Source of the DNA: a virus
Strand: one strand, 5' to 3'
Virus record (IMG/VR): IMGVR_UViG_3300027554_000007
Coordinates: 1 to 47,422 of that record
Length of the DNA stretch: 47,422 nt
Positions within the stretch are counted from its first letter, which is position 1. Each line of letters opens with the position of its first letter. This document shows, one piece after another, positions 1-47,422 of this stretch. Under the pieces are notes generated by a model, which was given only the letters and a program-made list of their open reading frames with translations, was not told where the DNA came from and made no database searches. The position numbers and the translations under genes were made by a program.

Positions 1-142
1 GGGCTGTTACGATATGTGACAGTTTTGTTGCAGTTTATGACAGCCATGTCGAGTGTTCGGTCAGAAAAACCACCATGGTGGACACGGGCCTATCGAGATA
101 GTTTGGCGCAACAATTACAGGTTTGACAGACGATACGTCTGC
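1..142. other. Host-side flank next to attL
   Basis: This stretch lies outside the direct repeat that marks the left end of the prophage, so it is most likely host DNA. I see no convincing gene. It carries a perfect 6-bp hairpin, CAGACG-ATA-CGTCTG, at 127-141, immediately beyond the CCA end of the tRNA fragment. On the minus strand this hairpin would follow the tRNA and could be its processing or termination signal, but no T-run follows it. Confidence 0.55.
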
Positions 143-252
143 TTGGTGGGCGATACTGGGATTGAACCAGTGACCCCTGCCGTGTGAAGGCATGAGCTTA
201 TTTTTTAAGCCTCTGAAATTCATACCTTTTATTTCCACACTCTCAAAACTGA
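143..252. repeat. attL: left copy of the 110-bp terminal direct repeat
   Basis: Bases 143-252 are identical to 47313-47422 and the match breaks exactly at 142/143, one base before the CCA end of a tRNA. The part shared with a host tRNA can extend only over about 143-192 (tRNA 3' half through the anticodon stem). Beyond 192 the sequence no longer looks like tRNA and should be phage DNA. The integrase stop codon is only 17 bases further in, the usual position of int beside its attachment site. Confidence 0.85.
144..192 (-). tRNA. Partial tRNA-Val(CAC), 3' half only (att core)
   Basis: Read on the minus strand, this gives an anticodon stem (TGCC/GGCA), a 7-base loop TTCACAC with anticodon CAC (184-186), a variable region, a TTCAATC T-loop closed by ACTGG/CCAGT, the acceptor strand ATCGCCC and an encoded CCA. 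The D-arm and 5' acceptor strand are missing, so it is not a functional gene. It is the 3' half kept as the integration core. The valine identity follows from the CAC anticodon. Confidence 0.85.
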
Positions 253-267
253 CCAAGAATTGACCAA
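250..267. promoter_or_regulatory. Paired TGACCAA motifs, candidate integrase arm sites
   Basis: TGACCAA occurs at 250-256 and 261-267, with an 11-base period (one helical turn), between the att repeat and the integrase stop codon. A very similar pair lies near the right end (47181-47198). Tyrosine integrases of this kind usually bind short direct repeats on both arms of attP, so these are candidates. The assignment is inference from position and spacing. Confidence 0.35.
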
Positions 268-268
268 A

Positions 269-1291
269 TTATTCATCCGCCCAGCCATGCGCTTTGACTC
301 TTTTCGCGATGTCCGGACTGGCAACATGCGTGTAATTTTCGACCATGGCGACGGTTGACCAGCCGCCATTGGCCTGCAATTTAAACAAATCCGGTTCCAA
401 AGAATATTGCCATGTTGCCCAAGTGTGACGGAGTGCGCGGAGGCTGATCGGCGGGATTCCCGTCCGTTTCGTCATCCGGTCAACGCGTTGGCGCGGTCCA
501 TAGAATCGCCCGTCCGGGGATCGCGCGTAGGGCTGACCGTTCCCGTTTAGGAAAACAAAATCATCAGCCCCTCGCCTTTCCGGCATGACCGCCCTGCCCC
601 GCCGCCCCATGTCATAAGACCGCACCCGACCGCCTTTGGTCTTCCAAAGGACAACCCGTTTGTTGTCCCGTCCGACCTGCCCCCAGGTCAGCGTCGTCAC
701 TTCGGAAGGCCGCGCCCCGGTCGCAACAAAGAACGTCAACATCGGTTCAAGATCCCCTGCAGCGGCCAAGACGGTTTCGATCCGTTCGGGTTCATACCAT
801 TCAAAGGCGGCTTTGACGGTCTTGGCTTTGCGAACTTTGAACGGGACCATCATCCGTTCCTCGGCAGCATGATTTAAGATCGCCGAAACCAAAGTGAAAA
901 AATGACGGTTCACGGTCGTCGCCGCTTGCGTTGTAAACAACTGATCAGCCGTCCGCCGCAGCGTTCCATTCGTGATGTCCGCCAGTGGCATGTCGGCCAG
1001 GGCCTGCAACACGCTCGGAAAATAATGATAAGTTGTGGAATTCCCGCCCGCTGACATCCAACTGATCGCAGCATCGGCGAAGGTCGTCGGGTCTTCATCC
1101 GGCGGCGGCGGCAAAGGTTTCCCTGCGGGCGTGATCCCATAAACCTGCCCAAAGATTTGAGCGGCCCGCGCCTTTAATATCAGGCGCGCTTCTGACTTGC
1201 TGCGAGTTCTAGCGCTTTCGTTAACCGTGACGCCGTGGACGGTGCCGCGGATGCGCCAGATGCCCGACGCCCTTTGGTCGAGGTGCAACAC
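269..1291 (-). CDS. int: Tyrosine-recombinase phage integrase
   Basis: This 340-residue protein should catalyse site-specific recombination between attP and the tRNA-Val attB. The N-terminus (GIWRIRGTVHG) resembles the short arm-binding domain of phage integrases, followed by a core-binding helical region at about 70-160. In the catalytic domain I can see R194 (TGARPSE), a likely lysine at 217/219, R288 (ALRHT), W311 in the usual His/Trp position (GGWS) and the nucleophile Y320 (ENYTHV). The first His of the HxLRH box is replaced by R285, a position that varies in the family. Length is normal. The start overlaps the upstream coupled gene by 112 bases; I keep it because the N-terminal motif begins there. 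It is the last gene of the leftward operon and ends 17 bases from attL. Confidence 0.95.
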   Translation of the reverse strand: MLHLDQRASGIWRIRGTVHGVTVNESARTRSKSEARLILKARAAQIFGQVYGITPAGKPLPPPPDEDPTTFADAAISWMSAGGNSTTYHYFPSVLQALADMPLADITNGTLRRTADQLFTTQAATTVNRHFFTLVSAILNHAAEERMMVPFKVRKAKTVKAAFEWYEPERIETVLAAAGDLEPMLTFFVATGARPSEVTTLTWGQVGRDNKRVVLWKTKGGRVRSYDMGRRGRAVMPERRGADDFVFLNGNGQPYARSPDGRFYGPRQRVDRMTKRTGIPPISLRALRHTWATWQYSLEPDLFKLQANGGWSTVAMVENYTHVASPDIAKRVKAHGWADE

Positions 1292-1491
1292 GGATCAGTT
1301 TCCAAATGCTGCAGCAATCGCCGCATGTGAACCGCCGTCAACCGGCGCGGCCCCTGCCCGATGCGCAGGCAACAGCCCAGCGCGTCGATTTCGGTCCGCA
1401 ATTTGCGCAGGTTTTGACCAAGCGTTTTCGCGGCCTCGACATCCGAAATCGTTTGAAACTCTGCAATGTTGACGGTGCGGCGCGACATCAA
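1180..1491 (-). CDS. Small protein upstream of and overlapping int
   Basis: This 103-residue protein is not recognised. Its start (ATG at 1489-1491) overlaps the stop of the preceding gene in an ATGA-type junction, which is how most genes in this element are coupled. Its 3' end overlaps the integrase start by 112 bases, which is unusually long, so a shadow reading is possible. The first half is helical and charged (DVEAAKTLGQNLRKLRTEIDALG) and there is a possible short DNA-binding stretch LTAVHMRRLLQHLE. Position between a repressor-controlled promoter and int makes an excisionase or integration regulator conceivable, but no family motif supports that. Confidence 0.5.
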   Translation of the reverse strand: MMSRRTVNIAEFQTISDVEAAKTLGQNLRKLRTEIDALGCCLRIGQGPRRLTAVHMRRLLQHLETDPCCTSTKGRRASGASAAPSTASRLTKALELAASQKRA

Positions 1492-1748
1492 CCAAGGCCC
1501 CTTGCCGCGCAGACGCGGTCAAAGGCGGCGTCTGCGTCGCCTGATTTATTCCATTCGGCCAACCAAATATCGGCCTGCGCCTTGGCATCCGATTCGGTTT
1601 CCGTCCCTGCGACAACCCGAACCCATTTGGATTTGCGTTCCACCGCACCCCAAAAGAACCCGGCGGCAGGATCACCCGACGGCGTCGTCGCAGGGCGAAT
1701 GTGGATGTCGATGGCGGCGGGCAAGCGTTTAGGCCGCGTCGTTGCCAT
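1488..1748 (-). CDS. Hypothetical 86-aa protein in the int operon
   Basis: Unrecognised protein. The middle and C-terminal half (GFFWGAVERKSKWVRV followed by an acidic helix) look like a folded small alpha/beta protein rather than a shadow. It starts inside the end of the upstream gene (20-base overlap) and ends in an ATGA overlap with the next gene, so all three small genes and int should be translated from one leftward mRNA. Confidence 0.55.
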   Translation of the reverse strand: MATTRPKRLPAAIDIHIRPATTPSGDPAAGFFWGAVERKSKWVRVVAGTETESDAKAQADIWLAEWNKSGDADAAFDRVCAARGLG

Positions 1749-2052
1749 TTGGCGTCACGTCCGAAACTGGAAGACTGCCCGCGGCCTGATTGGAATGACG
1801 GTTCAGCTGCGACAGATTTTCCTGCGCCGCCAGGATGCGCTGGGTTTCGATCCGCGCGCCCAATCCGTTCACGCGCCTGATCGCGGCGTTGACCGCATTG
1901 GCGCTGGCCGCAGTTGGGTTCAGATTGTCCAGAACAGCGAGCCGAAGGGATATGTTCAGCGCGTCGATTTGTTTGCGCTGCAAGGCGCGCCCTCGCGCTG
2001 TCATGCTGGACGTGCGGGCCGGGCTGCCGATGTGCGGCGTGGATTTGGACAT
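1729..2052 (-). CDS. First gene of the leftward int operon, unknown function
   Basis: This 107-residue protein is unrecognised and mostly helical after a Ser/Thr-rich N-terminus. Start choice is well supported: on the minus strand a strong AGGAGA ribosome binding site lies six bases before ATG at 2050-2052. A promoter with TTGACA lies about 25-50 bases further upstream with a repressor operator as its spacer. It is therefore the gene most directly exposed to the repressor switch. A longer overlapping minus-strand reading frame (1295-2185) lacks this signal and has Arg/Pro-rich shadow composition. Confidence 0.6.
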   Translation of the reverse strand: MSKSTPHIGSPARTSSMTARGRALQRKQIDALNISLRLAVLDNLNPTAASANAVNAAIRRVNGLGARIETQRILAAQENLSQLNRHSNQAAGSLPVSDVTPNGNDAA

Positions 2053-2075
2053 GATGTTCTCCTATTTCGGAGACA

Positions 2076-2104
2076 TAAAAAGTCCATTTATTTTGGATTG
2101 TCAA
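2076..2104 (-). promoter_or_regulatory. Leftward int-operon promoter with operator as spacer
   Basis: On the minus strand a perfect -35 TTGACA (2099-2104) is followed by exactly 17 bases (2082-2098) and a -10-like TTTTTA (2076-2081). The spacer itself is an imperfect copy of the repressor operator. The AGGAGA ribosome binding site and the start of the first int-operon gene follow within 25 bases. The layout implies repression by steric block of RNA polymerase. Confidence 0.6.
2082..2098. promoter_or_regulatory. Repressor operator copy 1 (imperfect)
   Basis: GTCCATTT-A-TTTTGGAT: the left half-site matches the consensus GTCCATTTnAAATGGAC exactly and the right half-site is degenerate. It fills the spacer of the int-operon promoter. 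Confidence 0.55.
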
Positions 2105-2112
2105 TAGGTTTT

Positions 2113-2129
2113 GTCCATTTAAAATGGAT
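2113..2129. promoter_or_regulatory. Repressor operator copy 2
   Basis: GTCCATTT-A-AAATGGAT differs from the perfect palindrome only in its last base. Its centre is 31 bases (about three helical turns) from operator 1, and it lies just upstream of the int-operon -35. That spacing would place two repressor dimers on the same DNA face. Confidence 0.7.
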
Positions 2130-2171
2130 AGAGTCTGTGATCGGTGGACCTGCGACGCCATATTTCTGGGC

Positions 2172-2801
2172 CTAAAACTGCGCATGATCCATCGGCAAGA
2201 TCGAAGTGACCTGGACGTCGGCGATAGGTTTCACATCCGGATTTAAGCTGACCAGATTGAAGACCCCGAACCGGCTGCCCTTATTTAGAATCTTAAACAA
2301 CACGCGTCCGTCGGCCAGCTGGGCGATGCAAACTCGCCCGACATAACGTTCGACATGTTCGTCCATAACCGAATAGAAAATCAAGGTGCCGTGCGGAAAC
2401 GCTGGTTCCATGGAATTGCCATCCAACATCACCGCTTCGGTTGTCGGTTCCGGCTTAAATGTCGTTTGAATTTCGTCATAAATATCCCCGAAAGGCGTGA
2501 AGGCTGACGCCGCGCCGACATATCCGCGCATCGGCACGGTCCAGGTGCCGCCATCATTCGCGGGTTGGTCATCGCCCTGCCCTTGATGGGCCCAAGTCTC
2601 CCCGCTTTCGCCGAATTGCAATTTAGGTGTCGGCATTCCCAAGGCCTCCGCCAGCTTTTTCATAGCCTTTGGGCGCGGGACAGAAACATCCTTTTCCCAG
2701 GAACTGACTGACGTCTTTCCTACGCCAACCAGATCGGCCAACTCTTGCTGCGTCAATTTTTTGGCGGTTCGGGCCGCCTTCACCCGTGACCCGAAACTCA
2801 T
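2172..2801 (-). CDS. cI: CI/LexA-like phage repressor (XRE HTH + S24 domain)
   Basis: This 209-residue protein should maintain lysogeny by binding the GTCCATTTnAAATGGAC operators. An XRE helix-turn-helix lies at about 17-37 (LTQQELADLVGVGKTSVSSW). An S24 peptidase-like dimerisation domain covers about 87-205, with the Ser/Lys dyad visible as S130 (DGNSMEP) and K170 (VLFKIL). The expected self-cleavage dipeptide Ala-Gly reads Ala-Ala (GYVGAAS, 97-98), so RecA-stimulated cleavage may be slow or absent. I start at ATG 2799-2801, preceded by a G-rich ribosome binding site; the longer frame to 2873 would run through its own operator and adds no domain. It is divergent from the Cro-like gene. Confidence 0.9.
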   Translation of the reverse strand: MSFGSRVKAARTAKKLTQQELADLVGVGKTSVSSWEKDVSVPRPKAMKKLAEALGMPTPKLQFGESGETWAHQGQGDDQPANDGGTWTVPMRGYVGAASAFTPFGDIYDEIQTTFKPEPTTEAVMLDGNSMEPAFPHGTLIFYSVMDEHVERYVGRVCIAQLADGRVLFKILNKGSRFGVFNLVSLNPDVKPIADVQVTSILPMDHAQF

Positions 2802-2835
2802 CGGACGCCCCCCGACATTGGCGGTGATGCAGATA

Positions 2836-2852
2836 GTCCAATAAAAATGGAC
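2836..2852. promoter_or_regulatory. Repressor operator copy 3 (imperfect)
   Basis: GTCCAATA-A-AAATGGAC has both outer GTCCA/TGGAC half-sites and one degenerate inner arm. It covers the predicted -10 of the repressor promoter, so binding here would give autorepression. Its centre is 32 bases from operator 4, mirroring the spacing of operators 1 and 2. Confidence 0.65.
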
Positions 2853-2867
2853 AAACACGGTTGACAA
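2839..2867 (-). promoter_or_regulatory. Leftward repressor promoter
   Basis: On the minus strand, TTGTCA (2862-2867) and TTATTG (2839-2844) are separated by 17 bases. The -35 overlaps the TTGACA of the rightward promoter on the other strand, so the two divergent promoters are back to back. The -10 is a weak match. Confidence 0.4.
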
Positions 2868-2889
2868 GTCCATTTTAAATGGACATTGA
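2861..2889 (+). promoter_or_regulatory. Rightward early promoter with operator as spacer
   Basis: A perfect -35 TTGACA at 2861-2866 is followed by a 17-base spacer that is almost exactly the perfect operator (2868-2884), then a -10-like CATTGA (2884-2889). The predicted start of transcription is about 2896, directly at the ATG of the Cro-like gene. The arrangement copies that of the int-operon promoter. Confidence 0.5.
2868..2884. promoter_or_regulatory. Repressor operator copy 4 (perfect palindrome)
   Basis: GTCCATTT-T-AAATGGAC is a perfect 8+1+8 palindrome located between the -35 and -10 of the rightward early promoter. It is the best of four copies and defines the consensus. Being the strongest, it should be the site that shuts off lytic transcription. 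Confidence 0.8.
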
Positions 2890-2896
2890 AGCCCCT

Positions 2897-3235
2897 ATGA
2901 AGTCCAACACCAACATCACGCCTCCGGCCATGGCCGCGCGCATCCCGTCTGACGCCCGCGAAAATGCTGTGCGGTTCATCACTCATGTTTTCTTCGGCGG
3001 ATCGCAGGCTAATCTTTGTCGCGAAATGGCTTGGAACCCGACGACGGTTTCTGCCCGCGCTGCGAAAGGCGGGTTCACGGCTGACCAACAAACTGCGCTT
3101 CTGGAAAAATCTGATGCGCAAGGTTGGGGCATTCGGCCCGCGCATTTCTTTCCGGAACGCCTGTCCGATTTGGATGTCCCGCATCCCAAGGATGTCACGG
3201 TTTCGAATGACAATCCCCAGGCGGTCACCGCCTGA
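2897..3235 (+). CDS. Cro/YdaS-like regulator, first early gene
   Basis: This 112-residue protein is the first rightward gene, divergent from the repressor, the normal place for Cro. A helix-turn-helix is likely in GGSQANLCREMAWNPTTVSARAAKGG, and the following FTADQQTALLEKSDAQGWGIRPAHFFP resembles the C-terminal part of YdaS/Cro-type proteins. A longer frame starts at 2879 inside the operator. I prefer ATG 2897 because the predicted transcript begins at about 2896. There is no clear Shine-Dalgarno, so translation may be leaderless. Function is inferred mainly from position. Confidence 0.65.
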   Translation: MKSNTNITPPAMAARIPSDARENAVRFITHVFFGGSQANLCREMAWNPTTVSARAAKGGFTADQQTALLEKSDAQGWGIRPAHFFPERLSDLDVPHPKDVTVSNDNPQAVTA

Positions 3236-3473
3236 TGTCTTTCCGTCTTCAACCCAATTGGGCGCGTCGTTCCTTCGCGCGTCCTGACCAAGGGGGCAGC
3301 GCCCCGCTCCGTTCAATCTGCGGCTTTCCAAAGAGCCTGTCATTTTGTCCTCGCTTTGTTTGTCGTTTCGCACCTGCAGACCTAGCGGCTTGGTCGAATT
3401 TTTCCAACTGGAAAGCCCGCTGCGCTTTCCATGCAACGCAATTGATTGCGTCCAACCGTGAAAGCTGCACCGC
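3236..3473. promoter_or_regulatory. Intergenic control region with three dyads
   Basis: No well-supported gene lies here. Three dyads follow one another: TTTCCA-AC-TGGAAA (3401-3414), GGAAAGC-N7-GCTTTCC (3410-3430) and ACGCAAT-TG-ATTGCGT (3436-3451), plus a smaller GGGGC-AGC-GCCCC at 3293-3305. The cluster ends 23 bases before the next gene. It could hold operators for the Cro-like or CII-like proteins or an attenuator. An 80-codon frame (3235-3477) spans the region and overlaps both neighbours by a few bases, but its Trp/Cys/Arg/Phe-rich composition and the dyads argue against it. Confidence 0.45.
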
Positions 3474-3953
3474 ATGACCCGTCTTGAAACCCATCCCGCC
3501 CTGCCCCGCCGCGTTGTTTGTCAATTGATGCGGCGCCTGACGACTGCCTGCGGCGGCGTTGTCGAATCCGGCGGCGTGTTGGACCTGTCCAAATCCCGCA
3601 TCGGGCAATTCCAAGACCCGAACGGGACGGCCAGTCCGACGGTCGCGCAAGTCCTCGCGCTGGAAATCTACTGCGGCGAGCCCATCTTCACCCGCGCGAT
3701 CGCCAAGGCCCAAGGCTTTGCCCCGATGGACGATGCGGGCGCGCCTGACCTGACAACCCAGGCGATTGATTTGACGACGCTGACGTCGAACCTGGCCGCA
3801 ACGGCGGCGCGCGCCATGGCCGACAATCACCTTTGCGAGAATGAAGCGGACCTGTTGCGCAAAGCCCGCCACGAAATTGATCTGGCGTTGGAAAAAATCG
3901 ACGCGCGCACCACGTCGGTCCTGCAGCTGTCCAAGCGGCCCGCCGCGCAATGA
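3474..3953 (+). CDS. CII/CP76-like phage regulatory protein
   Basis: This 159-residue protein has the layout of phage regulatory CII/CP76-type proteins. The N-terminal half is helical with a possible DNA-binding segment (ESGGVLDLSKSRIGQFQDPNGTA). A middle segment about target choice (TVAQVLALEIYCGEPIFTRAIAKAQGF) and a long C-terminal helix with an acidic repeat (ENEADLLRKARHEIDLALEKIDA) follow. It is separated from the Cro-like gene by the dyad-rich control region and overlaps the next gene by ATGA. The family assignment is tentative; a general DNA-binding regulator of early transcription is the safer statement. Confidence 0.5.
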   Translation: MTRLETHPALPRRVVCQLMRRLTTACGGVVESGGVLDLSKSRIGQFQDPNGTASPTVAQVLALEIYCGEPIFTRAIAKAQGFAPMDDAGAPDLTTQAIDLTTLTSNLAATAARAMADNHLCENEADLLRKARHEIDLALEKIDARTTSVLQLSKRPAAQ

Positions 3954-4315
3954 CGCCGCATCGGTCAACCGTTTTCCAAACCGACCCTGACGACGCCTTG
4001 CGCGACGCCCATCGGCGCTGCGTGCCGTTGATCACCGCGATCGATGCCGTGGCCAAGGCCCCGGATTCCCATCCTGCGCAGATGCAGCTTTTGAAAGCCT
4101 TGGACAGCGTCAGCCGCGACGACGTGTTTGAAATCGCCATCAGCGATTCCCTGGCGCAGCTGGTCCTGACCCTTTGCCACATGCTGGGCGGGCCGGTGAC
4201 CCCTGCCATCCGCGCGGTTCTGGCGTCGGCCCTGACCGGACTGGACGCTGCGGGATGGCGCAAAGCCCAGAACCGCCCGCCGCCGCCGCGTCTTCGCACC
4301 GACCTTTACGCCTAA
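3950..4315 (+). CDS. Hypothetical early protein, 121 aa
   Basis: Unrecognised, mostly alpha-helical protein without Cys pairs or membrane segments. It has a proline-rich basic tail (RPPPPRLRTDL). The ATGA overlap with the preceding regulator and codon use like that of its neighbours support it as real. Confidence 0.65.
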   Translation: MTPHRSTVFQTDPDDALRDAHRRCVPLITAIDAVAKAPDSHPAQMQLLKALDSVSRDDVFEIAISDSLAQLVLTLCHMLGGPVTPAIRAVLASALTGLDAAGWRKAQNRPPPPRLRTDLYA

Positions 4316-4358
4316 GCGCCAACCCCTTCCCAAACCCCTGCCCCAACGGAGACCCAAG

Positions 4359-4520
4359 ATGACACCCCGACATTCCAAGCCTGCAACCCGTCGCGGCAAA
4401 CGCTCCGAAATCAAACTGGAACTCCGGACGTTGAAACGCGGCGTCACGAAACGCGAATTTCTGGGCCTCTGCACGGATGTCCAGACCCGCAGGATCACCG
4501 AACTGACCGCCCAACTTTAA
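4359..4520 (+). CDS. Small basic protein, 53 aa
   Basis: This short gene is preceded by GGAG eight bases before the ATG. The product is strongly basic at the N-terminus (MTPRHSKPATRRGKRSE) and continues with a helix-turn-like segment, LKRGVTKREFLGLCTDVQTRRI. Size and charge fit a small nucleic-acid-binding accessory protein. No family is recognised. Confidence 0.55.
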   Translation: MTPRHSKPATRRGKRSEIKLELRTLKRGVTKREFLGLCTDVQTRRITELTAQL

Positions 4521-4564
4521 CCGCCGCCATCCCCTTCCTTCACCCCAACACAAAAGGCAAAGCC

Positions 4565-4936
4565 ATGACCCGAATTCCCGCACTTGAAGACATCCAGCCC
4601 TCGGCCATCCCCGCCAAATTAAAAGGCGCGCTCGCCATCGTGGGATTAAAAATCCTGCAGGCGCGGTCCCGCCGTGAACCCGCGCCCGTGGTTCTGACCG
4701 ACGCGGAACGGACAAATCTTGGCCTGATTTTGGACTGCGGTCCCATCATGCAATCCGTCACCTTCCCCGCCCTGAATGGCGCCGCGCGCGTTGCGACAAT
4801 TATCGGGCGTTTTGAAAGCGCCTGCCTGCCCGAAGATGTTTTCAATGCCATGGTCAAGCGCGGCCTGATCACAAACGGCGCGCAGATCACCGACGCCGCC
4901 CGCGCTGCCCTCGCCGACGAAGGCATCACCGCCTAG
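4565..4936 (+). CDS. Hypothetical early protein, 123 aa
   Basis: Unrecognised protein just upstream of the primase (three bases between stop and next start). The sequence is mixed alpha/beta; the C-terminal VFNAMVKRGLITNGAQITDAARAALADEG looks like a small winged-helix-like end. Its place suggests an accessory role in replication, but nothing shows that directly. Confidence 0.6.
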   Translation: MTRIPALEDIQPSAIPAKLKGALAIVGLKILQARSRREPAPVVLTDAERTNLGLILDCGPIMQSVTFPALNGAARVATIIGRFESACLPEDVFNAMVKRGLITNGAQITDAARAALADEGITA

Positions 4937-4939
4937 ATC

Positions 4940-6169
4940 ATGGCGGGCCGTTTCGACATTGATGCAATCCGGCAGCTGAACCCGCCGCGCAGCGTGTTTT
5001 CCAAACTCGGGATTCCGCACATGGTCCGCGGCGACCGGATCAAGGCCGACTGTCCCGGATGCGGCAAGTCGAACAAATTCGATTTCAGCATTTCGAAACA
5101 GGTTTATTCCTGTTTCGGCGGCGGGTGCGAATTCGGTCATGGCCGCGCGGGCATCATCGATTTTGTGATGGATGTTTTGAACCGCGACTTTGTCGAGGCC
5201 TGCAAATTCCTCGGCGGCGAAAAGGACCTGACGGACGCCGAAAAACAAGACGCCGCCAAACGCCAACGGATGCGCGAGGCCGCCGTCAAGAAAGCGGAAA
5301 ACATCCGCCTGCGCCGCACCCGAAAACACATGGAAAAGATTTTGGACCAATGCCAACCGGGCGAAGGTTCGTTGGCCCAAACCTATCTGGAAACCCGCGG
5401 TCACGCCCGTGGCATCAAAGCCTTGGGCTGGCCAACCGATTTGATGTTTCACCCCGGACTGGAAGCCTTTGTCGGCGACGGCGATGACAAATGCGCGGCG
5501 GGCACGTTTCCGGCGCTGATTTCAAAGGGACGAAACGCGAGCGGCAAACTGGTCCTGTTGCACCGCACTTACTTGCAGCCCGCGCCAGACGGCGGAATGA
5601 TGAAGGCCGCGCCCGTCCTGCCCGATCATCTGGCAGACGATTGGAACGCCAAACAAATGGTCGGGGTTTTGTCGCGCTGCGATTCAGGCGTGTTTTTGGG
5701 CGCGACGCCTGACGTCACCCATGACCCGACCCTGCCCGTCTTGGTCGCGGAAGGGATTGAATCGACCTTGGCCCTCGCAACGGCGGGCGTGTCCGGCGCA
5801 TTTTATGCGGCGCTGTCTTTGGACCGCGTCATCGGTCGGCCTTCCTCTGCGCGGCGCGGAATGGAAGGCTGGCGACCGCCGGAAGCGGGCCGCCCAATCA
5901 TCATCGCCGCCGACAATGATTTGTCGCCCGTCCCGCCCGCTTTCCCCTGCGGTCTGGACCGGGCGCAAAGCCTGTTCAGCAAAGCCAAATCGCGTCTGGC
6001 CGAATTGGATTTCGCGGTCGAGGTCGTCTTCCCGCCCGCAGGCTGCGACCCCGAGGATTGGCTGACCCATCGCCCCGAAAATCAATCCGTCCCGGCGCCC
6101 CCTGATTCCGCCGCAGACGTCGAAATCACCGTCATCAAAACAGACAAAACAGAAAGCGAGGCCGCATGA
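4940..6169 (+). CDS. DNA primase with CHC2 zinc finger and Toprim domain
   Basis: This 409-residue protein should synthesise RNA primers for phage replication. An N-terminal zinc finger is visible as C38-x2-C41 (DCPGCG) and C58-x4-C63 (SCFGGGC). A charged linker (about 100-135) leads to a Toprim domain with the conserved glutamate in VAEGIES (about residue 274) and the DxD-type motif in IIAADND (about 321-327). The C-terminal region (CDPEDWL) matches the end of phage Toprim primases. The separate helicase is encoded downstream at 9442-11457. The next gene starts within its stop codon (ATGA). Confidence 0.88.
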   Translation: MAGRFDIDAIRQLNPPRSVFSKLGIPHMVRGDRIKADCPGCGKSNKFDFSISKQVYSCFGGGCEFGHGRAGIIDFVMDVLNRDFVEACKFLGGEKDLTDAEKQDAAKRQRMREAAVKKAENIRLRRTRKHMEKILDQCQPGEGSLAQTYLETRGHARGIKALGWPTDLMFHPGLEAFVGDGDDKCAAGTFPALISKGRNASGKLVLLHRTYLQPAPDGGMMKAAPVLPDHLADDWNAKQMVGVLSRCDSGVFLGATPDVTHDPTLPVLVAEGIESTLALATAGVSGAFYAALSLDRVIGRPSSARRGMEGWRPPEAGRPIIIAADNDLSPVPPAFPCGLDRAQSLFSKAKSRLAELDFAVEVVFPPAGCDPEDWLTHRPENQSVPAPPDSAADVEITVIKTDKTESEAA

Positions 6170-6771
6170 CGCCACGGTCCCATCCTCTTCACTGGCCGCG
6201 CGATCGTGGCCGGACTCCTTGGAGTCAACGTCGGGCGTCTGCCTTTAGTAAACGCGTCGGCCATGTCTCGCGAGACCTCTCGATTGAGGACGCTTGTCGT
6301 CGATTGCAGCATGAGTTGGATGCCCTGGGTGTGGATGAATTTATCCTGTCGACCGATGCCAGGCCACGACTGGACGGCATCCCACGATCTGACGGCATTG
6401 ATGACCCAGGCGCGGCGCTCTATTTTAATCACAAAGGCAAAGACATTGTCTTCGCCGGTGATGTTTTCGAACGTCTCGCTGACAACATTGCGGCCATTGC
6501 CAAACACATCGACAGCTTGCGCGGCCAAGACAGATGGGGCGTGGGAACCATCCGGCAGGCCTTCGCTGGATACGCGGCTTTGCCAAGCCCTGACCCGCAT
6601 TGGACACTCTTGTTTGAGTTACCCGCCGATGCACCCAAAGCCGATATCGAGGCAGCATACCGTCGCCTTGCAAAAATCCATCATCCGGATGTCGGCGGTT
6701 CATCTGCTGCGTTTGCACAAGTTGAACGCGCCCACGATCAAGCCCTTAGAGATATCGGAGTCAAATCATGA
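6166..6771 (+). CDS. J-domain protein
   Basis: This 201-residue protein ends in a J domain: helix II AAYRRLAK, the HPD motif at 173-175 (IHHPDVGG) and helix III with FAQVERAHD. J domains stimulate DnaK-type chaperones, so it may recruit host DnaK to remodel the replication complex, as lambda P does through DnaJ/DnaK. The first 140 residues are unrecognised; a segment AALYFNHKGKDIVFAGDVFERLADNI may be a substrate-binding part. It is coupled to the primase upstream and to the mini HTH gene downstream by ATGA overlaps. Confidence 0.8.
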   Translation: MTPRSHPLHWPRDRGRTPWSQRRASAFSKRVGHVSRDLSIEDACRRLQHELDALGVDEFILSTDARPRLDGIPRSDGIDDPGAALYFNHKGKDIVFAGDVFERLADNIAAIAKHIDSLRGQDRWGVGTIRQAFAGYAALPSPDPHWTLLFELPADAPKADIEAAYRRLAKIHHPDVGGSSAAFAQVERAHDQALRDIGVKS

Positions 6772-6962
6772 CCGCCGCCCTCGCCGCGACGTTTTCATCC
6801 GAGGAATTAGACTTTCTGCAATCCGCTTGGTCCGTCCAGTCCGCTCGCGAAATTGCGGATTTTCTGACCCGTCCGCCAGCCGTCATCACATCGGTCGCGG
6901 GCCATCTTGGCTTGGTCAAACCATCCGCTCGAATCGCGCTTTCCGGAAAGGAAATATCATGA
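6768..6962 (+). CDS. GcrA-like mini helix-turn-helix protein
   Basis: This 64-residue protein reads FSSEELDFLQSAW, then SAREIADFLTRPPAVITSVAGHLGL. That resembles the N-terminal DNA-binding helix bundle of GcrA, the alphaproteobacterial cell-cycle regulator (acidic helix, W, recognition helix ending in HLGL). Only the DNA-binding part is present; the sigma-70-binding part of full GcrA is missing. It could modulate promoters by competing with host GcrA or act as a phage regulator. ATGA overlaps on both sides make it a real gene. Confidence 0.55.
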   Translation: MTAALAATFSSEELDFLQSAWSVQSAREIADFLTRPPAVITSVAGHLGLVKPSARIALSGKEIS

Positions 6963-7585
6963 CCCCGACTCTGCCCGTCCTGCAATCGCGCATCGGACGT
7001 TGGGCGATCGAGACGTTTGGACCGACGCCGTCCGCCGTTCACGCCGCGCGGATGGACCGCGAAATGGCGGACATTCATGATTGCATCGCGACCGGAAACA
7101 TGGACGCCCTGGGCCGCACGATCGCGGGCGTCTTGGTCGTGGCCTTGGCCCTCGCCGACAGCGCCGACATCGACCTGACCGCGGCCCTGATGGCGGAACA
7201 AGCCGAGAATGAGGCCAGCCAATGGCAGCAAGACAGCTGGGGCCAGTGGATGCGCAACGGCGACGGGTCGGTTTCTGAAACCCAGACCGCGCGGATGATT
7301 GCCAAGTTGGTCGGCGGCGGGTCCGTCACCCCGCGCGAAGGCGTCGCCATTCTTTGCGCTTTGGGGGCCAGCTTCCCCGCCGCCCGCGCCTATCTGATCG
7401 CAGCGGGTGCCGCCGCGCCGGAGGATTTTCACGCGCAGCGGATGGATGACCTGGTCCCGGCCCGCCGCTTGGTCCCGCCGCTGCGCCCCGCTGGCGAAGA
7501 CGGTCGCACCGTCATCACAATCGCCCCCGCCGATGCGCTGGGCGCGGACATGGCCTGGACCACCCCTGAAACGGATGCAGGTTAA
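6959..7585 (+). CDS. MazG-like (DUF550) dNTP pyrophosphohydrolase
   Basis: The first 90 residues match the dATP/dGTP pyrophosphohydrolase family: WAIETFGP at the start, RMDREMADI in the place of the metal-binding acidic helix, and a closing LMAEQAENEASQW. Such phage enzymes hydrolyse dNTPs or alarmone-like nucleotides and so alter nucleotide pools. The last 115 residues form an unrecognised extension with an Ala-rich helical part and a Pro-rich end. I start at ATG 6959 in the ATGA overlap; the frame is open upstream to 6206 only as a shadow of the J-domain gene. Confidence 0.65.
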   Translation: MTPTLPVLQSRIGRWAIETFGPTPSAVHAARMDREMADIHDCIATGNMDALGRTIAGVLVVALALADSADIDLTAALMAEQAENEASQWQQDSWGQWMRNGDGSVSETQTARMIAKLVGGGSVTPREGVAILCALGASFPAARAYLIAAGAAAPEDFHAQRMDDLVPARRLVPPLRPAGEDGRTVITIAPADALGADMAWTTPETDAG

Positions 7586-7587
7586 AG

Positions 7588-8424
7588 ATGCGCGATTGGT
7601 CCATCACTTGCGAGGATGCGCGCGATTTCCTCGCGCGTTTGAAGGCCCGCCCTGCGGCGTCGCGGCCCAAGGTTCTGTTTTCTGATCCGCCTTACGAATT
7701 GGAACAGGGCGGGCGAAGCAAAACGGCGAACCATGTCATGATGGGCGGAAAGTTTTCCAAGGAATCCTACGTCAATGACGGCAAGATTTGCGACGTTGAT
7801 CTGGATTGGGAGGATTGGGCGAAGCCTGCCTTTGAAGCGCTTGCCCCGCAGGCCGAGGCAATCATCATGTGCAATGACAAACATGTTGGCCGCGCGCAGC
7901 GGGCCTTTCATGCGGCGGGTTTCCGGACCCATAATATTCTTTACTGGCGCAAAAATGATCACGGCGTGTCCGTCGTCAATCGGTGGATGCGCAAAGACAC
8001 CGAATACGCGCTTTACCTCTTCAAAGGCCACGCGCGGGCCGTGCAAAAAGGTTTCCGGCATTTGGGCCAAGGCGTCTCGACCCCTGATTTCGTTCCCTTC
8101 TGGCCCATCCTAAATTCGAAAACGGGCGAAGCGAAACCGCACCCCAATGAAAAGCCCGTCAAGCTGGGCTTGGAATGGATGGGCGCGATTACTCGCCCAG
8201 GCGAAACCGTCATCGATCCGTTTTGCGGGTCCGCCAGTTTCGGTGTCGCGGCCTCCGCTTTGGGCTTTGATTTTCTGGGCTGCGAAAAGAACGCCGACAT
8301 CGCGGCCTCGGCGAGGGTCCGCCTGGCGCAAACAGCGGAAACATCGACCCTGGATTTGATGGCGCGGTTTGGCGGCACTGCCAGTTTCGATTTCGCCGCC
8401 CCGTTTTACGGTGCCTCGGCATGA
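7588..8424 (+). CDS. N6-adenine/N4-cytosine DNA methyltransferase (beta class)
   Basis: This 278-residue protein should transfer a methyl group from SAM to an exocyclic amino group in DNA. Catalytic motif IV appears early as DPPYE (about 33-37) and the SAM-binding motif I appears late as DPFCGSASFG (about 210-219), the beta-class order. The characteristic HPNEKP element precedes it. The central part (about 50-150) would hold the target-recognition region. No restriction endonuclease is adjacent, so it acts as an orphan enzyme, perhaps protecting phage DNA or changing regulation. It overlaps the next gene by ATGA. Confidence 0.85.
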   Translation: MRDWSITCEDARDFLARLKARPAASRPKVLFSDPPYELEQGGRSKTANHVMMGGKFSKESYVNDGKICDVDLDWEDWAKPAFEALAPQAEAIIMCNDKHVGRAQRAFHAAGFRTHNILYWRKNDHGVSVVNRWMRKDTEYALYLFKGHARAVQKGFRHLGQGVSTPDFVPFWPILNSKTGEAKPHPNEKPVKLGLEWMGAITRPGETVIDPFCGSASFGVAASALGFDFLGCEKNADIAASARVRLAQTAETSTLDLMARFGGTASFDFAAPFYGASA

Positions 8425-8825
8425 CCCGTCTTGACCCGCGATCGGAACGCACGTCCCGGCGGGCCTTGGTTCTGGCGCGCTTTCCGCTGGCCGCTTCCAT
8501 TGAGTTTTGCAGTGTCGGCCCTCCGCCATCTGACCCCGCGCGCCTGACCTGCCCGTCCTGCCGCGCGAAAGCGCCCGCCATTCTGGCCCGCCGTCTTTGC
8601 GCAGGCCGCCGCCGGTATCGCGTGCGGGAATTATCGGCGGCCACGTCGCTGCATTGTCCAGCCTGCGGCACGGATGTCGACGCCATTGGCTACGTCATGG
8701 CGGCGAAAAACTGGGCGTCATTGGACCGCGCGCTGGACCAGATTGAACGCTGGCAATCCGGTCAAATCACCGCGGTCCCGCCCCGCGCGCCCGTCCCGAA
8801 ATTCTTTTGTGTGAAGGCCCCATGA
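8421..8825 (+). CDS. Zinc-ribbon protein, 134 aa
   Basis: Two CxxC pairs are visible, CPSC at about 45 and CPAC at about 78, separated by a basic Arg-rich stretch (ILARRLCAGRRRYRV), which makes a zinc ribbon likely. The function is unknown; DNA or RNA binding is a reasonable guess. ATGA overlaps on both sides place it in the replication operon. Confidence 0.6.
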   Translation: MTRLDPRSERTSRRALVLARFPLAASIEFCSVGPPPSDPARLTCPSCRAKAPAILARRLCAGRRRYRVRELSAATSLHCPACGTDVDAIGYVMAAKNWASLDRALDQIERWQSGQITAVPPRAPVPKFFCVKAP

Positions 8826-9445
8826 CCTTGCAACCCGCTGCCCAACCTTGGCCAAACCCCGTCCCCGCTGCCGCGCCCGCGCCTGTCCCGCCGACACCGC
8901 CTGCTGCGCCCTCGGGCCAGGACATCGCCAAAGAACATGCCGCTTTTCGCGCGCGGATTGTGCGGTCAACCGGCGAACCCGTCGCGCGGTATTTTGAAAT
9001 CAATCGCGACCTGATCATCGACATGCACCACGCCAATGTCGGTCGCAGTGAAATGGCGCACATTTTGGGCATCGGGCGCATCGGCCAATTCGAACGGGCG
9101 CTGAATGTCACAAAGCTGACGCGGTCAGCCTTGGGTCTGCCGAAGCTGCCCGGCAATGGTCCCGCCGCGCGGCGTCATGAGAAAATGCGAATTTGGACAC
9201 CGTTCGAAGATTTCCACGTTCGGCGCGGGTTCACCTGCGGCATCCTCGTGGAGTCCATCGGCGCAATCATTTCGCGCTCCGGTGACGAAGTCTTGGCCCG
9301 CGCGCGGGATCTGAAACTGGGCGAAGATGGGTCGGGCCTTTGGACGTTCCAGCCCTGCGCCCGCCTGCGCGGAATCGCGCAGCGCGCCTTTGATGCCGCC
9401 CATCAAATCATCGGATCGCATGTGTCCGAGTTCCGGCAGGAATGA
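8822..9445 (+). CDS. Putative DNA-binding protein upstream of helicase
   Basis: The 207-residue product has a Pro/Ala-rich N-terminal tail (about 1-32) and then two segments that read like helix-turn-helix motifs: MHHANVGRSEMAHILGIGR and RRGFTCGILVESIGAIISRS. It sits directly before the SF3 helicase, with which it overlaps by ATGA. By context it might recognise the origin or load the helicase; no family match is claimed. I start at ATG 8822 (overlap with the previous stop) rather than the in-frame 8807 codon. Confidence 0.55.
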   Translation: MTLQPAAQPWPNPVPAAAPAPVPPTPPAAPSGQDIAKEHAAFRARIVRSTGEPVARYFEINRDLIIDMHHANVGRSEMAHILGIGRIGQFERALNVTKLTRSALGLPKLPGNGPAARRHEKMRIWTPFEDFHVRRGFTCGILVESIGAIISRSGDEVLARARDLKLGEDGSGLWTFQPCARLRGIAQRAFDAAHQIIGSHVSEFRQE

Positions 9446-11457
9446 CCGTGACAGACACGCCGGAGATTTCAACCCCAGACCCCGACCCGTCCGCGACCGA
9501 CGACGCGGACGTTCTGAATGCGGGCGCGATGCGCGGCGCCGTCGCCGCTGCCCTTGGCCGTCTTCACGCGGGCAAGGACTCGGCGCGTGCGGAACCCGAA
9601 GGACCTTTGGGCGACACCCCGACCCCGGTCGGGGCTGACGCAGGCGATGACGACGAAGACAAACCTGTTTTTCTTTGGGATGTCATTCCGTTCAAAGACC
9701 TGACCGAAGATCAAAAACGCGCGCGGTTGGATGTGAATGATCAGGGCATGGCCTTGCGCCTGTCCCATTATTCGGACGGAGAAATTCTTTACTGTCCGGC
9801 CCTTGGCTTTCTGGTCTGGGACGGTCACCGATTCAAAGCCTGCGAAGAAAAAGACACCTTCGCCCGCCGCCGCGTCATGGCCCTCGCCGCGCCGCTGCGC
9901 AAAATAGAATATCCGGCGTTGATGACGGCGGGCCTGACGGAATCAGAAAACCTTTTGTCCGAAGTCGATCGCGACGGGGCGTTCAAGGCAGCGCTGAAAC
10001 GCGTCAGCAAATTCTATTCGTCGACGACGCAGCTGGGCAATGCCGCCAAACAAAAATCCATCTTGGACGTCGCGTCAAAGATGCCCGAATTTTATGTCGA
10101 TTTCGACGTGCTGGATGCGGCCCACGGCGATTTGAACACGCCGTCGGGGGTCTTGCCCCTCCCGCTGTCTTCGCCGTCCCGTGAAGACGACGTTGACGTG
10201 ACAGACGAAGACGTTCGCCGCCATGACATTCAGCGCGCGTTCGAAAGCCTGCGTCCGAGACCGTCGATCACCGATGACGCCGTCACGCGCCTGACGGCGG
10301 GCACCTTCGACGTCGCCGCAATTGCCCGCGATGATGACCTGGCCCCGAACTGGCGCAAACATTTGATGGCCGTTTTGCCCGACCCAAAAATGCGCAAAGC
10401 GTTTCAACGCGTCTGCGGGTCCAACCTGGTTAGCTTTAACCCGAAAAACGAATGGTTCATCTGGCGCGGTCCGGGCGGCGACGGCAAGTCTGTCACCCTG
10501 CGCGCGGTGATGAATGCGATCGCGGATTTCGGCGTCATGGCGAATGTCAAAACCTTCATGACCGACAATTCCAGCGGCGGCGACAAAGCCCGCAATGATT
10601 TGATGGCACTGGCGGGCGGCACCCGCATGGTCGCCATTGCCGAGCCCAGCCCGACGCAGGAATTGGACGGCGGTTTGATCAAGGCCCTGACCGGCGGCGA
10701 AGAACAATCCAATCGCGGAAATTACGGCGCGCAGACAACGTGGACGCCGCAATGGAAATTGCACATGGTCTGCAATACGCTGCCCAAAATCCGCACGAAT
10801 GACGACGGGTTCTGGCGACGGCCGATTTTCATCCCCTTCACCCGCCAATTCGCAGCCGCCGAAATCGACACCAACATCGAAGCCAAATTGGCTGCCGAGA
10901 AAGACGGGATTCTGGCGTGGATGATCGAAGGGTTTTTCGATTGGCGGTCACGCGATTTCAGCTTTGACGTCCCGCAGGAAAGCCTCGACATGAAAGCCCA
11001 TTTCCGCGGCGAAGCTGACATCATGGCCAGCTGGATGAATGAACGCATTTTGTGGAAAGGGTGGTGGAACCGCAAAGCCCTGAACGAAAACAAAACAAGC
11101 GCCGAGGTCTGGCGGCAAATTCAATCAGAGGAAATTGGCGACCTGACCTGGGCGCAATCTAATTTCTGGACCCATGACGCTGCCGCCTCGCCTGCCCCGC
11201 GCTATCGCCCCGTCGAAATTTATCAGGATTTCGAACGCTGGTGCGAGGCCAATGCTTATGACGCGTGGCAACAGCGAACATTCAGTCAAAAGTTCCCGCA
11301 GATCGCGCGCGACAAAGGCGCGATGAATAAAAAATCCAATGGCGAATGGCATTGGCGCGGCTTCGATTTTGTGACGGGCGGCATCCTGCCCGAACCGGAA
11401 ACCCCATCCACCCAAGACGCCGAAGACGCCGCCGCCTGGCGCGGAGGGTTCGCCTGA
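9442..11457 (+). CDS. D5/P4-type SF3 replicative helicase
   Basis: This 671-residue protein should unwind DNA at the phage origin. A disordered acidic N-terminus (1-75) is followed by a D5-N-like region (about 290-335). The superfamily 3 helicase core has Walker A GPGGDGKS at about 343-350, a Walker B region around MVAIAEP, and the SF3 sensor CNTLPKI followed by the arginine-rich DDGFWRRP. The C-terminal WCEANAYDAWQQRTFSQKF resembles the winged-helix end of P4 alpha/D5 proteins. Together with the separate Toprim primase it forms the replication machinery. The next reading frame starts inside its stop codon (TGATG). Confidence 0.88.
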   Translation: MTVTDTPEISTPDPDPSATDDADVLNAGAMRGAVAAALGRLHAGKDSARAEPEGPLGDTPTPVGADAGDDDEDKPVFLWDVIPFKDLTEDQKRARLDVNDQGMALRLSHYSDGEILYCPALGFLVWDGHRFKACEEKDTFARRRVMALAAPLRKIEYPALMTAGLTESENLLSEVDRDGAFKAALKRVSKFYSSTTQLGNAAKQKSILDVASKMPEFYVDFDVLDAAHGDLNTPSGVLPLPLSSPSREDDVDVTDEDVRRHDIQRAFESLRPRPSITDDAVTRLTAGTFDVAAIARDDDLAPNWRKHLMAVLPDPKMRKAFQRVCGSNLVSFNPKNEWFIWRGPGGDGKSVTLRAVMNAIADFGVMANVKTFMTDNSSGGDKARNDLMALAGGTRMVAIAEPSPTQELDGGLIKALTGGEEQSNRGNYGAQTTWTPQWKLHMVCNTLPKIRTNDDGFWRRPIFIPFTRQFAAAEIDTNIEAKLAAEKDGILAWMIEGFFDWRSRDFSFDVPQESLDMKAHFRGEADIMASWMNERILWKGWWNRKALNENKTSAEVWRQIQSEEIGDLTWAQSNFWTHDAAASPAPRYRPVEIYQDFERWCEANAYDAWQQRTFSQKFPQIARDKGAMNKKSNGEWHWRGFDFVTGGILPEPETPSTQDAEDAAAWRGGFA

Positions 11458-11504
11458 TGACCGTCATCAAACATCCCACCCCAACCGAAAGCCCTTTGTT
11501 ATGA
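11457..11504 (+). CDS. 15-codon bridging mini-ORF
   Basis: A tiny frame, MTVIKHPTPTESPLL, begins in a TGATG overlap with the helicase stop and ends in an ATGA overlap with the ParB-like gene. It may be a real leader peptide or simply a ribosome bridge that keeps translation coupled over an otherwise 43-base gap. Evidence is the exact coupling at both ends only. Confidence 0.35.
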   Translation: MTVIKHPTPTESPLL

Positions 11505-12328
11505 AAAAGCCATCCGACACCCTTGTTCCTTTGTCCTCCGATTTTGACGGCGAAGTCCCGGTCATTGATTTGGGACTGCCAAAGCTTGACCTTGTTCCCA
11601 TTGCGTGTCTTCGGATTGATGAACAATATCAACGCAACATTTCCCGCCGGTCCGCCAAAATAATCCGGGTCATGATGTCGGATTTTCATTGGTCGCGTTT
11701 TGGAATTGTGACCGTCACCCCGGTCGACGATGGGACCTTTGCAATCCTGGACGGCCAGCATCGTGCCACGGCATTGAAGGCATTGGGCGCGGAGTTCTGC
11801 CCTTGCCTAATCACCTCGCAGGATGACGTCCAAGCGCAGGCCCGCGATTTTATGGGCATCAACACCGCCCGCACCGCCCTGCACGCCTCCCAAGCTTACA
11901 AAGCACGGCTGACAGCGGCTGAACCCATCATCGTCTCTCTGGACGCTGCCATGACAAAGGCGGGATTGCGGCTTCTGACATACCAGAAGACCGCAGACGC
12001 CTTTAAGGTCGGAGATTGTATCGCCTGGGGTAAAACGGAAAAACTCTTTCGGCAGGACCGCGCGTTATTTAGTCGTGTTTGCAAAATTCTGGCGGCGGCG
12101 AAACTGACCCCGGTGAAAGCCGCGCAACTGCAATGTGTTTGGGATCTTCTGACCGACCCCCTTTATTCTCAAAATCTTGATGACGCCGCCTTGGCTTCCG
12201 TCATTGGTTCAAAACTGCATACGGATTGGTTGTCAGACGCCCGTCGTCGGCAGTCTGTCACCGGCGACCCGACGGTGACGTGTCTGACACATGTCTACTG
12301 GGTCGCCATGAAGGCAGCGCATCCGTGA
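11501..12328 (+). CDS. ParB/Srx-fold DGQHR protein
   Basis: The N-terminal domain of this 275-residue protein carries IDEQYQRNISRRSAKII and DGQHRATALKALG (about residues 86-98), the signature of ParB/sulfiredoxin-fold proteins with a DGQHR box. Family members include partition proteins, nucleases and DndB-type modification proteins. The rest is helical and unassigned. No ParA partner is nearby, so plasmid-like partition is not supported; a role in replication or DNA modification is more in keeping with its neighbours. Coupled at both ends (ATGA, GTGA). Confidence 0.65.
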   Translation: MKKPSDTLVPLSSDFDGEVPVIDLGLPKLDLVPIACLRIDEQYQRNISRRSAKIIRVMMSDFHWSRFGIVTVTPVDDGTFAILDGQHRATALKALGAEFCPCLITSQDDVQAQARDFMGINTARTALHASQAYKARLTAAEPIIVSLDAAMTKAGLRLLTYQKTADAFKVGDCIAWGKTEKLFRQDRALFSRVCKILAAAKLTPVKAAQLQCVWDLLTDPLYSQNLDDAALASVIGSKLHTDWLSDARRRQSVTGDPTVTCLTHVYWVAMKAAHP

Positions 12329-12600
12329 CCAAACGTTCCCATAAAACATCAAAGCCCGCGTCTGATCAGGCGGTTAGTTTTGTTCTGACGGCGAAGTCAT
12401 ATTTCCATCACGGGACTTATGACGGGGCCGCGCGCGAGCGGGATTTCCTGATGGCGCAGGGCGGTGACCCGCTGAAAATCCTGCGCGTGTTGAACGTGTC
12501 CGCGGCGGTTCTGGCCCTCGCTGAACCCGCCATCCGCGCCGCCATCCAGGACGCCCAAGACAAACTGAAAACCACCCCAAACCCGGAGACAAAATCATGA
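12325..12600 (+). CDS. Hypothetical protein with GTG start, 91 aa
   Basis: The gene starts at GTG 12325 in a GTGA overlap and ends in an ATGA overlap, so the coupling pattern decides the start. The product has a basic N-terminus and two helices (AARERDFLMAQGGDPLKILRVLN, AAVLALAEPAIRAAIQDAQDKL). No family is recognised. Confidence 0.6.
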   Translation: MTKRSHKTSKPASDQAVSFVLTAKSYFHHGTYDGAARERDFLMAQGGDPLKILRVLNVSAAVLALAEPAIRAAIQDAQDKLKTTPNPETKS

Positions 12601-13175
12601 CCCGACATCGCCCCGCCCCGACCGAAGTCGCGACCGTGTCCGGCGTTTATGTAGACATCCTGTCCCCTGACCCTGCGTCAATCAACATCGAGGACATCGC
12701 CCATGCCCTCGCCCATCAAGCGCGTTTCAACGGCCACCTGCCGCAGTTTTATTCTGTCGCCGCCCATTCGGTTTTGGTCAGCCATTTGATTGATCCCGAC
12801 CTTGCGCTTGCAGGCCTGTTGCATGACGCGGCGGAGGCCTATCTGGGCGACATCGTTTCGCCGCTGAAACGCTTGCTGCCCGATTATTTGGAACATGAAC
12901 GCGTCATGATGACCGCGATCTGCAAAGCGTTGCCCGTCGACCCTTCCACCTTCGCCGACTCGCGCGTCAAGGCAGCGGATTTGTGGGCCCTCGCGTTGGA
13001 GCAAAAACACCTGTCCAGCGTCCCTGCCGATGACTGGGGTTTGGCCGATTGTTTGAAATTCAAGCTGTCCGAAAAAAACGCGTGGCCAACCTTCGATGCC
13101 TTGCATTGCACCGCCCCCGCCGCATCCAAAGATATGTTCCTCGCACGATTTGCGGAACTGACGCCCCAAAAATGA
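12597..13175 (+). CDS. HD-domain phosphohydrolase (YfbR-like nucleotidase)
   Basis: This 192-residue protein has the HD metal-binding pattern: H57 in YSVAAHS, H76-D77 in LLHDAAEAYLGD and D128 in KAADLW. The arrangement matches the YfbR/5'-deoxynucleotidase group, which removes phosphate from deoxynucleoside monophosphates. In a phage it would reshape nucleotide pools together with the MazG-like enzyme. It overlaps the DNA cytosine methyltransferase gene by ATGA. Confidence 0.78.
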   Translation: MTRHRPAPTEVATVSGVYVDILSPDPASINIEDIAHALAHQARFNGHLPQFYSVAAHSVLVSHLIDPDLALAGLLHDAAEAYLGDIVSPLKRLLPDYLEHERVMMTAICKALPVDPSTFADSRVKAADLWALALEQKHLSSVPADDWGLADCLKFKLSEKNAWPTFDALHCTAPAASKDMFLARFAELTPQK

Positions 13176-14830
13176 CCCGAATTGTCGCCAGTGTTTTTTC
13201 GGGGGTTGAGGCCAATGACGTCGCCATCCGCAAATCGGGTGTGCCGTGGCGAACGGACACCGTTTCCGAAATCGAGCCCTTCCCCTGTGCCGTGCTGAAA
13301 ATCCGTTGTCCGGATGCGCGCAACCTTGGCGACTTCACCAAAATCAATCCTGCCCACATGTATCCCGCACAGGTTTTGGTTGGCGGGCCGCCGTGCCAAT
13401 CGTTCTCGATCGCGGGCGGGCGGAAAGGATTGGACGACGATCGCGGAAACTTAACTTTAAAATATGTGGACCTTTGCCATGACCTCACAACAAACGGATC
13501 TCTTCGGGTCGCCCTTTACGAAAATGTCCCCGGCATCCTGTCCGACAAAACCAATGCCTTTGGCTGTCTCATTTCAGGCCTTGTCGGCGGAGTGGATGAA
13601 ATATTGCCACCCGGTGCAAAATGGGGATTCATCCACACCCCGCTTTTCATCGACACGGGTCGGACGATTGGCGGCAAGCCGGTTTGCGAAGAAGGCGCAT
13701 CCGTCGGCGGAACCTGGGGTTGGCAACCGATCAAATGGCCAAGTTTCGGTTTGGCTGCCGGGCCACGGGCACGGCTCGCTTGGCGGACCCTCGACGCTCA
13801 ATGGTTCGGATTGGCCCAACGCCGCCGACGCGTGTTCATTGTCGTCAGTTTTGATCCGGACGTCGATCCCGCCGAAATATTACTTGAGCGAAAAAGCCTG
13901 CAAGGGAATCCTGCGCCGTGCCGACAATCGGGGAAAGGATTTGCCGCCGATGTTGGAAATCGCCCTAAAACAGGTAGCCATTGGGACGGCACCGAATGCC
14001 ATCCCAGTCTGAACCAATCCGCCAACACGGGCGGAATTGGTGCGTCAAATCAAGAAGTTTTCAGCCAACGCGGCGCGGGATTGGTTTCTGACATCGCACA
14101 CACCCTGCGCGGTGAAGGGTTTGATGCCAGCGAGGACGGGACGGGTCGTGGAACACCGCTGACCGTTGAAACCTTCCGCATGGTCGCCTTTGGCGAATAT
14201 TCGGATGACTGCACGGCATCAACAGTCAAGGCCAGGGACCACAAAGATGCAACAGATTTAATCGCCTTCAGCGCGCGCCAAGGCGTCAGCGGCCCGCTGG
14301 TCGGCGCGCTGGATGGACTGCCGACCCAAGCGATTGCGTTTGCACAAAATACGCGGGACGAAGTTCGGTTAATTAATGGCGATGGCGCGATTGCTGGAGC
14401 TCTTGCAGCCCAACCCGGTGCAAAACAACAAAGTTACATCGCAGAGCCGTTTACCCTCGCCGTTCGCGGTCGGAAAAAAGGGTCGTCTTTGGAATTCCGA
14501 AATGACGGCCTCGCCAACGCGCTTTTAACGCCGAATGGCGGCCGTGCGGGAATTGGTGTTGGAGCGATCGCGACAGAATACGCCGTCCGGCGCCTGATGC
14601 CCGTTGAAACCGAGCGCCTGCAGGGGTTTCCGGATGACTGGACCCAAATCCCTTATCGCAACAAACCCGCCGCCAAATGCCCTGATGGCCCGCGTTACAA
14701 AGCGATGGGCAACAGCTGGCCGGTCAACGTCGTGGCATGGATTTATCTGCGCATCGAAACAGCGATGACGCGCGCGGATGCCAGTTCTGACGACCAACCC
14801 AAACCCCAAAATGAAGGACTCACATCATGA
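13172..14830 (+). CDS. C5-cytosine DNA methyltransferase
   Basis: The 552-residue enzyme should make 5-methylcytosine. Visible motifs are I (VASVFSGVEAND), IV with the catalytic cysteine C75 (GGPPCQSF), VI (ENV, 117-119), VIII (QRRRRVFIV, from 216), and IX/X near the C-terminus (RRLMPVETERLQGFP, YKAMGNSW). The region between VIII and IX is about 300 residues, so the target-recognition domain is large and may be multispecific, as in some phage enzymes. Start is ATG 13172 in the ATGA overlap; the open frame upstream to 13049 is a shadow. No restriction partner is seen. Confidence 0.88.
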   Translation: MTRIVASVFSGVEANDVAIRKSGVPWRTDTVSEIEPFPCAVLKIRCPDARNLGDFTKINPAHMYPAQVLVGGPPCQSFSIAGGRKGLDDDRGNLTLKYVDLCHDLTTNGSLRVALYENVPGILSDKTNAFGCLISGLVGGVDEILPPGAKWGFIHTPLFIDTGRTIGGKPVCEEGASVGGTWGWQPIKWPSFGLAAGPRARLAWRTLDAQWFGLAQRRRRVFIVVSFDPDVDPAEILLERKSLQGNPAPCRQSGKGFAADVGNRPKTGSHWDGTECHPSLNQSANTGGIGASNQEVFSQRGAGLVSDIAHTLRGEGFDASEDGTGRGTPLTVETFRMVAFGEYSDDCTASTVKARDHKDATDLIAFSARQGVSGPLVGALDGLPTQAIAFAQNTRDEVRLINGDGAIAGALAAQPGAKQQSYIAEPFTLAVRGRKKGSSLEFRNDGLANALLTPNGGRAGIGVGAIATEYAVRRLMPVETERLQGFPDDWTQIPYRNKPAAKCPDGPRYKAMGNSWPVNVVAWIYLRIETAMTRADASSDDQPKPQNEGLTS

Positions 14831-16008
14831 CGAATATTGAATGGACGGATCAGACTTGGAACCCGATTGTCGGTTGCACCGTCACGTCGAAAGGCTGCAC
14901 GAATTGTTACGCGATGAAAATGGCGGCGCGGCTGGAAAAAATGCACGCCAAAACAGGCAACACCCCCCAATATGAGGGCACGACGAAGAAAGTGAACGGC
15001 AAGGCCGTCTGGACCGGCAAGATCGGGATTGCAGGCGATAAAATTTGGGAGGAACCGCTGCGCCGGAAAAAGCCGTCTCGATATTTTGTCAATTCGATGG
15101 GCGATCTGTTTCATCCCAGCGTTCCCGATGCCGCCGTTGACCGCGCCTTTGCCGTGATGGCCCTCGCGCCGCAGCACACGTTCCAGATTTTGACCAAACA
15201 TCCGGAGCGGATGCGGGATTGGTTTGAAAGTTTCGACAGAGACATAAATTTTGAGTGCGGTGATTGGCCGGAAATTGACCGCATTCGGCGGCGTGTTGAA
15301 AATGATGACGACGTCCACGCATCGCAAACACATCATGACGAAACTGGTCGTTTGGAAGATGCGCTTTATTCAGACGTTTGGCCTCTCCCCAATGTCTGGC
15401 TGGGCACGTCGGTTGAGGATCAGCCTTCCGCCGATGCGCGCATCCCGCTCTTGCTGGACACGCCCGCCGCCATCCGCTTCATCAGCGCCGAGCCGCTGTT
15501 GGGGCCTGTGGATTTGACTGAAATCACGACCCCTGACGGGTCCATTTGGAATTCAATGGACCGCCATGAGGCAAAGCACGCCGCCCATGAGGGCGATGTT
15601 TCGACCATCCTAGATTGGGTCATTGTTGGTGGAGAAAGCGGGCCGGATGCCCGTCCGATGCACCCCGATTGGGCGCGGACCCTGCGCGATCAATGCGCCG
15701 CTGCCGATATCGCATTTTTCTTTAAGCAATGGGGCGAGTGGTTGCCGTGGCAAACGGCAGACGCGCCTTTCTTCCAGTCTCAAAATGGCGGCTATGTTGA
15801 CGGTCACGTTGCCCCTTGGATCGATAGCGATGGGGACGGCCTTTATGAAGACCCAGCCTGCAAGACTTGGGATGTCGATTACGGTGATCTGGAAGACGAC
15901 TCCGATTTAGTTCTTTTAGAGCGCACCGGCAAGAAAGCCGCAGGTCGCACCCTGGACGGCCAAACCCATGACGCCTTCCCCGACACCGCTGCGGAGGGTT
16001 TGTCATGA
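14827..16008 (+). CDS. Phage Gp37/Gp68 family protein (DUF5131)
   Basis: This 393-residue protein starts with IEWTDQTWNPIVGC and a cysteine cluster (GCTVTSKGCTNCYA), then ...VNSMGDLFHP, IGTSVEDQ-type (WLGTSVEDQ) and FISAEPLLGPV, GGESGP, and FFKQWGEW, all characteristic of the Gp37/Gp68 family. The cysteines suggest a radical-SAM-like iron-sulfur site; the reaction is not known to me. An insert of about 35 residues (roughly 135-170) and an acidic stretch around 330-365 look like extensions. ATGA overlaps on both sides. Confidence 0.85.
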   Translation: MTNIEWTDQTWNPIVGCTVTSKGCTNCYAMKMAARLEKMHAKTGNTPQYEGTTKKVNGKAVWTGKIGIAGDKIWEEPLRRKKPSRYFVNSMGDLFHPSVPDAAVDRAFAVMALAPQHTFQILTKHPERMRDWFESFDRDINFECGDWPEIDRIRRRVENDDDVHASQTHHDETGRLEDALYSDVWPLPNVWLGTSVEDQPSADARIPLLLDTPAAIRFISAEPLLGPVDLTEITTPDGSIWNSMDRHEAKHAAHEGDVSTILDWVIVGGESGPDARPMHPDWARTLRDQCAAADIAFFFKQWGEWLPWQTADAPFFQSQNGGYVDGHVAPWIDSDGDGLYEDPACKTWDVDYGDLEDDSDLVLLERTGKKAAGRTLDGQTHDAFPDTAAEGLS

Positions 16009-16310
16009 CCCCGGCAGAGCGTGTTTCGAAGGATCTGAATTCATTGACCAACATCATTGAACGTCGTCTTGAAAGGGTAAGTCAGCGCAAAGGTGAATGC
16101 GCGTTTGTTCTTCTTTTGTCAGTTACAAATACCGAGGCCGATTTGAACCCGGAGTCACCTGGTCGGGTAATTTACACCAGCAACACCGATCGCCAAAGCG
16201 GTGCAATTTTAATGGCTTCAACGCTCGACGCTTGGTCGAAGCGCGATGAAGATCACGCATATTTCGTTGAGAAGTCCGTCCAAGAAATCCAGAAAAAAGG
16301 AAAAAGCTGA
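16005..16310 (+). CDS. Hypothetical protein, 101 aa
   Basis: Unrecognised; beta-strand pattern CAFVLLLSVTNTEADLNP followed by RVIYTSNTDR and an amphipathic C-terminal helix. Coupled by ATGA upstream and TGATG downstream. Slightly more AT-rich than its neighbours. Confidence 0.6.
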   Translation: MTPAERVSKDLNSLTNIIERRLERVSQRKGECAFVLLLSVTNTEADLNPESPGRVIYTSNTDRQSGAILMASTLDAWSKRDEDHAYFVEKSVQEIQKKGKS

Positions 16311-16507
16311 TGCAAGAGTGGTGTTTCGAATTTAATGTTCCAAAGATGGGCTGCGATCATTGCGCGCTTGATGCGCAAAAACTGGCGCAGGCGCGGCTTG
16401 CGGCGGAACGGCAGGCGCGCATCGGTGCGGCGGCCAATCCTTACGCGGGGATGAACCGGCGCGACCGCCGCAGGGCGCAGGCCATCGCCCGAAAGAAAAA
16501 GTCATGA
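16310..16507 (+). CDS. Small CxxC protein, 65 aa
   Basis: The short product has CDHC near residue 15 and a strongly basic C-terminal half (NRRDRRRAQAIARKKKS). It is probably a small nucleic-acid-associated protein; no family is known to me. TGATG and ATGA overlaps with its neighbours support it. Confidence 0.55.
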   Translation: MQEWCFEFNVPKMGCDHCALDAQKLAQARLAAERQARIGAAANPYAGMNRRDRRRAQAIARKKKS

Positions 16508-16848
16508 CCCGCCCCGTTCGGTTGCAATTGTCGCGCGGTCGAGGGTTTCGTTTGCAGGCGGGTTCAAAGGCCGAAAATGGGCTGCCGGCGCGTGGTGTCG
16601 CCCGACCGGGGCCCTTCGCCAATCCGTTCAGGGTCAGCGGTGTTATCACGGCAGATCGCGCCGTCGCCGCGTTTCGCAAATGGCTGGACGGGGGTTTGGA
16701 TGTCCCCGATTTGGCGATCGAGCGCGAAGCCCTTTTGACGCGCTTGCCCGAATTGGCCGGACATAATTTGGCGTGTTGGTGTCGCCCCGGCGCGCCCTGC
16801 CACGCCGATGTTTTGCTGGAATTTGTCGAGGCCTTGGAAAATGACTGA
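16504..16848 (+). CDS. DUF4326 protein
   Basis: The 114-residue protein has the DUF4326 pattern: GPFANPF, then AFRKWL, then ELAGHNLACWCRPGAPCHADVLLEF. The Cys/His cluster CWC...C-H suggests metal binding. Such proteins are common in phages and their reaction is unknown to me. It overlaps the next gene by eight bases. Confidence 0.75.
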   Translation: MTRPVRLQLSRGRGFRLQAGSKAENGLPARGVARPGPFANPFRVSGVITADRAVAAFRKWLDGGLDVPDLAIEREALLTRLPELAGHNLACWCRPGAPCHADVLLEFVEALEND

Positions 16849-17332
16849 ATTCGCGCTGCCGCCGATTCCGCCTGACTTCACCCTGATGCACCGCGCGGCG
16901 CTGGAAGATTATGCGGCGGAGGTTGATCATATTTTGCGGGCCAAGTCGGCGCGCCTCGACAATGATGTCGCGGCGCTGACGGTGTTTTTGATGGCTGTTG
17001 GCAGGGCCGCGTGTTATCCTGACCCCATTCCGAAAGTGAAAAGACCCTCGCGCAAAGCCTCGCAAGTCATCTGCGCGCTGCGGGTCACGGTCCGGTCGCG
17101 GTCTGAAATTTATGCGGAGGTTTATTCCGAAAAATCCGAAGCGGACCAACCGCTGGAAAAAACCATCGACGTCTGGCTGTCGCGCGCCCGGTGGATTTTG
17201 GCGCTGATCGATTGCCCCATCCAAAACGTTTGGGGGCAAGGTTACGCCCTGCCAAACCGCGCGCAGCTGCAGCAGCTGGTCGCCGAATACCAAGCGACCG
17301 GAACCCTGCCCGAATTGGGTTTTGAAACATGA
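16841..17332 (+). CDS. Orphan OmpR-type winged-helix regulator
   Basis: The C-terminal half of this 163-residue protein (about 77-138) resembles the OmpR/PhoB DNA-binding domain: SRSEIYAEVY, then KTIDVWLSRARWIL, then CPIQNVWGQGYALP, where the wing ends in the typical G-x-GY. There is no receiver domain; the first 70 residues are helical and unassigned. It may bind host or phage promoters in the manner of CtrA-like regulators without phosphorylation control. I start at ATG 16841 rather than the in-frame codon at 16808, which lies within the DUF4326 gene. Confidence 0.6.
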   Translation: MTEFALPPIPPDFTLMHRAALEDYAAEVDHILRAKSARLDNDVAALTVFLMAVGRAACYPDPIPKVKRPSRKASQVICALRVTVRSRSEIYAEVYSEKSEADQPLEKTIDVWLSRARWILALIDCPIQNVWGQGYALPNRAQLQQLVAEYQATGTLPELGFET

Positions 17333-17592
17333 GCGCAGCGCTCGCCGATGCCGCGCGCCACATGGCCGAGGGCTGCACCCGGTGCGGGGCGTCCAGGCTT
17401 GTGGCGGCGCATACCGTGCGGCGTCTGACCAAAGGCGAGACACATTCGGCGCGGGCGTCCTGTCCGCGGTGCGGACCGGTCTGGGCGCTGTTAGACTGCA
17501 GTCGGCCCGACCCTCGGGCCCGTCACAACCCATCCATGTCCGGCGCGGCGGGCAAATCTTGCGCGGCGACCCTCGACCTTTGGGAGGCTTGA
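17329..17592 (+). CDS. Zinc-ribbon protein, 87 aa
   Basis: CTRCG (about 16-20) and CPRCG (about 45-49) give a classical zinc ribbon. The start lies in an ATGA overlap with the winged-helix gene. It may bind nucleic acid or regulate late transcription; position only. Confidence 0.55.
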   Translation: MSAALADAARHMAEGCTRCGASRLVAAHTVRRLTKGETHSARASCPRCGPVWALLDCSRPDPRARHNPSMSGAAGKSCAATLDLWEA

Positions 17593-17594
17593 AC

Positions 17595-17999
17595 ATGACC
17601 GCCAAGCGTCCCGAAGGCCCGTTGCGTCGTCCCCTTCCCCCGTCATTTCGCCGGATTGGCTTGCGGTGGTATGATCCTAGGGTTTGGCGTGGATATTTCC
17701 GGCGGCAGCAGCGGCGCGCGGAAAATAGACGATTGCAGCGCGCGGCGCATGAAAGGCTGCGATTCATCGGAACGGTCGACTTTTATTTCACAGACGAAAA
17801 AGGCGCGCGGACGTCAACTTTTTACGCGGACTTTTATGCGGCGCGGTCGGGTTTGCGCCATGTTTCCCTGCGCGGATTTTCAGTGAAATCAGAGAAACAT
17901 CTGACCCATAGTTATTGGTCGACCATTTTGAAGTTTAAAAGCGGTGACGGCGACATCAACAGCTGGCGCCAGCACATCATCCGCATGGCGGCGTTGTGA
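17595..17999 (+). CDS. Basic protein, 134 aa
   Basis: The N-terminal half is rich in Arg (PLRRPLPPSFRRIGLRW, RRQQRRAENRRLQRAAHERL) and the second half reads as beta strands (FIGTVDFYFTDEKG, STFYADFYAAR). No family is recognised. I take ATG 17595, three bases after the preceding stop; the frame upstream to 17322 is a shadow of the zinc-ribbon gene. Confidence 0.5.
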   Translation: MTAKRPEGPLRRPLPPSFRRIGLRWYDPRVWRGYFRRQQRRAENRRLQRAAHERLRFIGTVDFYFTDEKGARTSTFYADFYAARSGLRHVSLRGFSVKSEKHLTHSYWSTILKFKSGDGDINSWRQHIIRMAAL

Positions 18000-18025
18000 C
18001 GGCCAGACCAAATTGTTCGCCTGAT

Positions 18026-18054
18026 TTGACACGCCTTGCGTGTGGACTTAGGCC
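18026..18054 (+). promoter_or_regulatory. Possible promoter with embedded hairpin
   Basis: A perfect TTGACA at 18026-18031 is overlapped by a hairpin ACACGC-CTT-GCGTGT (18029-18043). The -10 region at a 17-base spacing (TAGGCC) is poor, so promoter activity is uncertain. It precedes the zinc-ribbon membrane protein gene. Confidence 0.25.
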
Positions 18055-18096
18055 TGCGGTTGGCGGGATCTTCCGCTGTTTTTGCAGGCTGACCCC

Positions 18097-18384
18097 ATGA
18101 CCGAGCCAACCCCGCCGACCAACGGCCCCCAATTAAAAATCATTCCCAAGCCGACGCAGCTGCCGCGGTTGATGGATTGTCCGTCCTGCAAAACGCATGT
18201 GTCGCGGGCGGCGCATTTCTGTCCAACCTGCGGCGAGCCATTCCGCAGCGGCAATGCGCTGCGATCGCGCGCGTCCGGCATTGGCGTTGGCGGCGTGATG
18301 TTCGGCGTGTTTCTAGGCGGGTTTGTCCTGCCTGGCATCCTGATTGCGGCTTGGATATTTTTGGGCCTTGGCGGCGTGTTTTAG
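18097..18384 (+). CDS. Zinc-ribbon membrane protein, 95 aa
   Basis: An N-terminal zinc ribbon (CPSCKTHVSRAAHFCPTCG, about 28-46) is followed by a hydrophobic C-terminal region of one long or two short membrane segments (GVGGVMFGVFLGGFVLPGILIAAWIFLGLGG). It would sit in the inner membrane with the ribbon in the cytoplasm. Function unknown; a superinfection or host-takeover role is possible. I prefer ATG 18097 over the in-frame 18082 codon because MTEP is the usual start style here, but either could be used. Confidence 0.55.
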   Translation: MTEPTPPTNGPQLKIIPKPTQLPRLMDCPSCKTHVSRAAHFCPTCGEPFRSGNALRSRASGIGVGGVMFGVFLGGFVLPGILIAAWIFLGLGGVF

Positions 18385-18495
18385 GGCCAACGCCTCCGCC
18401 TTTCCCCCACCTTCCCCGCCGCCGTTCCAGGCGGGGCATGACCGTGATCTGATGACGTTCAAACGTCACACCCAATCCCCTTGGCACCGCCCATC

Positions 18496-18521
18496 AAAGG
18501 CGCGCGCAGCGCGTCCTTTTT
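18496..18521 (+). terminator. Rho-independent terminator of the early operon
   Basis: AAAGGCGCGC-GCA-GCGCG(T)CCTTT forms a 10-bp stem with one bulged T, followed directly by a T-run. It lies about 110 bases after the last early gene and would end early transcription. Confidence 0.6.
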
Positions 18522-18717
18522 CCCTTCCCTGTCCTTAAAATCCAGACCCCCGCGCGATGTGCGGATGCGGGCGGCGGATTTTCGCCTGCGTTGACCGTGA
18601 CCGCGTCACCGTCATCTTTCCCGCCGTCATCCGACGCTTTCCCCCTGCCCCGTGCTTTGCTTTTCGGGGAGGCAGGGCAGGCCTTGGGGTCGAAAAATGG
18701 ACAAAAATGGACAAAAA

Positions 18718-19075
18718 GGGTCATGGCCTCGCGTTTAGGGTCATGCTCGGTTTTGGCATGACCCTCTTCGGGTGCGGGGGATGCTGTTGAATTCGCACGG
18801 GTTTTTCAATGTCAACATTTTTTTAGGGTCATGGTCCAAGGTCAGCCCAAGTTTCGTTCAGATATTTTTCGTGCGGGCTCCGTTGACGTGACGGCGGTCC
18901 GGTCAAAGCGGCATTTGTTTTTTTCTGGAAAAATCTTTGAAATACCTTGGACCATGACCCTTGACACGGTTTTTTTAGGGTTCTTTTTTAATGAAAGTAA
19001 ATAAAAACAAAGGGTTAGAAACAGGGTCATGGTCCCCAGAAAAACAGGGTCATGGTGTTTTGACCATGACCCTGT
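18718..19075. repeat. GGGTCATG repeat cluster (8 copies)
   Basis: Five forward copies begin at 18718, 18738, 18826, 19024 and 19047, and three reverse copies lie at 18757-18764, 18953-18960 and 19065-19072. They build a 10-bp hairpin (18737-18765), an 18-bp perfect inverted repeat 101 bases apart (18825-18842 and 18944-18961) and a 13-bp hairpin with a 6-base loop (19044-19075). Several copies extend to AGGGTCATGGTCC. Arrays like this are typical of initiator or regulator binding sites. Confidence 0.8.
18961..18990 (+). promoter_or_regulatory. Possible promoter for the pre-terminase gene
   Basis: TTGACA at 18961-18966 directly follows the reverse arm of the 18-bp inverted repeat. An 18-base T-rich spacer leads to TTTTTA (18985-18990), the same -10-like hexamer seen in the int promoter. 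The region is AT-rich, so chance matches are likely. Confidence 0.3.
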
Positions 19076-19088
19076 CGGATACCTCGCA

Positions 19089-19790
19089 ATGAAGGCGGTC
19101 TCGGCGATCAACGTTGCGTTCGGATTGCACCGGATTGGGGTCGCGTTCACGCTTGGGCTGGACCGCGTCGACGGCGAAACTGTCAGCGCTTGGAAGCGGC
19201 GGCGCTCGGCACGGCGGGCGTCGTTGCGCAAAATTTCCGGCGCGGTGCTGTCGGATCAACGCGCGGATGAAATCTGGGACAAGACGCTGCGGTCGATGTC
19301 ATTGCAATCGGTCCCGACCGGACATCGCGCGACGAAGTCTGCGAAGGTCGCGCCGTTCACGCGATTGGGCCGCGCGGTCCGCCTGTCCGGTGAATTGCCC
19401 GCGGGCGTTCGGCAGCTGCACGCCAAAGGCATGTTGACAGACCGCGAAGTCGGGTTCGCCTCACGGTTTCGGGCAGACCATGACTTGGCCTATTATTCCG
19501 GCGCGGGAATGACAGTGAAATATGACGCCGTCGGCGGCGGGTCGGGCATGGCAGATGGGGTCGCCTCCGCTCGCGGGGCGGTGATGGATGCGCGGGATCG
19601 GTTGCGGCGCGCGGAAGCTGGCATGACTGCGGGATGTTGGGACGTGCTGAACAAGATGGTCGTGATGGATATTGCGCAGGTCAACGTCGGCGGCGTCGTG
19701 GATCGCTATCGCGGTGACAAAGCGCGGCGATCTGCGGCGGGAATGCTGTTGATGGAGGCGCTGGGTGCGCTTGGCGAAATTTATTGTTGA
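19089..19790 (+). CDS. Putative regulator upstream of terminase (DUF6456-like)
   Basis: This 233-residue protein has a basic centre and a C-terminal region (FRADHDLAYYSG...GCWDVLNKMVVMDIAQ...RYRGDKARRSAAGMLLMEALGALGEIY) that reminds me of DUF6456-type proteins found next to phage packaging genes. Such proteins look like DNA-binding regulators, but I cannot confirm the match. I start at ATG 19089; the upstream in-frame codon at 19029 would translate the repeat hairpins. No good ribosome binding site is visible, and the 13-bp hairpin ends 13 bases before the start, so translation could be controlled by structure. It may act on the adjacent GGGTCATG array. Confidence 0.5.
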   Translation: MKAVSAINVAFGLHRIGVAFTLGLDRVDGETVSAWKRRRSARRASLRKISGAVLSDQRADEIWDKTLRSMSLQSVPTGHRATKSAKVAPFTRLGRAVRLSGELPAGVRQLHAKGMLTDREVGFASRFRADHDLAYYSGAGMTVKYDAVGGGSGMADGVASARGAVMDARDRLRRAEAGMTAGCWDVLNKMVVMDIAQVNVGGVVDRYRGDKARRSAAGMLLMEALGALGEIYC

Positions 19791-20005
19791 CGGGTGGTTC
19801 CAACTTCGCATAGCCAAACAGGTATTCCAGACAATTGCGCCTCAAAGGCCTCGCGGGTCCCCCCTGCGGGAAAAATCGTATACGGTTGGCCTTTGGCATT
19901 TTTTTTCTGTGTGCCGACGATTTTCAAAAAGGGGTGTCTGAAAACTCCCTTTAATCGTCACCCCAAACACCCTTTAGGGTTTCCCCCGCTTCGGCGGGTC
20001 TTACG
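19791..20005. other. Intergenic region before terminase, possible cos region
   Basis: No gene. It holds a CGTATACG palindrome (19877-19884), imperfect inverted repeats around AAGGGGTGT and ACACCCTTT (about 19938-19975), and a UUCG-type hairpin CCCGC-TTCG-GCGGG (19985-19998) ending seven bases before the next start. GpA-type terminases cut at cos sites usually found just upstream of the small subunit gene, so this is the likely place, but I cannot define a nick site. Confidence 0.35.
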
Positions 20006-20800
20006 ATGCAAGACAAGAAAACCGATATCACGTCCGACTTTATGACGATCACCGCCTGCGCGAAGCTATTGTCGGCGCAGGGTGACCAGACGTCGTCGCA
20101 GAACCTGAATCGATATTGCAAGCGCCATGGCCTGATCGAAGACACGCCTGGACGTTTCCTGATGGTTTCCCCGGCCCGCGTCGCCGATCACCGGGATAGC
20201 TTTTCCCGCGAAGTGATGAAGGGCGAACACCTCAAATTCAAGTCCGCGTCCAAATCCAAATCCAAATCCAAAAAGCCCGCTGCCAAAACCAAGTCCAAAC
20301 CAAAGCTGGCGGCTGTCCCCGCCTTCGCGGCCAAATCCGCCGTCACCCCCGTCACCCCCGTCACCGATCTGGACCGCGCCCGGACGGCGAAGGCCGAGCG
20401 CGAGGAAGCGCAGGCGGACAAGGCGCGACTCGAGTTGTTCAAAGAAACCCGCGACCTGGTCGCCACGTCTGAAATGGAAGTTCTGATCGGGCTGTTGATG
20501 ACGATGTTGAAAGAAGCCCTTTTCGGCGTGAACCTGTCGGACGACACCGAAGCCATCCTCGCGGTTAACAACCTCGGCGACGATCGCAAGAAGCCAACCC
20601 AAGCCATCCTTAAATCCCGACGCCGCGGCATGATGCAGCAAATTTCCGATCTGGCCGAACGCGAAATGGCGCGCCTCGACCCGCATCATTCCGGCGGGTT
20701 CCGCGCCCGTCTGGCTGACATCATCGCCAAAGTTCAATCCTTGCGCGACGAAGAATTCGACGCCGTCTTGAACCCGAAGTCCGAAGGGCGTCCCGCCTAA
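20006..20800 (+). CDS. Terminase small subunit (Nu1-like)
   Basis: The 264-residue protein should bind cos DNA and present it to the large subunit. An N-terminal DNA-binding region (MTITACAKLLSAQGDQTSSQNLNRYCKRHGLIE) resembles the Nu1-type winged helix. A Lys/Ser repeat linker (about 78-98) follows, then a long helical region with RARTAKAEREEAQADKARLELFKETRDLV, a phrase typical of phage small terminase subunits. The coding DNA of the linker contains the hexamer TCCAAA repeated in tandem (about 20248-20272). The gene ends two bases before the large subunit start. Confidence 0.8.
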   Translation: MQDKKTDITSDFMTITACAKLLSAQGDQTSSQNLNRYCKRHGLIEDTPGRFLMVSPARVADHRDSFSREVMKGEHLKFKSASKSKSKSKKPAAKTKSKPKLAAVPAFAAKSAVTPVTPVTDLDRARTAKAEREEAQADKARLELFKETRDLVATSEMEVLIGLLMTMLKEALFGVNLSDDTEAILAVNNLGDDRKKPTQAILKSRRRGMMQQISDLAEREMARLDPHHSGGFRARLADIIAKVQSLRDEEFDAVLNPKSEGRPA

Positions 20801-20802
20801 AC

Positions 20803-22944
20803 ATGTTCGCCCTTGTCCCCGGATTGAAGTCGGCCATCATGGCTGGCCTGTCCGCTGTTGCCATTTCCGCCGAGCCTGTTCCGGAACGCAGCGTCGCCGA
20901 TTGGGCCGATCAAGATCGCATCGTCTCGCGCATCGAATCGAACAAGCCCGGCCCTTGGTCAAACGACCGATTCCCCGTCGCCGTTGAAATCATGGAAGCG
21001 TGTTCGCTGTCCGACCCATCCGTCATCATTCCCATTCGGGGATCGGCGCAGTCGATCAAATCCGAGATCGCAAAGAACACGATCGGTTCATTCATCCAGG
21101 ACAATCCGCGCGGAATTCTGGTCATCCTGCCGTCCAATGAAGAACTGACCAAATACGAACGGACAAAGCTAGACCCGATGCTCCGCGCCTGTCCGGGTCT
21201 GGCCCGCCGCGTTCACGGCATCGGCAACACGGCCAGCAAGAAAAAGACGACGGTGAAGCTGAAAGAATTCCGCGACGGCACCATCACCCTGACGACGGCG
21301 GGGTCATCCAAAGGCCTGCAGATGATCACCGTTGGCCTGATCGTTTTCGAGGAAATCGCCGAAGCGCCTGCCGACACGGATGGGCGCGGTCACGCCCTGG
21401 ACCAAGCGATCGAACGGGGCACGCAATATGAGGGCGAACTGAAAGTCATCGTCCCATCCACGCCCGGAATGGCAGGCGAGACCGAAGACGGGAAACCGCT
21501 TTGCAAGATCACCGAACTTTTCCAAGACGGCGATCAGCGTTGGATTTTCTGGAAATGTCCGCATTGCGCCGACCACTTCCGGATGCGTTTTCATCACATG
21601 GCCGAAACCGAAGGCCGCGCTGTCATGTTCGCGCCGTGTTGCGGGACGCAGATTGAACATTCCGAAAAACGCGCGATGAACCAGACCCCGCGCCTTGGCG
21701 GTGATTGCCGTTTCGTTCCCTGTTTCAAATCCAAAAACCCAGCCAACCAAGTCCCATGGAAAATTGGCGCAGATGACAAAGTCATGGAAGACGTCATCGC
21801 CGCCGAGGATTTCGACGCCGCCGTCACGCGCGACACCGAAGGCCGAGACAAAAGCTTTCACATCTGGCGCGGTCAATCGCCCTTTTCCAGCTGGTCCGCG
21901 ATCTGGAAAAAATGGATCAAGGTGAAAGACGACCCCATCGCGCTGAAACCGTTTTATCAACAATACCTTGGCGAGCCGTTCGAACCGGCTTTGGACAAAC
22001 CAAAACATGAAGCCATCTTTGAAATGCGCGGCGGGGCCCCTGATGCAAAGACCCGCCCCATCCGCCGCGGGTTCATCCCGCCTTGGGCCGGATTTGTCGT
22101 CATGGTCGCCGACTTGCAAGGCGACCGCATCGAATGGGCGGCCAAGGCTTATGGTCCCAACGGAATGATCGCGACGATCGACCATGGCATCATCGATCAC
22201 GCGCCGTTCACGCCCGAAGCCTGGACCGAACTGCGCCGGACGTTCAACCGCGAATGGCCCTCGACCCATCTGCGTCCGCAGCGCGCGGTCAAAATGGGCG
22301 TCGACACGGGCGGCCACAACACCCAAGACGCCTACCGCTTCATCCTCGGAAATCCGGATGTCCACGGCATCAAAGGCATGACCGGCCCGCAGGCCCAGCA
22401 TGAACCCTTGTTCCAGGCGTCCCGCAAAGGCGGCAAATTGAAGGGCCTGCGCAAGCGCACCGAACAACGCGTGCCGCTGACATTGCTGAACACGCACCAA
22501 TTGAAAAAAGTCGTGTTCTTTGGCCTGCAAAATGCGCTGCGCTCGCACGCCGAAGGTCAGCTGCAGTCGGGCGTCAATTTCTTCTATCACGAGGAAATCG
22601 ACAGCGGCTTCGCCAAACAATTGGTCGCCGAGAATTTCATCAAAGACGACATCAAACGCAAAGAAGAATGGGTCCGCATCGCCAGTCGCCCGAATGAGCA
22701 ACTGGACTTGGAAGTCTACGGTTACGCGCTCGCCCTCATGTATGGCCTGAACCGGATGACCGAATCCGATTGGACCGCGCTGTTCACGCGCGAAGCCATC
22801 GACCCGACCGAGATCGACCTGACACCGCTTGAAAAGCTGGCGCGCGTCCAATCCGAACCGGAAACGCCTGACCGTCCGGTACGTCCTGATCAACGCCCGT
22901 CCTGGATGAAAAAGCTGGCCAATTATCCGGGGAACCAAAGCTGA
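20803..22944 (+). CDS. Terminase large subunit (GpA family)
   Basis: The 713-residue protein should be the ATP-driven packaging motor and cos nuclease. The ATPase half shows a GpA-type P-loop variant around RGSAQSIKSE (about 82-91) and Walker B VGLIVFEEIAEAP (about 176-188). A zinc-binding insert, CPHC...CC (about 253-285), is typical of this family. The nuclease half contains the acidic sites around FVVMVADLQGDRIEWA and KMGVDTGG. The length fits the family. It overlaps the gpW-like gene by one base. Confidence 0.9.
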   Translation: MFALVPGLKSAIMAGLSAVAISAEPVPERSVADWADQDRIVSRIESNKPGPWSNDRFPVAVEIMEACSLSDPSVIIPIRGSAQSIKSEIAKNTIGSFIQDNPRGILVILPSNEELTKYERTKLDPMLRACPGLARRVHGIGNTASKKKTTVKLKEFRDGTITLTTAGSSKGLQMITVGLIVFEEIAEAPADTDGRGHALDQAIERGTQYEGELKVIVPSTPGMAGETEDGKPLCKITELFQDGDQRWIFWKCPHCADHFRMRFHHMAETEGRAVMFAPCCGTQIEHSEKRAMNQTPRLGGDCRFVPCFKSKNPANQVPWKIGADDKVMEDVIAAEDFDAAVTRDTEGRDKSFHIWRGQSPFSSWSAIWKKWIKVKDDPIALKPFYQQYLGEPFEPALDKPKHEAIFEMRGGAPDAKTRPIRRGFIPPWAGFVVMVADLQGDRIEWAAKAYGPNGMIATIDHGIIDHAPFTPEAWTELRRTFNREWPSTHLRPQRAVKMGVDTGGHNTQDAYRFILGNPDVHGIKGMTGPQAQHEPLFQASRKGGKLKGLRKRTEQRVPLTLLNTHQLKKVVFFGLQNALRSHAEGQLQSGVNFFYHEEIDSGFAKQLVAENFIKDDIKRKEEWVRIASRPNEQLDLEVYGYALALMYGLNRMTESDWTALFTREAIDPTEIDLTPLEKLARVQSEPETPDRPVRPDQRPSWMKKLANYPGNQS

Positions 22945-23228
22945 TGGCTTACTCGCTGACCAAATGCCAAGCCCTCGCCGCGCGCATCACGAAAGCCGAA
23001 GACGCCCTGGACGCTTATCTAACCGGCGAACGCGTCATCGGAATTCAGGACGGGCCCGAACGCACGGATTTCCAAGCGGGCAGCGCCATCGAAAGTGGCC
23101 TCCGTCGCCGCATCGAAGAATTGAAGCGCCAATATGCGACCGGGTCCTGCGCTGTTGTGATGGGCGACGATGACACCGTCGTCCAAACCTCGCGCCGCGC
23201 CCTTCGCCCCATTGTGAGTCACAGGTAA
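22944..23228 (+). CDS. gpW-like head-tail joining protein
   Basis: A 94-residue helical protein directly between terminase and portal, the place of lambda W. The N-terminal helix (LTKCQALAARITKAEDAL) and central GLRRRIEELKRQYA fit the gpW-like fold. It would close the portal vertex after packaging. Confidence 0.7.
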   Translation: MAYSLTKCQALAARITKAEDALDAYLTGERVIGIQDGPERTDFQAGSAIESGLRRRIEELKRQYATGSCAVVMGDDDTVVQTSRRALRPIVSHR

Positions 23229-23231
23229 ATC

Positions 23232-24863
23232 ATGACCCGCGCCATCATCGACCCGAACACGAACCAAGCGGTCAGCGAACCCAAACGCGTGGCCGCTTAT
23301 CAGGCGCGCAAGGCATCACGCCCGTCGGCCTTTTCCGGCGGTTGGGGAAATCCCGTTTATCGCGGCGGGTCGCAGGAAAGCCAAGAACTGACGCAGTTCC
23401 GGTCCCCGCATTTGTCGGCGGATACTGCCGCGCGTTTCAATCGCCAAACCATTGTCGACCGCGTCCATGATTTGCACCGCAATGAATCCTTGGTCGGCAC
23501 CGCCGTCCGGAAGCGCACCGGAATGGCGATCGGCGCAGGCTGGAAATTGCAAGCCATGCCATTCGCCGAATTGCTGGGCATCACCCAAGCCCAAGCCGAA
23601 GACCTGTCCGATCAGATCGAACGCGAATTCTGGGTCGCCACGAATGATCCACGCAAGAATTTCTGCGCCGCCCGCCGTCACGATTTCGGCGGCGTCCTGC
23701 GGACCCTTCACACCGAATGGTCGATGTTGAACGAAACCGCCGCTTGCCTAATCTACCGCCCGGACCCGCGTTCGATTTACGGCACGGGCGTCCAGATCAT
23801 CGACTCATCCCGCATCAGCAATCCGCACAATAAGCCGGACACCGAAACCCTGCGCGAGGGGATCGAGTTGGACGAATATGGCGCGGATCAAGGATATTGG
23901 ATTCGCAAAGCCCATGCCTCCGATTATGTCGCCAACGCGAAAACCATGGAATGGGATTTCGTTGAACGGGAAACGCCGGAAGGCCGCCCCGTCTTCATCC
24001 GAGGGTTCCGCCAACAGCGCGCCGAAGAAACCCGCGGCATGAGTTTCATGGCCCCGCTGATCGAGAAATTTGCGATGCGGTCAAAGATGGAACGCACCGA
24101 ACTGCAAAGCGCAGTTCTGAACGCAACCTTCGCCGCCTTTGTCCAGTCCGGATTTGACACCGATGCGGTCGCCGAAATGCTGGGCCTTGATCAGGCGACG
24201 GGCGACAGCGTCGTGTCATTCCAAGATCAGCGCATGGACTTTTATCAGAACAAGCCGGTCATGATGGACGGCATCACCATCCCGATTTTGATGCCCGGCG
24301 ACAAAGTCGAAGGCAACACACTGGGCCGCAGCGCCGGGTCCTTTGACCAGTTCAACCGCATCCTGCAGCGCAACATCGCGGCGACCCTCGGCGTCCCTGA
24401 AAGCGCGATTTCAGGCGATTACACGGGCCTGAATTTCTCGACCATGCGCGGCCAATACAATGAAATCTGGAATGACGTCATGATCGACCGCGCGGATTTT
24501 GGCGCGCAAATCGTCCAGCCGCTTTACTTCGCGATTCTTGATGAAGCCATCGCCTTGGGCCGCATCACCCTGCCGCCCGGTTGCGCCGACCTTTATGACG
24601 AACCCGCCGCCTGGTGTCGGTCCGAATGGGTCGGCCCTGCCCGCGGTTACATCGACCCGGAGAAAGAACGCAAAGGCGCTGTCCTCGCGCTTGAAACCGG
24701 AACGGCGTCCGAAATCGAACTCGCAGCCCAAGAGGGCAAAGACTACGAAACCGTCGCCGCCCAACGCGCCCGCGTCGCCCGCATCAATGAAAAACACGGT
24801 CTGAACGCGCCCGGCGTCCGCGAATCCGCTCTGCTCCCTTCACCACCCGGAAATTCCGAATGA
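23232..24863 (+). CDS. Portal protein (lambda gpB family)
   Basis: The 543-residue protein should form the dodecameric portal through which DNA enters. It has the lambda-type features FNRQTIVDRVHDLHRNESLVGTAVRKR near the start, WSMLNETAACLIYRP, the RGMSFMAPLIEKF region (about 260) and the conserved SAISGDYTGLNFSTMRGQYNE (about 395-415). Length matches the family. It overlaps the protease gene by four bases. Confidence 0.92.
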   Translation: MTRAIIDPNTNQAVSEPKRVAAYQARKASRPSAFSGGWGNPVYRGGSQESQELTQFRSPHLSADTAARFNRQTIVDRVHDLHRNESLVGTAVRKRTGMAIGAGWKLQAMPFAELLGITQAQAEDLSDQIEREFWVATNDPRKNFCAARRHDFGGVLRTLHTEWSMLNETAACLIYRPDPRSIYGTGVQIIDSSRISNPHNKPDTETLREGIELDEYGADQGYWIRKAHASDYVANAKTMEWDFVERETPEGRPVFIRGFRQQRAEETRGMSFMAPLIEKFAMRSKMERTELQSAVLNATFAAFVQSGFDTDAVAEMLGLDQATGDSVVSFQDQRMDFYQNKPVMMDGITIPILMPGDKVEGNTLGRSAGSFDQFNRILQRNIAATLGVPESAISGDYTGLNFSTMRGQYNEIWNDVMIDRADFGAQIVQPLYFAILDEAIALGRITLPPGCADLYDEPAAWCRSEWVGPARGYIDPEKERKGAVLALETGTASEIELAAQEGKDYETVAAQRARVARINEKHGLNAPGVRESALLPSPPGNSE

Positions 24864-26548
24864 CCCATCCGGCCTTGCCAAATCACCTGACCCTGACCGG
24901 TCGTCCGCTTTTGCTGTTGCCGACGGTCGTGAACGAACTTCACGCGCGTTTGCAGGCGGCTTACTCGCCCCGCGGCGCAAAGCTGGCGGACAAATTGATG
25001 CGGCGTGCAATCGCCAAAGGGAAGCCGAACCGCGGCGAGGCCACGGCCTCGCGGGTTTTGGCGACCCGCATCCAGCTGTCCGCCGGAACGTCCGTCACCC
25101 CCGTCATCCAGGCCGACCCCTATCTGGCGCACATCGCGATCGAAGGTCCGCTGTTGAACAAGGCCGCCATGTGGGGGGACATGGTCTGCGTTGACGGTTA
25201 CGACCGGATTGAAGCTGACATTGCCGCCGCCATGGCGGACCCGGATTGCGCTGGGATCTTGCTGGACATCGACAGCCCCGGCGGTATGGTCAATGGCTGT
25301 TTCGAACTCGCCGACAAAATCGGCGTCTGGGCAAAAGAGAAACCGATTGTCACCCACACGTCGGGCCTGTTGTGTTCTGCGGCTTACGCGCTCGCGTCCC
25401 AAACGTCAGAAATCCACGCGGCCTTGACCGCGACGACGGGTTCCATCGGCGTGATTTATGGCCGCTATGATTTCACCGGAAAGATGAAAAAAGACGGCGT
25501 CCGCATCGACATGATCACGTCGGGCGACCGCAAAAGCTGGGGCCATCCCGAAACCGAAATGTCCGATGCGGAACTGGCGGCGACCGAATCCGAAATCAAT
25601 GCCTTGGCCGACATGTTTTTCACCCGCGTCGCGGAAGGCCGAGGCCTGACGACCGAAGCGGTTGCGGACATGCAAGCGGGCGCATTCCTGACCGCCCAGG
25701 CCCAAGACCTCGGCCTTGTTAATTCATTGACGGACCTGTCCGGCGCGCTCGCGCGGCTGTCCTCCCTCGCGGCGGGGGAAACCCCCGAACCCGCGCCCGA
25801 CCCCATTCCGGTGCCGCCTGCGCCAGAACCGGTTGCCGATCCCTCGGCAGCTTCAACTTCGACCCCAAAATTGGAGACTCACATGTCGAAATCATTCGCG
25901 CGGCACCGCGCATCCCTGGCCATTGCCCTGACGGCAGCGGCTTGCACCCTCGCCTTCGCAACCGCCGAAGGCCTGGACGAAGACGAACTGAAAACCGCCA
26001 TTGACGAAGACGTGAAAGAAGACGTCGACGGAATGGATGACGAAGACGTCAAAACCATGGACGTAGACGAAGACGTCGCCGCCATGGAAGAAGACGACGA
26101 CCTTGAAGCGATGGACGATGAAGAAATTGCCCAGACCGAAGATGCCATGGATGATGACGACGAAGAGGTCGCCCCGTCCGCCGTTTTCCGTGCCAAGGCC
26201 TCGCGCATCGCCAAAGCCGCGACCGCGAGGGTTTCGGCCTCCGCTGATCCCGCACCTGCCCCGACAGGCGATGCGGTCAAAGATGCTGTCGCCGCCGAGC
26301 GTCATCGCATGTCTGCCATCAACAACCTGCCCGAGGCGGTAGGCCGCGAAGCCCTCGCCGCCGAACTCGCTGCCGAAGGCATGTCCGTCGACGGTGCCAA
26401 GCGTGTTCTCGGCAAAGCTGCGAAGCCATCCAAACGCGGCTTCGCCCCGCCAAGCCCGAAACTCGGCACGGGTGGTTCAAGGTCCGGAAAAACGGACAAG
26501 CTGGACGACGTGCTGGCCAAACATCAGGCGACCAAGGCCAAAGCCTAA
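24860..26548 (+). CDS. S49 head maturation protease with C-terminal scaffold region
   Basis: The first 300 residues form a SppA/S49 signal-peptide-peptidase-like serine protease: IDSPGGMVNG (oxyanion region, about 137-146), the nucleophile S173 (GLLCSAAYALAS) and the general base K225 (GDRKSWG). It should process capsid components as lambda gpC does. After residue 341 there is a strongly acidic, repeated stretch (EDV/DDE) and a basic C-terminus, the scaffold-like region. That part can be made separately from an internal start at 25883. Confidence 0.88.
   Translation: MTHPALPNHLTLTGRPLLLLPTVVNELHARLQAAYSPRGAKLADKLMRRAIAKGKPNRGEATASRVLATRIQLSAGTSVTPVIQADPYLAHIAIEGPLLNKAAMWGDMVCVDGYDRIEADIAAAMADPDCAGILLDIDSPGGMVNGCFELADKIGVWAKEKPIVTHTSGLLCSAAYALASQTSEIHAALTATTGSIGVIYGRYDFTGKMKKDGVRIDMITSGDRKSWGHPETEMSDAELAATESEINALADMFFTRVAEGRGLTTEAVADMQAGAFLTAQAQDLGLVNSLTDLSGALARLSSLAAGETPEPAPDPIPVPPAPEPVADPSAASTSTPKLETHMSKSFARHRASLAIALTAAACTLAFATAEGLDEDELKTAIDEDVKEDVDGMDDEDVKTMDVDEDVAAMEEDDDLEAMDDEEIAQTEDAMDDDDEEVAPSAVFRAKASRIAKAATARVSASADPAPAPTGDAVKDAVAAERHRMSAINNLPEAVGREALAAELAAEGMSVDGAKRVLGKAAKPSKRGFAPPSPKLGTGGSRSGKTDKLDDVLAKHQATKAKA
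25883..26548 (+). CDS. Nested capsid scaffold (Nu3-like), internal start
   Basis: An in-frame ATG at 25883 is preceded by GGAG with a six-base gap, and the encoded 221-residue C-terminal product starts with MSKSFARHR. It consists of a helix, an acidic repeat rich in Asp/Glu (about 25-100) and a basic C-terminal capsid-binding-like end. This copies lambda, where the scaffold Nu3 is translated from inside gene C in the same frame. The internal start is inferred from the ribosome binding site and the domain boundary. Confidence 0.65.
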   Translation: MSKSFARHRASLAIALTAAACTLAFATAEGLDEDELKTAIDEDVKEDVDGMDDEDVKTMDVDEDVAAMEEDDDLEAMDDEEIAQTEDAMDDDDEEVAPSAVFRAKASRIAKAATARVSASADPAPAPTGDAVKDAVAAERHRMSAINNLPEAVGREALAAELAAEGMSVDGAKRVLGKAAKPSKRGFAPPSPKLGTGGSRSGKTDKLDDVLAKHQATKAKA

Positions 26549-26567
26549 GACGCCCGCTGACCTAAAC

Positions 26568-26591
26568 CTGCGCCGCCGCGCGGCGTCGCAG
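26568..26591 (+). other. Imperfect hairpin between protease/scaffold and decoration genes
   Basis: CTGCG-c-CGCCG-CG-CGGCG-t-CGCAG folds into two 5-bp stems around a C/T mismatch. No T-run follows, so it is more likely a processing or stability element than a terminator. Confidence 0.45.
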
Positions 26592-26631
26592 ATTTCCCCA
26601 TTCAAACCTAAAACCAAAACTGGACTAAATC

Positions 26632-27012
26632 ATGCAAACTGAAAAACGAAGCCAACCCCGTCCGCTTTCCGCCGTTCTTAAAAAAGAATTTGATCCGGAT
26701 TATTGCCGCGGAAACGCCACCTTCACCAATGGCACATCGGAAACCATCACCCTGCAACCGGGCGTGTTGTTGACGGGAACAGATCGCAGCGCCGTCTTTG
26801 ACACCGCTGCTGTCGCAACTGTCACCGGGATTTGCATCACTGCAATTCAAATCCGCGTCGGAGAATCGCACCCAATTGGATATCTGGACGCAGGCCCCGG
26901 CATCCTCGTCCGTGACGGTCTGGAACTGCCAGCCGACGCCGCCCAGGCGACAGCGATTGAAGCGACCCTGACGGGCAAAGGTTGGAACATTGAAGACGGC
27001 GTTCCGTCCTAA
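26632..27012 (+). CDS. Head decoration protein (lambda gpD-like)
   Basis: The 126-residue protein sits between the scaffold and the major capsid genes, the place of gpD. It has the family layout: a flexible N-terminus, then beta strands (GNATFTNGTSETITLQPGVLLTG) and a central helix/loop. It should trimerise on the capsid and stabilise it. Confidence 0.75.
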   Translation: MQTEKRSQPRPLSAVLKKEFDPDYCRGNATFTNGTSETITLQPGVLLTGTDRSAVFDTAAVATVTGICITAIQIRVGESHPIGYLDAGPGILVRDGLELPADAAQATAIEATLTGKGWNIEDGVPS

Positions 27013-27039
27013 ACTCTGACCCCCAAATCTGAAACTGGT

Positions 27040-27055
27040 CCCGCTTAACGGCGGG
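27040..27055 (+). other. Hairpin between decoration and major capsid genes
   Basis: CCCGC-TTAACG-GCGGG, 5-bp stem, in the 99-base gap. No T-run follows. It may tune mRNA stability between two highly expressed structural genes. Confidence 0.35.
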
Positions 27056-27111
27056 GCGATTCATTCCCAACATTTCGCGTCAAAGCCGAAACCCCAACAG
27101 AAAGACACCCC

Positions 27112-28128
27112 ATGTTTCCTTTTAACATCCAAGGCCTCAGCCACGCGGTAAACCGTGAACCCAATCTCTATTCTCGCATCGGCCAAGACGGTGTTTTCAC
27201 GCGTCAAGGCACGCCCGACACTTACGTCACCCTTGCCTTGCGCGACGGTGAAATCGTCCTTTTGGACGCGGTCAGCCGCGATGGCAAAAACCAGCAATTG
27301 ACACATGAAGCCGATGATTTCATCAGCTTCCACATTCCATCATTCAAGCTGGAAGACGTCCTGACCCCGAATGACATTCAGGGCATCACGGCATTTGCCG
27401 AGGGCCCGCTGCGACCGCAGCAAATGTCCGAGGCTTATTCCCGCCGCCTTGGTAAAGTCCGCAAGCCTTACGACATGACGTTCGAATTTTTGCGGATTAA
27501 CGGCATCAAGGGCCGCATCGTGAATCCGAAAGATCAGTCGGTCATGTATAATTTGCATGACGCCTTTGGTATCACGCAAAAGACGATTGATTTCGATCTC
27601 TCAAACGACAGCGCAGACATCCGCGGCGCGGAAAAAGAACTGTCCGATTACATGGCGGACAATCTCTTGGGCGAAACGTCCACGGGCAACATCGTTTACT
27701 GTGATAAGGGATTCTTCGACGGATTGGAAAATCATCCGAATTACGAGAAATACCTTCTCGGCCACGCCGCAGCGCTCGCGATGCTGGCAACGACCCGCCA
27801 GAACCCAACATCGCCAAATCCACGTCGCCGCCTCATGTTGGGTGACACGGTGTTCGAACAATATCAGGGTAAAGCCAAAAACAGCGCCGGCACCGTCGTT
27901 GATTTCATCGCAGCCGGCAAAGGCCACGCCATCCCGGTCGGAACGATGGACACATTCCGCGAGTATGACGCCCCGCCAAATCGGATGGACGCCGTCAATC
28001 AAGCGCCGAATGAGGAAATCCACATTTATCCGGAAGAACTCGGCAAGCAAAAAGGGATCGAGATTGAAGGCGAAGCGGCGAAAATTTGCCTCGCCGCCCG
28101 TCCCGAACTTTGCGTCGAAGTCAGCTAG
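27112..28128 (+). CDS. Major capsid protein (lambda gpE family)
   Basis: The 338-residue protein matches gpE-family capsid proteins in length and layout: an N-terminal arm with NREPNLYSRIGQDGVF, a central MTFEFLRINGIKGRIVNPKDQ, the DAFGITQKTIDFDL region and the C-terminal YPEELGKQKGIEIEGEAAKICLAARPELCVEV. It forms the HK97-fold shell. A strong terminator follows. Confidence 0.9.
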   Translation: MFPFNIQGLSHAVNREPNLYSRIGQDGVFTRQGTPDTYVTLALRDGEIVLLDAVSRDGKNQQLTHEADDFISFHIPSFKLEDVLTPNDIQGITAFAEGPLRPQQMSEAYSRRLGKVRKPYDMTFEFLRINGIKGRIVNPKDQSVMYNLHDAFGITQKTIDFDLSNDSADIRGAEKELSDYMADNLLGETSTGNIVYCDKGFFDGLENHPNYEKYLLGHAAALAMLATTRQNPTSPNPRRRLMLGDTVFEQYQGKAKNSAGTVVDFIAAGKGHAIPVGTMDTFREYDAPPNRMDAVNQAPNEEIHIYPEELGKQKGIEIEGEAAKICLAARPELCVEVS

Positions 28129-28151
28129 GCGCCGCCTCAAATCATCACTTC

Positions 28152-28185
28152 AAACCGCGCGGTCATTCCGCCCGCGCGGTTTTTT
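28152..28185 (+). terminator. Strong rho-independent terminator after the capsid gene
   Basis: AAACCGCGCGG (28152-28162) and CCGCGCGGTTT (28172-28182) form an 11-bp perfect stem with a nine-base loop, followed by TTT. It may partly terminate late transcription so that capsid protein is made in excess over tail proteins. Confidence 0.85.
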
Positions 28186-28218
28186 CTCATGACTTGAAGC
28201 CCCGGAAAGGACCCCATC

Positions 28219-28719
28219 ATGAAATTCACCAAAACCTTCACATTCGCGCTTCCCACGGCGCGCGTCGGCGAGACCTTCAAAGAGGGGATCGATTACAAAA
28301 ACCCATCACCCGCTGCTGTTCTTTTCGCCGCCGCCAAAGGTTACACAAATGACGCCGCCGCGTTGGCAGCACTGAAAGAGGCGGGCGGAAAAACGGCAGT
28401 GTTGAAGGCCGATAAAGACGCCCGCAAAGCGGCTGCAGCCCGCGACACGGCCCGCCAAGCGGCGCGCGCCGCGGCATCCACTGCGGGCGGTCCTGACGTG
28501 TCTGCCGCGATCGCTGCTGCGACTGCGCCTTTGACCGACATGATCGAAACCCTGACAACGGAAAAAGACGACGCCGTCGAAAAACTCGGCGCGCTGCAGT
28601 CTGCCGCTGACGTTGTTGTCGAGGCTCACAATTCCTCCGAAGGTTTGGCTGAGGCTGACCAGGTCGAAACGCTGGCCGACTTGGCATCGCTGATCACCGC
28701 CCCCGCGTCCGGCAACTAG
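28219..28719 (+). CDS. Ala-rich protein in the gpFI position
   Basis: The 166-residue protein is mostly an Ala-rich helix in its middle (DARKAAAARDTARQAARAAAS). It follows the major capsid gene as FI does in lambda, where FI helps packaging. The N-terminal domain (TFKEGIDYKNPSPAAVLFAAAKGY) is a small unassigned fold. No clear motif beyond position. Confidence 0.55.
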   Translation: MKFTKTFTFALPTARVGETFKEGIDYKNPSPAAVLFAAAKGYTNDAAALAALKEAGGKTAVLKADKDARKAAAARDTARQAARAAASTAGGPDVSAAIAAATAPLTDMIETLTTEKDDAVEKLGALQSAADVVVEAHNSSEGLAEADQVETLADLASLITAPASGN

Positions 28720-28741
28720 ACCCCAACCGACCAACCCCGTC

Positions 28742-29149
28742 ATGACGCTGTCACCGCGCCAAAGAAATGCCCAACGCCTGCTGGATGTCACTTACGGACA
28801 TTACGGCGTCGGGCTGACCTATTTTCGCGGTGAGGCGGAACTGTTTCAAACGGTCGGACGGGTGACGGTCAAAGACGCCGAAGAAGGTCTGGACGGCGCG
28901 GCGATCGAAGCCGAAATGAAAGGCTTCACCTTGCGCCTGCGCCGTCACACTTGCCCCGATGACTTCACCCCGCAGCCGGGCGATTTGATCACGATCGATG
29001 AACCCTTGCTGGATTACGTGCATTTTCATGTGGATTCCAAAGCGCGTGCCTTTGGTCGCGGCGGATATCAGCACATCGTCGGTCTGACCCCAACCACCGA
29101 CCCGTCTGACGTCGCGCCGAGCGCCCCCGCCGGATTGCCGTTCTCATGA
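28742..29149 (+). CDS. Head-tail joining protein (gpFII position)
   Basis: This 135-residue protein has a compact beta-rich sequence with GDLITIDEPLLDYVHFHVDSK, like small joining proteins that bind the portal-side connector. The order capsid, Ala-rich protein, this gene, tail gene agrees with lambda FI-FII-Z. It overlaps the next gene by four bases. Confidence 0.6.
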   Translation: MTLSPRQRNAQRLLDVTYGHYGVGLTYFRGEAELFQTVGRVTVKDAEEGLDGAAIEAEMKGFTLRLRRHTCPDDFTPQPGDLITIDEPLLDYVHFHVDSKARAFGRGGYQHIVGLTPTTDPSDVAPSAPAGLPFS

Positions 29150-29853
29150 AATCCGACAGCCTTTTGGCCATCACCGGCAATTTGCAGGCGACGATCGACA
29201 ACCGCACAAAGGCGCTGTTGACCGGGTTGAAGGCCGGAACGAAAGACAGCTCGACCCTGACCAAGACGTCTTTGCGGGTCGACATCGAACGCGCGGGTTT
29301 CAAACGCCGCGTCGCGACAACAATCCGGGACAAACAATATCCGACCCGCGGCCTAAGTTTTGAACCGACGGCGCTGATTTATTCGAAGATCCCGCACATC
29401 CTGTCCAGCTTTGCCGACGGCGCGAACATCCGTCCGAACACCGCCCAAATGCTGACCATTCCCATTCCGGGCGGCCCTGCCGAAAAGCTTCGCCAGAAAA
29501 AAGGCGAGTCGATCATCGACGCGTTCAAACGCCGTTACGGTGAAGACAGCCTGACCGCCGTCACGACCAAGCGCGGCAAAGTCATGCTGGTCGCGCGATT
29601 GCGGGCGACAAAGTCCGGACGCTTCACCCAGCTGAAATCCCGCAAGGCGACCAAGACCCGCGGCGCTTACACGCCTTTGGACGGGCGCGTCACCGTTCCC
29701 GTCTTCATCCTCGCGAAACAGGTGAACATCAAACAACGCCTGCGCACGCGGCAGATCATGGCAAAGGCCGGACGCCGGCATCCCGCCCGTCTGGCCGATG
29801 CCGTCAAACAATCGCTGACCCAATCCGAACGCGAAACAGGGCTTTCATTCTGA
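29146..29853 (+). CDS. Tail protein Z-like (DUF6441)
   Basis: The 235-residue basic protein contains YSKIPHILSSFADGANIRP followed by MLTIPIPGGPA, the core pattern of DUF6441 proteins of alphaproteobacterial siphophages. By position it corresponds to lambda minor tail protein Z, needed for tail-head joining. It overlaps its neighbours by four and one base. Confidence 0.68.
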   Translation: MKSDSLLAITGNLQATIDNRTKALLTGLKAGTKDSSTLTKTSLRVDIERAGFKRRVATTIRDKQYPTRGLSFEPTALIYSKIPHILSSFADGANIRPNTAQMLTIPIPGGPAEKLRQKKGESIIDAFKRRYGEDSLTAVTTKRGKVMLVARLRATKSGRFTQLKSRKATKTRGAYTPLDGRVTVPVFILAKQVNIKQRLRTRQIMAKAGRRHPARLADAVKQSLTQSERETGLSF

Positions 29854-30440
29854 TGTCCTTTGGCACCCAGAAGCGCCGCCCAGTCATGGACGCGGTCGCC
29901 GAACATTTGAACGCGACCCGTGATGCTAACCTCGACGCCGCGCGCGCCGCCTATCTGGATGCAAATGGCGAGTCAGTCGCCTATCCGGTGGACGGTCCGG
30001 TCCTGCCTGAATGCCGCGTCGATGACCCGACCGACGTTGATTTTGACACCCCGCCCAACAAAGCCCCTGACGTCTTGCGGCGTTTGGCGGTCATGTCCGG
30101 TGCGGGCCGTCCGGGCCAAGTCTTGAACGCGGATGACGACGAACCGACGCATGAATTTGATCTGGAATGGCTGATTATCGTCCCCGCGCAATATCTGACG
30201 GCGGACCCTGCGTTTGGCCGTGGCATTCTGGATCGCGGCGTCGCGGAGATTGAAACCATCCTCGCGCCGCTGCGCCTGACCGGCCTGACCGACTCGCCCG
30301 AAACGCCGACCAAGTTGACGGCGGTCAGCTTCGATTTCGCAGGCGTCGATTTTCAGACTTTTGACATTGGCGATCATGTCGCTCTCGCCGCTTATATTTC
30401 GCTGGAAGCCGTGCTGGACGCACGTTCCGTTTTATCCTGA
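29853..30440 (+). CDS. Tail terminator-like protein (gpU position)
   Basis: The 195-residue protein has alternating strands and helices, with FDLEWLIIVPAQY and an acidic middle. Located between the Z-like protein and the tail tube gene, it matches lambda U, which caps the tail tube at its head end. The assignment rests on synteny. Confidence 0.55.
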   Translation: MSFGTQKRRPVMDAVAEHLNATRDANLDAARAAYLDANGESVAYPVDGPVLPECRVDDPTDVDFDTPPNKAPDVLRRLAVMSGAGRPGQVLNADDDEPTHEFDLEWLIIVPAQYLTADPAFGRGILDRGVAEIETILAPLRLTGLTDSPETPTKLTAVSFDFAGVDFQTFDIGDHVALAAYISLEAVLDARSVLS

Positions 30441-30460
30441 CACTCTTGAAAGGTTCTCAA

Positions 30461-30625
30461 ATGTCCAAGCCCGATTTCCTCTTTGACCCGACAACAAAAC
30501 GCGTCGTTCGCGCCGCAGATTTGAAACCTGCGACGGACGCGCAAATCGCCCTCGCCGGCTATGACATCCCCGCCAAGCCGACGCCGGCCAAAAAACCTGC
30601 CGCGAAATCGCAGGCTAAAGCCTAG
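30461..30625 (+). CDS. Small protein before tail tube, 54 aa
   Basis: The gene has a GAAAGG ribosome binding site and encodes an acidic N-terminus with PTTKRVVRAADLKPATDAQIALAGYDIP and a Lys/Ala-rich C-terminal tail (KPTPAKKPAAKSQAKA). Small genes of this kind often precede the tail tube gene; a tube accessory role is a guess. Confidence 0.55.
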   Translation: MSKPDFLFDPTTKRVVRAADLKPATDAQIALAGYDIPAKPTPAKKPAAKSQAKA

Positions 30626-30674
30626 CCCCCGCCGCCCCTTCACCTGACCCCAATTTCAAGAAAGGTCTTTGACC

Positions 30675-31682
30675 ATGCCGCCCTTTGCAACAACCGCAGA
30701 TCAAAAATTCACCGAGGCGATGCCGCGCGATGACGAACGTCTGTTCTATTTCGCGCGCCAAACATCCGACACGACGCCCGCCATCACATCGATGCAGCCT
30801 TTGCATTTTCTGACCTGGAACCCGACGCGCAGTCAATCCGTCGACCAAGTCCAAGAATATGGGGTCATTGGAAATGTGGATTCGACGGACCCGGAATTTG
30901 GCGATGTCGAAGTCCCGCCCGCTTCGGAAACCCATCGCCTTTGCCTGAATGAGGAATTTTTCCGGCTGGTCACTTTGTTGGGCGTTCCGACGACGACAGA
31001 ACCCTCCACAGGTGTTTTCGAACACACCTTCACATCCGGCAAAGCGGTCCTGCCAACGGCCACAATTCGCGACACGGATTCGCAAACGACGCGCCAGACC
31101 TGGGGCCTCGCCGCGTCCAGCTACGCCTTGAACGTCAGCCGCGCAGGCGGCGTTCAGGACGTGTCCATGGCCTTCCAGCCGCGCGACATGGATATCGACC
31201 CTGCGGTCGCGCTGGCGCCTGCTGACATTCGCGCCGAAGTCGCGCGCATTTTCGTGCCGCGCCAAGGGTTCAGCGTCGAAGTCAATGATGTGAACGTCGG
31301 CAAGTTGCTGGAAACTAATCTGACCTACACGACCGACCTGCAGACTGAAAAATATGTCGGCGGCGCAGACGGCCATGACGCCATTTTTGTCGGCGACCCG
31401 TCCCTGACGGTCGGATTTGCCGTCCGCTTCCGCACCGAGGCGCAGCGCGCGGCCCTGGGCGGTCCTGACACGCCGATGAAAGTCGCCATCACCGGCACGG
31501 GTCCGAACGGGTCTGAAATCCGGTTCGAAATGGACCGCGTCTTTGGCGATGCGGTTTACCCCGCGAAAGACGGCGTGCTGCAGCGCCTGACATTCTCCGG
31601 TCAAGCGGCCCGCAGCACCACCAATGCGGACAAAGCCATGATGCGCGTCGTCCTGCGCAACACAATCAACCCTGACGATTAA
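30675..31682 (+). CDS. Major tail tube protein (gpV-like)
   Basis: The 335-residue protein sits where lambda V lies, directly before the chaperone frameshift pair. It has a mainly beta sequence (e.g. DPSLTVGFAVRF, MKVAITGTGPNGSEIRFEM) fitting a tube protein, with an additional C-terminal domain. I use ATG 30675, nine bases after AAAGG; an in-frame TTG at 30669 is possible but unnecessary. Confidence 0.78.
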   Translation: MPPFATTADQKFTEAMPRDDERLFYFARQTSDTTPAITSMQPLHFLTWNPTRSQSVDQVQEYGVIGNVDSTDPEFGDVEVPPASETHRLCLNEEFFRLVTLLGVPTTTEPSTGVFEHTFTSGKAVLPTATIRDTDSQTTRQTWGLAASSYALNVSRAGGVQDVSMAFQPRDMDIDPAVALAPADIRAEVARIFVPRQGFSVEVNDVNVGKLLETNLTYTTDLQTEKYVGGADGHDAIFVGDPSLTVGFAVRFRTEAQRAALGGPDTPMKVAITGTGPNGSEIRFEMDRVFGDAVYPAKDGVLQRLTFSGQAARSTTNADKAMMRVVLRNTINPDD

Positions 31683-31696
31683 GGCGCGACCCTTTC

Positions 31697-32134
31697 ATGG
31701 ACATCACATCCAAAACCCCCCTCCTGAAATGGACCTTTGGTCCGGACAAAGATCAGGCGAAGGCGACATTTCGCCCGATGACAAGTCTGGATTATGACGT
31801 CGCGGTTCAATCCGCGGTGAAATGGTTCCGCGAACTGGTCGCGTCGACAGAAACCCAATCGGAATTCGGCCTGCCCCAGACCGAAGTCGATGAAGTTCTG
31901 AAAGAAATCCAAGCGGCGATGGCGGATGTCAAAGCCTATTCGCGATTTCTTTACGCTGTCGCCCTCGCCGTCCGGCTGATTTCCCAGATCGAGAATTTCA
32001 CCCTCGACGGGCAGGCCCAAACCCCGACCCGCCGCGCGTTCGCTGTCTTGTTTCGCGACAAAGACATTCTGGATGATTGGCTGACCTTGGCCGAGCGGCC
32101 CTTCCACGAAGTCCGCGCAGCGGGAAACGTCTGA
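31697..32134 (+). CDS. Tail assembly chaperone (gpG-like)
   Basis: This 145-residue protein lies between tail tube and tape measure, the place of lambda G. It begins with a beta-rich part (KWTFGPDKDQAKATFRPMTSLDYD) and ends in a helical region. A slippery sequence G_GGA_AAC occurs two codons before its stop, in the correct frame, so a fraction of ribosomes should shift by -1 to make the longer fusion. Confidence 0.8.
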   Translation: MDITSKTPLLKWTFGPDKDQAKATFRPMTSLDYDVAVQSAVKWFRELVASTETQSEFGLPQTEVDEVLKEIQAAMADVKAYSRFLYAVALAVRLISQIENFTLDGQAQTPTRRAFAVLFRDKDILDDWLTLAERPFHEVRAAGNV

Positions 32135-32505
32135 CGCACCGTGTCCGCCACGAATTTGGACGCGGTGCGAAAGCCTGCCAAGACTGCAAAGATTTGGGCG
32201 ACGCCTGCGCAAGCGGCGGACAACGTGAAGATGGCCGCGGCCTTTGCCCGCGTTTCGCCCATGCTTTTGAAGCTGATGCTGAACATGCCATTTTTGATCT
32301 GGCCCTCGACCCGACCAATTGGACGGGCGGGTTCGCCCTTCAAACCCTCGCCATGGGTGACGCCTTGACCCAATTGGATATCATCCTTCCGGATGCCCGC
32401 CGCGATGTCGTGCTGGATTTGCTGCAATCCGCCGCCCGTGGCGGTTTGGCGGGACAAGCCGAACTGGCCGCTGACGCCGCCGCACAAAGCGAAGTGACGC
32501 AATAA
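31697..32505 (+). CDS. Frameshifted tail chaperone fusion (gpGT-like)
   Basis: If ribosomes slip by -1 on GGGAAAC at 32122-32128, translation continues as RLTHRVRHEFGRG and ends at 32505, one base before the tape measure start. The product would be about 269 residues. The extension has LALDPTNWTGGFALQTLAMGDALTQLD, a helical region like gpT. A tail chaperone GT that holds the tape measure is universal in lambda-type tails. The second frame has no good start codon of its own, which supports frameshifting. Confidence 0.75.
32122..32128 (+). promoter_or_regulatory. Programmed -1 frameshift site GGGAAAC
   Basis: The heptamer reads G GGA AAC in the frame of the chaperone, an ideal X XXY YYZ slippery sequence, close to lambda's GGGAAAG. 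The stop codon TGA lies at 32132-32134. Structural stimulators downstream were not assessed. Confidence 0.78.
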
Positions 32506-35082
32506 ATGGCCCGTAACACCGCCGACGTCGTTGTCCGCCTCCTCGCCAAGGATGAAGGCCTCAAAAAGGCCCTCTCCGAAGCGGGTCCGGCAGGCGAAAA
32601 AGCGCTGAAACAAATCGAGCGCGCGGGCAAACCTGCCAAGTCGTCCCTGAAAGGCGTCGACGCGGTTGCCAGTGAAGTCAAATCCTCAATCGGTCAGATG
32701 ACCGACCGCTTGGGCCCTGCCGGGTCTGGCCTTCGGGCCCTCGGTCCGTTCGGGGCCGCCGCCGCGATCGGGCTTGGCGCTGTTGTCGCGGCGTCTGCCG
32801 CTGCCGCAAAAGCGGGCGCGGAAGCCGCTGACGCCTTGGCGCGCATCGGCGATGAAGCGGATCAACTGGGCCTCGCTGCCGAAGAATATCAGGCGTTGCA
32901 ATTTGCTGCCAAAGGCCTGCGAATTGAACAAGCCGCGTTGTCGGGCGCTTTGGCGACATTCAAGAAAATCACGGATGAAGCTGCCCTGGGAACGGGCGAG
33001 TTTTTCTCTTCGATGAAGCTGTTGAATCCGGAATTGGTCGAACAGGTCGCGCGAACGGATGACCTTTCTGCGCGGCTTGCGCTCGTGAAATCCGCCTTTG
33101 CCGCCGCGTCGTCAGAAACCGAACGAAACACCATTCTGGTCCGCACTTTTGGAGACAGCGGCGCGGAGGCCGGGCGGGCGCTTCTGCAAATGGAGGGCTC
33201 CCTCGGTGACCTAACCGACACCGCGCGGCGCTCCGGGATTGTGTTTTCCGAAGATTTAATCCGGTCCGCGCAAGAGGCCTCCGCCGTGATTGAACAGGCG
33301 GACGCGCGCGTCGCGGCCAGCAAGTTGCGATTGAAATCCGCATTTGTCGAATTCGCTGTTGATGCAAAAAACAGTCAAGCCTTTCTGTTCAATCAAATTG
33401 CCTCGTTCGGCGGCGCAGACGCGCTTGAGGAACAGATTTTCAAACTTGAACAACAGCGCGCCAGATTGCTGGCCGGGGTCGCATCCAACAGCCCGGTTCT
33501 GCGTGCGATTTTTGGGACGAATTTCGAAAACCGGATGGAGAAAAATAAAGCTCTCCTAGATGATCTTTATGCCCAGCTGGACGCCCGCGAAAACGCTGAC
33601 CCGTTTGAGTTTGACATGCGGGGTCTGTTGGGCGGCGATGATCCTGCCGTCCCGACCGCGACCGCCGATTTGCAGGCGGCCATCAACCGCCTGCGCGGGG
33701 AAGCGGTGACGGCGAGTGAACGCCAGGCGGAGGCCCTCGCCGAATTGGACGCAGGTCGCCGCACCGGGCTGATAACGACCGAAGAAGAATATCAACGTCT
33801 GCGGCGCGTCATCATTGAAAAATTCAAGGATGTCGATGCCATCCGCGCCCAGGCCAAGGCGGCTTCCGATGCGAAAGCGGCGGCTGCCGAGTTGGCCCGG
33901 CAACAGGCCGAAGCGGTCCGCATTCGCGCCGACCTGGGCGACATCACCGGCGTCTTGTCCAAACGCCAAACGGAATTGAATGATTTGGTCGCAGCGGGCG
34001 TTTTGGACCAGGATTCGGCGAATGCGGCGATGATTAAATTCCGCGAAACCTTGGACGGCACCGCCGAGGCGCGCGCTGAATTGACCCGCGCGATCGCGGA
34101 AAGTTTCGACCCGATTGAAAAATTCAAAATCCAGACGCAGGAATTGGAAGCGGCGCAAGCCCTCGCCAACATTCCCGCCGAAGATTTCAACCGCTTGCTG
34201 GAAGTTCGCGCGCAGAAACTGGCCGATCTGGAAAAGGCCAAATCCGATGCAGCAGAAAAAGACGAATTCGGGGAAACATTGGATGCCGCCGAGGACCGCA
34301 TTCTCGACTCTTTGAAAACCGCCGAGGAAATCATCACCGAAAAACTGGCGACGGAACGGAAAATTGTCGAGGCCTTGGTCAGTGGCGGGTCCCTGACATC
34401 CGGTCAGATGACAGAATATTTGACCGAATATGAAACCGAACTGCGCAAGACCGTCGACACCACGGATGCAATGTCCGCAGCGCAGGAAGTTCTGGACGGG
34501 ATCTTGAACGGTTCAATCGACAGTTTTGAAGATTTGGGCCGCGTCGGCCTTCGGGTTCTGACGGATTTGCTGACATCATCGCAGTCCGTTCAGAACGGGA
34601 TTGGCAATCTTTTCAGCGGACTCTTTGGCGGCGGCGGTCCCGGCACCGTCTCTGCCGGCGTCGCCCATGATGGCCGCGCCTCGGTCGGCAGCGGCGGACC
34701 ACGGCGGCAGGTGCCGATTTCGGCCTTCCTCGGTGCGCCTCGCGCCCATTCCGGCAAGTCCGCAATCGGGCGGGACGAATATCCGTTCATTTTGCAGAAA
34801 GACGAACGGGTGTTGTCCGCCGTCGACAACCGCGCGATCGTGGCCGCCATGCAGCGCCCGGCCATGGTCTCGGCCCCTTCGCCCATCAATTTCACTTTGA
34901 TCGATCAGGTCGGCGTGAAGAAAACAACCGAGGACCGCCAAGGGCCAAATGGGGAACGTGAACTGCGCGTGACCCTGTCCAAGATGATTGAATCCGGAAG
35001 CCTCGCCGCCCTGCAGTCACCGCAAGGTGCCAAGGTCATGAAGTCTGCTTATGGCGTCCGCCAAAAACTGGGAACCGCCTGA
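32506..35082 (+). CDS. Tape measure protein
   Basis: The 858-residue protein has long coiled-coil regions (e.g. residues 210-290, 350-480, 520-700), a hydrophobic segment at about 83-105 (GPFGAAAAIGLGAVVAASAA) and a Gly-rich stretch at about 700-725. These are the marks of a tape measure, which sets tail length and may cross the host membrane at injection. At the usual ~0.15 nm per residue this would suggest a tail near 130 nm. It directly follows the chaperone frame, as in lambda. Confidence 0.9.
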   Translation: MARNTADVVVRLLAKDEGLKKALSEAGPAGEKALKQIERAGKPAKSSLKGVDAVASEVKSSIGQMTDRLGPAGSGLRALGPFGAAAAIGLGAVVAASAAAAKAGAEAADALARIGDEADQLGLAAEEYQALQFAAKGLRIEQAALSGALATFKKITDEAALGTGEFFSSMKLLNPELVEQVARTDDLSARLALVKSAFAAASSETERNTILVRTFGDSGAEAGRALLQMEGSLGDLTDTARRSGIVFSEDLIRSAQEASAVIEQADARVAASKLRLKSAFVEFAVDAKNSQAFLFNQIASFGGADALEEQIFKLEQQRARLLAGVASNSPVLRAIFGTNFENRMEKNKALLDDLYAQLDARENADPFEFDMRGLLGGDDPAVPTATADLQAAINRLRGEAVTASERQAEALAELDAGRRTGLITTEEEYQRLRRVIIEKFKDVDAIRAQAKAASDAKAAAAELARQQAEAVRIRADLGDITGVLSKRQTELNDLVAAGVLDQDSANAAMIKFRETLDGTAEARAELTRAIAESFDPIEKFKIQTQELEAAQALANIPAEDFNRLLEVRAQKLADLEKAKSDAAEKDEFGETLDAAEDRILDSLKTAEEIITEKLATERKIVEALVSGGSLTSGQMTEYLTEYETELRKTVDTTDAMSAAQEVLDGILNGSIDSFEDLGRVGLRVLTDLLTSSQSVQNGIGNLFSGLFGGGGPGTVSAGVAHDGRASVGSGGPRRQVPISAFLGAPRAHSGKSAIGRDEYPFILQKDERVLSAVDNRAIVAAMQRPAMVSAPSPINFTLIDQVGVKKTTEDRQGPNGERELRVTLSKMIESGSLAALQSPQGAKVMKSAYGVRQKLGTA

Positions 35083-35468
35083 TGCCTGTCAAGACCTGGC
35101 CCGCGAATTTGCGCGGCAATGACGGCGAAATCTACAAAGACGGGTCCGCCCTCTTGCCGCCCAAAAACATCAATCGATCGCCAATGGCAGACGGGGCTAA
35201 GAGTGCGCGCAAATTCACGCGCGGTTGGTCCGGGTTCAAAGGCCGGTGGCGTTTTACCTTGGCGGAGTTCGCGATTTTTGAAGACTGGGTTCATGCGGAT
35301 TTGAAAGACGGCAATTTGCAATGGGCCTTTAATGTGCCCCTGCGCGGTTACGATGTCGCGGCGCGTTTCGTCCCCCAGGATGATCGTCCTTATGTGGACA
35401 GCCCGGCCCCAGGCGCAAACCGCTTTGTCGACTTTGAAGTGGAGTTTTTAGACCGTGCCCACCCATAG
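35082..35468 (+). CDS. Tail tip protein in gpM position
   Basis: 128 residues with the sequence LRGYDVAARFVPQDDRPY and a beta-rich fold; it follows the tape measure as M does in lambda. ATG lies in the stop of the tape measure gene. Function assigned by synteny. Confidence 0.62.
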   Translation: MPVKTWPANLRGNDGEIYKDGSALLPPKNINRSPMADGAKSARKFTRGWSGFKGRWRFTLAEFAIFEDWVHADLKDGNLQWAFNVPLRGYDVAARFVPQDDRPYVDSPAPGANRFVDFEVEFLDRAHP

Positions 35469-35985
35469 GTATCTAAAACATGTCACCGATCAACATGCGG
35501 AGGATGTTGATGTCTTCCTGATCCGCATGACCTGCGCTGATTTCCCGGATTGGTCGGATTTGACCGCCGAGGATTTCGAGGACTTCCCGCTCGATTGGGA
35601 TGCGAACACAATGTATTTCGTCAACAACCCCGAGGCGATCACCTCGCGCGGTCACACTTACATTCCGTGGATGTTTGAACTCACGCTGCCCGCCCAGGGA
35701 ACGGATGTTTCCGGCAGCAATTTGCGGTTCGAAAACCTCGATCGGCGGATTGGTGACGCGATCAAATTGCTGCCCGGTGATGCGCAAATCACCGTCGCCG
35801 CGGAAATCGTGCTGGCCGACACGCCTGACATTGTCGAGGAAAGTTTCGCCGACTTTACCCTGAACACCATCCGCTTGCAGAACGTCGCGATCGAAGCCCA
35901 GCTGGCCCCACCAAATGACGCTGCAGAGCCGTTTTGTTCATTCAAATTCTCGCCCAGTCTGACCCCCGGAGTCTTCCCGCAATGA
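35455..35985 (+). CDS. Tail tip protein in gpL position (DUF1833-like)
   Basis: The 176-residue protein starts at GTG 35455, overlapping the previous gene by 14 bases, so the start is fixed by coupling. It carries YIPWMFELTLPAQGTDVSGSNLRFENLDRR, a pattern of DUF1833 tail proteins, the counterpart of lambda L. It should form part of the baseplate hub. Confidence 0.65.
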   Translation: MPTHRYLKHVTDQHAEDVDVFLIRMTCADFPDWSDLTAEDFEDFPLDWDANTMYFVNNPEAITSRGHTYIPWMFELTLPAQGTDVSGSNLRFENLDRRIGDAIKLLPGDAQITVAAEIVLADTPDIVEESFADFTLNTIRLQNVAIEAQLAPPNDAAEPFCSFKFSPSLTPGVFPQ

Positions 35986-36488
35986 CGCCCGTCACCACCC
36001 CCGCAGAGTTAGCCGCGTTTTGCCCGCCTTTGGGCTGGCAGGCCGACATCATCGGCGCGCCTTACGATTTCAAAGGTTTCACGCGCGACGCTTTGTCGTG
36101 TTGGGGTTTTTGTTGTTTGGCGTGGCGGGAACAAGCTGACGTCATCTTGCCGACGTTCCAAGCCGACTTGCCCGCTGACCCAGAATTTTCCACGTCGCGG
36201 GTCCGCGCGGTCAATGCCGTCATCGCCGAGGGCGTGGAACTGATGGAAAACATTCCGCAGCCGCGCCCGATGTGTTTTGTCCAAATGCGGCGCGGCAAGT
36301 TCCTGACTCATATCGGTCTTTATGCGTTTGGCGGTTGGGTGGTTCACGCGGATGAAGACGCGAATGGGGGAACTGGCGCCGTCGTCCAGGAACCGATCGC
36401 GAATTTGGCCCGCTGCATCACCGGATATTTCTGGCCCTCCGACGCGCTGTTGACCGGACCTGCATCCAAGGCGCGGGCTGCCGCATGA
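35982..36488 (+). CDS. NlpC/P60 tail tip peptidase (gpK-like)
   Basis: The 168-residue protein has the phage-type NlpC/P60 layout: YDFKGFTRDALSCWGFCCLAWRE with the catalytic Cys in SCWG (about residue 40), then VQMRRGKFLTHIGLYAFGGWVVHA where the His residues lie (about 112-123). Such proteins cut peptidoglycan crosslinks at infection, like lambda K. Start is ATG 35982 in the ATGA overlap, not the open-frame codon at 35934. Confidence 0.82.
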   Translation: MTPVTTPAELAAFCPPLGWQADIIGAPYDFKGFTRDALSCWGFCCLAWREQADVILPTFQADLPADPEFSTSRVRAVNAVIAEGVELMENIPQPRPMCFVQMRRGKFLTHIGLYAFGGWVVHADEDANGGTGAVVQEPIANLARCITGYFWPSDALLTGPASKARAAA

Positions 36489-39400
36489 AACCCATGAACT
36501 TTGAACGGAACGCGCACCGCGTTTCCGACACCCAATTCGAACGGTTTTGCCAGCCCCGCGCTGTCACAATCCGCGAGGGTCAAACGTTGGAAGATGTGAT
36601 GAAATTCGCGCTGCCCGATGTCATTTTGCAAAATCACGCCGTCGTCATGATCGACGCGGAGGTGATCCCGCGCGAAAACTGGGGGCGCATCCGCCCGAAA
36701 CTGGGACGGTCAATCGTCCGCGTCGGCCTTCGTCCGGCTGGCAAGTCGGGTAAAAAAATTCTACGAACCGCGCTGTTGATTGCGGTTGTTGTCGTCGCCG
36801 CATGGATTGCTGGACCCGCAGGCGTTGCGATTTTGGGGTCTACAATCGCCGCAACATTGGCAGCGGCGGCGTTCACACTTGCCGCAAACCTAGCCATCAA
36901 CGCGTTGTTGCCCATCCCGCCGGGCGGGGCCAATGCGCGCACAGAAACCGACCCGACTTACTCGCTGCAAGGCACCCGCAACAGCCTGCGCCCGCGCCAG
37001 ACGGTGGAGGTCCCCCTGGGCACGCACCGTTACACGCCCAGCCTCATCACCGAGCAATATCAACAAGTTGTCGGCGATGATGTCTGGTTGGTTTTTGGCG
37101 TCTGCGTTGGCGTCGGGAATTATGAGTTTTCCGATTGGCGTTTGGGCGAAAACCCGCTGACAAATTACACGGGTGTTGAAATTCAGGAAAGCCCGCTGCT
37201 AACCTCGCCGCGCCAGACCCTTATCCCCGGAGACTTCACCCAAAAAGATTTGGGGATCGAATTGGACACCAGCTGGCATACCGAGCGCACCAACCGCGAT
37301 GCCGCAGATTTCGAAGTCATGCTGTCATTCGCCCGCGGCCTGGGGACAGCAGACAAAAAGGGCAAACCGGAATCGGTGGCGGTCACGGTCGAGGTTCAAT
37401 ACCGCGAAGTTTATGATGACGACTCCGTCGGCACCTGGCGCAGCCAAGCCGCCGAGACGGGGTTCGACGCCGACATCGCGGCCCAGACCGCCCTTGGCGA
37501 TAGCCAGTCCAACCGCCTCGCCTATTGGGGTTCAGAGACCAGCCTGTCCGCCTTTCAAAACGCGCTTCCAGGCGGGGGCAACACGACCAGCCGCACCTTC
37601 CGCCGCAGCGATACAAAGCCCTTCGCCGCCCGCATCCGCGTTGCCGTCCCGCCCGGCCAACAATATGATGTTCGGGTGCGCCGCACGACCGCCAAAGACA
37701 CGGACGTTGCCGTCGCGAATGAGGTGACTTGGTTCCGATTGAACACTTGGTCCGACCGTGATTTGACGCCTGACCCGCGCCTCGCAACTGCGTTTTTCCG
37801 TTTGAAGGCTTCCGGCGAACTCTCCGGCGTTGTTTCGAATTTGAACGTCATCGCGAAAAAGGTCATCCCGACATTTTCCGGGGACCCGCTCACATTCGAC
37901 CCGGCCTTCGCGACGTCCGCAGATTGGGCGGGAACGCCCACACCCTCCAGAAATCCCGCTGACCTGCTGCTGGATGCCGGACGCGGGGCCCACACATTGC
38001 GGCCAAATTCCGATGATGACTTTTACTGGCCGAGTTACGCATCATTTTGGATTTGGTGTGATGAAAACGCCTTCACATTCGACCTGCCGATCGTTCAGGA
38101 ACTATCGCGAAATGAAGTCGAGGAACTGATCGCCGCTGCAGGCCGCGGTCGGGTTTTCCGCGGGACTGACGGCAAGAAACGCATCGCGATTGACCGCGTC
38201 CGCATTGAAGGCCCGACGCAGTTGATTACGCCGAAAAACGCCCGCGGGTTCGCGTTCACCCGCACATTTTCCAAACCTGTCCACGCCCTGCGCATCCCCT
38301 TCACCAATGCGGACGAAGATTATCAGGACGACGAATTGACCGTTTACGCGCCCGGATATGACGAAAACAACGCCACCGAATTCCAAGAAATTTCGACGCC
38401 CGGCCAAACCGACCCCTCGCGCGTTTACGAATCCGGCGATTACTATCTGACATCTGCGCGGTTGCTTTCCACAGTCGTCAATTTCGAAATGGATATCGAA
38501 CGCAGCTCGCTTTCACTGGGTGAACTTGTCCGCCTGCAGCATCCGCTGTTGAACAGCGTCTCGGTTTCGGCGCGACTTCTTGACGTGACGGGGCCATCGC
38601 TGACCCTCGACACCCCCGCCAATTTCATCTCCGGGGAAACTTATGGGCTGCGATATCGCAAGGTCATTGATCACGGCGACGGCACGGGGTCGATCGAAGC
38701 CGAAGGGTTTGTTGGCCTTGTCAATCCGGGTGTTGAAACGGATGTCGTGTCCCTGTCCGAAAGTCTGCCTTCCGGAACCATTTTAGAACCGGGCGATTTG
38801 GCCGTTGTCGGAATTTTGGGCGAAGATACATTTGAAGGTTTCGTCAAATCCGTTGAACCATCCGGTCCGCGCCAAGCCGATGTGGAATTGGTCGCTTATC
38901 TTCCTGAACGCCTGACCCGCCCACCTGCGCCGGTTCACGTTCCGCTTGCCATCCGAAATTGGTCAGATTTACCCGCGCCCGAACTAATCGGCAGCGAGGC
39001 CACGCCTGACGGGATCTTTGTCACCTTTGAGATGCCGGATGAAGTGGAGAGCCGCGTCGCCAGTTTCCGCGCCGAATCCCGTTTGAGTATCGCGTTTGAC
39101 ACCGGGCAGGATCAAAATTGGACTGAACTGCCGCTGCTGACAAAGGACACGCGCACCGTCACGCTGCTGCCCGGTCGCCCTGGCGAGCAATATGACATTC
39201 GCGTTTTCGCGATTGATTATGACGGGGTCGCGTCACCGCCCCTAACCGTCCTCGGCATTCTGTCGTCGTCTTTGGGTCTGGTCCCTGAAAATCTGGCCCT
39301 TGCGCCGCGCGTTCAAGGCAGCGCAAACACGGCCCAATTTGGCGTTGTCGACGTGTCTGTTGATGCGGGCGATCCGGCCTTTGTGGACCGCTTGCTGATT

Positions 39401-42400
39401 GAGTGGCGGAGTGTTCAGCCATCAGGACAGGATTGGTCCGCCCCGACGACGGCGCCCGCCGACAATCCGGTAAAAACCCTGACGGGTCTACCGCCCGGAA
39501 TGGTCATCCAAGTCCGCGTCGCTTGGGTTGATCATCGCGGCAGCGCGACGCCGGAAGTCGACCGCCCAATCGCGTCTGTCACGGTCCCCGCAACCTTCAC
39601 CGCGCAAGAGACTTTGAATGTCGGCGGGACATCTGCGGCAAATGTTCTCGCTGACATTCAAACGAATGCTACGGGCGTCGGCGATTTGGTGACGACATAC
39701 GGAAGCACAGCCTCGGCTGCCCTAAGCGCTTCAAACGCCGCGGCTTCACAATCGGCGGCAGAGACCGCCGAGAATAATGCTGAGACAGCTCAAGGAATTG
39801 CAGAGGCGGCGCGCGATACAGCAAGCGGCCACGCTTCGGACGCCAACACGGACCGCTTAGCAGCCCAAACCGCGCGATCTGGAGCCGAGACGGCTGAAAC
39901 CAACGCGGTTACTGCCAAAGATGACGCAGAAAGCGCAGAGAGCGCGGCGGCGACATCTGCAAGTCTCTCGGCTGGAAGCGCTACAGACTCCGGCAATAGC
40001 GCAACAGCTGCATCTAACTCTGCGAATACTGCCACAACAAAAGCGGATGAGGCGAGTGCGAGCGCAAACACAGCAACCACCGAAAGAATAGACGCTGAGG
40101 CGGCTCGTGATGCCGCCGACACAGCAGCCTCGGCAAGCGCCGCCAGTGCATCCCAAGCATCAGCCTCAGAGACAGACGCAGAAGCGGCAGCAACCTCAGC
40201 AACCACATCCGAAAACAATACAGCCACGTCCGAAAGCAACGCTCTTGCCTCAGAAGGAGCCGCAGCTGCATCTGAGACAAATGCGGCGGGAAGCGCGGCG
40301 GCAGCCTCAACGAGCGAAACCTTATCCGCCGAAGCGCAGACGGCGAGCGAGCTGGCGACTTTAAGAAATCGACCTTCAACGATGGAGGATTTTGGTCGGT
40401 ATTTTACAAATCAAGTCACCGCCGCGCCGGAGACAGCTAATGATGCAGACAACTCCGGCTCAGTATCATCAGGAACGGACAGCGACGGCCCGCATCTTCG
40501 AACAGCTACCGCGACAGTTAACAGCACACTGTCCCAGAAGCAGGCGATCCCATATATTGTGGGAGACACCTACCGCGTCAGAGCGGCGATCAAAAGGCTT
40601 GTGGGAACCGGCGGACAAGTTGCTTTGCGAGGACGTTTCCTCACGGCGGATTACTTGACAAATCAAGGAGTAGCCGCCAGCACAGTCACGACCTCTGCGC
40701 CCGCCACTCTCACGGATTATGAGTTTGAGTTTACTGCGACACAAGCTGAATATGATACGGGGACGCGCCTCGTAAAAGCTGAGATAAACCCTAACACAGA
40801 GTTGGTGCAGGCTTTGGGTGTCTATTTCCTAGACATTCAAAACATAACCTCTGCGGCAGACGCCGCCGCAAGCGCTGCCGCAGCACTCACGTCAGAAGCG
40901 GCAGCGGCGGTTTCCGCAACGGACGCAGGAACGTTTGCGACGACATCACAAACCCACTCTCAGACCTCCCAAACGCAAGCGGGCATCGCCACAGCTGAGG
41001 CCAGCTCGGCCACGGCCAGCGCGTCATCAGCAAACACCTCTGCGGTAGCAGCCGCAGCATCACAAACCATAACTGCCACCGCACAGGCAGCGACAGAGGC
41101 AGCAGCCTCCGTCTCTCGGACGCCAACGTTTGAAGCGGGAGGCCGGTTCTTCGCTTTCACGTCAAACGCGGCGTTGAGCCCTACAAGCACAAGCTCAGCA
41201 ACGGACAGTGTAAACTTTACGGCAGGGGACGACGCTGATGGATATTATATCGAAGGGCCAGCCTCAAACGCCGCGACCCTCCTTCAAAAAGCAGGCGTTC
41301 CCGCTGTTGTTGGGGATAGCTACAAAGTTAAAGTAAGGGTCAAAGCCTCTGTCTCAAACAGTGTTATATATCTACGCACTCGCTATTTGAGTGCAGATTA
41401 CTCCGCTCAATACAGCATCTCCCAATCCGCTGGCATCACTATTCCATCAGGGGTAAGCGAACATGAGTTTGAAGTAACTTTGACGCAGGCAAAATACAAT
41501 CAGGGAACCCGGCACATAATAGCAGAAGTTCTGGTCAACCAGCAGAGCAACGCAGCGCAAAAGTTCTATTTCTTAGATATTCAGAATGTCACCCTAGCGG
41601 GCAAGGTTGAAACTTTAGTGGCCGAAGTCGCTGTAAACGCCGCGACGGTCGCCGATCTCGAAGGCAACGCAGAGGCATACCGCTCGGTCGAGGTCGGCGC
41701 AAATGGGGCAATGACCCGCTTTGTTCAGCGCGCGGTTTCAGATGGCACCCATTCTTTCACCGAGGCACTTCTGCAAGCCAACCAAATTGTCCTGCAAGGC
41801 GGGGAAACATTCTTTGTCCTGAATAGCGTCGGCGCTACTTTAAATGGCGTTCTCATAATTGTGGACCAGATTGCCAATCCGAATGTCATGCTGGTCCAGG
41901 GACCCGGCTTTGGGGCGACCAATGATTTGATAATGTGGGTTGGTCCTTACAACTCTGACATCTCAACCCTGACCTCTTCCAACGGCGCGCGCGCAATTAC
42001 GATTGGCGGAAAGTCCTATCTCGGCGGCAGTGATGAACTAGCCTCGACAATTCAAGCCAGTGAAACCAACGCTGCGATGGGCGGCCCAACAATTGCCGCG
42101 GAATTGACAGGCATCGCAACAAACGGAAACACGCAATACATCACCGGAAGTCACAACGCGAGCGGGGCAAGGACTTACACGTCAGGAACTGCACCGACCA
42201 ATGGTAATATAACGGCAGGCAGCGCGACCATCAAAACATACCGGAAAGAGGGGTCGGGCAGCTATGCCCTTTTGGACACCCTGAACATCGTCGGCACGCT
42301 GAACACATCCAGTTTCTTTGATGCCGAAATCGGGCTTTATCAGGTCACCCAAACCTATTCGATTACAGGGTCAAAAGAGAATAGCGCGAATACTGGTATG

Positions 42401-42505
42401 GCGCTAACGAATTACGGATTCAAGACCGAAATGACCGCCCGGGCGGTTCCATCAGGCATCACAATTTCCTCCCAAAACACCACCATTTCAATCATCGAAA
42501 ACTAG
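36485..42505 (+). CDS. J: Tail tip host-specificity protein J with fibre-like C-terminus
   Basis: The 2006-residue protein should form the tail-tip hub and receptor-binding end. Residues 1-150 include a hydrophobic stretch (ILRTALLIAVVVVAAWIAGPAGVAIL, about 96-140), as in alphaproteobacterial J proteins. The J core runs to about 830, then two fibronectin-III-like domains (about 835-1045). Residues about 1052-1292 are an Ala/Ser/Thr/Glu-rich repeat (AETAENNAET-like heptads) predicted to form a trimeric coiled coil. Two related beta-domains follow (about 1299-1457 and 1545-1705), separated by a second Ala-rich segment, then a C-terminal domain to 2006. Codon use shifts in the repeat and beta-domain part, with AGA/AGG and ATA codons that the core avoids. 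Confidence 0.9.
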   Translation: MKPMNFERNAHRVSDTQFERFCQPRAVTIREGQTLEDVMKFALPDVILQNHAVVMIDAEVIPRENWGRIRPKLGRSIVRVGLRPAGKSGKKILRTALLIAVVVVAAWIAGPAGVAILGSTIAATLAAAAFTLAANLAINALLPIPPGGANARTETDPTYSLQGTRNSLRPRQTVEVPLGTHRYTPSLITEQYQQVVGDDVWLVFGVCVGVGNYEFSDWRLGENPLTNYTGVEIQESPLLTSPRQTLIPGDFTQKDLGIELDTSWHTERTNRDAADFEVMLSFARGLGTADKKGKPESVAVTVEVQYREVYDDDSVGTWRSQAAETGFDADIAAQTALGDSQSNRLAYWGSETSLSAFQNALPGGGNTTSRTFRRSDTKPFAARIRVAVPPGQQYDVRVRRTTAKDTDVAVANEVTWFRLNTWSDRDLTPDPRLATAFFRLKASGELSGVVSNLNVIAKKVIPTFSGDPLTFDPAFATSADWAGTPTPSRNPADLLLDAGRGAHTLRPNSDDDFYWPSYASFWIWCDENAFTFDLPIVQELSRNEVEELIAAAGRGRVFRGTDGKKRIAIDRVRIEGPTQLITPKNARGFAFTRTFSKPVHALRIPFTNADEDYQDDELTVYAPGYDENNATEFQEISTPGQTDPSRVYESGDYYLTSARLLSTVVNFEMDIERSSLSLGELVRLQHPLLNSVSVSARLLDVTGPSLTLDTPANFISGETYGLRYRKVIDHGDGTGSIEAEGFVGLVNPGVETDVVSLSESLPSGTILEPGDLAVVGILGEDTFEGFVKSVEPSGPRQADVELVAYLPERLTRPPAPVHVPLAIRNWSDLPAPELIGSEATPDGIFVTFEMPDEVESRVASFRAESRLSIAFDTGQDQNWTELPLLTKDTRTVTLLPGRPGEQYDIRVFAIDYDGVASPPLTVLGILSSSLGLVPENLALAPRVQGSANTAQFGVVDVSVDAGDPAFVDRLLIEWRSVQPSGQDWSAPTTAPADNPVKTLTGLPPGMVIQVRVAWVDHRGSATPEVDRPIASVTVPATFTAQETLNVGGTSAANVLADIQTNATGVGDLVTTYGSTASAALSASNAAASQSAAETAENNAETAQGIAEAARDTASGHASDANTDRLAAQTARSGAETAETNAVTAKDDAESAESAAATSASLSAGSATDSGNSATAASNSANTATTKADEASASANTATTERIDAEAARDAADTAASASAASASQASASETDAEAAATSATTSENNTATSESNALASEGAAAASETNAAGSAAAASTSETLSAEAQTASELATLRNRPSTMEDFGRYFTNQVTAAPETANDADNSGSVSSGTDSDGPHLRTATATVNSTLSQKQAIPYIVGDTYRVRAAIKRLVGTGGQVALRGRFLTADYLTNQGVAASTVTTSAPATLTDYEFEFTATQAEYDTGTRLVKAEINPNTELVQALGVYFLDIQNITSAADAAASAAAALTSEAAAAVSATDAGTFATTSQTHSQTSQTQAGIATAEASSATASASSANTSAVAAAASQTITATAQAATEAAASVSRTPTFEAGGRFFAFTSNAALSPTSTSSATDSVNFTAGDDADGYYIEGPASNAATLLQKAGVPAVVGDSYKVKVRVKASVSNSVIYLRTRYLSADYSAQYSISQSAGITIPSGVSEHEFEVTLTQAKYNQGTRHIIAEVLVNQQSNAAQKFYFLDIQNVTLAGKVETLVAEVAVNAATVADLEGNAEAYRSVEVGANGAMTRFVQRAVSDGTHSFTEALLQANQIVLQGGETFFVLNSVGATLNGVLIIVDQIANPNVMLVQGPGFGATNDLIMWVGPYNSDISTLTSSNGARAITIGGKSYLGGSDELASTIQASETNAAMGGPTIAAELTGIATNGNTQYITGSHNASGARTYTSGTAPTNGNITAGSATIKTYRKEGSGSYALLDTLNIVGTLNTSSFFDAEIGLYQVTQTYSITGSKENSANTGMALTNYGFKTEMTARAVPSGITISSQNTTISIIEN

Positions 42506-42514
42506 GAGTTCATC

Positions 42515-42652
42515 ATGGAAGTTTTAATTGCAATCGGAATCGCCGCCAGCCTTGTTGGCGGGGGCATTTATCTCGTCATTAAATCCAAAGCCAAACCCAA
42601 AACCAAAGGTGCAGCTGGACGGCCAACCCACTCTGATCAAGAGCGAAAATAG
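42515..42652 (+). CDS. Small single-pass membrane protein, 45 aa
   Basis: AGGAG precedes the ATG by seven bases. The N-terminus (MEVLIAIGIAASLVGGGIYLVI) is one membrane helix and the rest is a basic Lys-rich tail. Such peptides near lysis genes may be holin partners or unrelated membrane factors. Too short for a family assignment. Confidence 0.6.
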   Translation: MEVLIAIGIAASLVGGGIYLVIKSKAKPKTKGAAGRPTHSDQERK

Positions 42653-42701
42653 CCCGCCAATAATCGAAACCCAACCGTCCAACCAAAAGGAAACTGGCAT
42701 C

Positions 42702-43013
42702 ATGACCAAAGAAATAATCGCGGCAGAAGAACAACTTCAAAAGTCATTTGAGGCCGCAGAACAGGACGGCGTGTCCTTGCTTGATCAGATCAAGGCCTTG
42801 AACAAACTTTATGTCATTCATGACGCCGACGGCGCAAAGCCCAAATCCGTTGCCAGCACGATCACATGTATGAGTTTCATGGTTCGTCAGGTTTTCGTCA
42901 CTCCGGAACAGCGTGAGCAACAGGCCCAAGCCGAACAAAATGCGGAGAAAGAGCGCTTAAAAGAGGAGCTCTACGAAAAGCACATGGCCGCTGAATCCAA
43001 AAAGAAAAAATAG
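42702..43013 (+). CDS. Charged coiled-coil protein, 103 aa
   Basis: The acidic N-terminal helix (EIIAAEEQLQKSFEAAEQ) and a C-terminal coiled coil (EQREQQAQAEQNAEKERLKEELYEKHMAAESKKKK) flank a segment with SVASTITCMSFMVRQVF. I start at ATG 42702 with AAAAGGA upstream. Function unknown. Confidence 0.6.
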   Translation: MTKEIIAAEEQLQKSFEAAEQDGVSLLDQIKALNKLYVIHDADGAKPKSVASTITCMSFMVRQVFVTPEQREQQAQAEQNAEKERLKEELYEKHMAAESKKKK

Positions 43014-43029
43014 GGGACCCAACCCCCCA

Positions 43030-43073
43030 GGCTGCGCCGTCTGGCGCAGCCGTAAAGCCTGCCGCATTTGCGG
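43030..43073 (+). terminator. Two hairpins before the lysis genes
   Basis: GGCTGCGCC-GTCT-GGCGCAGCC (43030-43051) is a perfect 9-bp stem and CCGCA-TT-TGCGG (43062-43073) a second small one. No T-run follows, so termination is possible but weak. They lie between the tail block and the lysis block. Confidence 0.45.
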
Positions 43074-43114
43074 TCCCTTCCAAAGTCTCACGTCCCAAAA
43101 GAAAGCCCACATTT

Positions 43115-43750
43115 ATGCCACCTGAATCCCAAGCTGACAAGATCGCCCGGTTGGAGCTGGTCGTCGCCCGCATGGAGGCCGCAAAGCGCGGGCATCCTCC
43201 CTCCGGCGCGGCAGAGGCGGCGACAAAGAACTGGCCCATGCTCACTATGGCAGGCCTCGCTTTGGCTACTTTCATTTTATCGCAAGCAGGTGTTATCGGC
43301 GCGGCATCGGCAGACCGTGCGTCGAATGAGACGGCGACATCTTTCGAGGTCAGCGGTTTAAAATCCGACATTTCAAGCCTGCGGACAGATATGAAAGAGG
43401 ATTTTACCGGCCTAAAATCTGACATGGCCGACATTATCCAGGCCGAAAGCCTTGCCCGAACCCGCGAAGTAAGCGCCTTGAAGGAACAGGTCGTCGGTGT
43501 GGCCACAAAAGTCGAGGTCGCAGGGCGGGACAGATATCCCCGAACCGAGGCGCAAGAGGACAAGGCGGAAATCTTGGCGCGAATGCAGGATTTTAAGGCC
43601 GACCTGACCGCCAGAATGCAGGAAGACAAAGCCGAAATTTTGGCCCGCGTCGTTCCTGTCGAAACCCAAACGCGGCAGAACACGACCAAAGTCGGCGTCA
43701 TTGAACGGGACGTCGAGGCCATGGGTCTCCGCCAGAACACGCCCAATTAA
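43115..43750 (+). CDS. Membrane protein with long coiled coil, 211 aa
   Basis: One membrane segment (about 43-61, MLTMAGLALATFILSQAGVIG) is followed by a long coiled-coil region with the repeated motif LKSDISSLRTDMKEDF/LKSDMADI and the near-duplicate MQDFKADLTARMQEDKAEILAR. It would be an inner-membrane protein with a large charged domain. Holin accessory or antiholin is conceivable; I do not recognise the family. Confidence 0.6.
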   Translation: MPPESQADKIARLELVVARMEAAKRGHPPSGAAEAATKNWPMLTMAGLALATFILSQAGVIGAASADRASNETATSFEVSGLKSDISSLRTDMKEDFTGLKSDMADIIQAESLARTREVSALKEQVVGVATKVEVAGRDRYPRTEAQEDKAEILARMQDFKADLTARMQEDKAEILARVVPVETQTRQNTTKVGVIERDVEAMGLRQNTPN

Positions 43751-43780
43751 ACCAACCCCTCCGTCTCGAAAGGACATCAC

Positions 43781-44110
43781 ATGACTAGATTTCTCCGCAA
43801 CCCAAATTTCTTTTTCATTTTCAGCGTCGTCATTTTGGCGCTGCTGATTTTCATCACACCCTCGGTTAGCCTGGACAATCTGGGCGATGGGCTGCTGCAA
43901 ATCATTCCGGCCATTGGGCTCGGCATTTTGATGCTGTTCGGGTCGATCATTGTGTTCAAAAACTTCCGCATCATGTCGGATGACAGCGAACCCGAGCAAG
44001 AGGCCGAGACCGCCTTTGACAGGATGTTAGCCGACCCAATCGCGACGGCAATTTATCTGGCCGCCAATGTCATCGGCATCGCCCTCATCATTGCGGCTGG
44101 TCTGTCCTGA
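43781..44110 (+). CDS. Holin candidate, 109 aa, three membrane segments
   Basis: Three hydrophobic segments (about 9-28, 38-59 and 88-108) surround a charged loop, and the gene directly precedes the endolysin, overlapping it by one base. This is the usual holin place and size. A holin would form lesions for lysis at a set time. GAAAGGAC precedes the ATG. Confidence 0.6.
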   Translation: MTRFLRNPNFFFIFSVVILALLIFITPSVSLDNLGDGLLQIIPAIGLGILMLFGSIIVFKNFRIMSDDSEPEQEAETAFDRMLADPIATAIYLAANVIGIALIIAAGLS

Positions 44111-45345
44111 TGTTGCGCGCGGCCCAGAACCGACCGTCCACCATTTGGCGCGCCTGCGTTTTTGTCGCGTTAATCGCTGTCATGGCTTTGGGCGCGGTCC
44201 AGCCCGCCAAAGCGCTTGATCTGGAAAAATTCACGCCGCTGCCTAAACATATGCAAGCCTGCGAGTTTCTGCGCGACGACATCCGCGCGGCGTCCAGGCG
44301 TTACATTCCAAAGTTCCCGCATTGGCAGGCGCTGATGGCGCAGACATTCCAGGAGAGCCGGTGCCGTTTGGATGCGGTTTCCCCTGCAGGTGCGCAGGGT
44401 CCGCTGCAAATCATGCCGGGAACCGAGCGTGACCTTGCGCGGAAATATGGCGCGTTCAATGTGTTTTCAAAACAGTCGATCGCACACGGTGCTCGTTATC
44501 AGGCCGCTCAGATGCACCAATGGCGCGGTCGGGGTCGCCCGCCCGCAGAGAGTTGGCGGCTGGGTCTGGCAAGTTATAACGCAGGCCTCGGCAATATTCT
44601 GAAAGCCCAAAAAGCCTGCGAGGGGCAGCGCGATTGGCGTGATATCCGTCTCTGCCTGCAGGACATCACCGGGCATCACAGCGCGGAGACCATTACTTAT
44701 GTTCGCCGGATTGAACGGTGGTGGACCGACCTTGACCCGAATGCGCCTCAAATCTTTCGCGGCGAAATGGCAGTGCGCGGGTGGTTTCATTTTGATGAAA
44801 ACGGGCAAGCGCCTGGGTCGTTCTGGCCTTATGCATCCGGATGGGTGACCGCGCGTCACGTCGTGCAACAGCAAGCCGAAACTGCCCCGCCCTTCACATC
44901 GGGAAAGGTCCGTTGCGCCGACGGCGTCATCGATGCCTGCCTGATCGGCGGGGATCTTCACACCGAAGCCGCGCCCCCGGAATTAAAAGAAGGCGACCGC
45001 GTGCGCATCCTCGGCGTTCCCGGCGGATCAGCGGATGTCAGCGAACGACGCGGCGCGGTTTATTTCCGGCGGCAGTTTCCCCGCGACAGCGATTTTTCAA
45101 CGCCGACTGTCATCGTCCTCCTCGATGCGCCGACCCGCGGGCGTTTCGATTTTGGCCCAAAGGCTGCGGCAGCTTATCCGGTTTTTGTCGGGATGAGCGG
45201 TGGCGTAGTTTTGGACATGACGGGTCGCCCCCGCGGCGTGCTGGTTGCGGCGGGTGCGCCAACCGAACTGCTGCCAAGCCGTCCGGGGTTGGAGCAAACC
45301 GTCGATATCGTGGACCTCGCCGATTTTCATGCGGTGTTCGAATGA
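44110..45345 (+). CDS. Endolysin: lytic transglycosylase fused to trypsin-like protease
   Basis: A signal-peptide-like N-terminus (hydrophobic 13-30, cleavage likely after AKA35) suggests Sec export independent of the holin. Residues about 45-205 are an SLT-type transglycosylase with the catalytic E82 (QESRCRLDAVSPAGAQGPLQIMPGT) and GLASYNAGL. Residues about 222-405 look like a trypsin-like serine protease: H250 (GWVTARHVV), D275 (VIDACLIGG) and S363 (GMSGGVV), i.e. a complete triad in the right order. The second domain is unusual for an endolysin and would act in the periplasm. It sits between the holin candidate and the spanin genes. Confidence 0.72.
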   Translation: MLRAAQNRPSTIWRACVFVALIAVMALGAVQPAKALDLEKFTPLPKHMQACEFLRDDIRAASRRYIPKFPHWQALMAQTFQESRCRLDAVSPAGAQGPLQIMPGTERDLARKYGAFNVFSKQSIAHGARYQAAQMHQWRGRGRPPAESWRLGLASYNAGLGNILKAQKACEGQRDWRDIRLCLQDITGHHSAETITYVRRIERWWTDLDPNAPQIFRGEMAVRGWFHFDENGQAPGSFWPYASGWVTARHVVQQQAETAPPFTSGKVRCADGVIDACLIGGDLHTEAAPPELKEGDRVRILGVPGGSADVSERRGAVYFRRQFPRDSDFSTPTVIVLLDAPTRGRFDFGPKAAAAYPVFVGMSGGVVLDMTGRPRGVLVAAGAPTELLPSRPGLEQTVDIVDLADFHAVFE

Positions 45346-45758
45346 GCGCCCCCGATCTCCCCGTCGTCCAGTTAGGCGCCGCCGTCTTTTATCACGCCGC
45401 CCGATGCGAGGTGCCGGCACCTGACCCCAAACAATGGGCCAAGCGCAATCGCTGGATGGCGAACGGGAACTGCGTCCTGGGCCTGTTTGCGTCCTCGGTC
45501 AGCGGGGGTCTGGACGCTTACGGCGACCGTTTGCATCAGTTCACCTTGGCCGCAGACGCCGTTGTTTTGGATGTCCCGGACGAATTCACAGACGCGCGGC
45601 GGTGCAATCAATTTTATTACGGCATCAAACTTTTTGCCGAACGTTTGGGGGCCCATGCGCTGCGCGTTGATTACGGCGACGGAATGGCGCGGCTGGTCGT
45701 GATGGATTTCTCAAAGATTGAACACTGGACGGCCATTGATTGGCCGCCGGAAGGGTAG
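45342..45758 (+). CDS. Hypothetical protein in lysis module, 138 aa
   Basis: Unrecognised. The sequence is mixed alpha/beta and ends FSKIEHWTAIDWPPEG. It overlaps the endolysin by ATGA and precedes the spanin gene by four bases, so it belongs to the lysis transcript. No signal peptide or membrane segment is visible. Confidence 0.55.
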   Translation: MSAPDLPVVQLGAAVFYHAARCEVPAPDPKQWAKRNRWMANGNCVLGLFASSVSGGLDAYGDRLHQFTLAADAVVLDVPDEFTDARRCNQFYYGIKLFAERLGAHALRVDYGDGMARLVVMDFSKIEHWTAIDWPPEG

Positions 45759-45762
45759 AATC

Positions 45763-46467
45763 ATGATGTCACTTAAACTAAGAGTTCTCGCCGCCCTCGG
45801 CGGGCTCGCCGTTTTGGTCGGGCTTTGGATCGGTTTCCTGAAATGGAAATCGGGAATTGAAGCCGCCGCTTTTGCGCGCGGCGAAACCACCGAGCGCGCA
45901 GCCTGGACGACGAAAGTCGCCAAACGTGACGCCGAAATTCTGCGCATCAAAGGCGAGTTGGCCACGTCCTCGGCGTTGCTGGCCGCCGCCCAATCCGATT
46001 TTGAAACCGCCCTCGTCACTGCTGAAACGGCGGCGCTGAAAGCTTTATCCATCCGCGATCAAACTATTTTAAAACTCAAAGGAGAACTCAATGCGCGACC
46101 TATTCTGGACACGCCTGCCGCTCGCGAGCCTATTCCTGCTGGCCGCCTGTCAATCCACGCCAGAGCCGATCAGGAACTTGCCGACAACCGCCGTCGTTAT
46201 CGAGACGCCGCCGGACCGTCCGAGCCCAACACCGCCCCCGCCAGAGCTGTTTCGATTGGAGACGCTGCCCTGGTTGACGCAGATGGACTCACCCTCGGAG
46301 GCGCCGAACACCGCGCCGCAGTCCTAGCGGTCGCGCTGGCAGCGACGGAGGGACGTTATGCGGCTTTGTGGGATTGGGCGAATGCGCAATATTCTGCCGA
46401 CCTGACATTGTGGCAAGCCGAGCAAGCCCGCATCGCAGATGTCCAATCCCGCGCACCGCCGGATTGA
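45763..46467 (+). CDS. Rz-like inner-membrane spanin
   Basis: The 234-residue protein has an N-terminal membrane anchor (about 8-28, LAALGGLAVLVGLWIGFLKW) and a long periplasmic coiled coil (about 30-120, DAEILRIKGELATSSALLAAAQ). That is the architecture of i-spanins. GGAAGGG precedes the ATG. The nested Rz1-like lipoprotein gene lies inside it in another frame, as in many Gram-negative phages. The C-terminal half (about 140-234) is longer than in lambda Rz. Confidence 0.72.
   Translation: MMSLKLRVLAALGGLAVLVGLWIGFLKWKSGIEAAAFARGETTERAAWTTKVAKRDAEILRIKGELATSSALLAAAQSDFETALVTAETAALKALSIRDQTILKLKGELNARPILDTPAAREPIPAGRLSIHARADQELADNRRRYRDAAGPSEPNTAPARAVSIGDAALVDADGLTLGGAEHRAAVLAVALAATEGRYAALWDWANAQYSADLTLWQAEQARIADVQSRAPPD
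46091..46327 (+). CDS. Nested Rz1-like outer-membrane lipoprotein spanin
   Basis: The 78-residue product has a lipoprotein signal MRDLFWTRLPLASLFLLAACQ with a lipobox LAAC (C20) and a Pro-rich mature part (RPSPTPPPPELF), exactly as expected for o-spanins. AAAGGAG lies seven bases before its ATG. It is wholly embedded in the Rz gene in the +1 frame. Together the pair would bridge and fuse the two membranes at the end of lysis. Confidence 0.78.
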   Translation: MRDLFWTRLPLASLFLLAACQSTPEPIRNLPTTAVVIETPPDRPSPTPPPPELFRLETLPWLTQMDSPSEAPNTAPQS

Positions 46468-46506
46468 TTTCGGTCTGGACAAAAATTTCCCAAACTTCCC
46501 GCACGG

Positions 46507-46761
46507 TTAATCCCGCGGCGGGCTTTTTGGTTTCGGGATCAGCGCGATCTGAAAACCGAGCGTGTCGGCGATATCGACCAAGGTTGAGAATGTAGGATTT
46601 GCGCCGGGCGTCGTGGCCTTGCGGACTCTGGATTTCTCGCCGCCGCCCGCTTCCTCAAATTTCCGAAAACCGACTTGCCTGACCGCCGCGTTCAGATGAT
46701 TTAGGGCGGCCCCAAGGTTCCGATCAGCGACCGCTGCGTTGAAAAATTTGTCTGTCGTCAT
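46507..46761 (-). CDS. Solitary XRE-type antitoxin-like protein, 84 aa
   Basis: The C-terminal part (GANPTFSTLVDIADTLGFQIALIP) reads like the end of addiction-module antidote proteins of the HigA/XRE type, and the middle has a likely DNA-binding helix. No toxin gene is adjacent. Solitary phage antitoxins may neutralise host toxins or act as repressors. I choose ATG 46759-46761 because the recognisable part begins there; the frame is open to 46833. It follows the nuclease gene by 23 bases, likely in one leftward transcript. Confidence 0.55.
   Translation of the reverse strand: MTTDKFFNAAVADRNLGAALNHLNAAVRQVGFRKFEEAGGGEKSRVRKATTPGANPTFSTLVDIADTLGFQIALIPKPKSPPRD
46512..46528 (+). terminator. 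Possible terminator between converging transcripts
   Basis: CCCG-CGG-CGGG followed by C and five T lies just beyond the spanin gene and overlaps the 3' end of the leftward gene. Stem is short, so this is a weak candidate for the end of late transcription. Confidence 0.35.
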
Positions 46762-46784
46762 GCCCGCCCGATAGAGGGATTTCT

Positions 46785-47216
46785 TTATTCTGGCAAATCG
46801 GGGGCACACCAATCCGACTTCTTGCCCGTCCATTTTCTGGCGAAGCCGTGCTGGATCATCACGTCCGAAAACATCCGTCCGTTGGCCAGCCTTATTTCTG
46901 TGATGGTCCGACCGTAAACATCTTCCTGGTCGTCATTGATCAGAGTGACATCAACATCCATCAGCAAGGCTTTCGCCATGTCTGTCGCCGCATCACCCCT
47001 GATTTTCTCGGCGGCGCATTTATAACCATGTTTCGGGTTCTTATGGACTTCGGGCGCATCCAGATTTTTAATCCGATATTTCACGCCACCCGCCCAGACC
47101 GTGTCGCCGTTGACCACGCGGTCAATCCGCGTCGGCGCACCGCTGATCGGCGCTGCAGCGCAAGCTGCCATCGCGGCGACTGACCAGAAACTGACCAACA
47201 TTTTGAAACAATCCAT
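46785..47216 (-). CDS. Exported SNase/thermonuclease-like protein
   Basis: The 143-residue protein has a signal-peptide- or lipoprotein-like N-terminus (LVSFWSVAAMAACAAAP) and a staphylococcal-nuclease-like domain: RVVNGDTVWAGGVKYRIKNLDAPE with R48, E70 region, and YGRTITEIRLANG with R103. It should cut DNA or RNA in the periplasm or outside. Transcribed against the late genes next to the right att site, it looks like a lysogeny-expressed moron. I start at 47216; an ATG at 47201 is also possible. The frame upstream to 47408 runs through the att repeat and is not coding. Confidence 0.7.
   Translation of the reverse strand: MDCFKMLVSFWSVAAMAACAAAPISGAPTRIDRVVNGDTVWAGGVKYRIKNLDAPEVHKNPKHGYKCAAEKIRGDAATDMAKALLMDVDVTLINDDQEDVYGRTITEIRLANGRMFSDVMIQHGFARKWTGKKSDWCAPDLPE
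47181..47198. promoter_or_regulatory. Paired TGACCA motifs near right end, candidate arm sites
   Basis: TGACCA at 47181-47186 and TGACCAA at 47192-47198 have the same 11-base period and similar context as the left pair at 250-267 (ACTGACCA-GAAA-CTGACCAA). They overlap the start of the nuclease gene, so coding constraint could explain part of the match. Confidence 0.35.
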
Positions 47217-47312
47217 ACGATTTATGGACAGGAAACGACAAGAAAAGACAAGCGAAAAACCCCGCCAACGGCACCAAACTTCATTTAAGTCGTTGTTTTT
47301 ATTGTTAAAAGT

Positions 47313-47422
47313 TTGGTGGGCGATACTGGGATTGAACCAGTGACCCCTGCCGTGTGAAGGCATGAGCTTATTTTTTAAGCCTCTGAAATTCATACCTTTT
47401 ATTTCCACACTCTCAAAACTGA
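47313..47422. repeat. Right copy of the 110-bp direct repeat (attP-like)
   Basis: Identical to 143-252 up to the window end, including about 60 bases beyond the tRNA fragment that should be phage DNA on the left side. A true attR would continue into the 5' half of the tRNA-Val gene, which it does not. It therefore looks like attP of a circular phage, a tandem second element, or an assembly through the circular form. Confidence 0.8.
47314..47362 (-). tRNA. Partial tRNA-Val(CAC), 3' half, right copy
   Basis: Same fragment as at 144-192, with anticodon CAC at 47354-47356 and an encoded CCA end at 47314-47316. The 5' half is absent here too, so neither copy in the window is a complete tRNA gene. 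Confidence 0.83.

Follow-up and report, generated by a model that had tools for sequence, protein, structure and literature searches.

The window, the whole stretch of 47,422 nucleotides analysed here, is an IMG/VR virus record with the layout of a temperate phage. Its early side encodes an integrase, a CI-like repressor, a CII-like activator, a primase and an SF3 primase-helicase. A ParB-like protein is encoded between the helicase and a noncoding gap, and DNA methyltransferases and a dNMP phosphatase are encoded as well. On the packaging side, the gap is followed by genes for a 233-aa protein, a probable small terminase subunit (TerS), a gpA-type large terminase subunit (TerL), a head-tail adaptor, a portal and a protease, and a long run of late ORFs lies beyond these head genes. 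No convincing gene was found within 18385-19088, and the gene order around this gap bears out the view of an earlier, sequence-only reading that a gene-free site divides the replication genes from the packaging genes. The features considered are as follows.

2172-2873: CI-like repressor
4940..6169, plus strand: DNA primase-like protein of the replication module (PHROG 510, E=5e-26)
9442..11457, plus strand: SF3 (D5-like) primase-helicase, 671 aa, proposed initiator (PHROG 1156, E=5e-74; D5_N, E=6e-6)
11501-12328: ParB-like protein (PHROG 1033)
18385..19088, no strand: noncoding gap of 704 bp with the proposed origin, between replication/accessory genes and packaging genes
18718..18764, no strand: box group A (forward, forward, reverse), with the 10-bp hairpin
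18825..18842, plus strand: box group B, a single forward box that forms the left arm of the 18-bp repeat
18944..18961, minus strand: box group C, a single reverse box that forms the right arm of the 18-bp repeat
18964..19020, no strand: AT-rich patch between groups C and D, proposed melting site (best 40-mer 82% A+T)
19023..19075, no strand: box group D (forward, forward, reverse), with the 13-bp hairpin
19089..19790, plus strand: 233-aa gene, starting 17 bp past the array (DUF6456 match below threshold)
20006..20800, plus strand: probable small terminase subunit, by position and appearance, without a family match
20803..22944, plus strand: large terminase subunit, gpA type (PHROG 15, E=1e-133; GpA_ATPase, GpA_nuclease)

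The gap harbors an array of eight boxes, five forward and three reverse, each of which (8/8) reads AGGGTCATG. The box core GGGTCATG starts at 18718, 18738, 18826, 19024 and 19047 on the plus strand and at 18757, 18953 and 19065 on the minus strand. The boxes are embedded in a 10-bp hairpin (stem 18737-18746/18756-18765), an 18-bp perfect inverted repeat (arms 18825-18842/18944-18961, with 101 bases between) and a 13-bp hairpin with a 6-base loop (stem 19044-19056/19063-19075), and a T/A-rich stretch is present whose best 40-mer reaches 82% A+T, against 41% across the window. These elements had all been described by the sequence-only reading; the T/A-rich stretch is real and the repeats proved exact. 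A whole-window scan for bidirectional 8-mer clusters gave a score of 8 for the array and 3 for the next best site. The best such cluster in Markov simulations of the window scored 3-4 and never above 4, and across 5000 simulated versions of the gap the box 8-mer never exceeded two copies. Were translation to start at an in-frame ATG at 19029, the 19089 gene would overlap the last boxes. No clear switch in GC skew was seen at the array. An Rfam match to mir-166 at 18820-18966 was dismissed as chance (E=0.33; 19 bits against a gathering score of 60). Tandem ATGGACAAAA units at 18691-18717 abut the first box.

The array box AGGGTCATG has no copy elsewhere in the window, and AGGGTCATGG is confined to the array window-wide. 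Ten further copies of the core GGGTCATG exist, nine of which read C-ATG-ACC-C on the minus strand and mostly coincide with gene starts; a leading A is present in all eight array boxes and in none of these ten copies. The reverse complement of the core, CATGACCC, lies at window positions 3473, 4564, 5720, 6958, 8420, 12596, 16004, 16503 and 23231. These nine sites are mostly ATG ACC C.. starts, the phage favouring Met-Thr starts. They were rejected as extra boxes because their flanks differ from those of the array boxes, and thus look coincidental.

We performed searches for sister phages at several levels. Viral contigs yielded no close relatives in single-protein scans with the 19089 product, TerS, TerL and the helicase, genome contigs yielded none for the 19089 product, and a distant DNA search in phages returned nothing. 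Exact box patterns in viral and genome contigs gave mostly chance pairs or unrelated repeats, except in L069 and L072, and these searches found no other phage with an array of the window's box sequence. The case for an origin thus rests on layout. L069 and L072 are related marine-type contigs with arrays upstream of their terminase genes, and L072 also encodes an SF3 helicase (PHROG 1156). Their arrays (1244-1642 and 5001-5392, respectively) are composed of TTGTCCACA/TGACCCACA, near the DnaA box in sequence. The occurrence of GGGTCATG in them was rejected as the same box; it is probably coincidental, the 8-mer spanning two of these 9-bp repeats. The L069/L072 array is of the same kind as that of the window, despite the different repeats.

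Distant annotated relatives of the phage share the gene order helicase, gap, gene of ~210-250 aa, terS and terL. The corresponding gap of Nostoc phage Nsp-JY21 contains a strong array built from another box, AGGGAGGAT; that of roseophage R4C contains a degenerate array, and that of Synechococcus phage MinM1, whose helicase is only a weak match, a weak one. No array was seen in the corresponding gap of the TerL relatives phi2LM21 and phiAP1, and arrays were absent or weak by the same scan in RcCronus, BPP-1 and Samy. The Nsp-JY21 record (PP438413.1, locus L073) and that of Synechococcus phage Sc-Yong805-1 (OP858991.1) gave identical TerL and helicase match figures; they were deposited for different cyanobacterial hosts, and a companion bacterium may be the true host. 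Conservation of the repeats in related phages had been expected from the sequence alone. The box sequence was not conserved, whereas the presence of an array, its layout and its place were. As boxes are phage-specific while layout and place are kept, non-conservation of the repeats is a poor argument against such an element.

A survey of 80 IMG/VR viral loci, chosen by helicase similarity only (helicase alignment), was carried out with a fixed criterion for an array, namely five or more copies of one 8-mer within 400 bp, with both strands represented. Arrays were detected in 30 of the 80 helicase loci and in none of 160 simulated loci; the other 50 fall below the cut-off, several with 3-4 copies directly past the helicase stop. 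Twenty-three arrays lie in the 61.5 kb around helicase 3' ends and seven in the 1130 kb elsewhere, a density just downstream of the helicase about 60 times that of the remainder. In most loci the array lies 0-90 bp past the helicase gene. Terminase types vary among the loci, and relatives of the primase-like 4940..6169 product are found in many of the helicase loci. Control loci contained one array in 310 kb (L008), which looks like a collagen-like coding repeat and was set aside. Helicase, array and TerL occur in this order in 18 of 18 loci with a TerL found (15 of the 80 survey loci, the window, Nsp-JY21 and L072), the TerL queries coming from the window and its relatives, so that loci with other terminases were missed. 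The array lies within ~500 bp of the helicase in 14 of these 18 and is displaced in the other four, by 2.4 kb in L072, 3.7 kb in L148, 4.3 kb in L115 and 7.3 kb downstream in the window. Bidirectional arrays are also present 5-7 kb upstream of the helicase in L136 (4273-4614, 11 copies of CGCCCTAA) and L132 (5897-6068, 6 copies of CGTTCCAG).

The internal layout of the arrays is shared as well. The most AT-rich 40-mer lies at a median of 0.77 of the array length, as it does in the window (0.77), and the AT peak falls in the right half of the array in 24 of 29 loci (p=5e-4). Under one clustering rule, exactly four box groups were found in 14 loci besides the window. The window has gaps of 88/127/92 bp between group centres, compared with 92/126/93 in Nsp-JY21, 92/134/93 in L082 and 104/115/93 in L085; the window and Nsp-JY21 thus agree within 4 bp at all three. 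Relative to the AT peak, the groups lie at -274 to -235, -166, -39 and +32 to +73 in the window, and at -271 to -241, -175 to -157, -49 to -31 and +36 to +66 in Nsp-JY21. When eight boxes were placed uniformly at random, 0.17% of trials came within 5 bp of at least one of the 14 loci; this figure is indicative only, because the clustering rule was picked, and the four-group layout noticed, after seeing the data. The window reads forward-forward-reverse in group A, forward in B, reverse in C, then the AT patch, and forward-forward-reverse in D. The same orientation run order, again with the AT patch separating C from D, is found in L094, L105 and L124, which have one box in common, unlike that of the window. 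Nsp-JY21 has the window's group positions, but a single direction within each group. Nested hairpins and a long inverted repeat are therefore what the four-group design and its run order give rise to.

We compared box similarity with protein similarity across 29 array loci, which are not phylogenetically independent of one another. Box similarity correlates with that of the helicase C-terminus (r 0.56), with a partial r of 0.47 when the helicase core is held constant (p=0.0002) and an r of 0.48 when only pairs whose cores are less than 0.5 similar are considered. The association with the C-terminus persists after correction for the core, the N-terminus and the post-array gene, while none of these three keeps any association when the C-terminus is taken into account: the value is 0.00 for the core given the C-terminus, and 0.014 (p=0.38, not significant) for the downstream gene given C-terminus and core. 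Joint inheritance of a neighbouring C-terminus and array could mimic such covariation and is a genuine confounder. Two pairs of loci argue against linkage as the full explanation: L122 and L153 have one common box with arrays 1.65 kb and 21 bp from the helicase, and L115 and L148 have similar boxes with both arrays displaced. The C-terminus of the window's helicase has a similarity of at most 0.11 to all others, so the covariation is no test of the window's own box.

By sequence and by fold, the whole helicase matches solved SF3 primase-helicases, and the best Foldseek matches of its model were ASFV PrimPol and mpox E5. Residues 590-643 of the AlphaFold2 model form a helix-helix-strand-strand arrangement with a pLDDT of ~90. 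In the model this C-terminal part (about residues 590-643) is a winged helix, which we propose as the box-binding domain. Among the candidate binders of the sequence-only reading, the 19089 and 8822 products are probably wrong, being without relatives beside other arrays, and the ParB-like protein is not supported, its relatives occurring in only four of the loci compared (L080, L081, L083 and L086), all on the helicase side. The covariation likewise speaks against the 19089 product as reader of the box. The candidate that fits is the SF3 primase-helicase (9442-11457), which that reading had not included.

Several known replication systems resemble this arrangement. The alpha protein of phage P4 is a fused primase-helicase that acts on short boxes in both orientations, and P4 replication needs two separate sites, ori and crr. 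The likeness, by description, is that of a primase-helicase on bidirectional short boxes; in contrast to the ori and crr of P4, one array was found here. In Streptococcus thermophilus phages, origins adjoin similar helicases. The putative origin arrays of Nsp-JY21, MinM1 and R4C likewise consist of short boxes on both strands, located in the gap that precedes the late genes, but differ from that of the window in box sequence and in adjoining the helicase. Alpha and its ori are mentioned in a study of the origins of phage-inducible chromosomal islands (PICIs), in which two iteron sets surround an AT-rich region 3' of rep, as tested by plasmid maintenance (PMC6092414). SaPI Rep and SCCmec Cch2 each use the C-terminal domain to bind iterons that closely follow the gene encoding the protein (PMC7581432). 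PICI and SaPI origins thus combine short iteron sets flanking an AT-rich region with a helicase initiator that has a C-terminal DNA-binding domain (PMC6092414, PMC7581432). Both features have counterparts here, with five boxes to the left and three to the right of the 82% A+T patch, and an SF3/D5-type helicase with a C-terminal winged helix (the domain by prediction). The PICI/SaPI origin lies directly 3' of the initiator gene, a position to which most related phage loci conform, whereas the window's array is 7.3 kb away. The window also differs in being a full tailed phage with capsid and terminase genes and in having four opposed box groups; its own terminase, head-tail adaptor, portal and head protease genes led us to reject its identification as a PICI. 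For SCCmec Cch2, binding of the helicase C-terminal domain to short repeats directly downstream has been shown biochemically (PMC7581432), but those repeats are three 5-nt iterons within a 23-bp direct repeat, in a staphylococcal cassette and not a phage. No description of this origin design in tailed phages was found in the largely open-access literature searched.

The position of the array directly upstream of the late genes would also suit a control region, in which the boxes serve as operator or loading sites for a regulator of the packaging and structural operon. The 19089 product scores 21.1 bits against DUF6456 (cut-off 26.3), a weak match from which it may be a distant GafZ-like regulator; within the control set, DUF6456 matched only in Caulobacter, where GafY and GafZ bind the GTA late promoter with IHF (PMC11150451). 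This product is the positional counterpart of the post-array gene in other phages, where an unrelated gene of ~160-300 aa occupies the slot (NusG-like in MinM1), and the slot is a possible home of late-transcription regulators. However, the arrays follow the helicase gene and not the late genes, no residual link ties the box to the downstream gene (0.014, p=0.38), and relatives of the 19089 product do not occur beside other arrays. Promoter-like sites in 17500-20100 were limited to two weak ones, each on the minus strand. We therefore regard a role in late-gene control as unlikely. Recognition of the boxes by the small terminase subunit, as cosB- or pac-like sites, would agree with the location of the array 0.9 kb upstream of the probable terS and the gpA-type terL. 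Lambda-type cosB also consists of repeated sites, with a bend between them. Yet the arrays track the helicase while terminase types differ between loci. The genome ends of the syntenic R4C, with their 14-bp cohesive end, are located upstream of terS (PMC6836515) and ~1.5 kb from that phage's own box array, which makes a packaging site very improbable.

The sequence-only reading had named an iteron-type origin, a centromere-like site and a master operator, and comparison with other phages gives good support to the first of these. A ParB-like protein and a CI-like repressor are indeed encoded in the window, but the genes scanned did not reveal a ParA, an integrase is present, the few ParB-like relatives were noted above, and AGGGTCATG is absent near the repressor gene; a partition site or repressor operator is thus hardly to be expected. 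The ParB-like protein is perhaps a nuclease instead of a partition protein, no ParA having been found alongside it.

The array, its layout, its position, its association with the SF3 helicase and the covariation were observed or computed here. We estimate at roughly 80% the probability that the array is the replication origin of the phage, with the C-terminal winged helix of the helicase as its putative binder. Initiation would begin with binding of each AGGGTCATG box by this winged helix, followed by assembly of oligomers on the opposed box groups. The AT patch would then melt and the helicase would load onto the single strands, after which the phage primase would lay primers and the host replisome would copy the DNA. 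Since 7.3 kb with other genes separates this origin from the helicase gene, the initiator would act at a distance.

To our knowledge, most replication origins of temperate phages are unmapped outside the lambda, P2 and P4 models. We lean slightly towards the view that a large class of tailed phages has a common origin design, with opposed groups of phage-specific boxes, a melting patch near the downstream end, and specificity arising from the fast-changing C-terminal domain of the SF3 helicase. If so, the box would be predictable from the helicase sequence, and origins could lie kilobases from their initiator, as in the window. Because the design is found by layout and not by sequence, it offers candidate origins for dozens of phages at once, and it names the initiator and the box-reading domain, both of which are testable. 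The placement of the origin at the edge of the packaging module is also relevant to the exchange of replication modules between phages.
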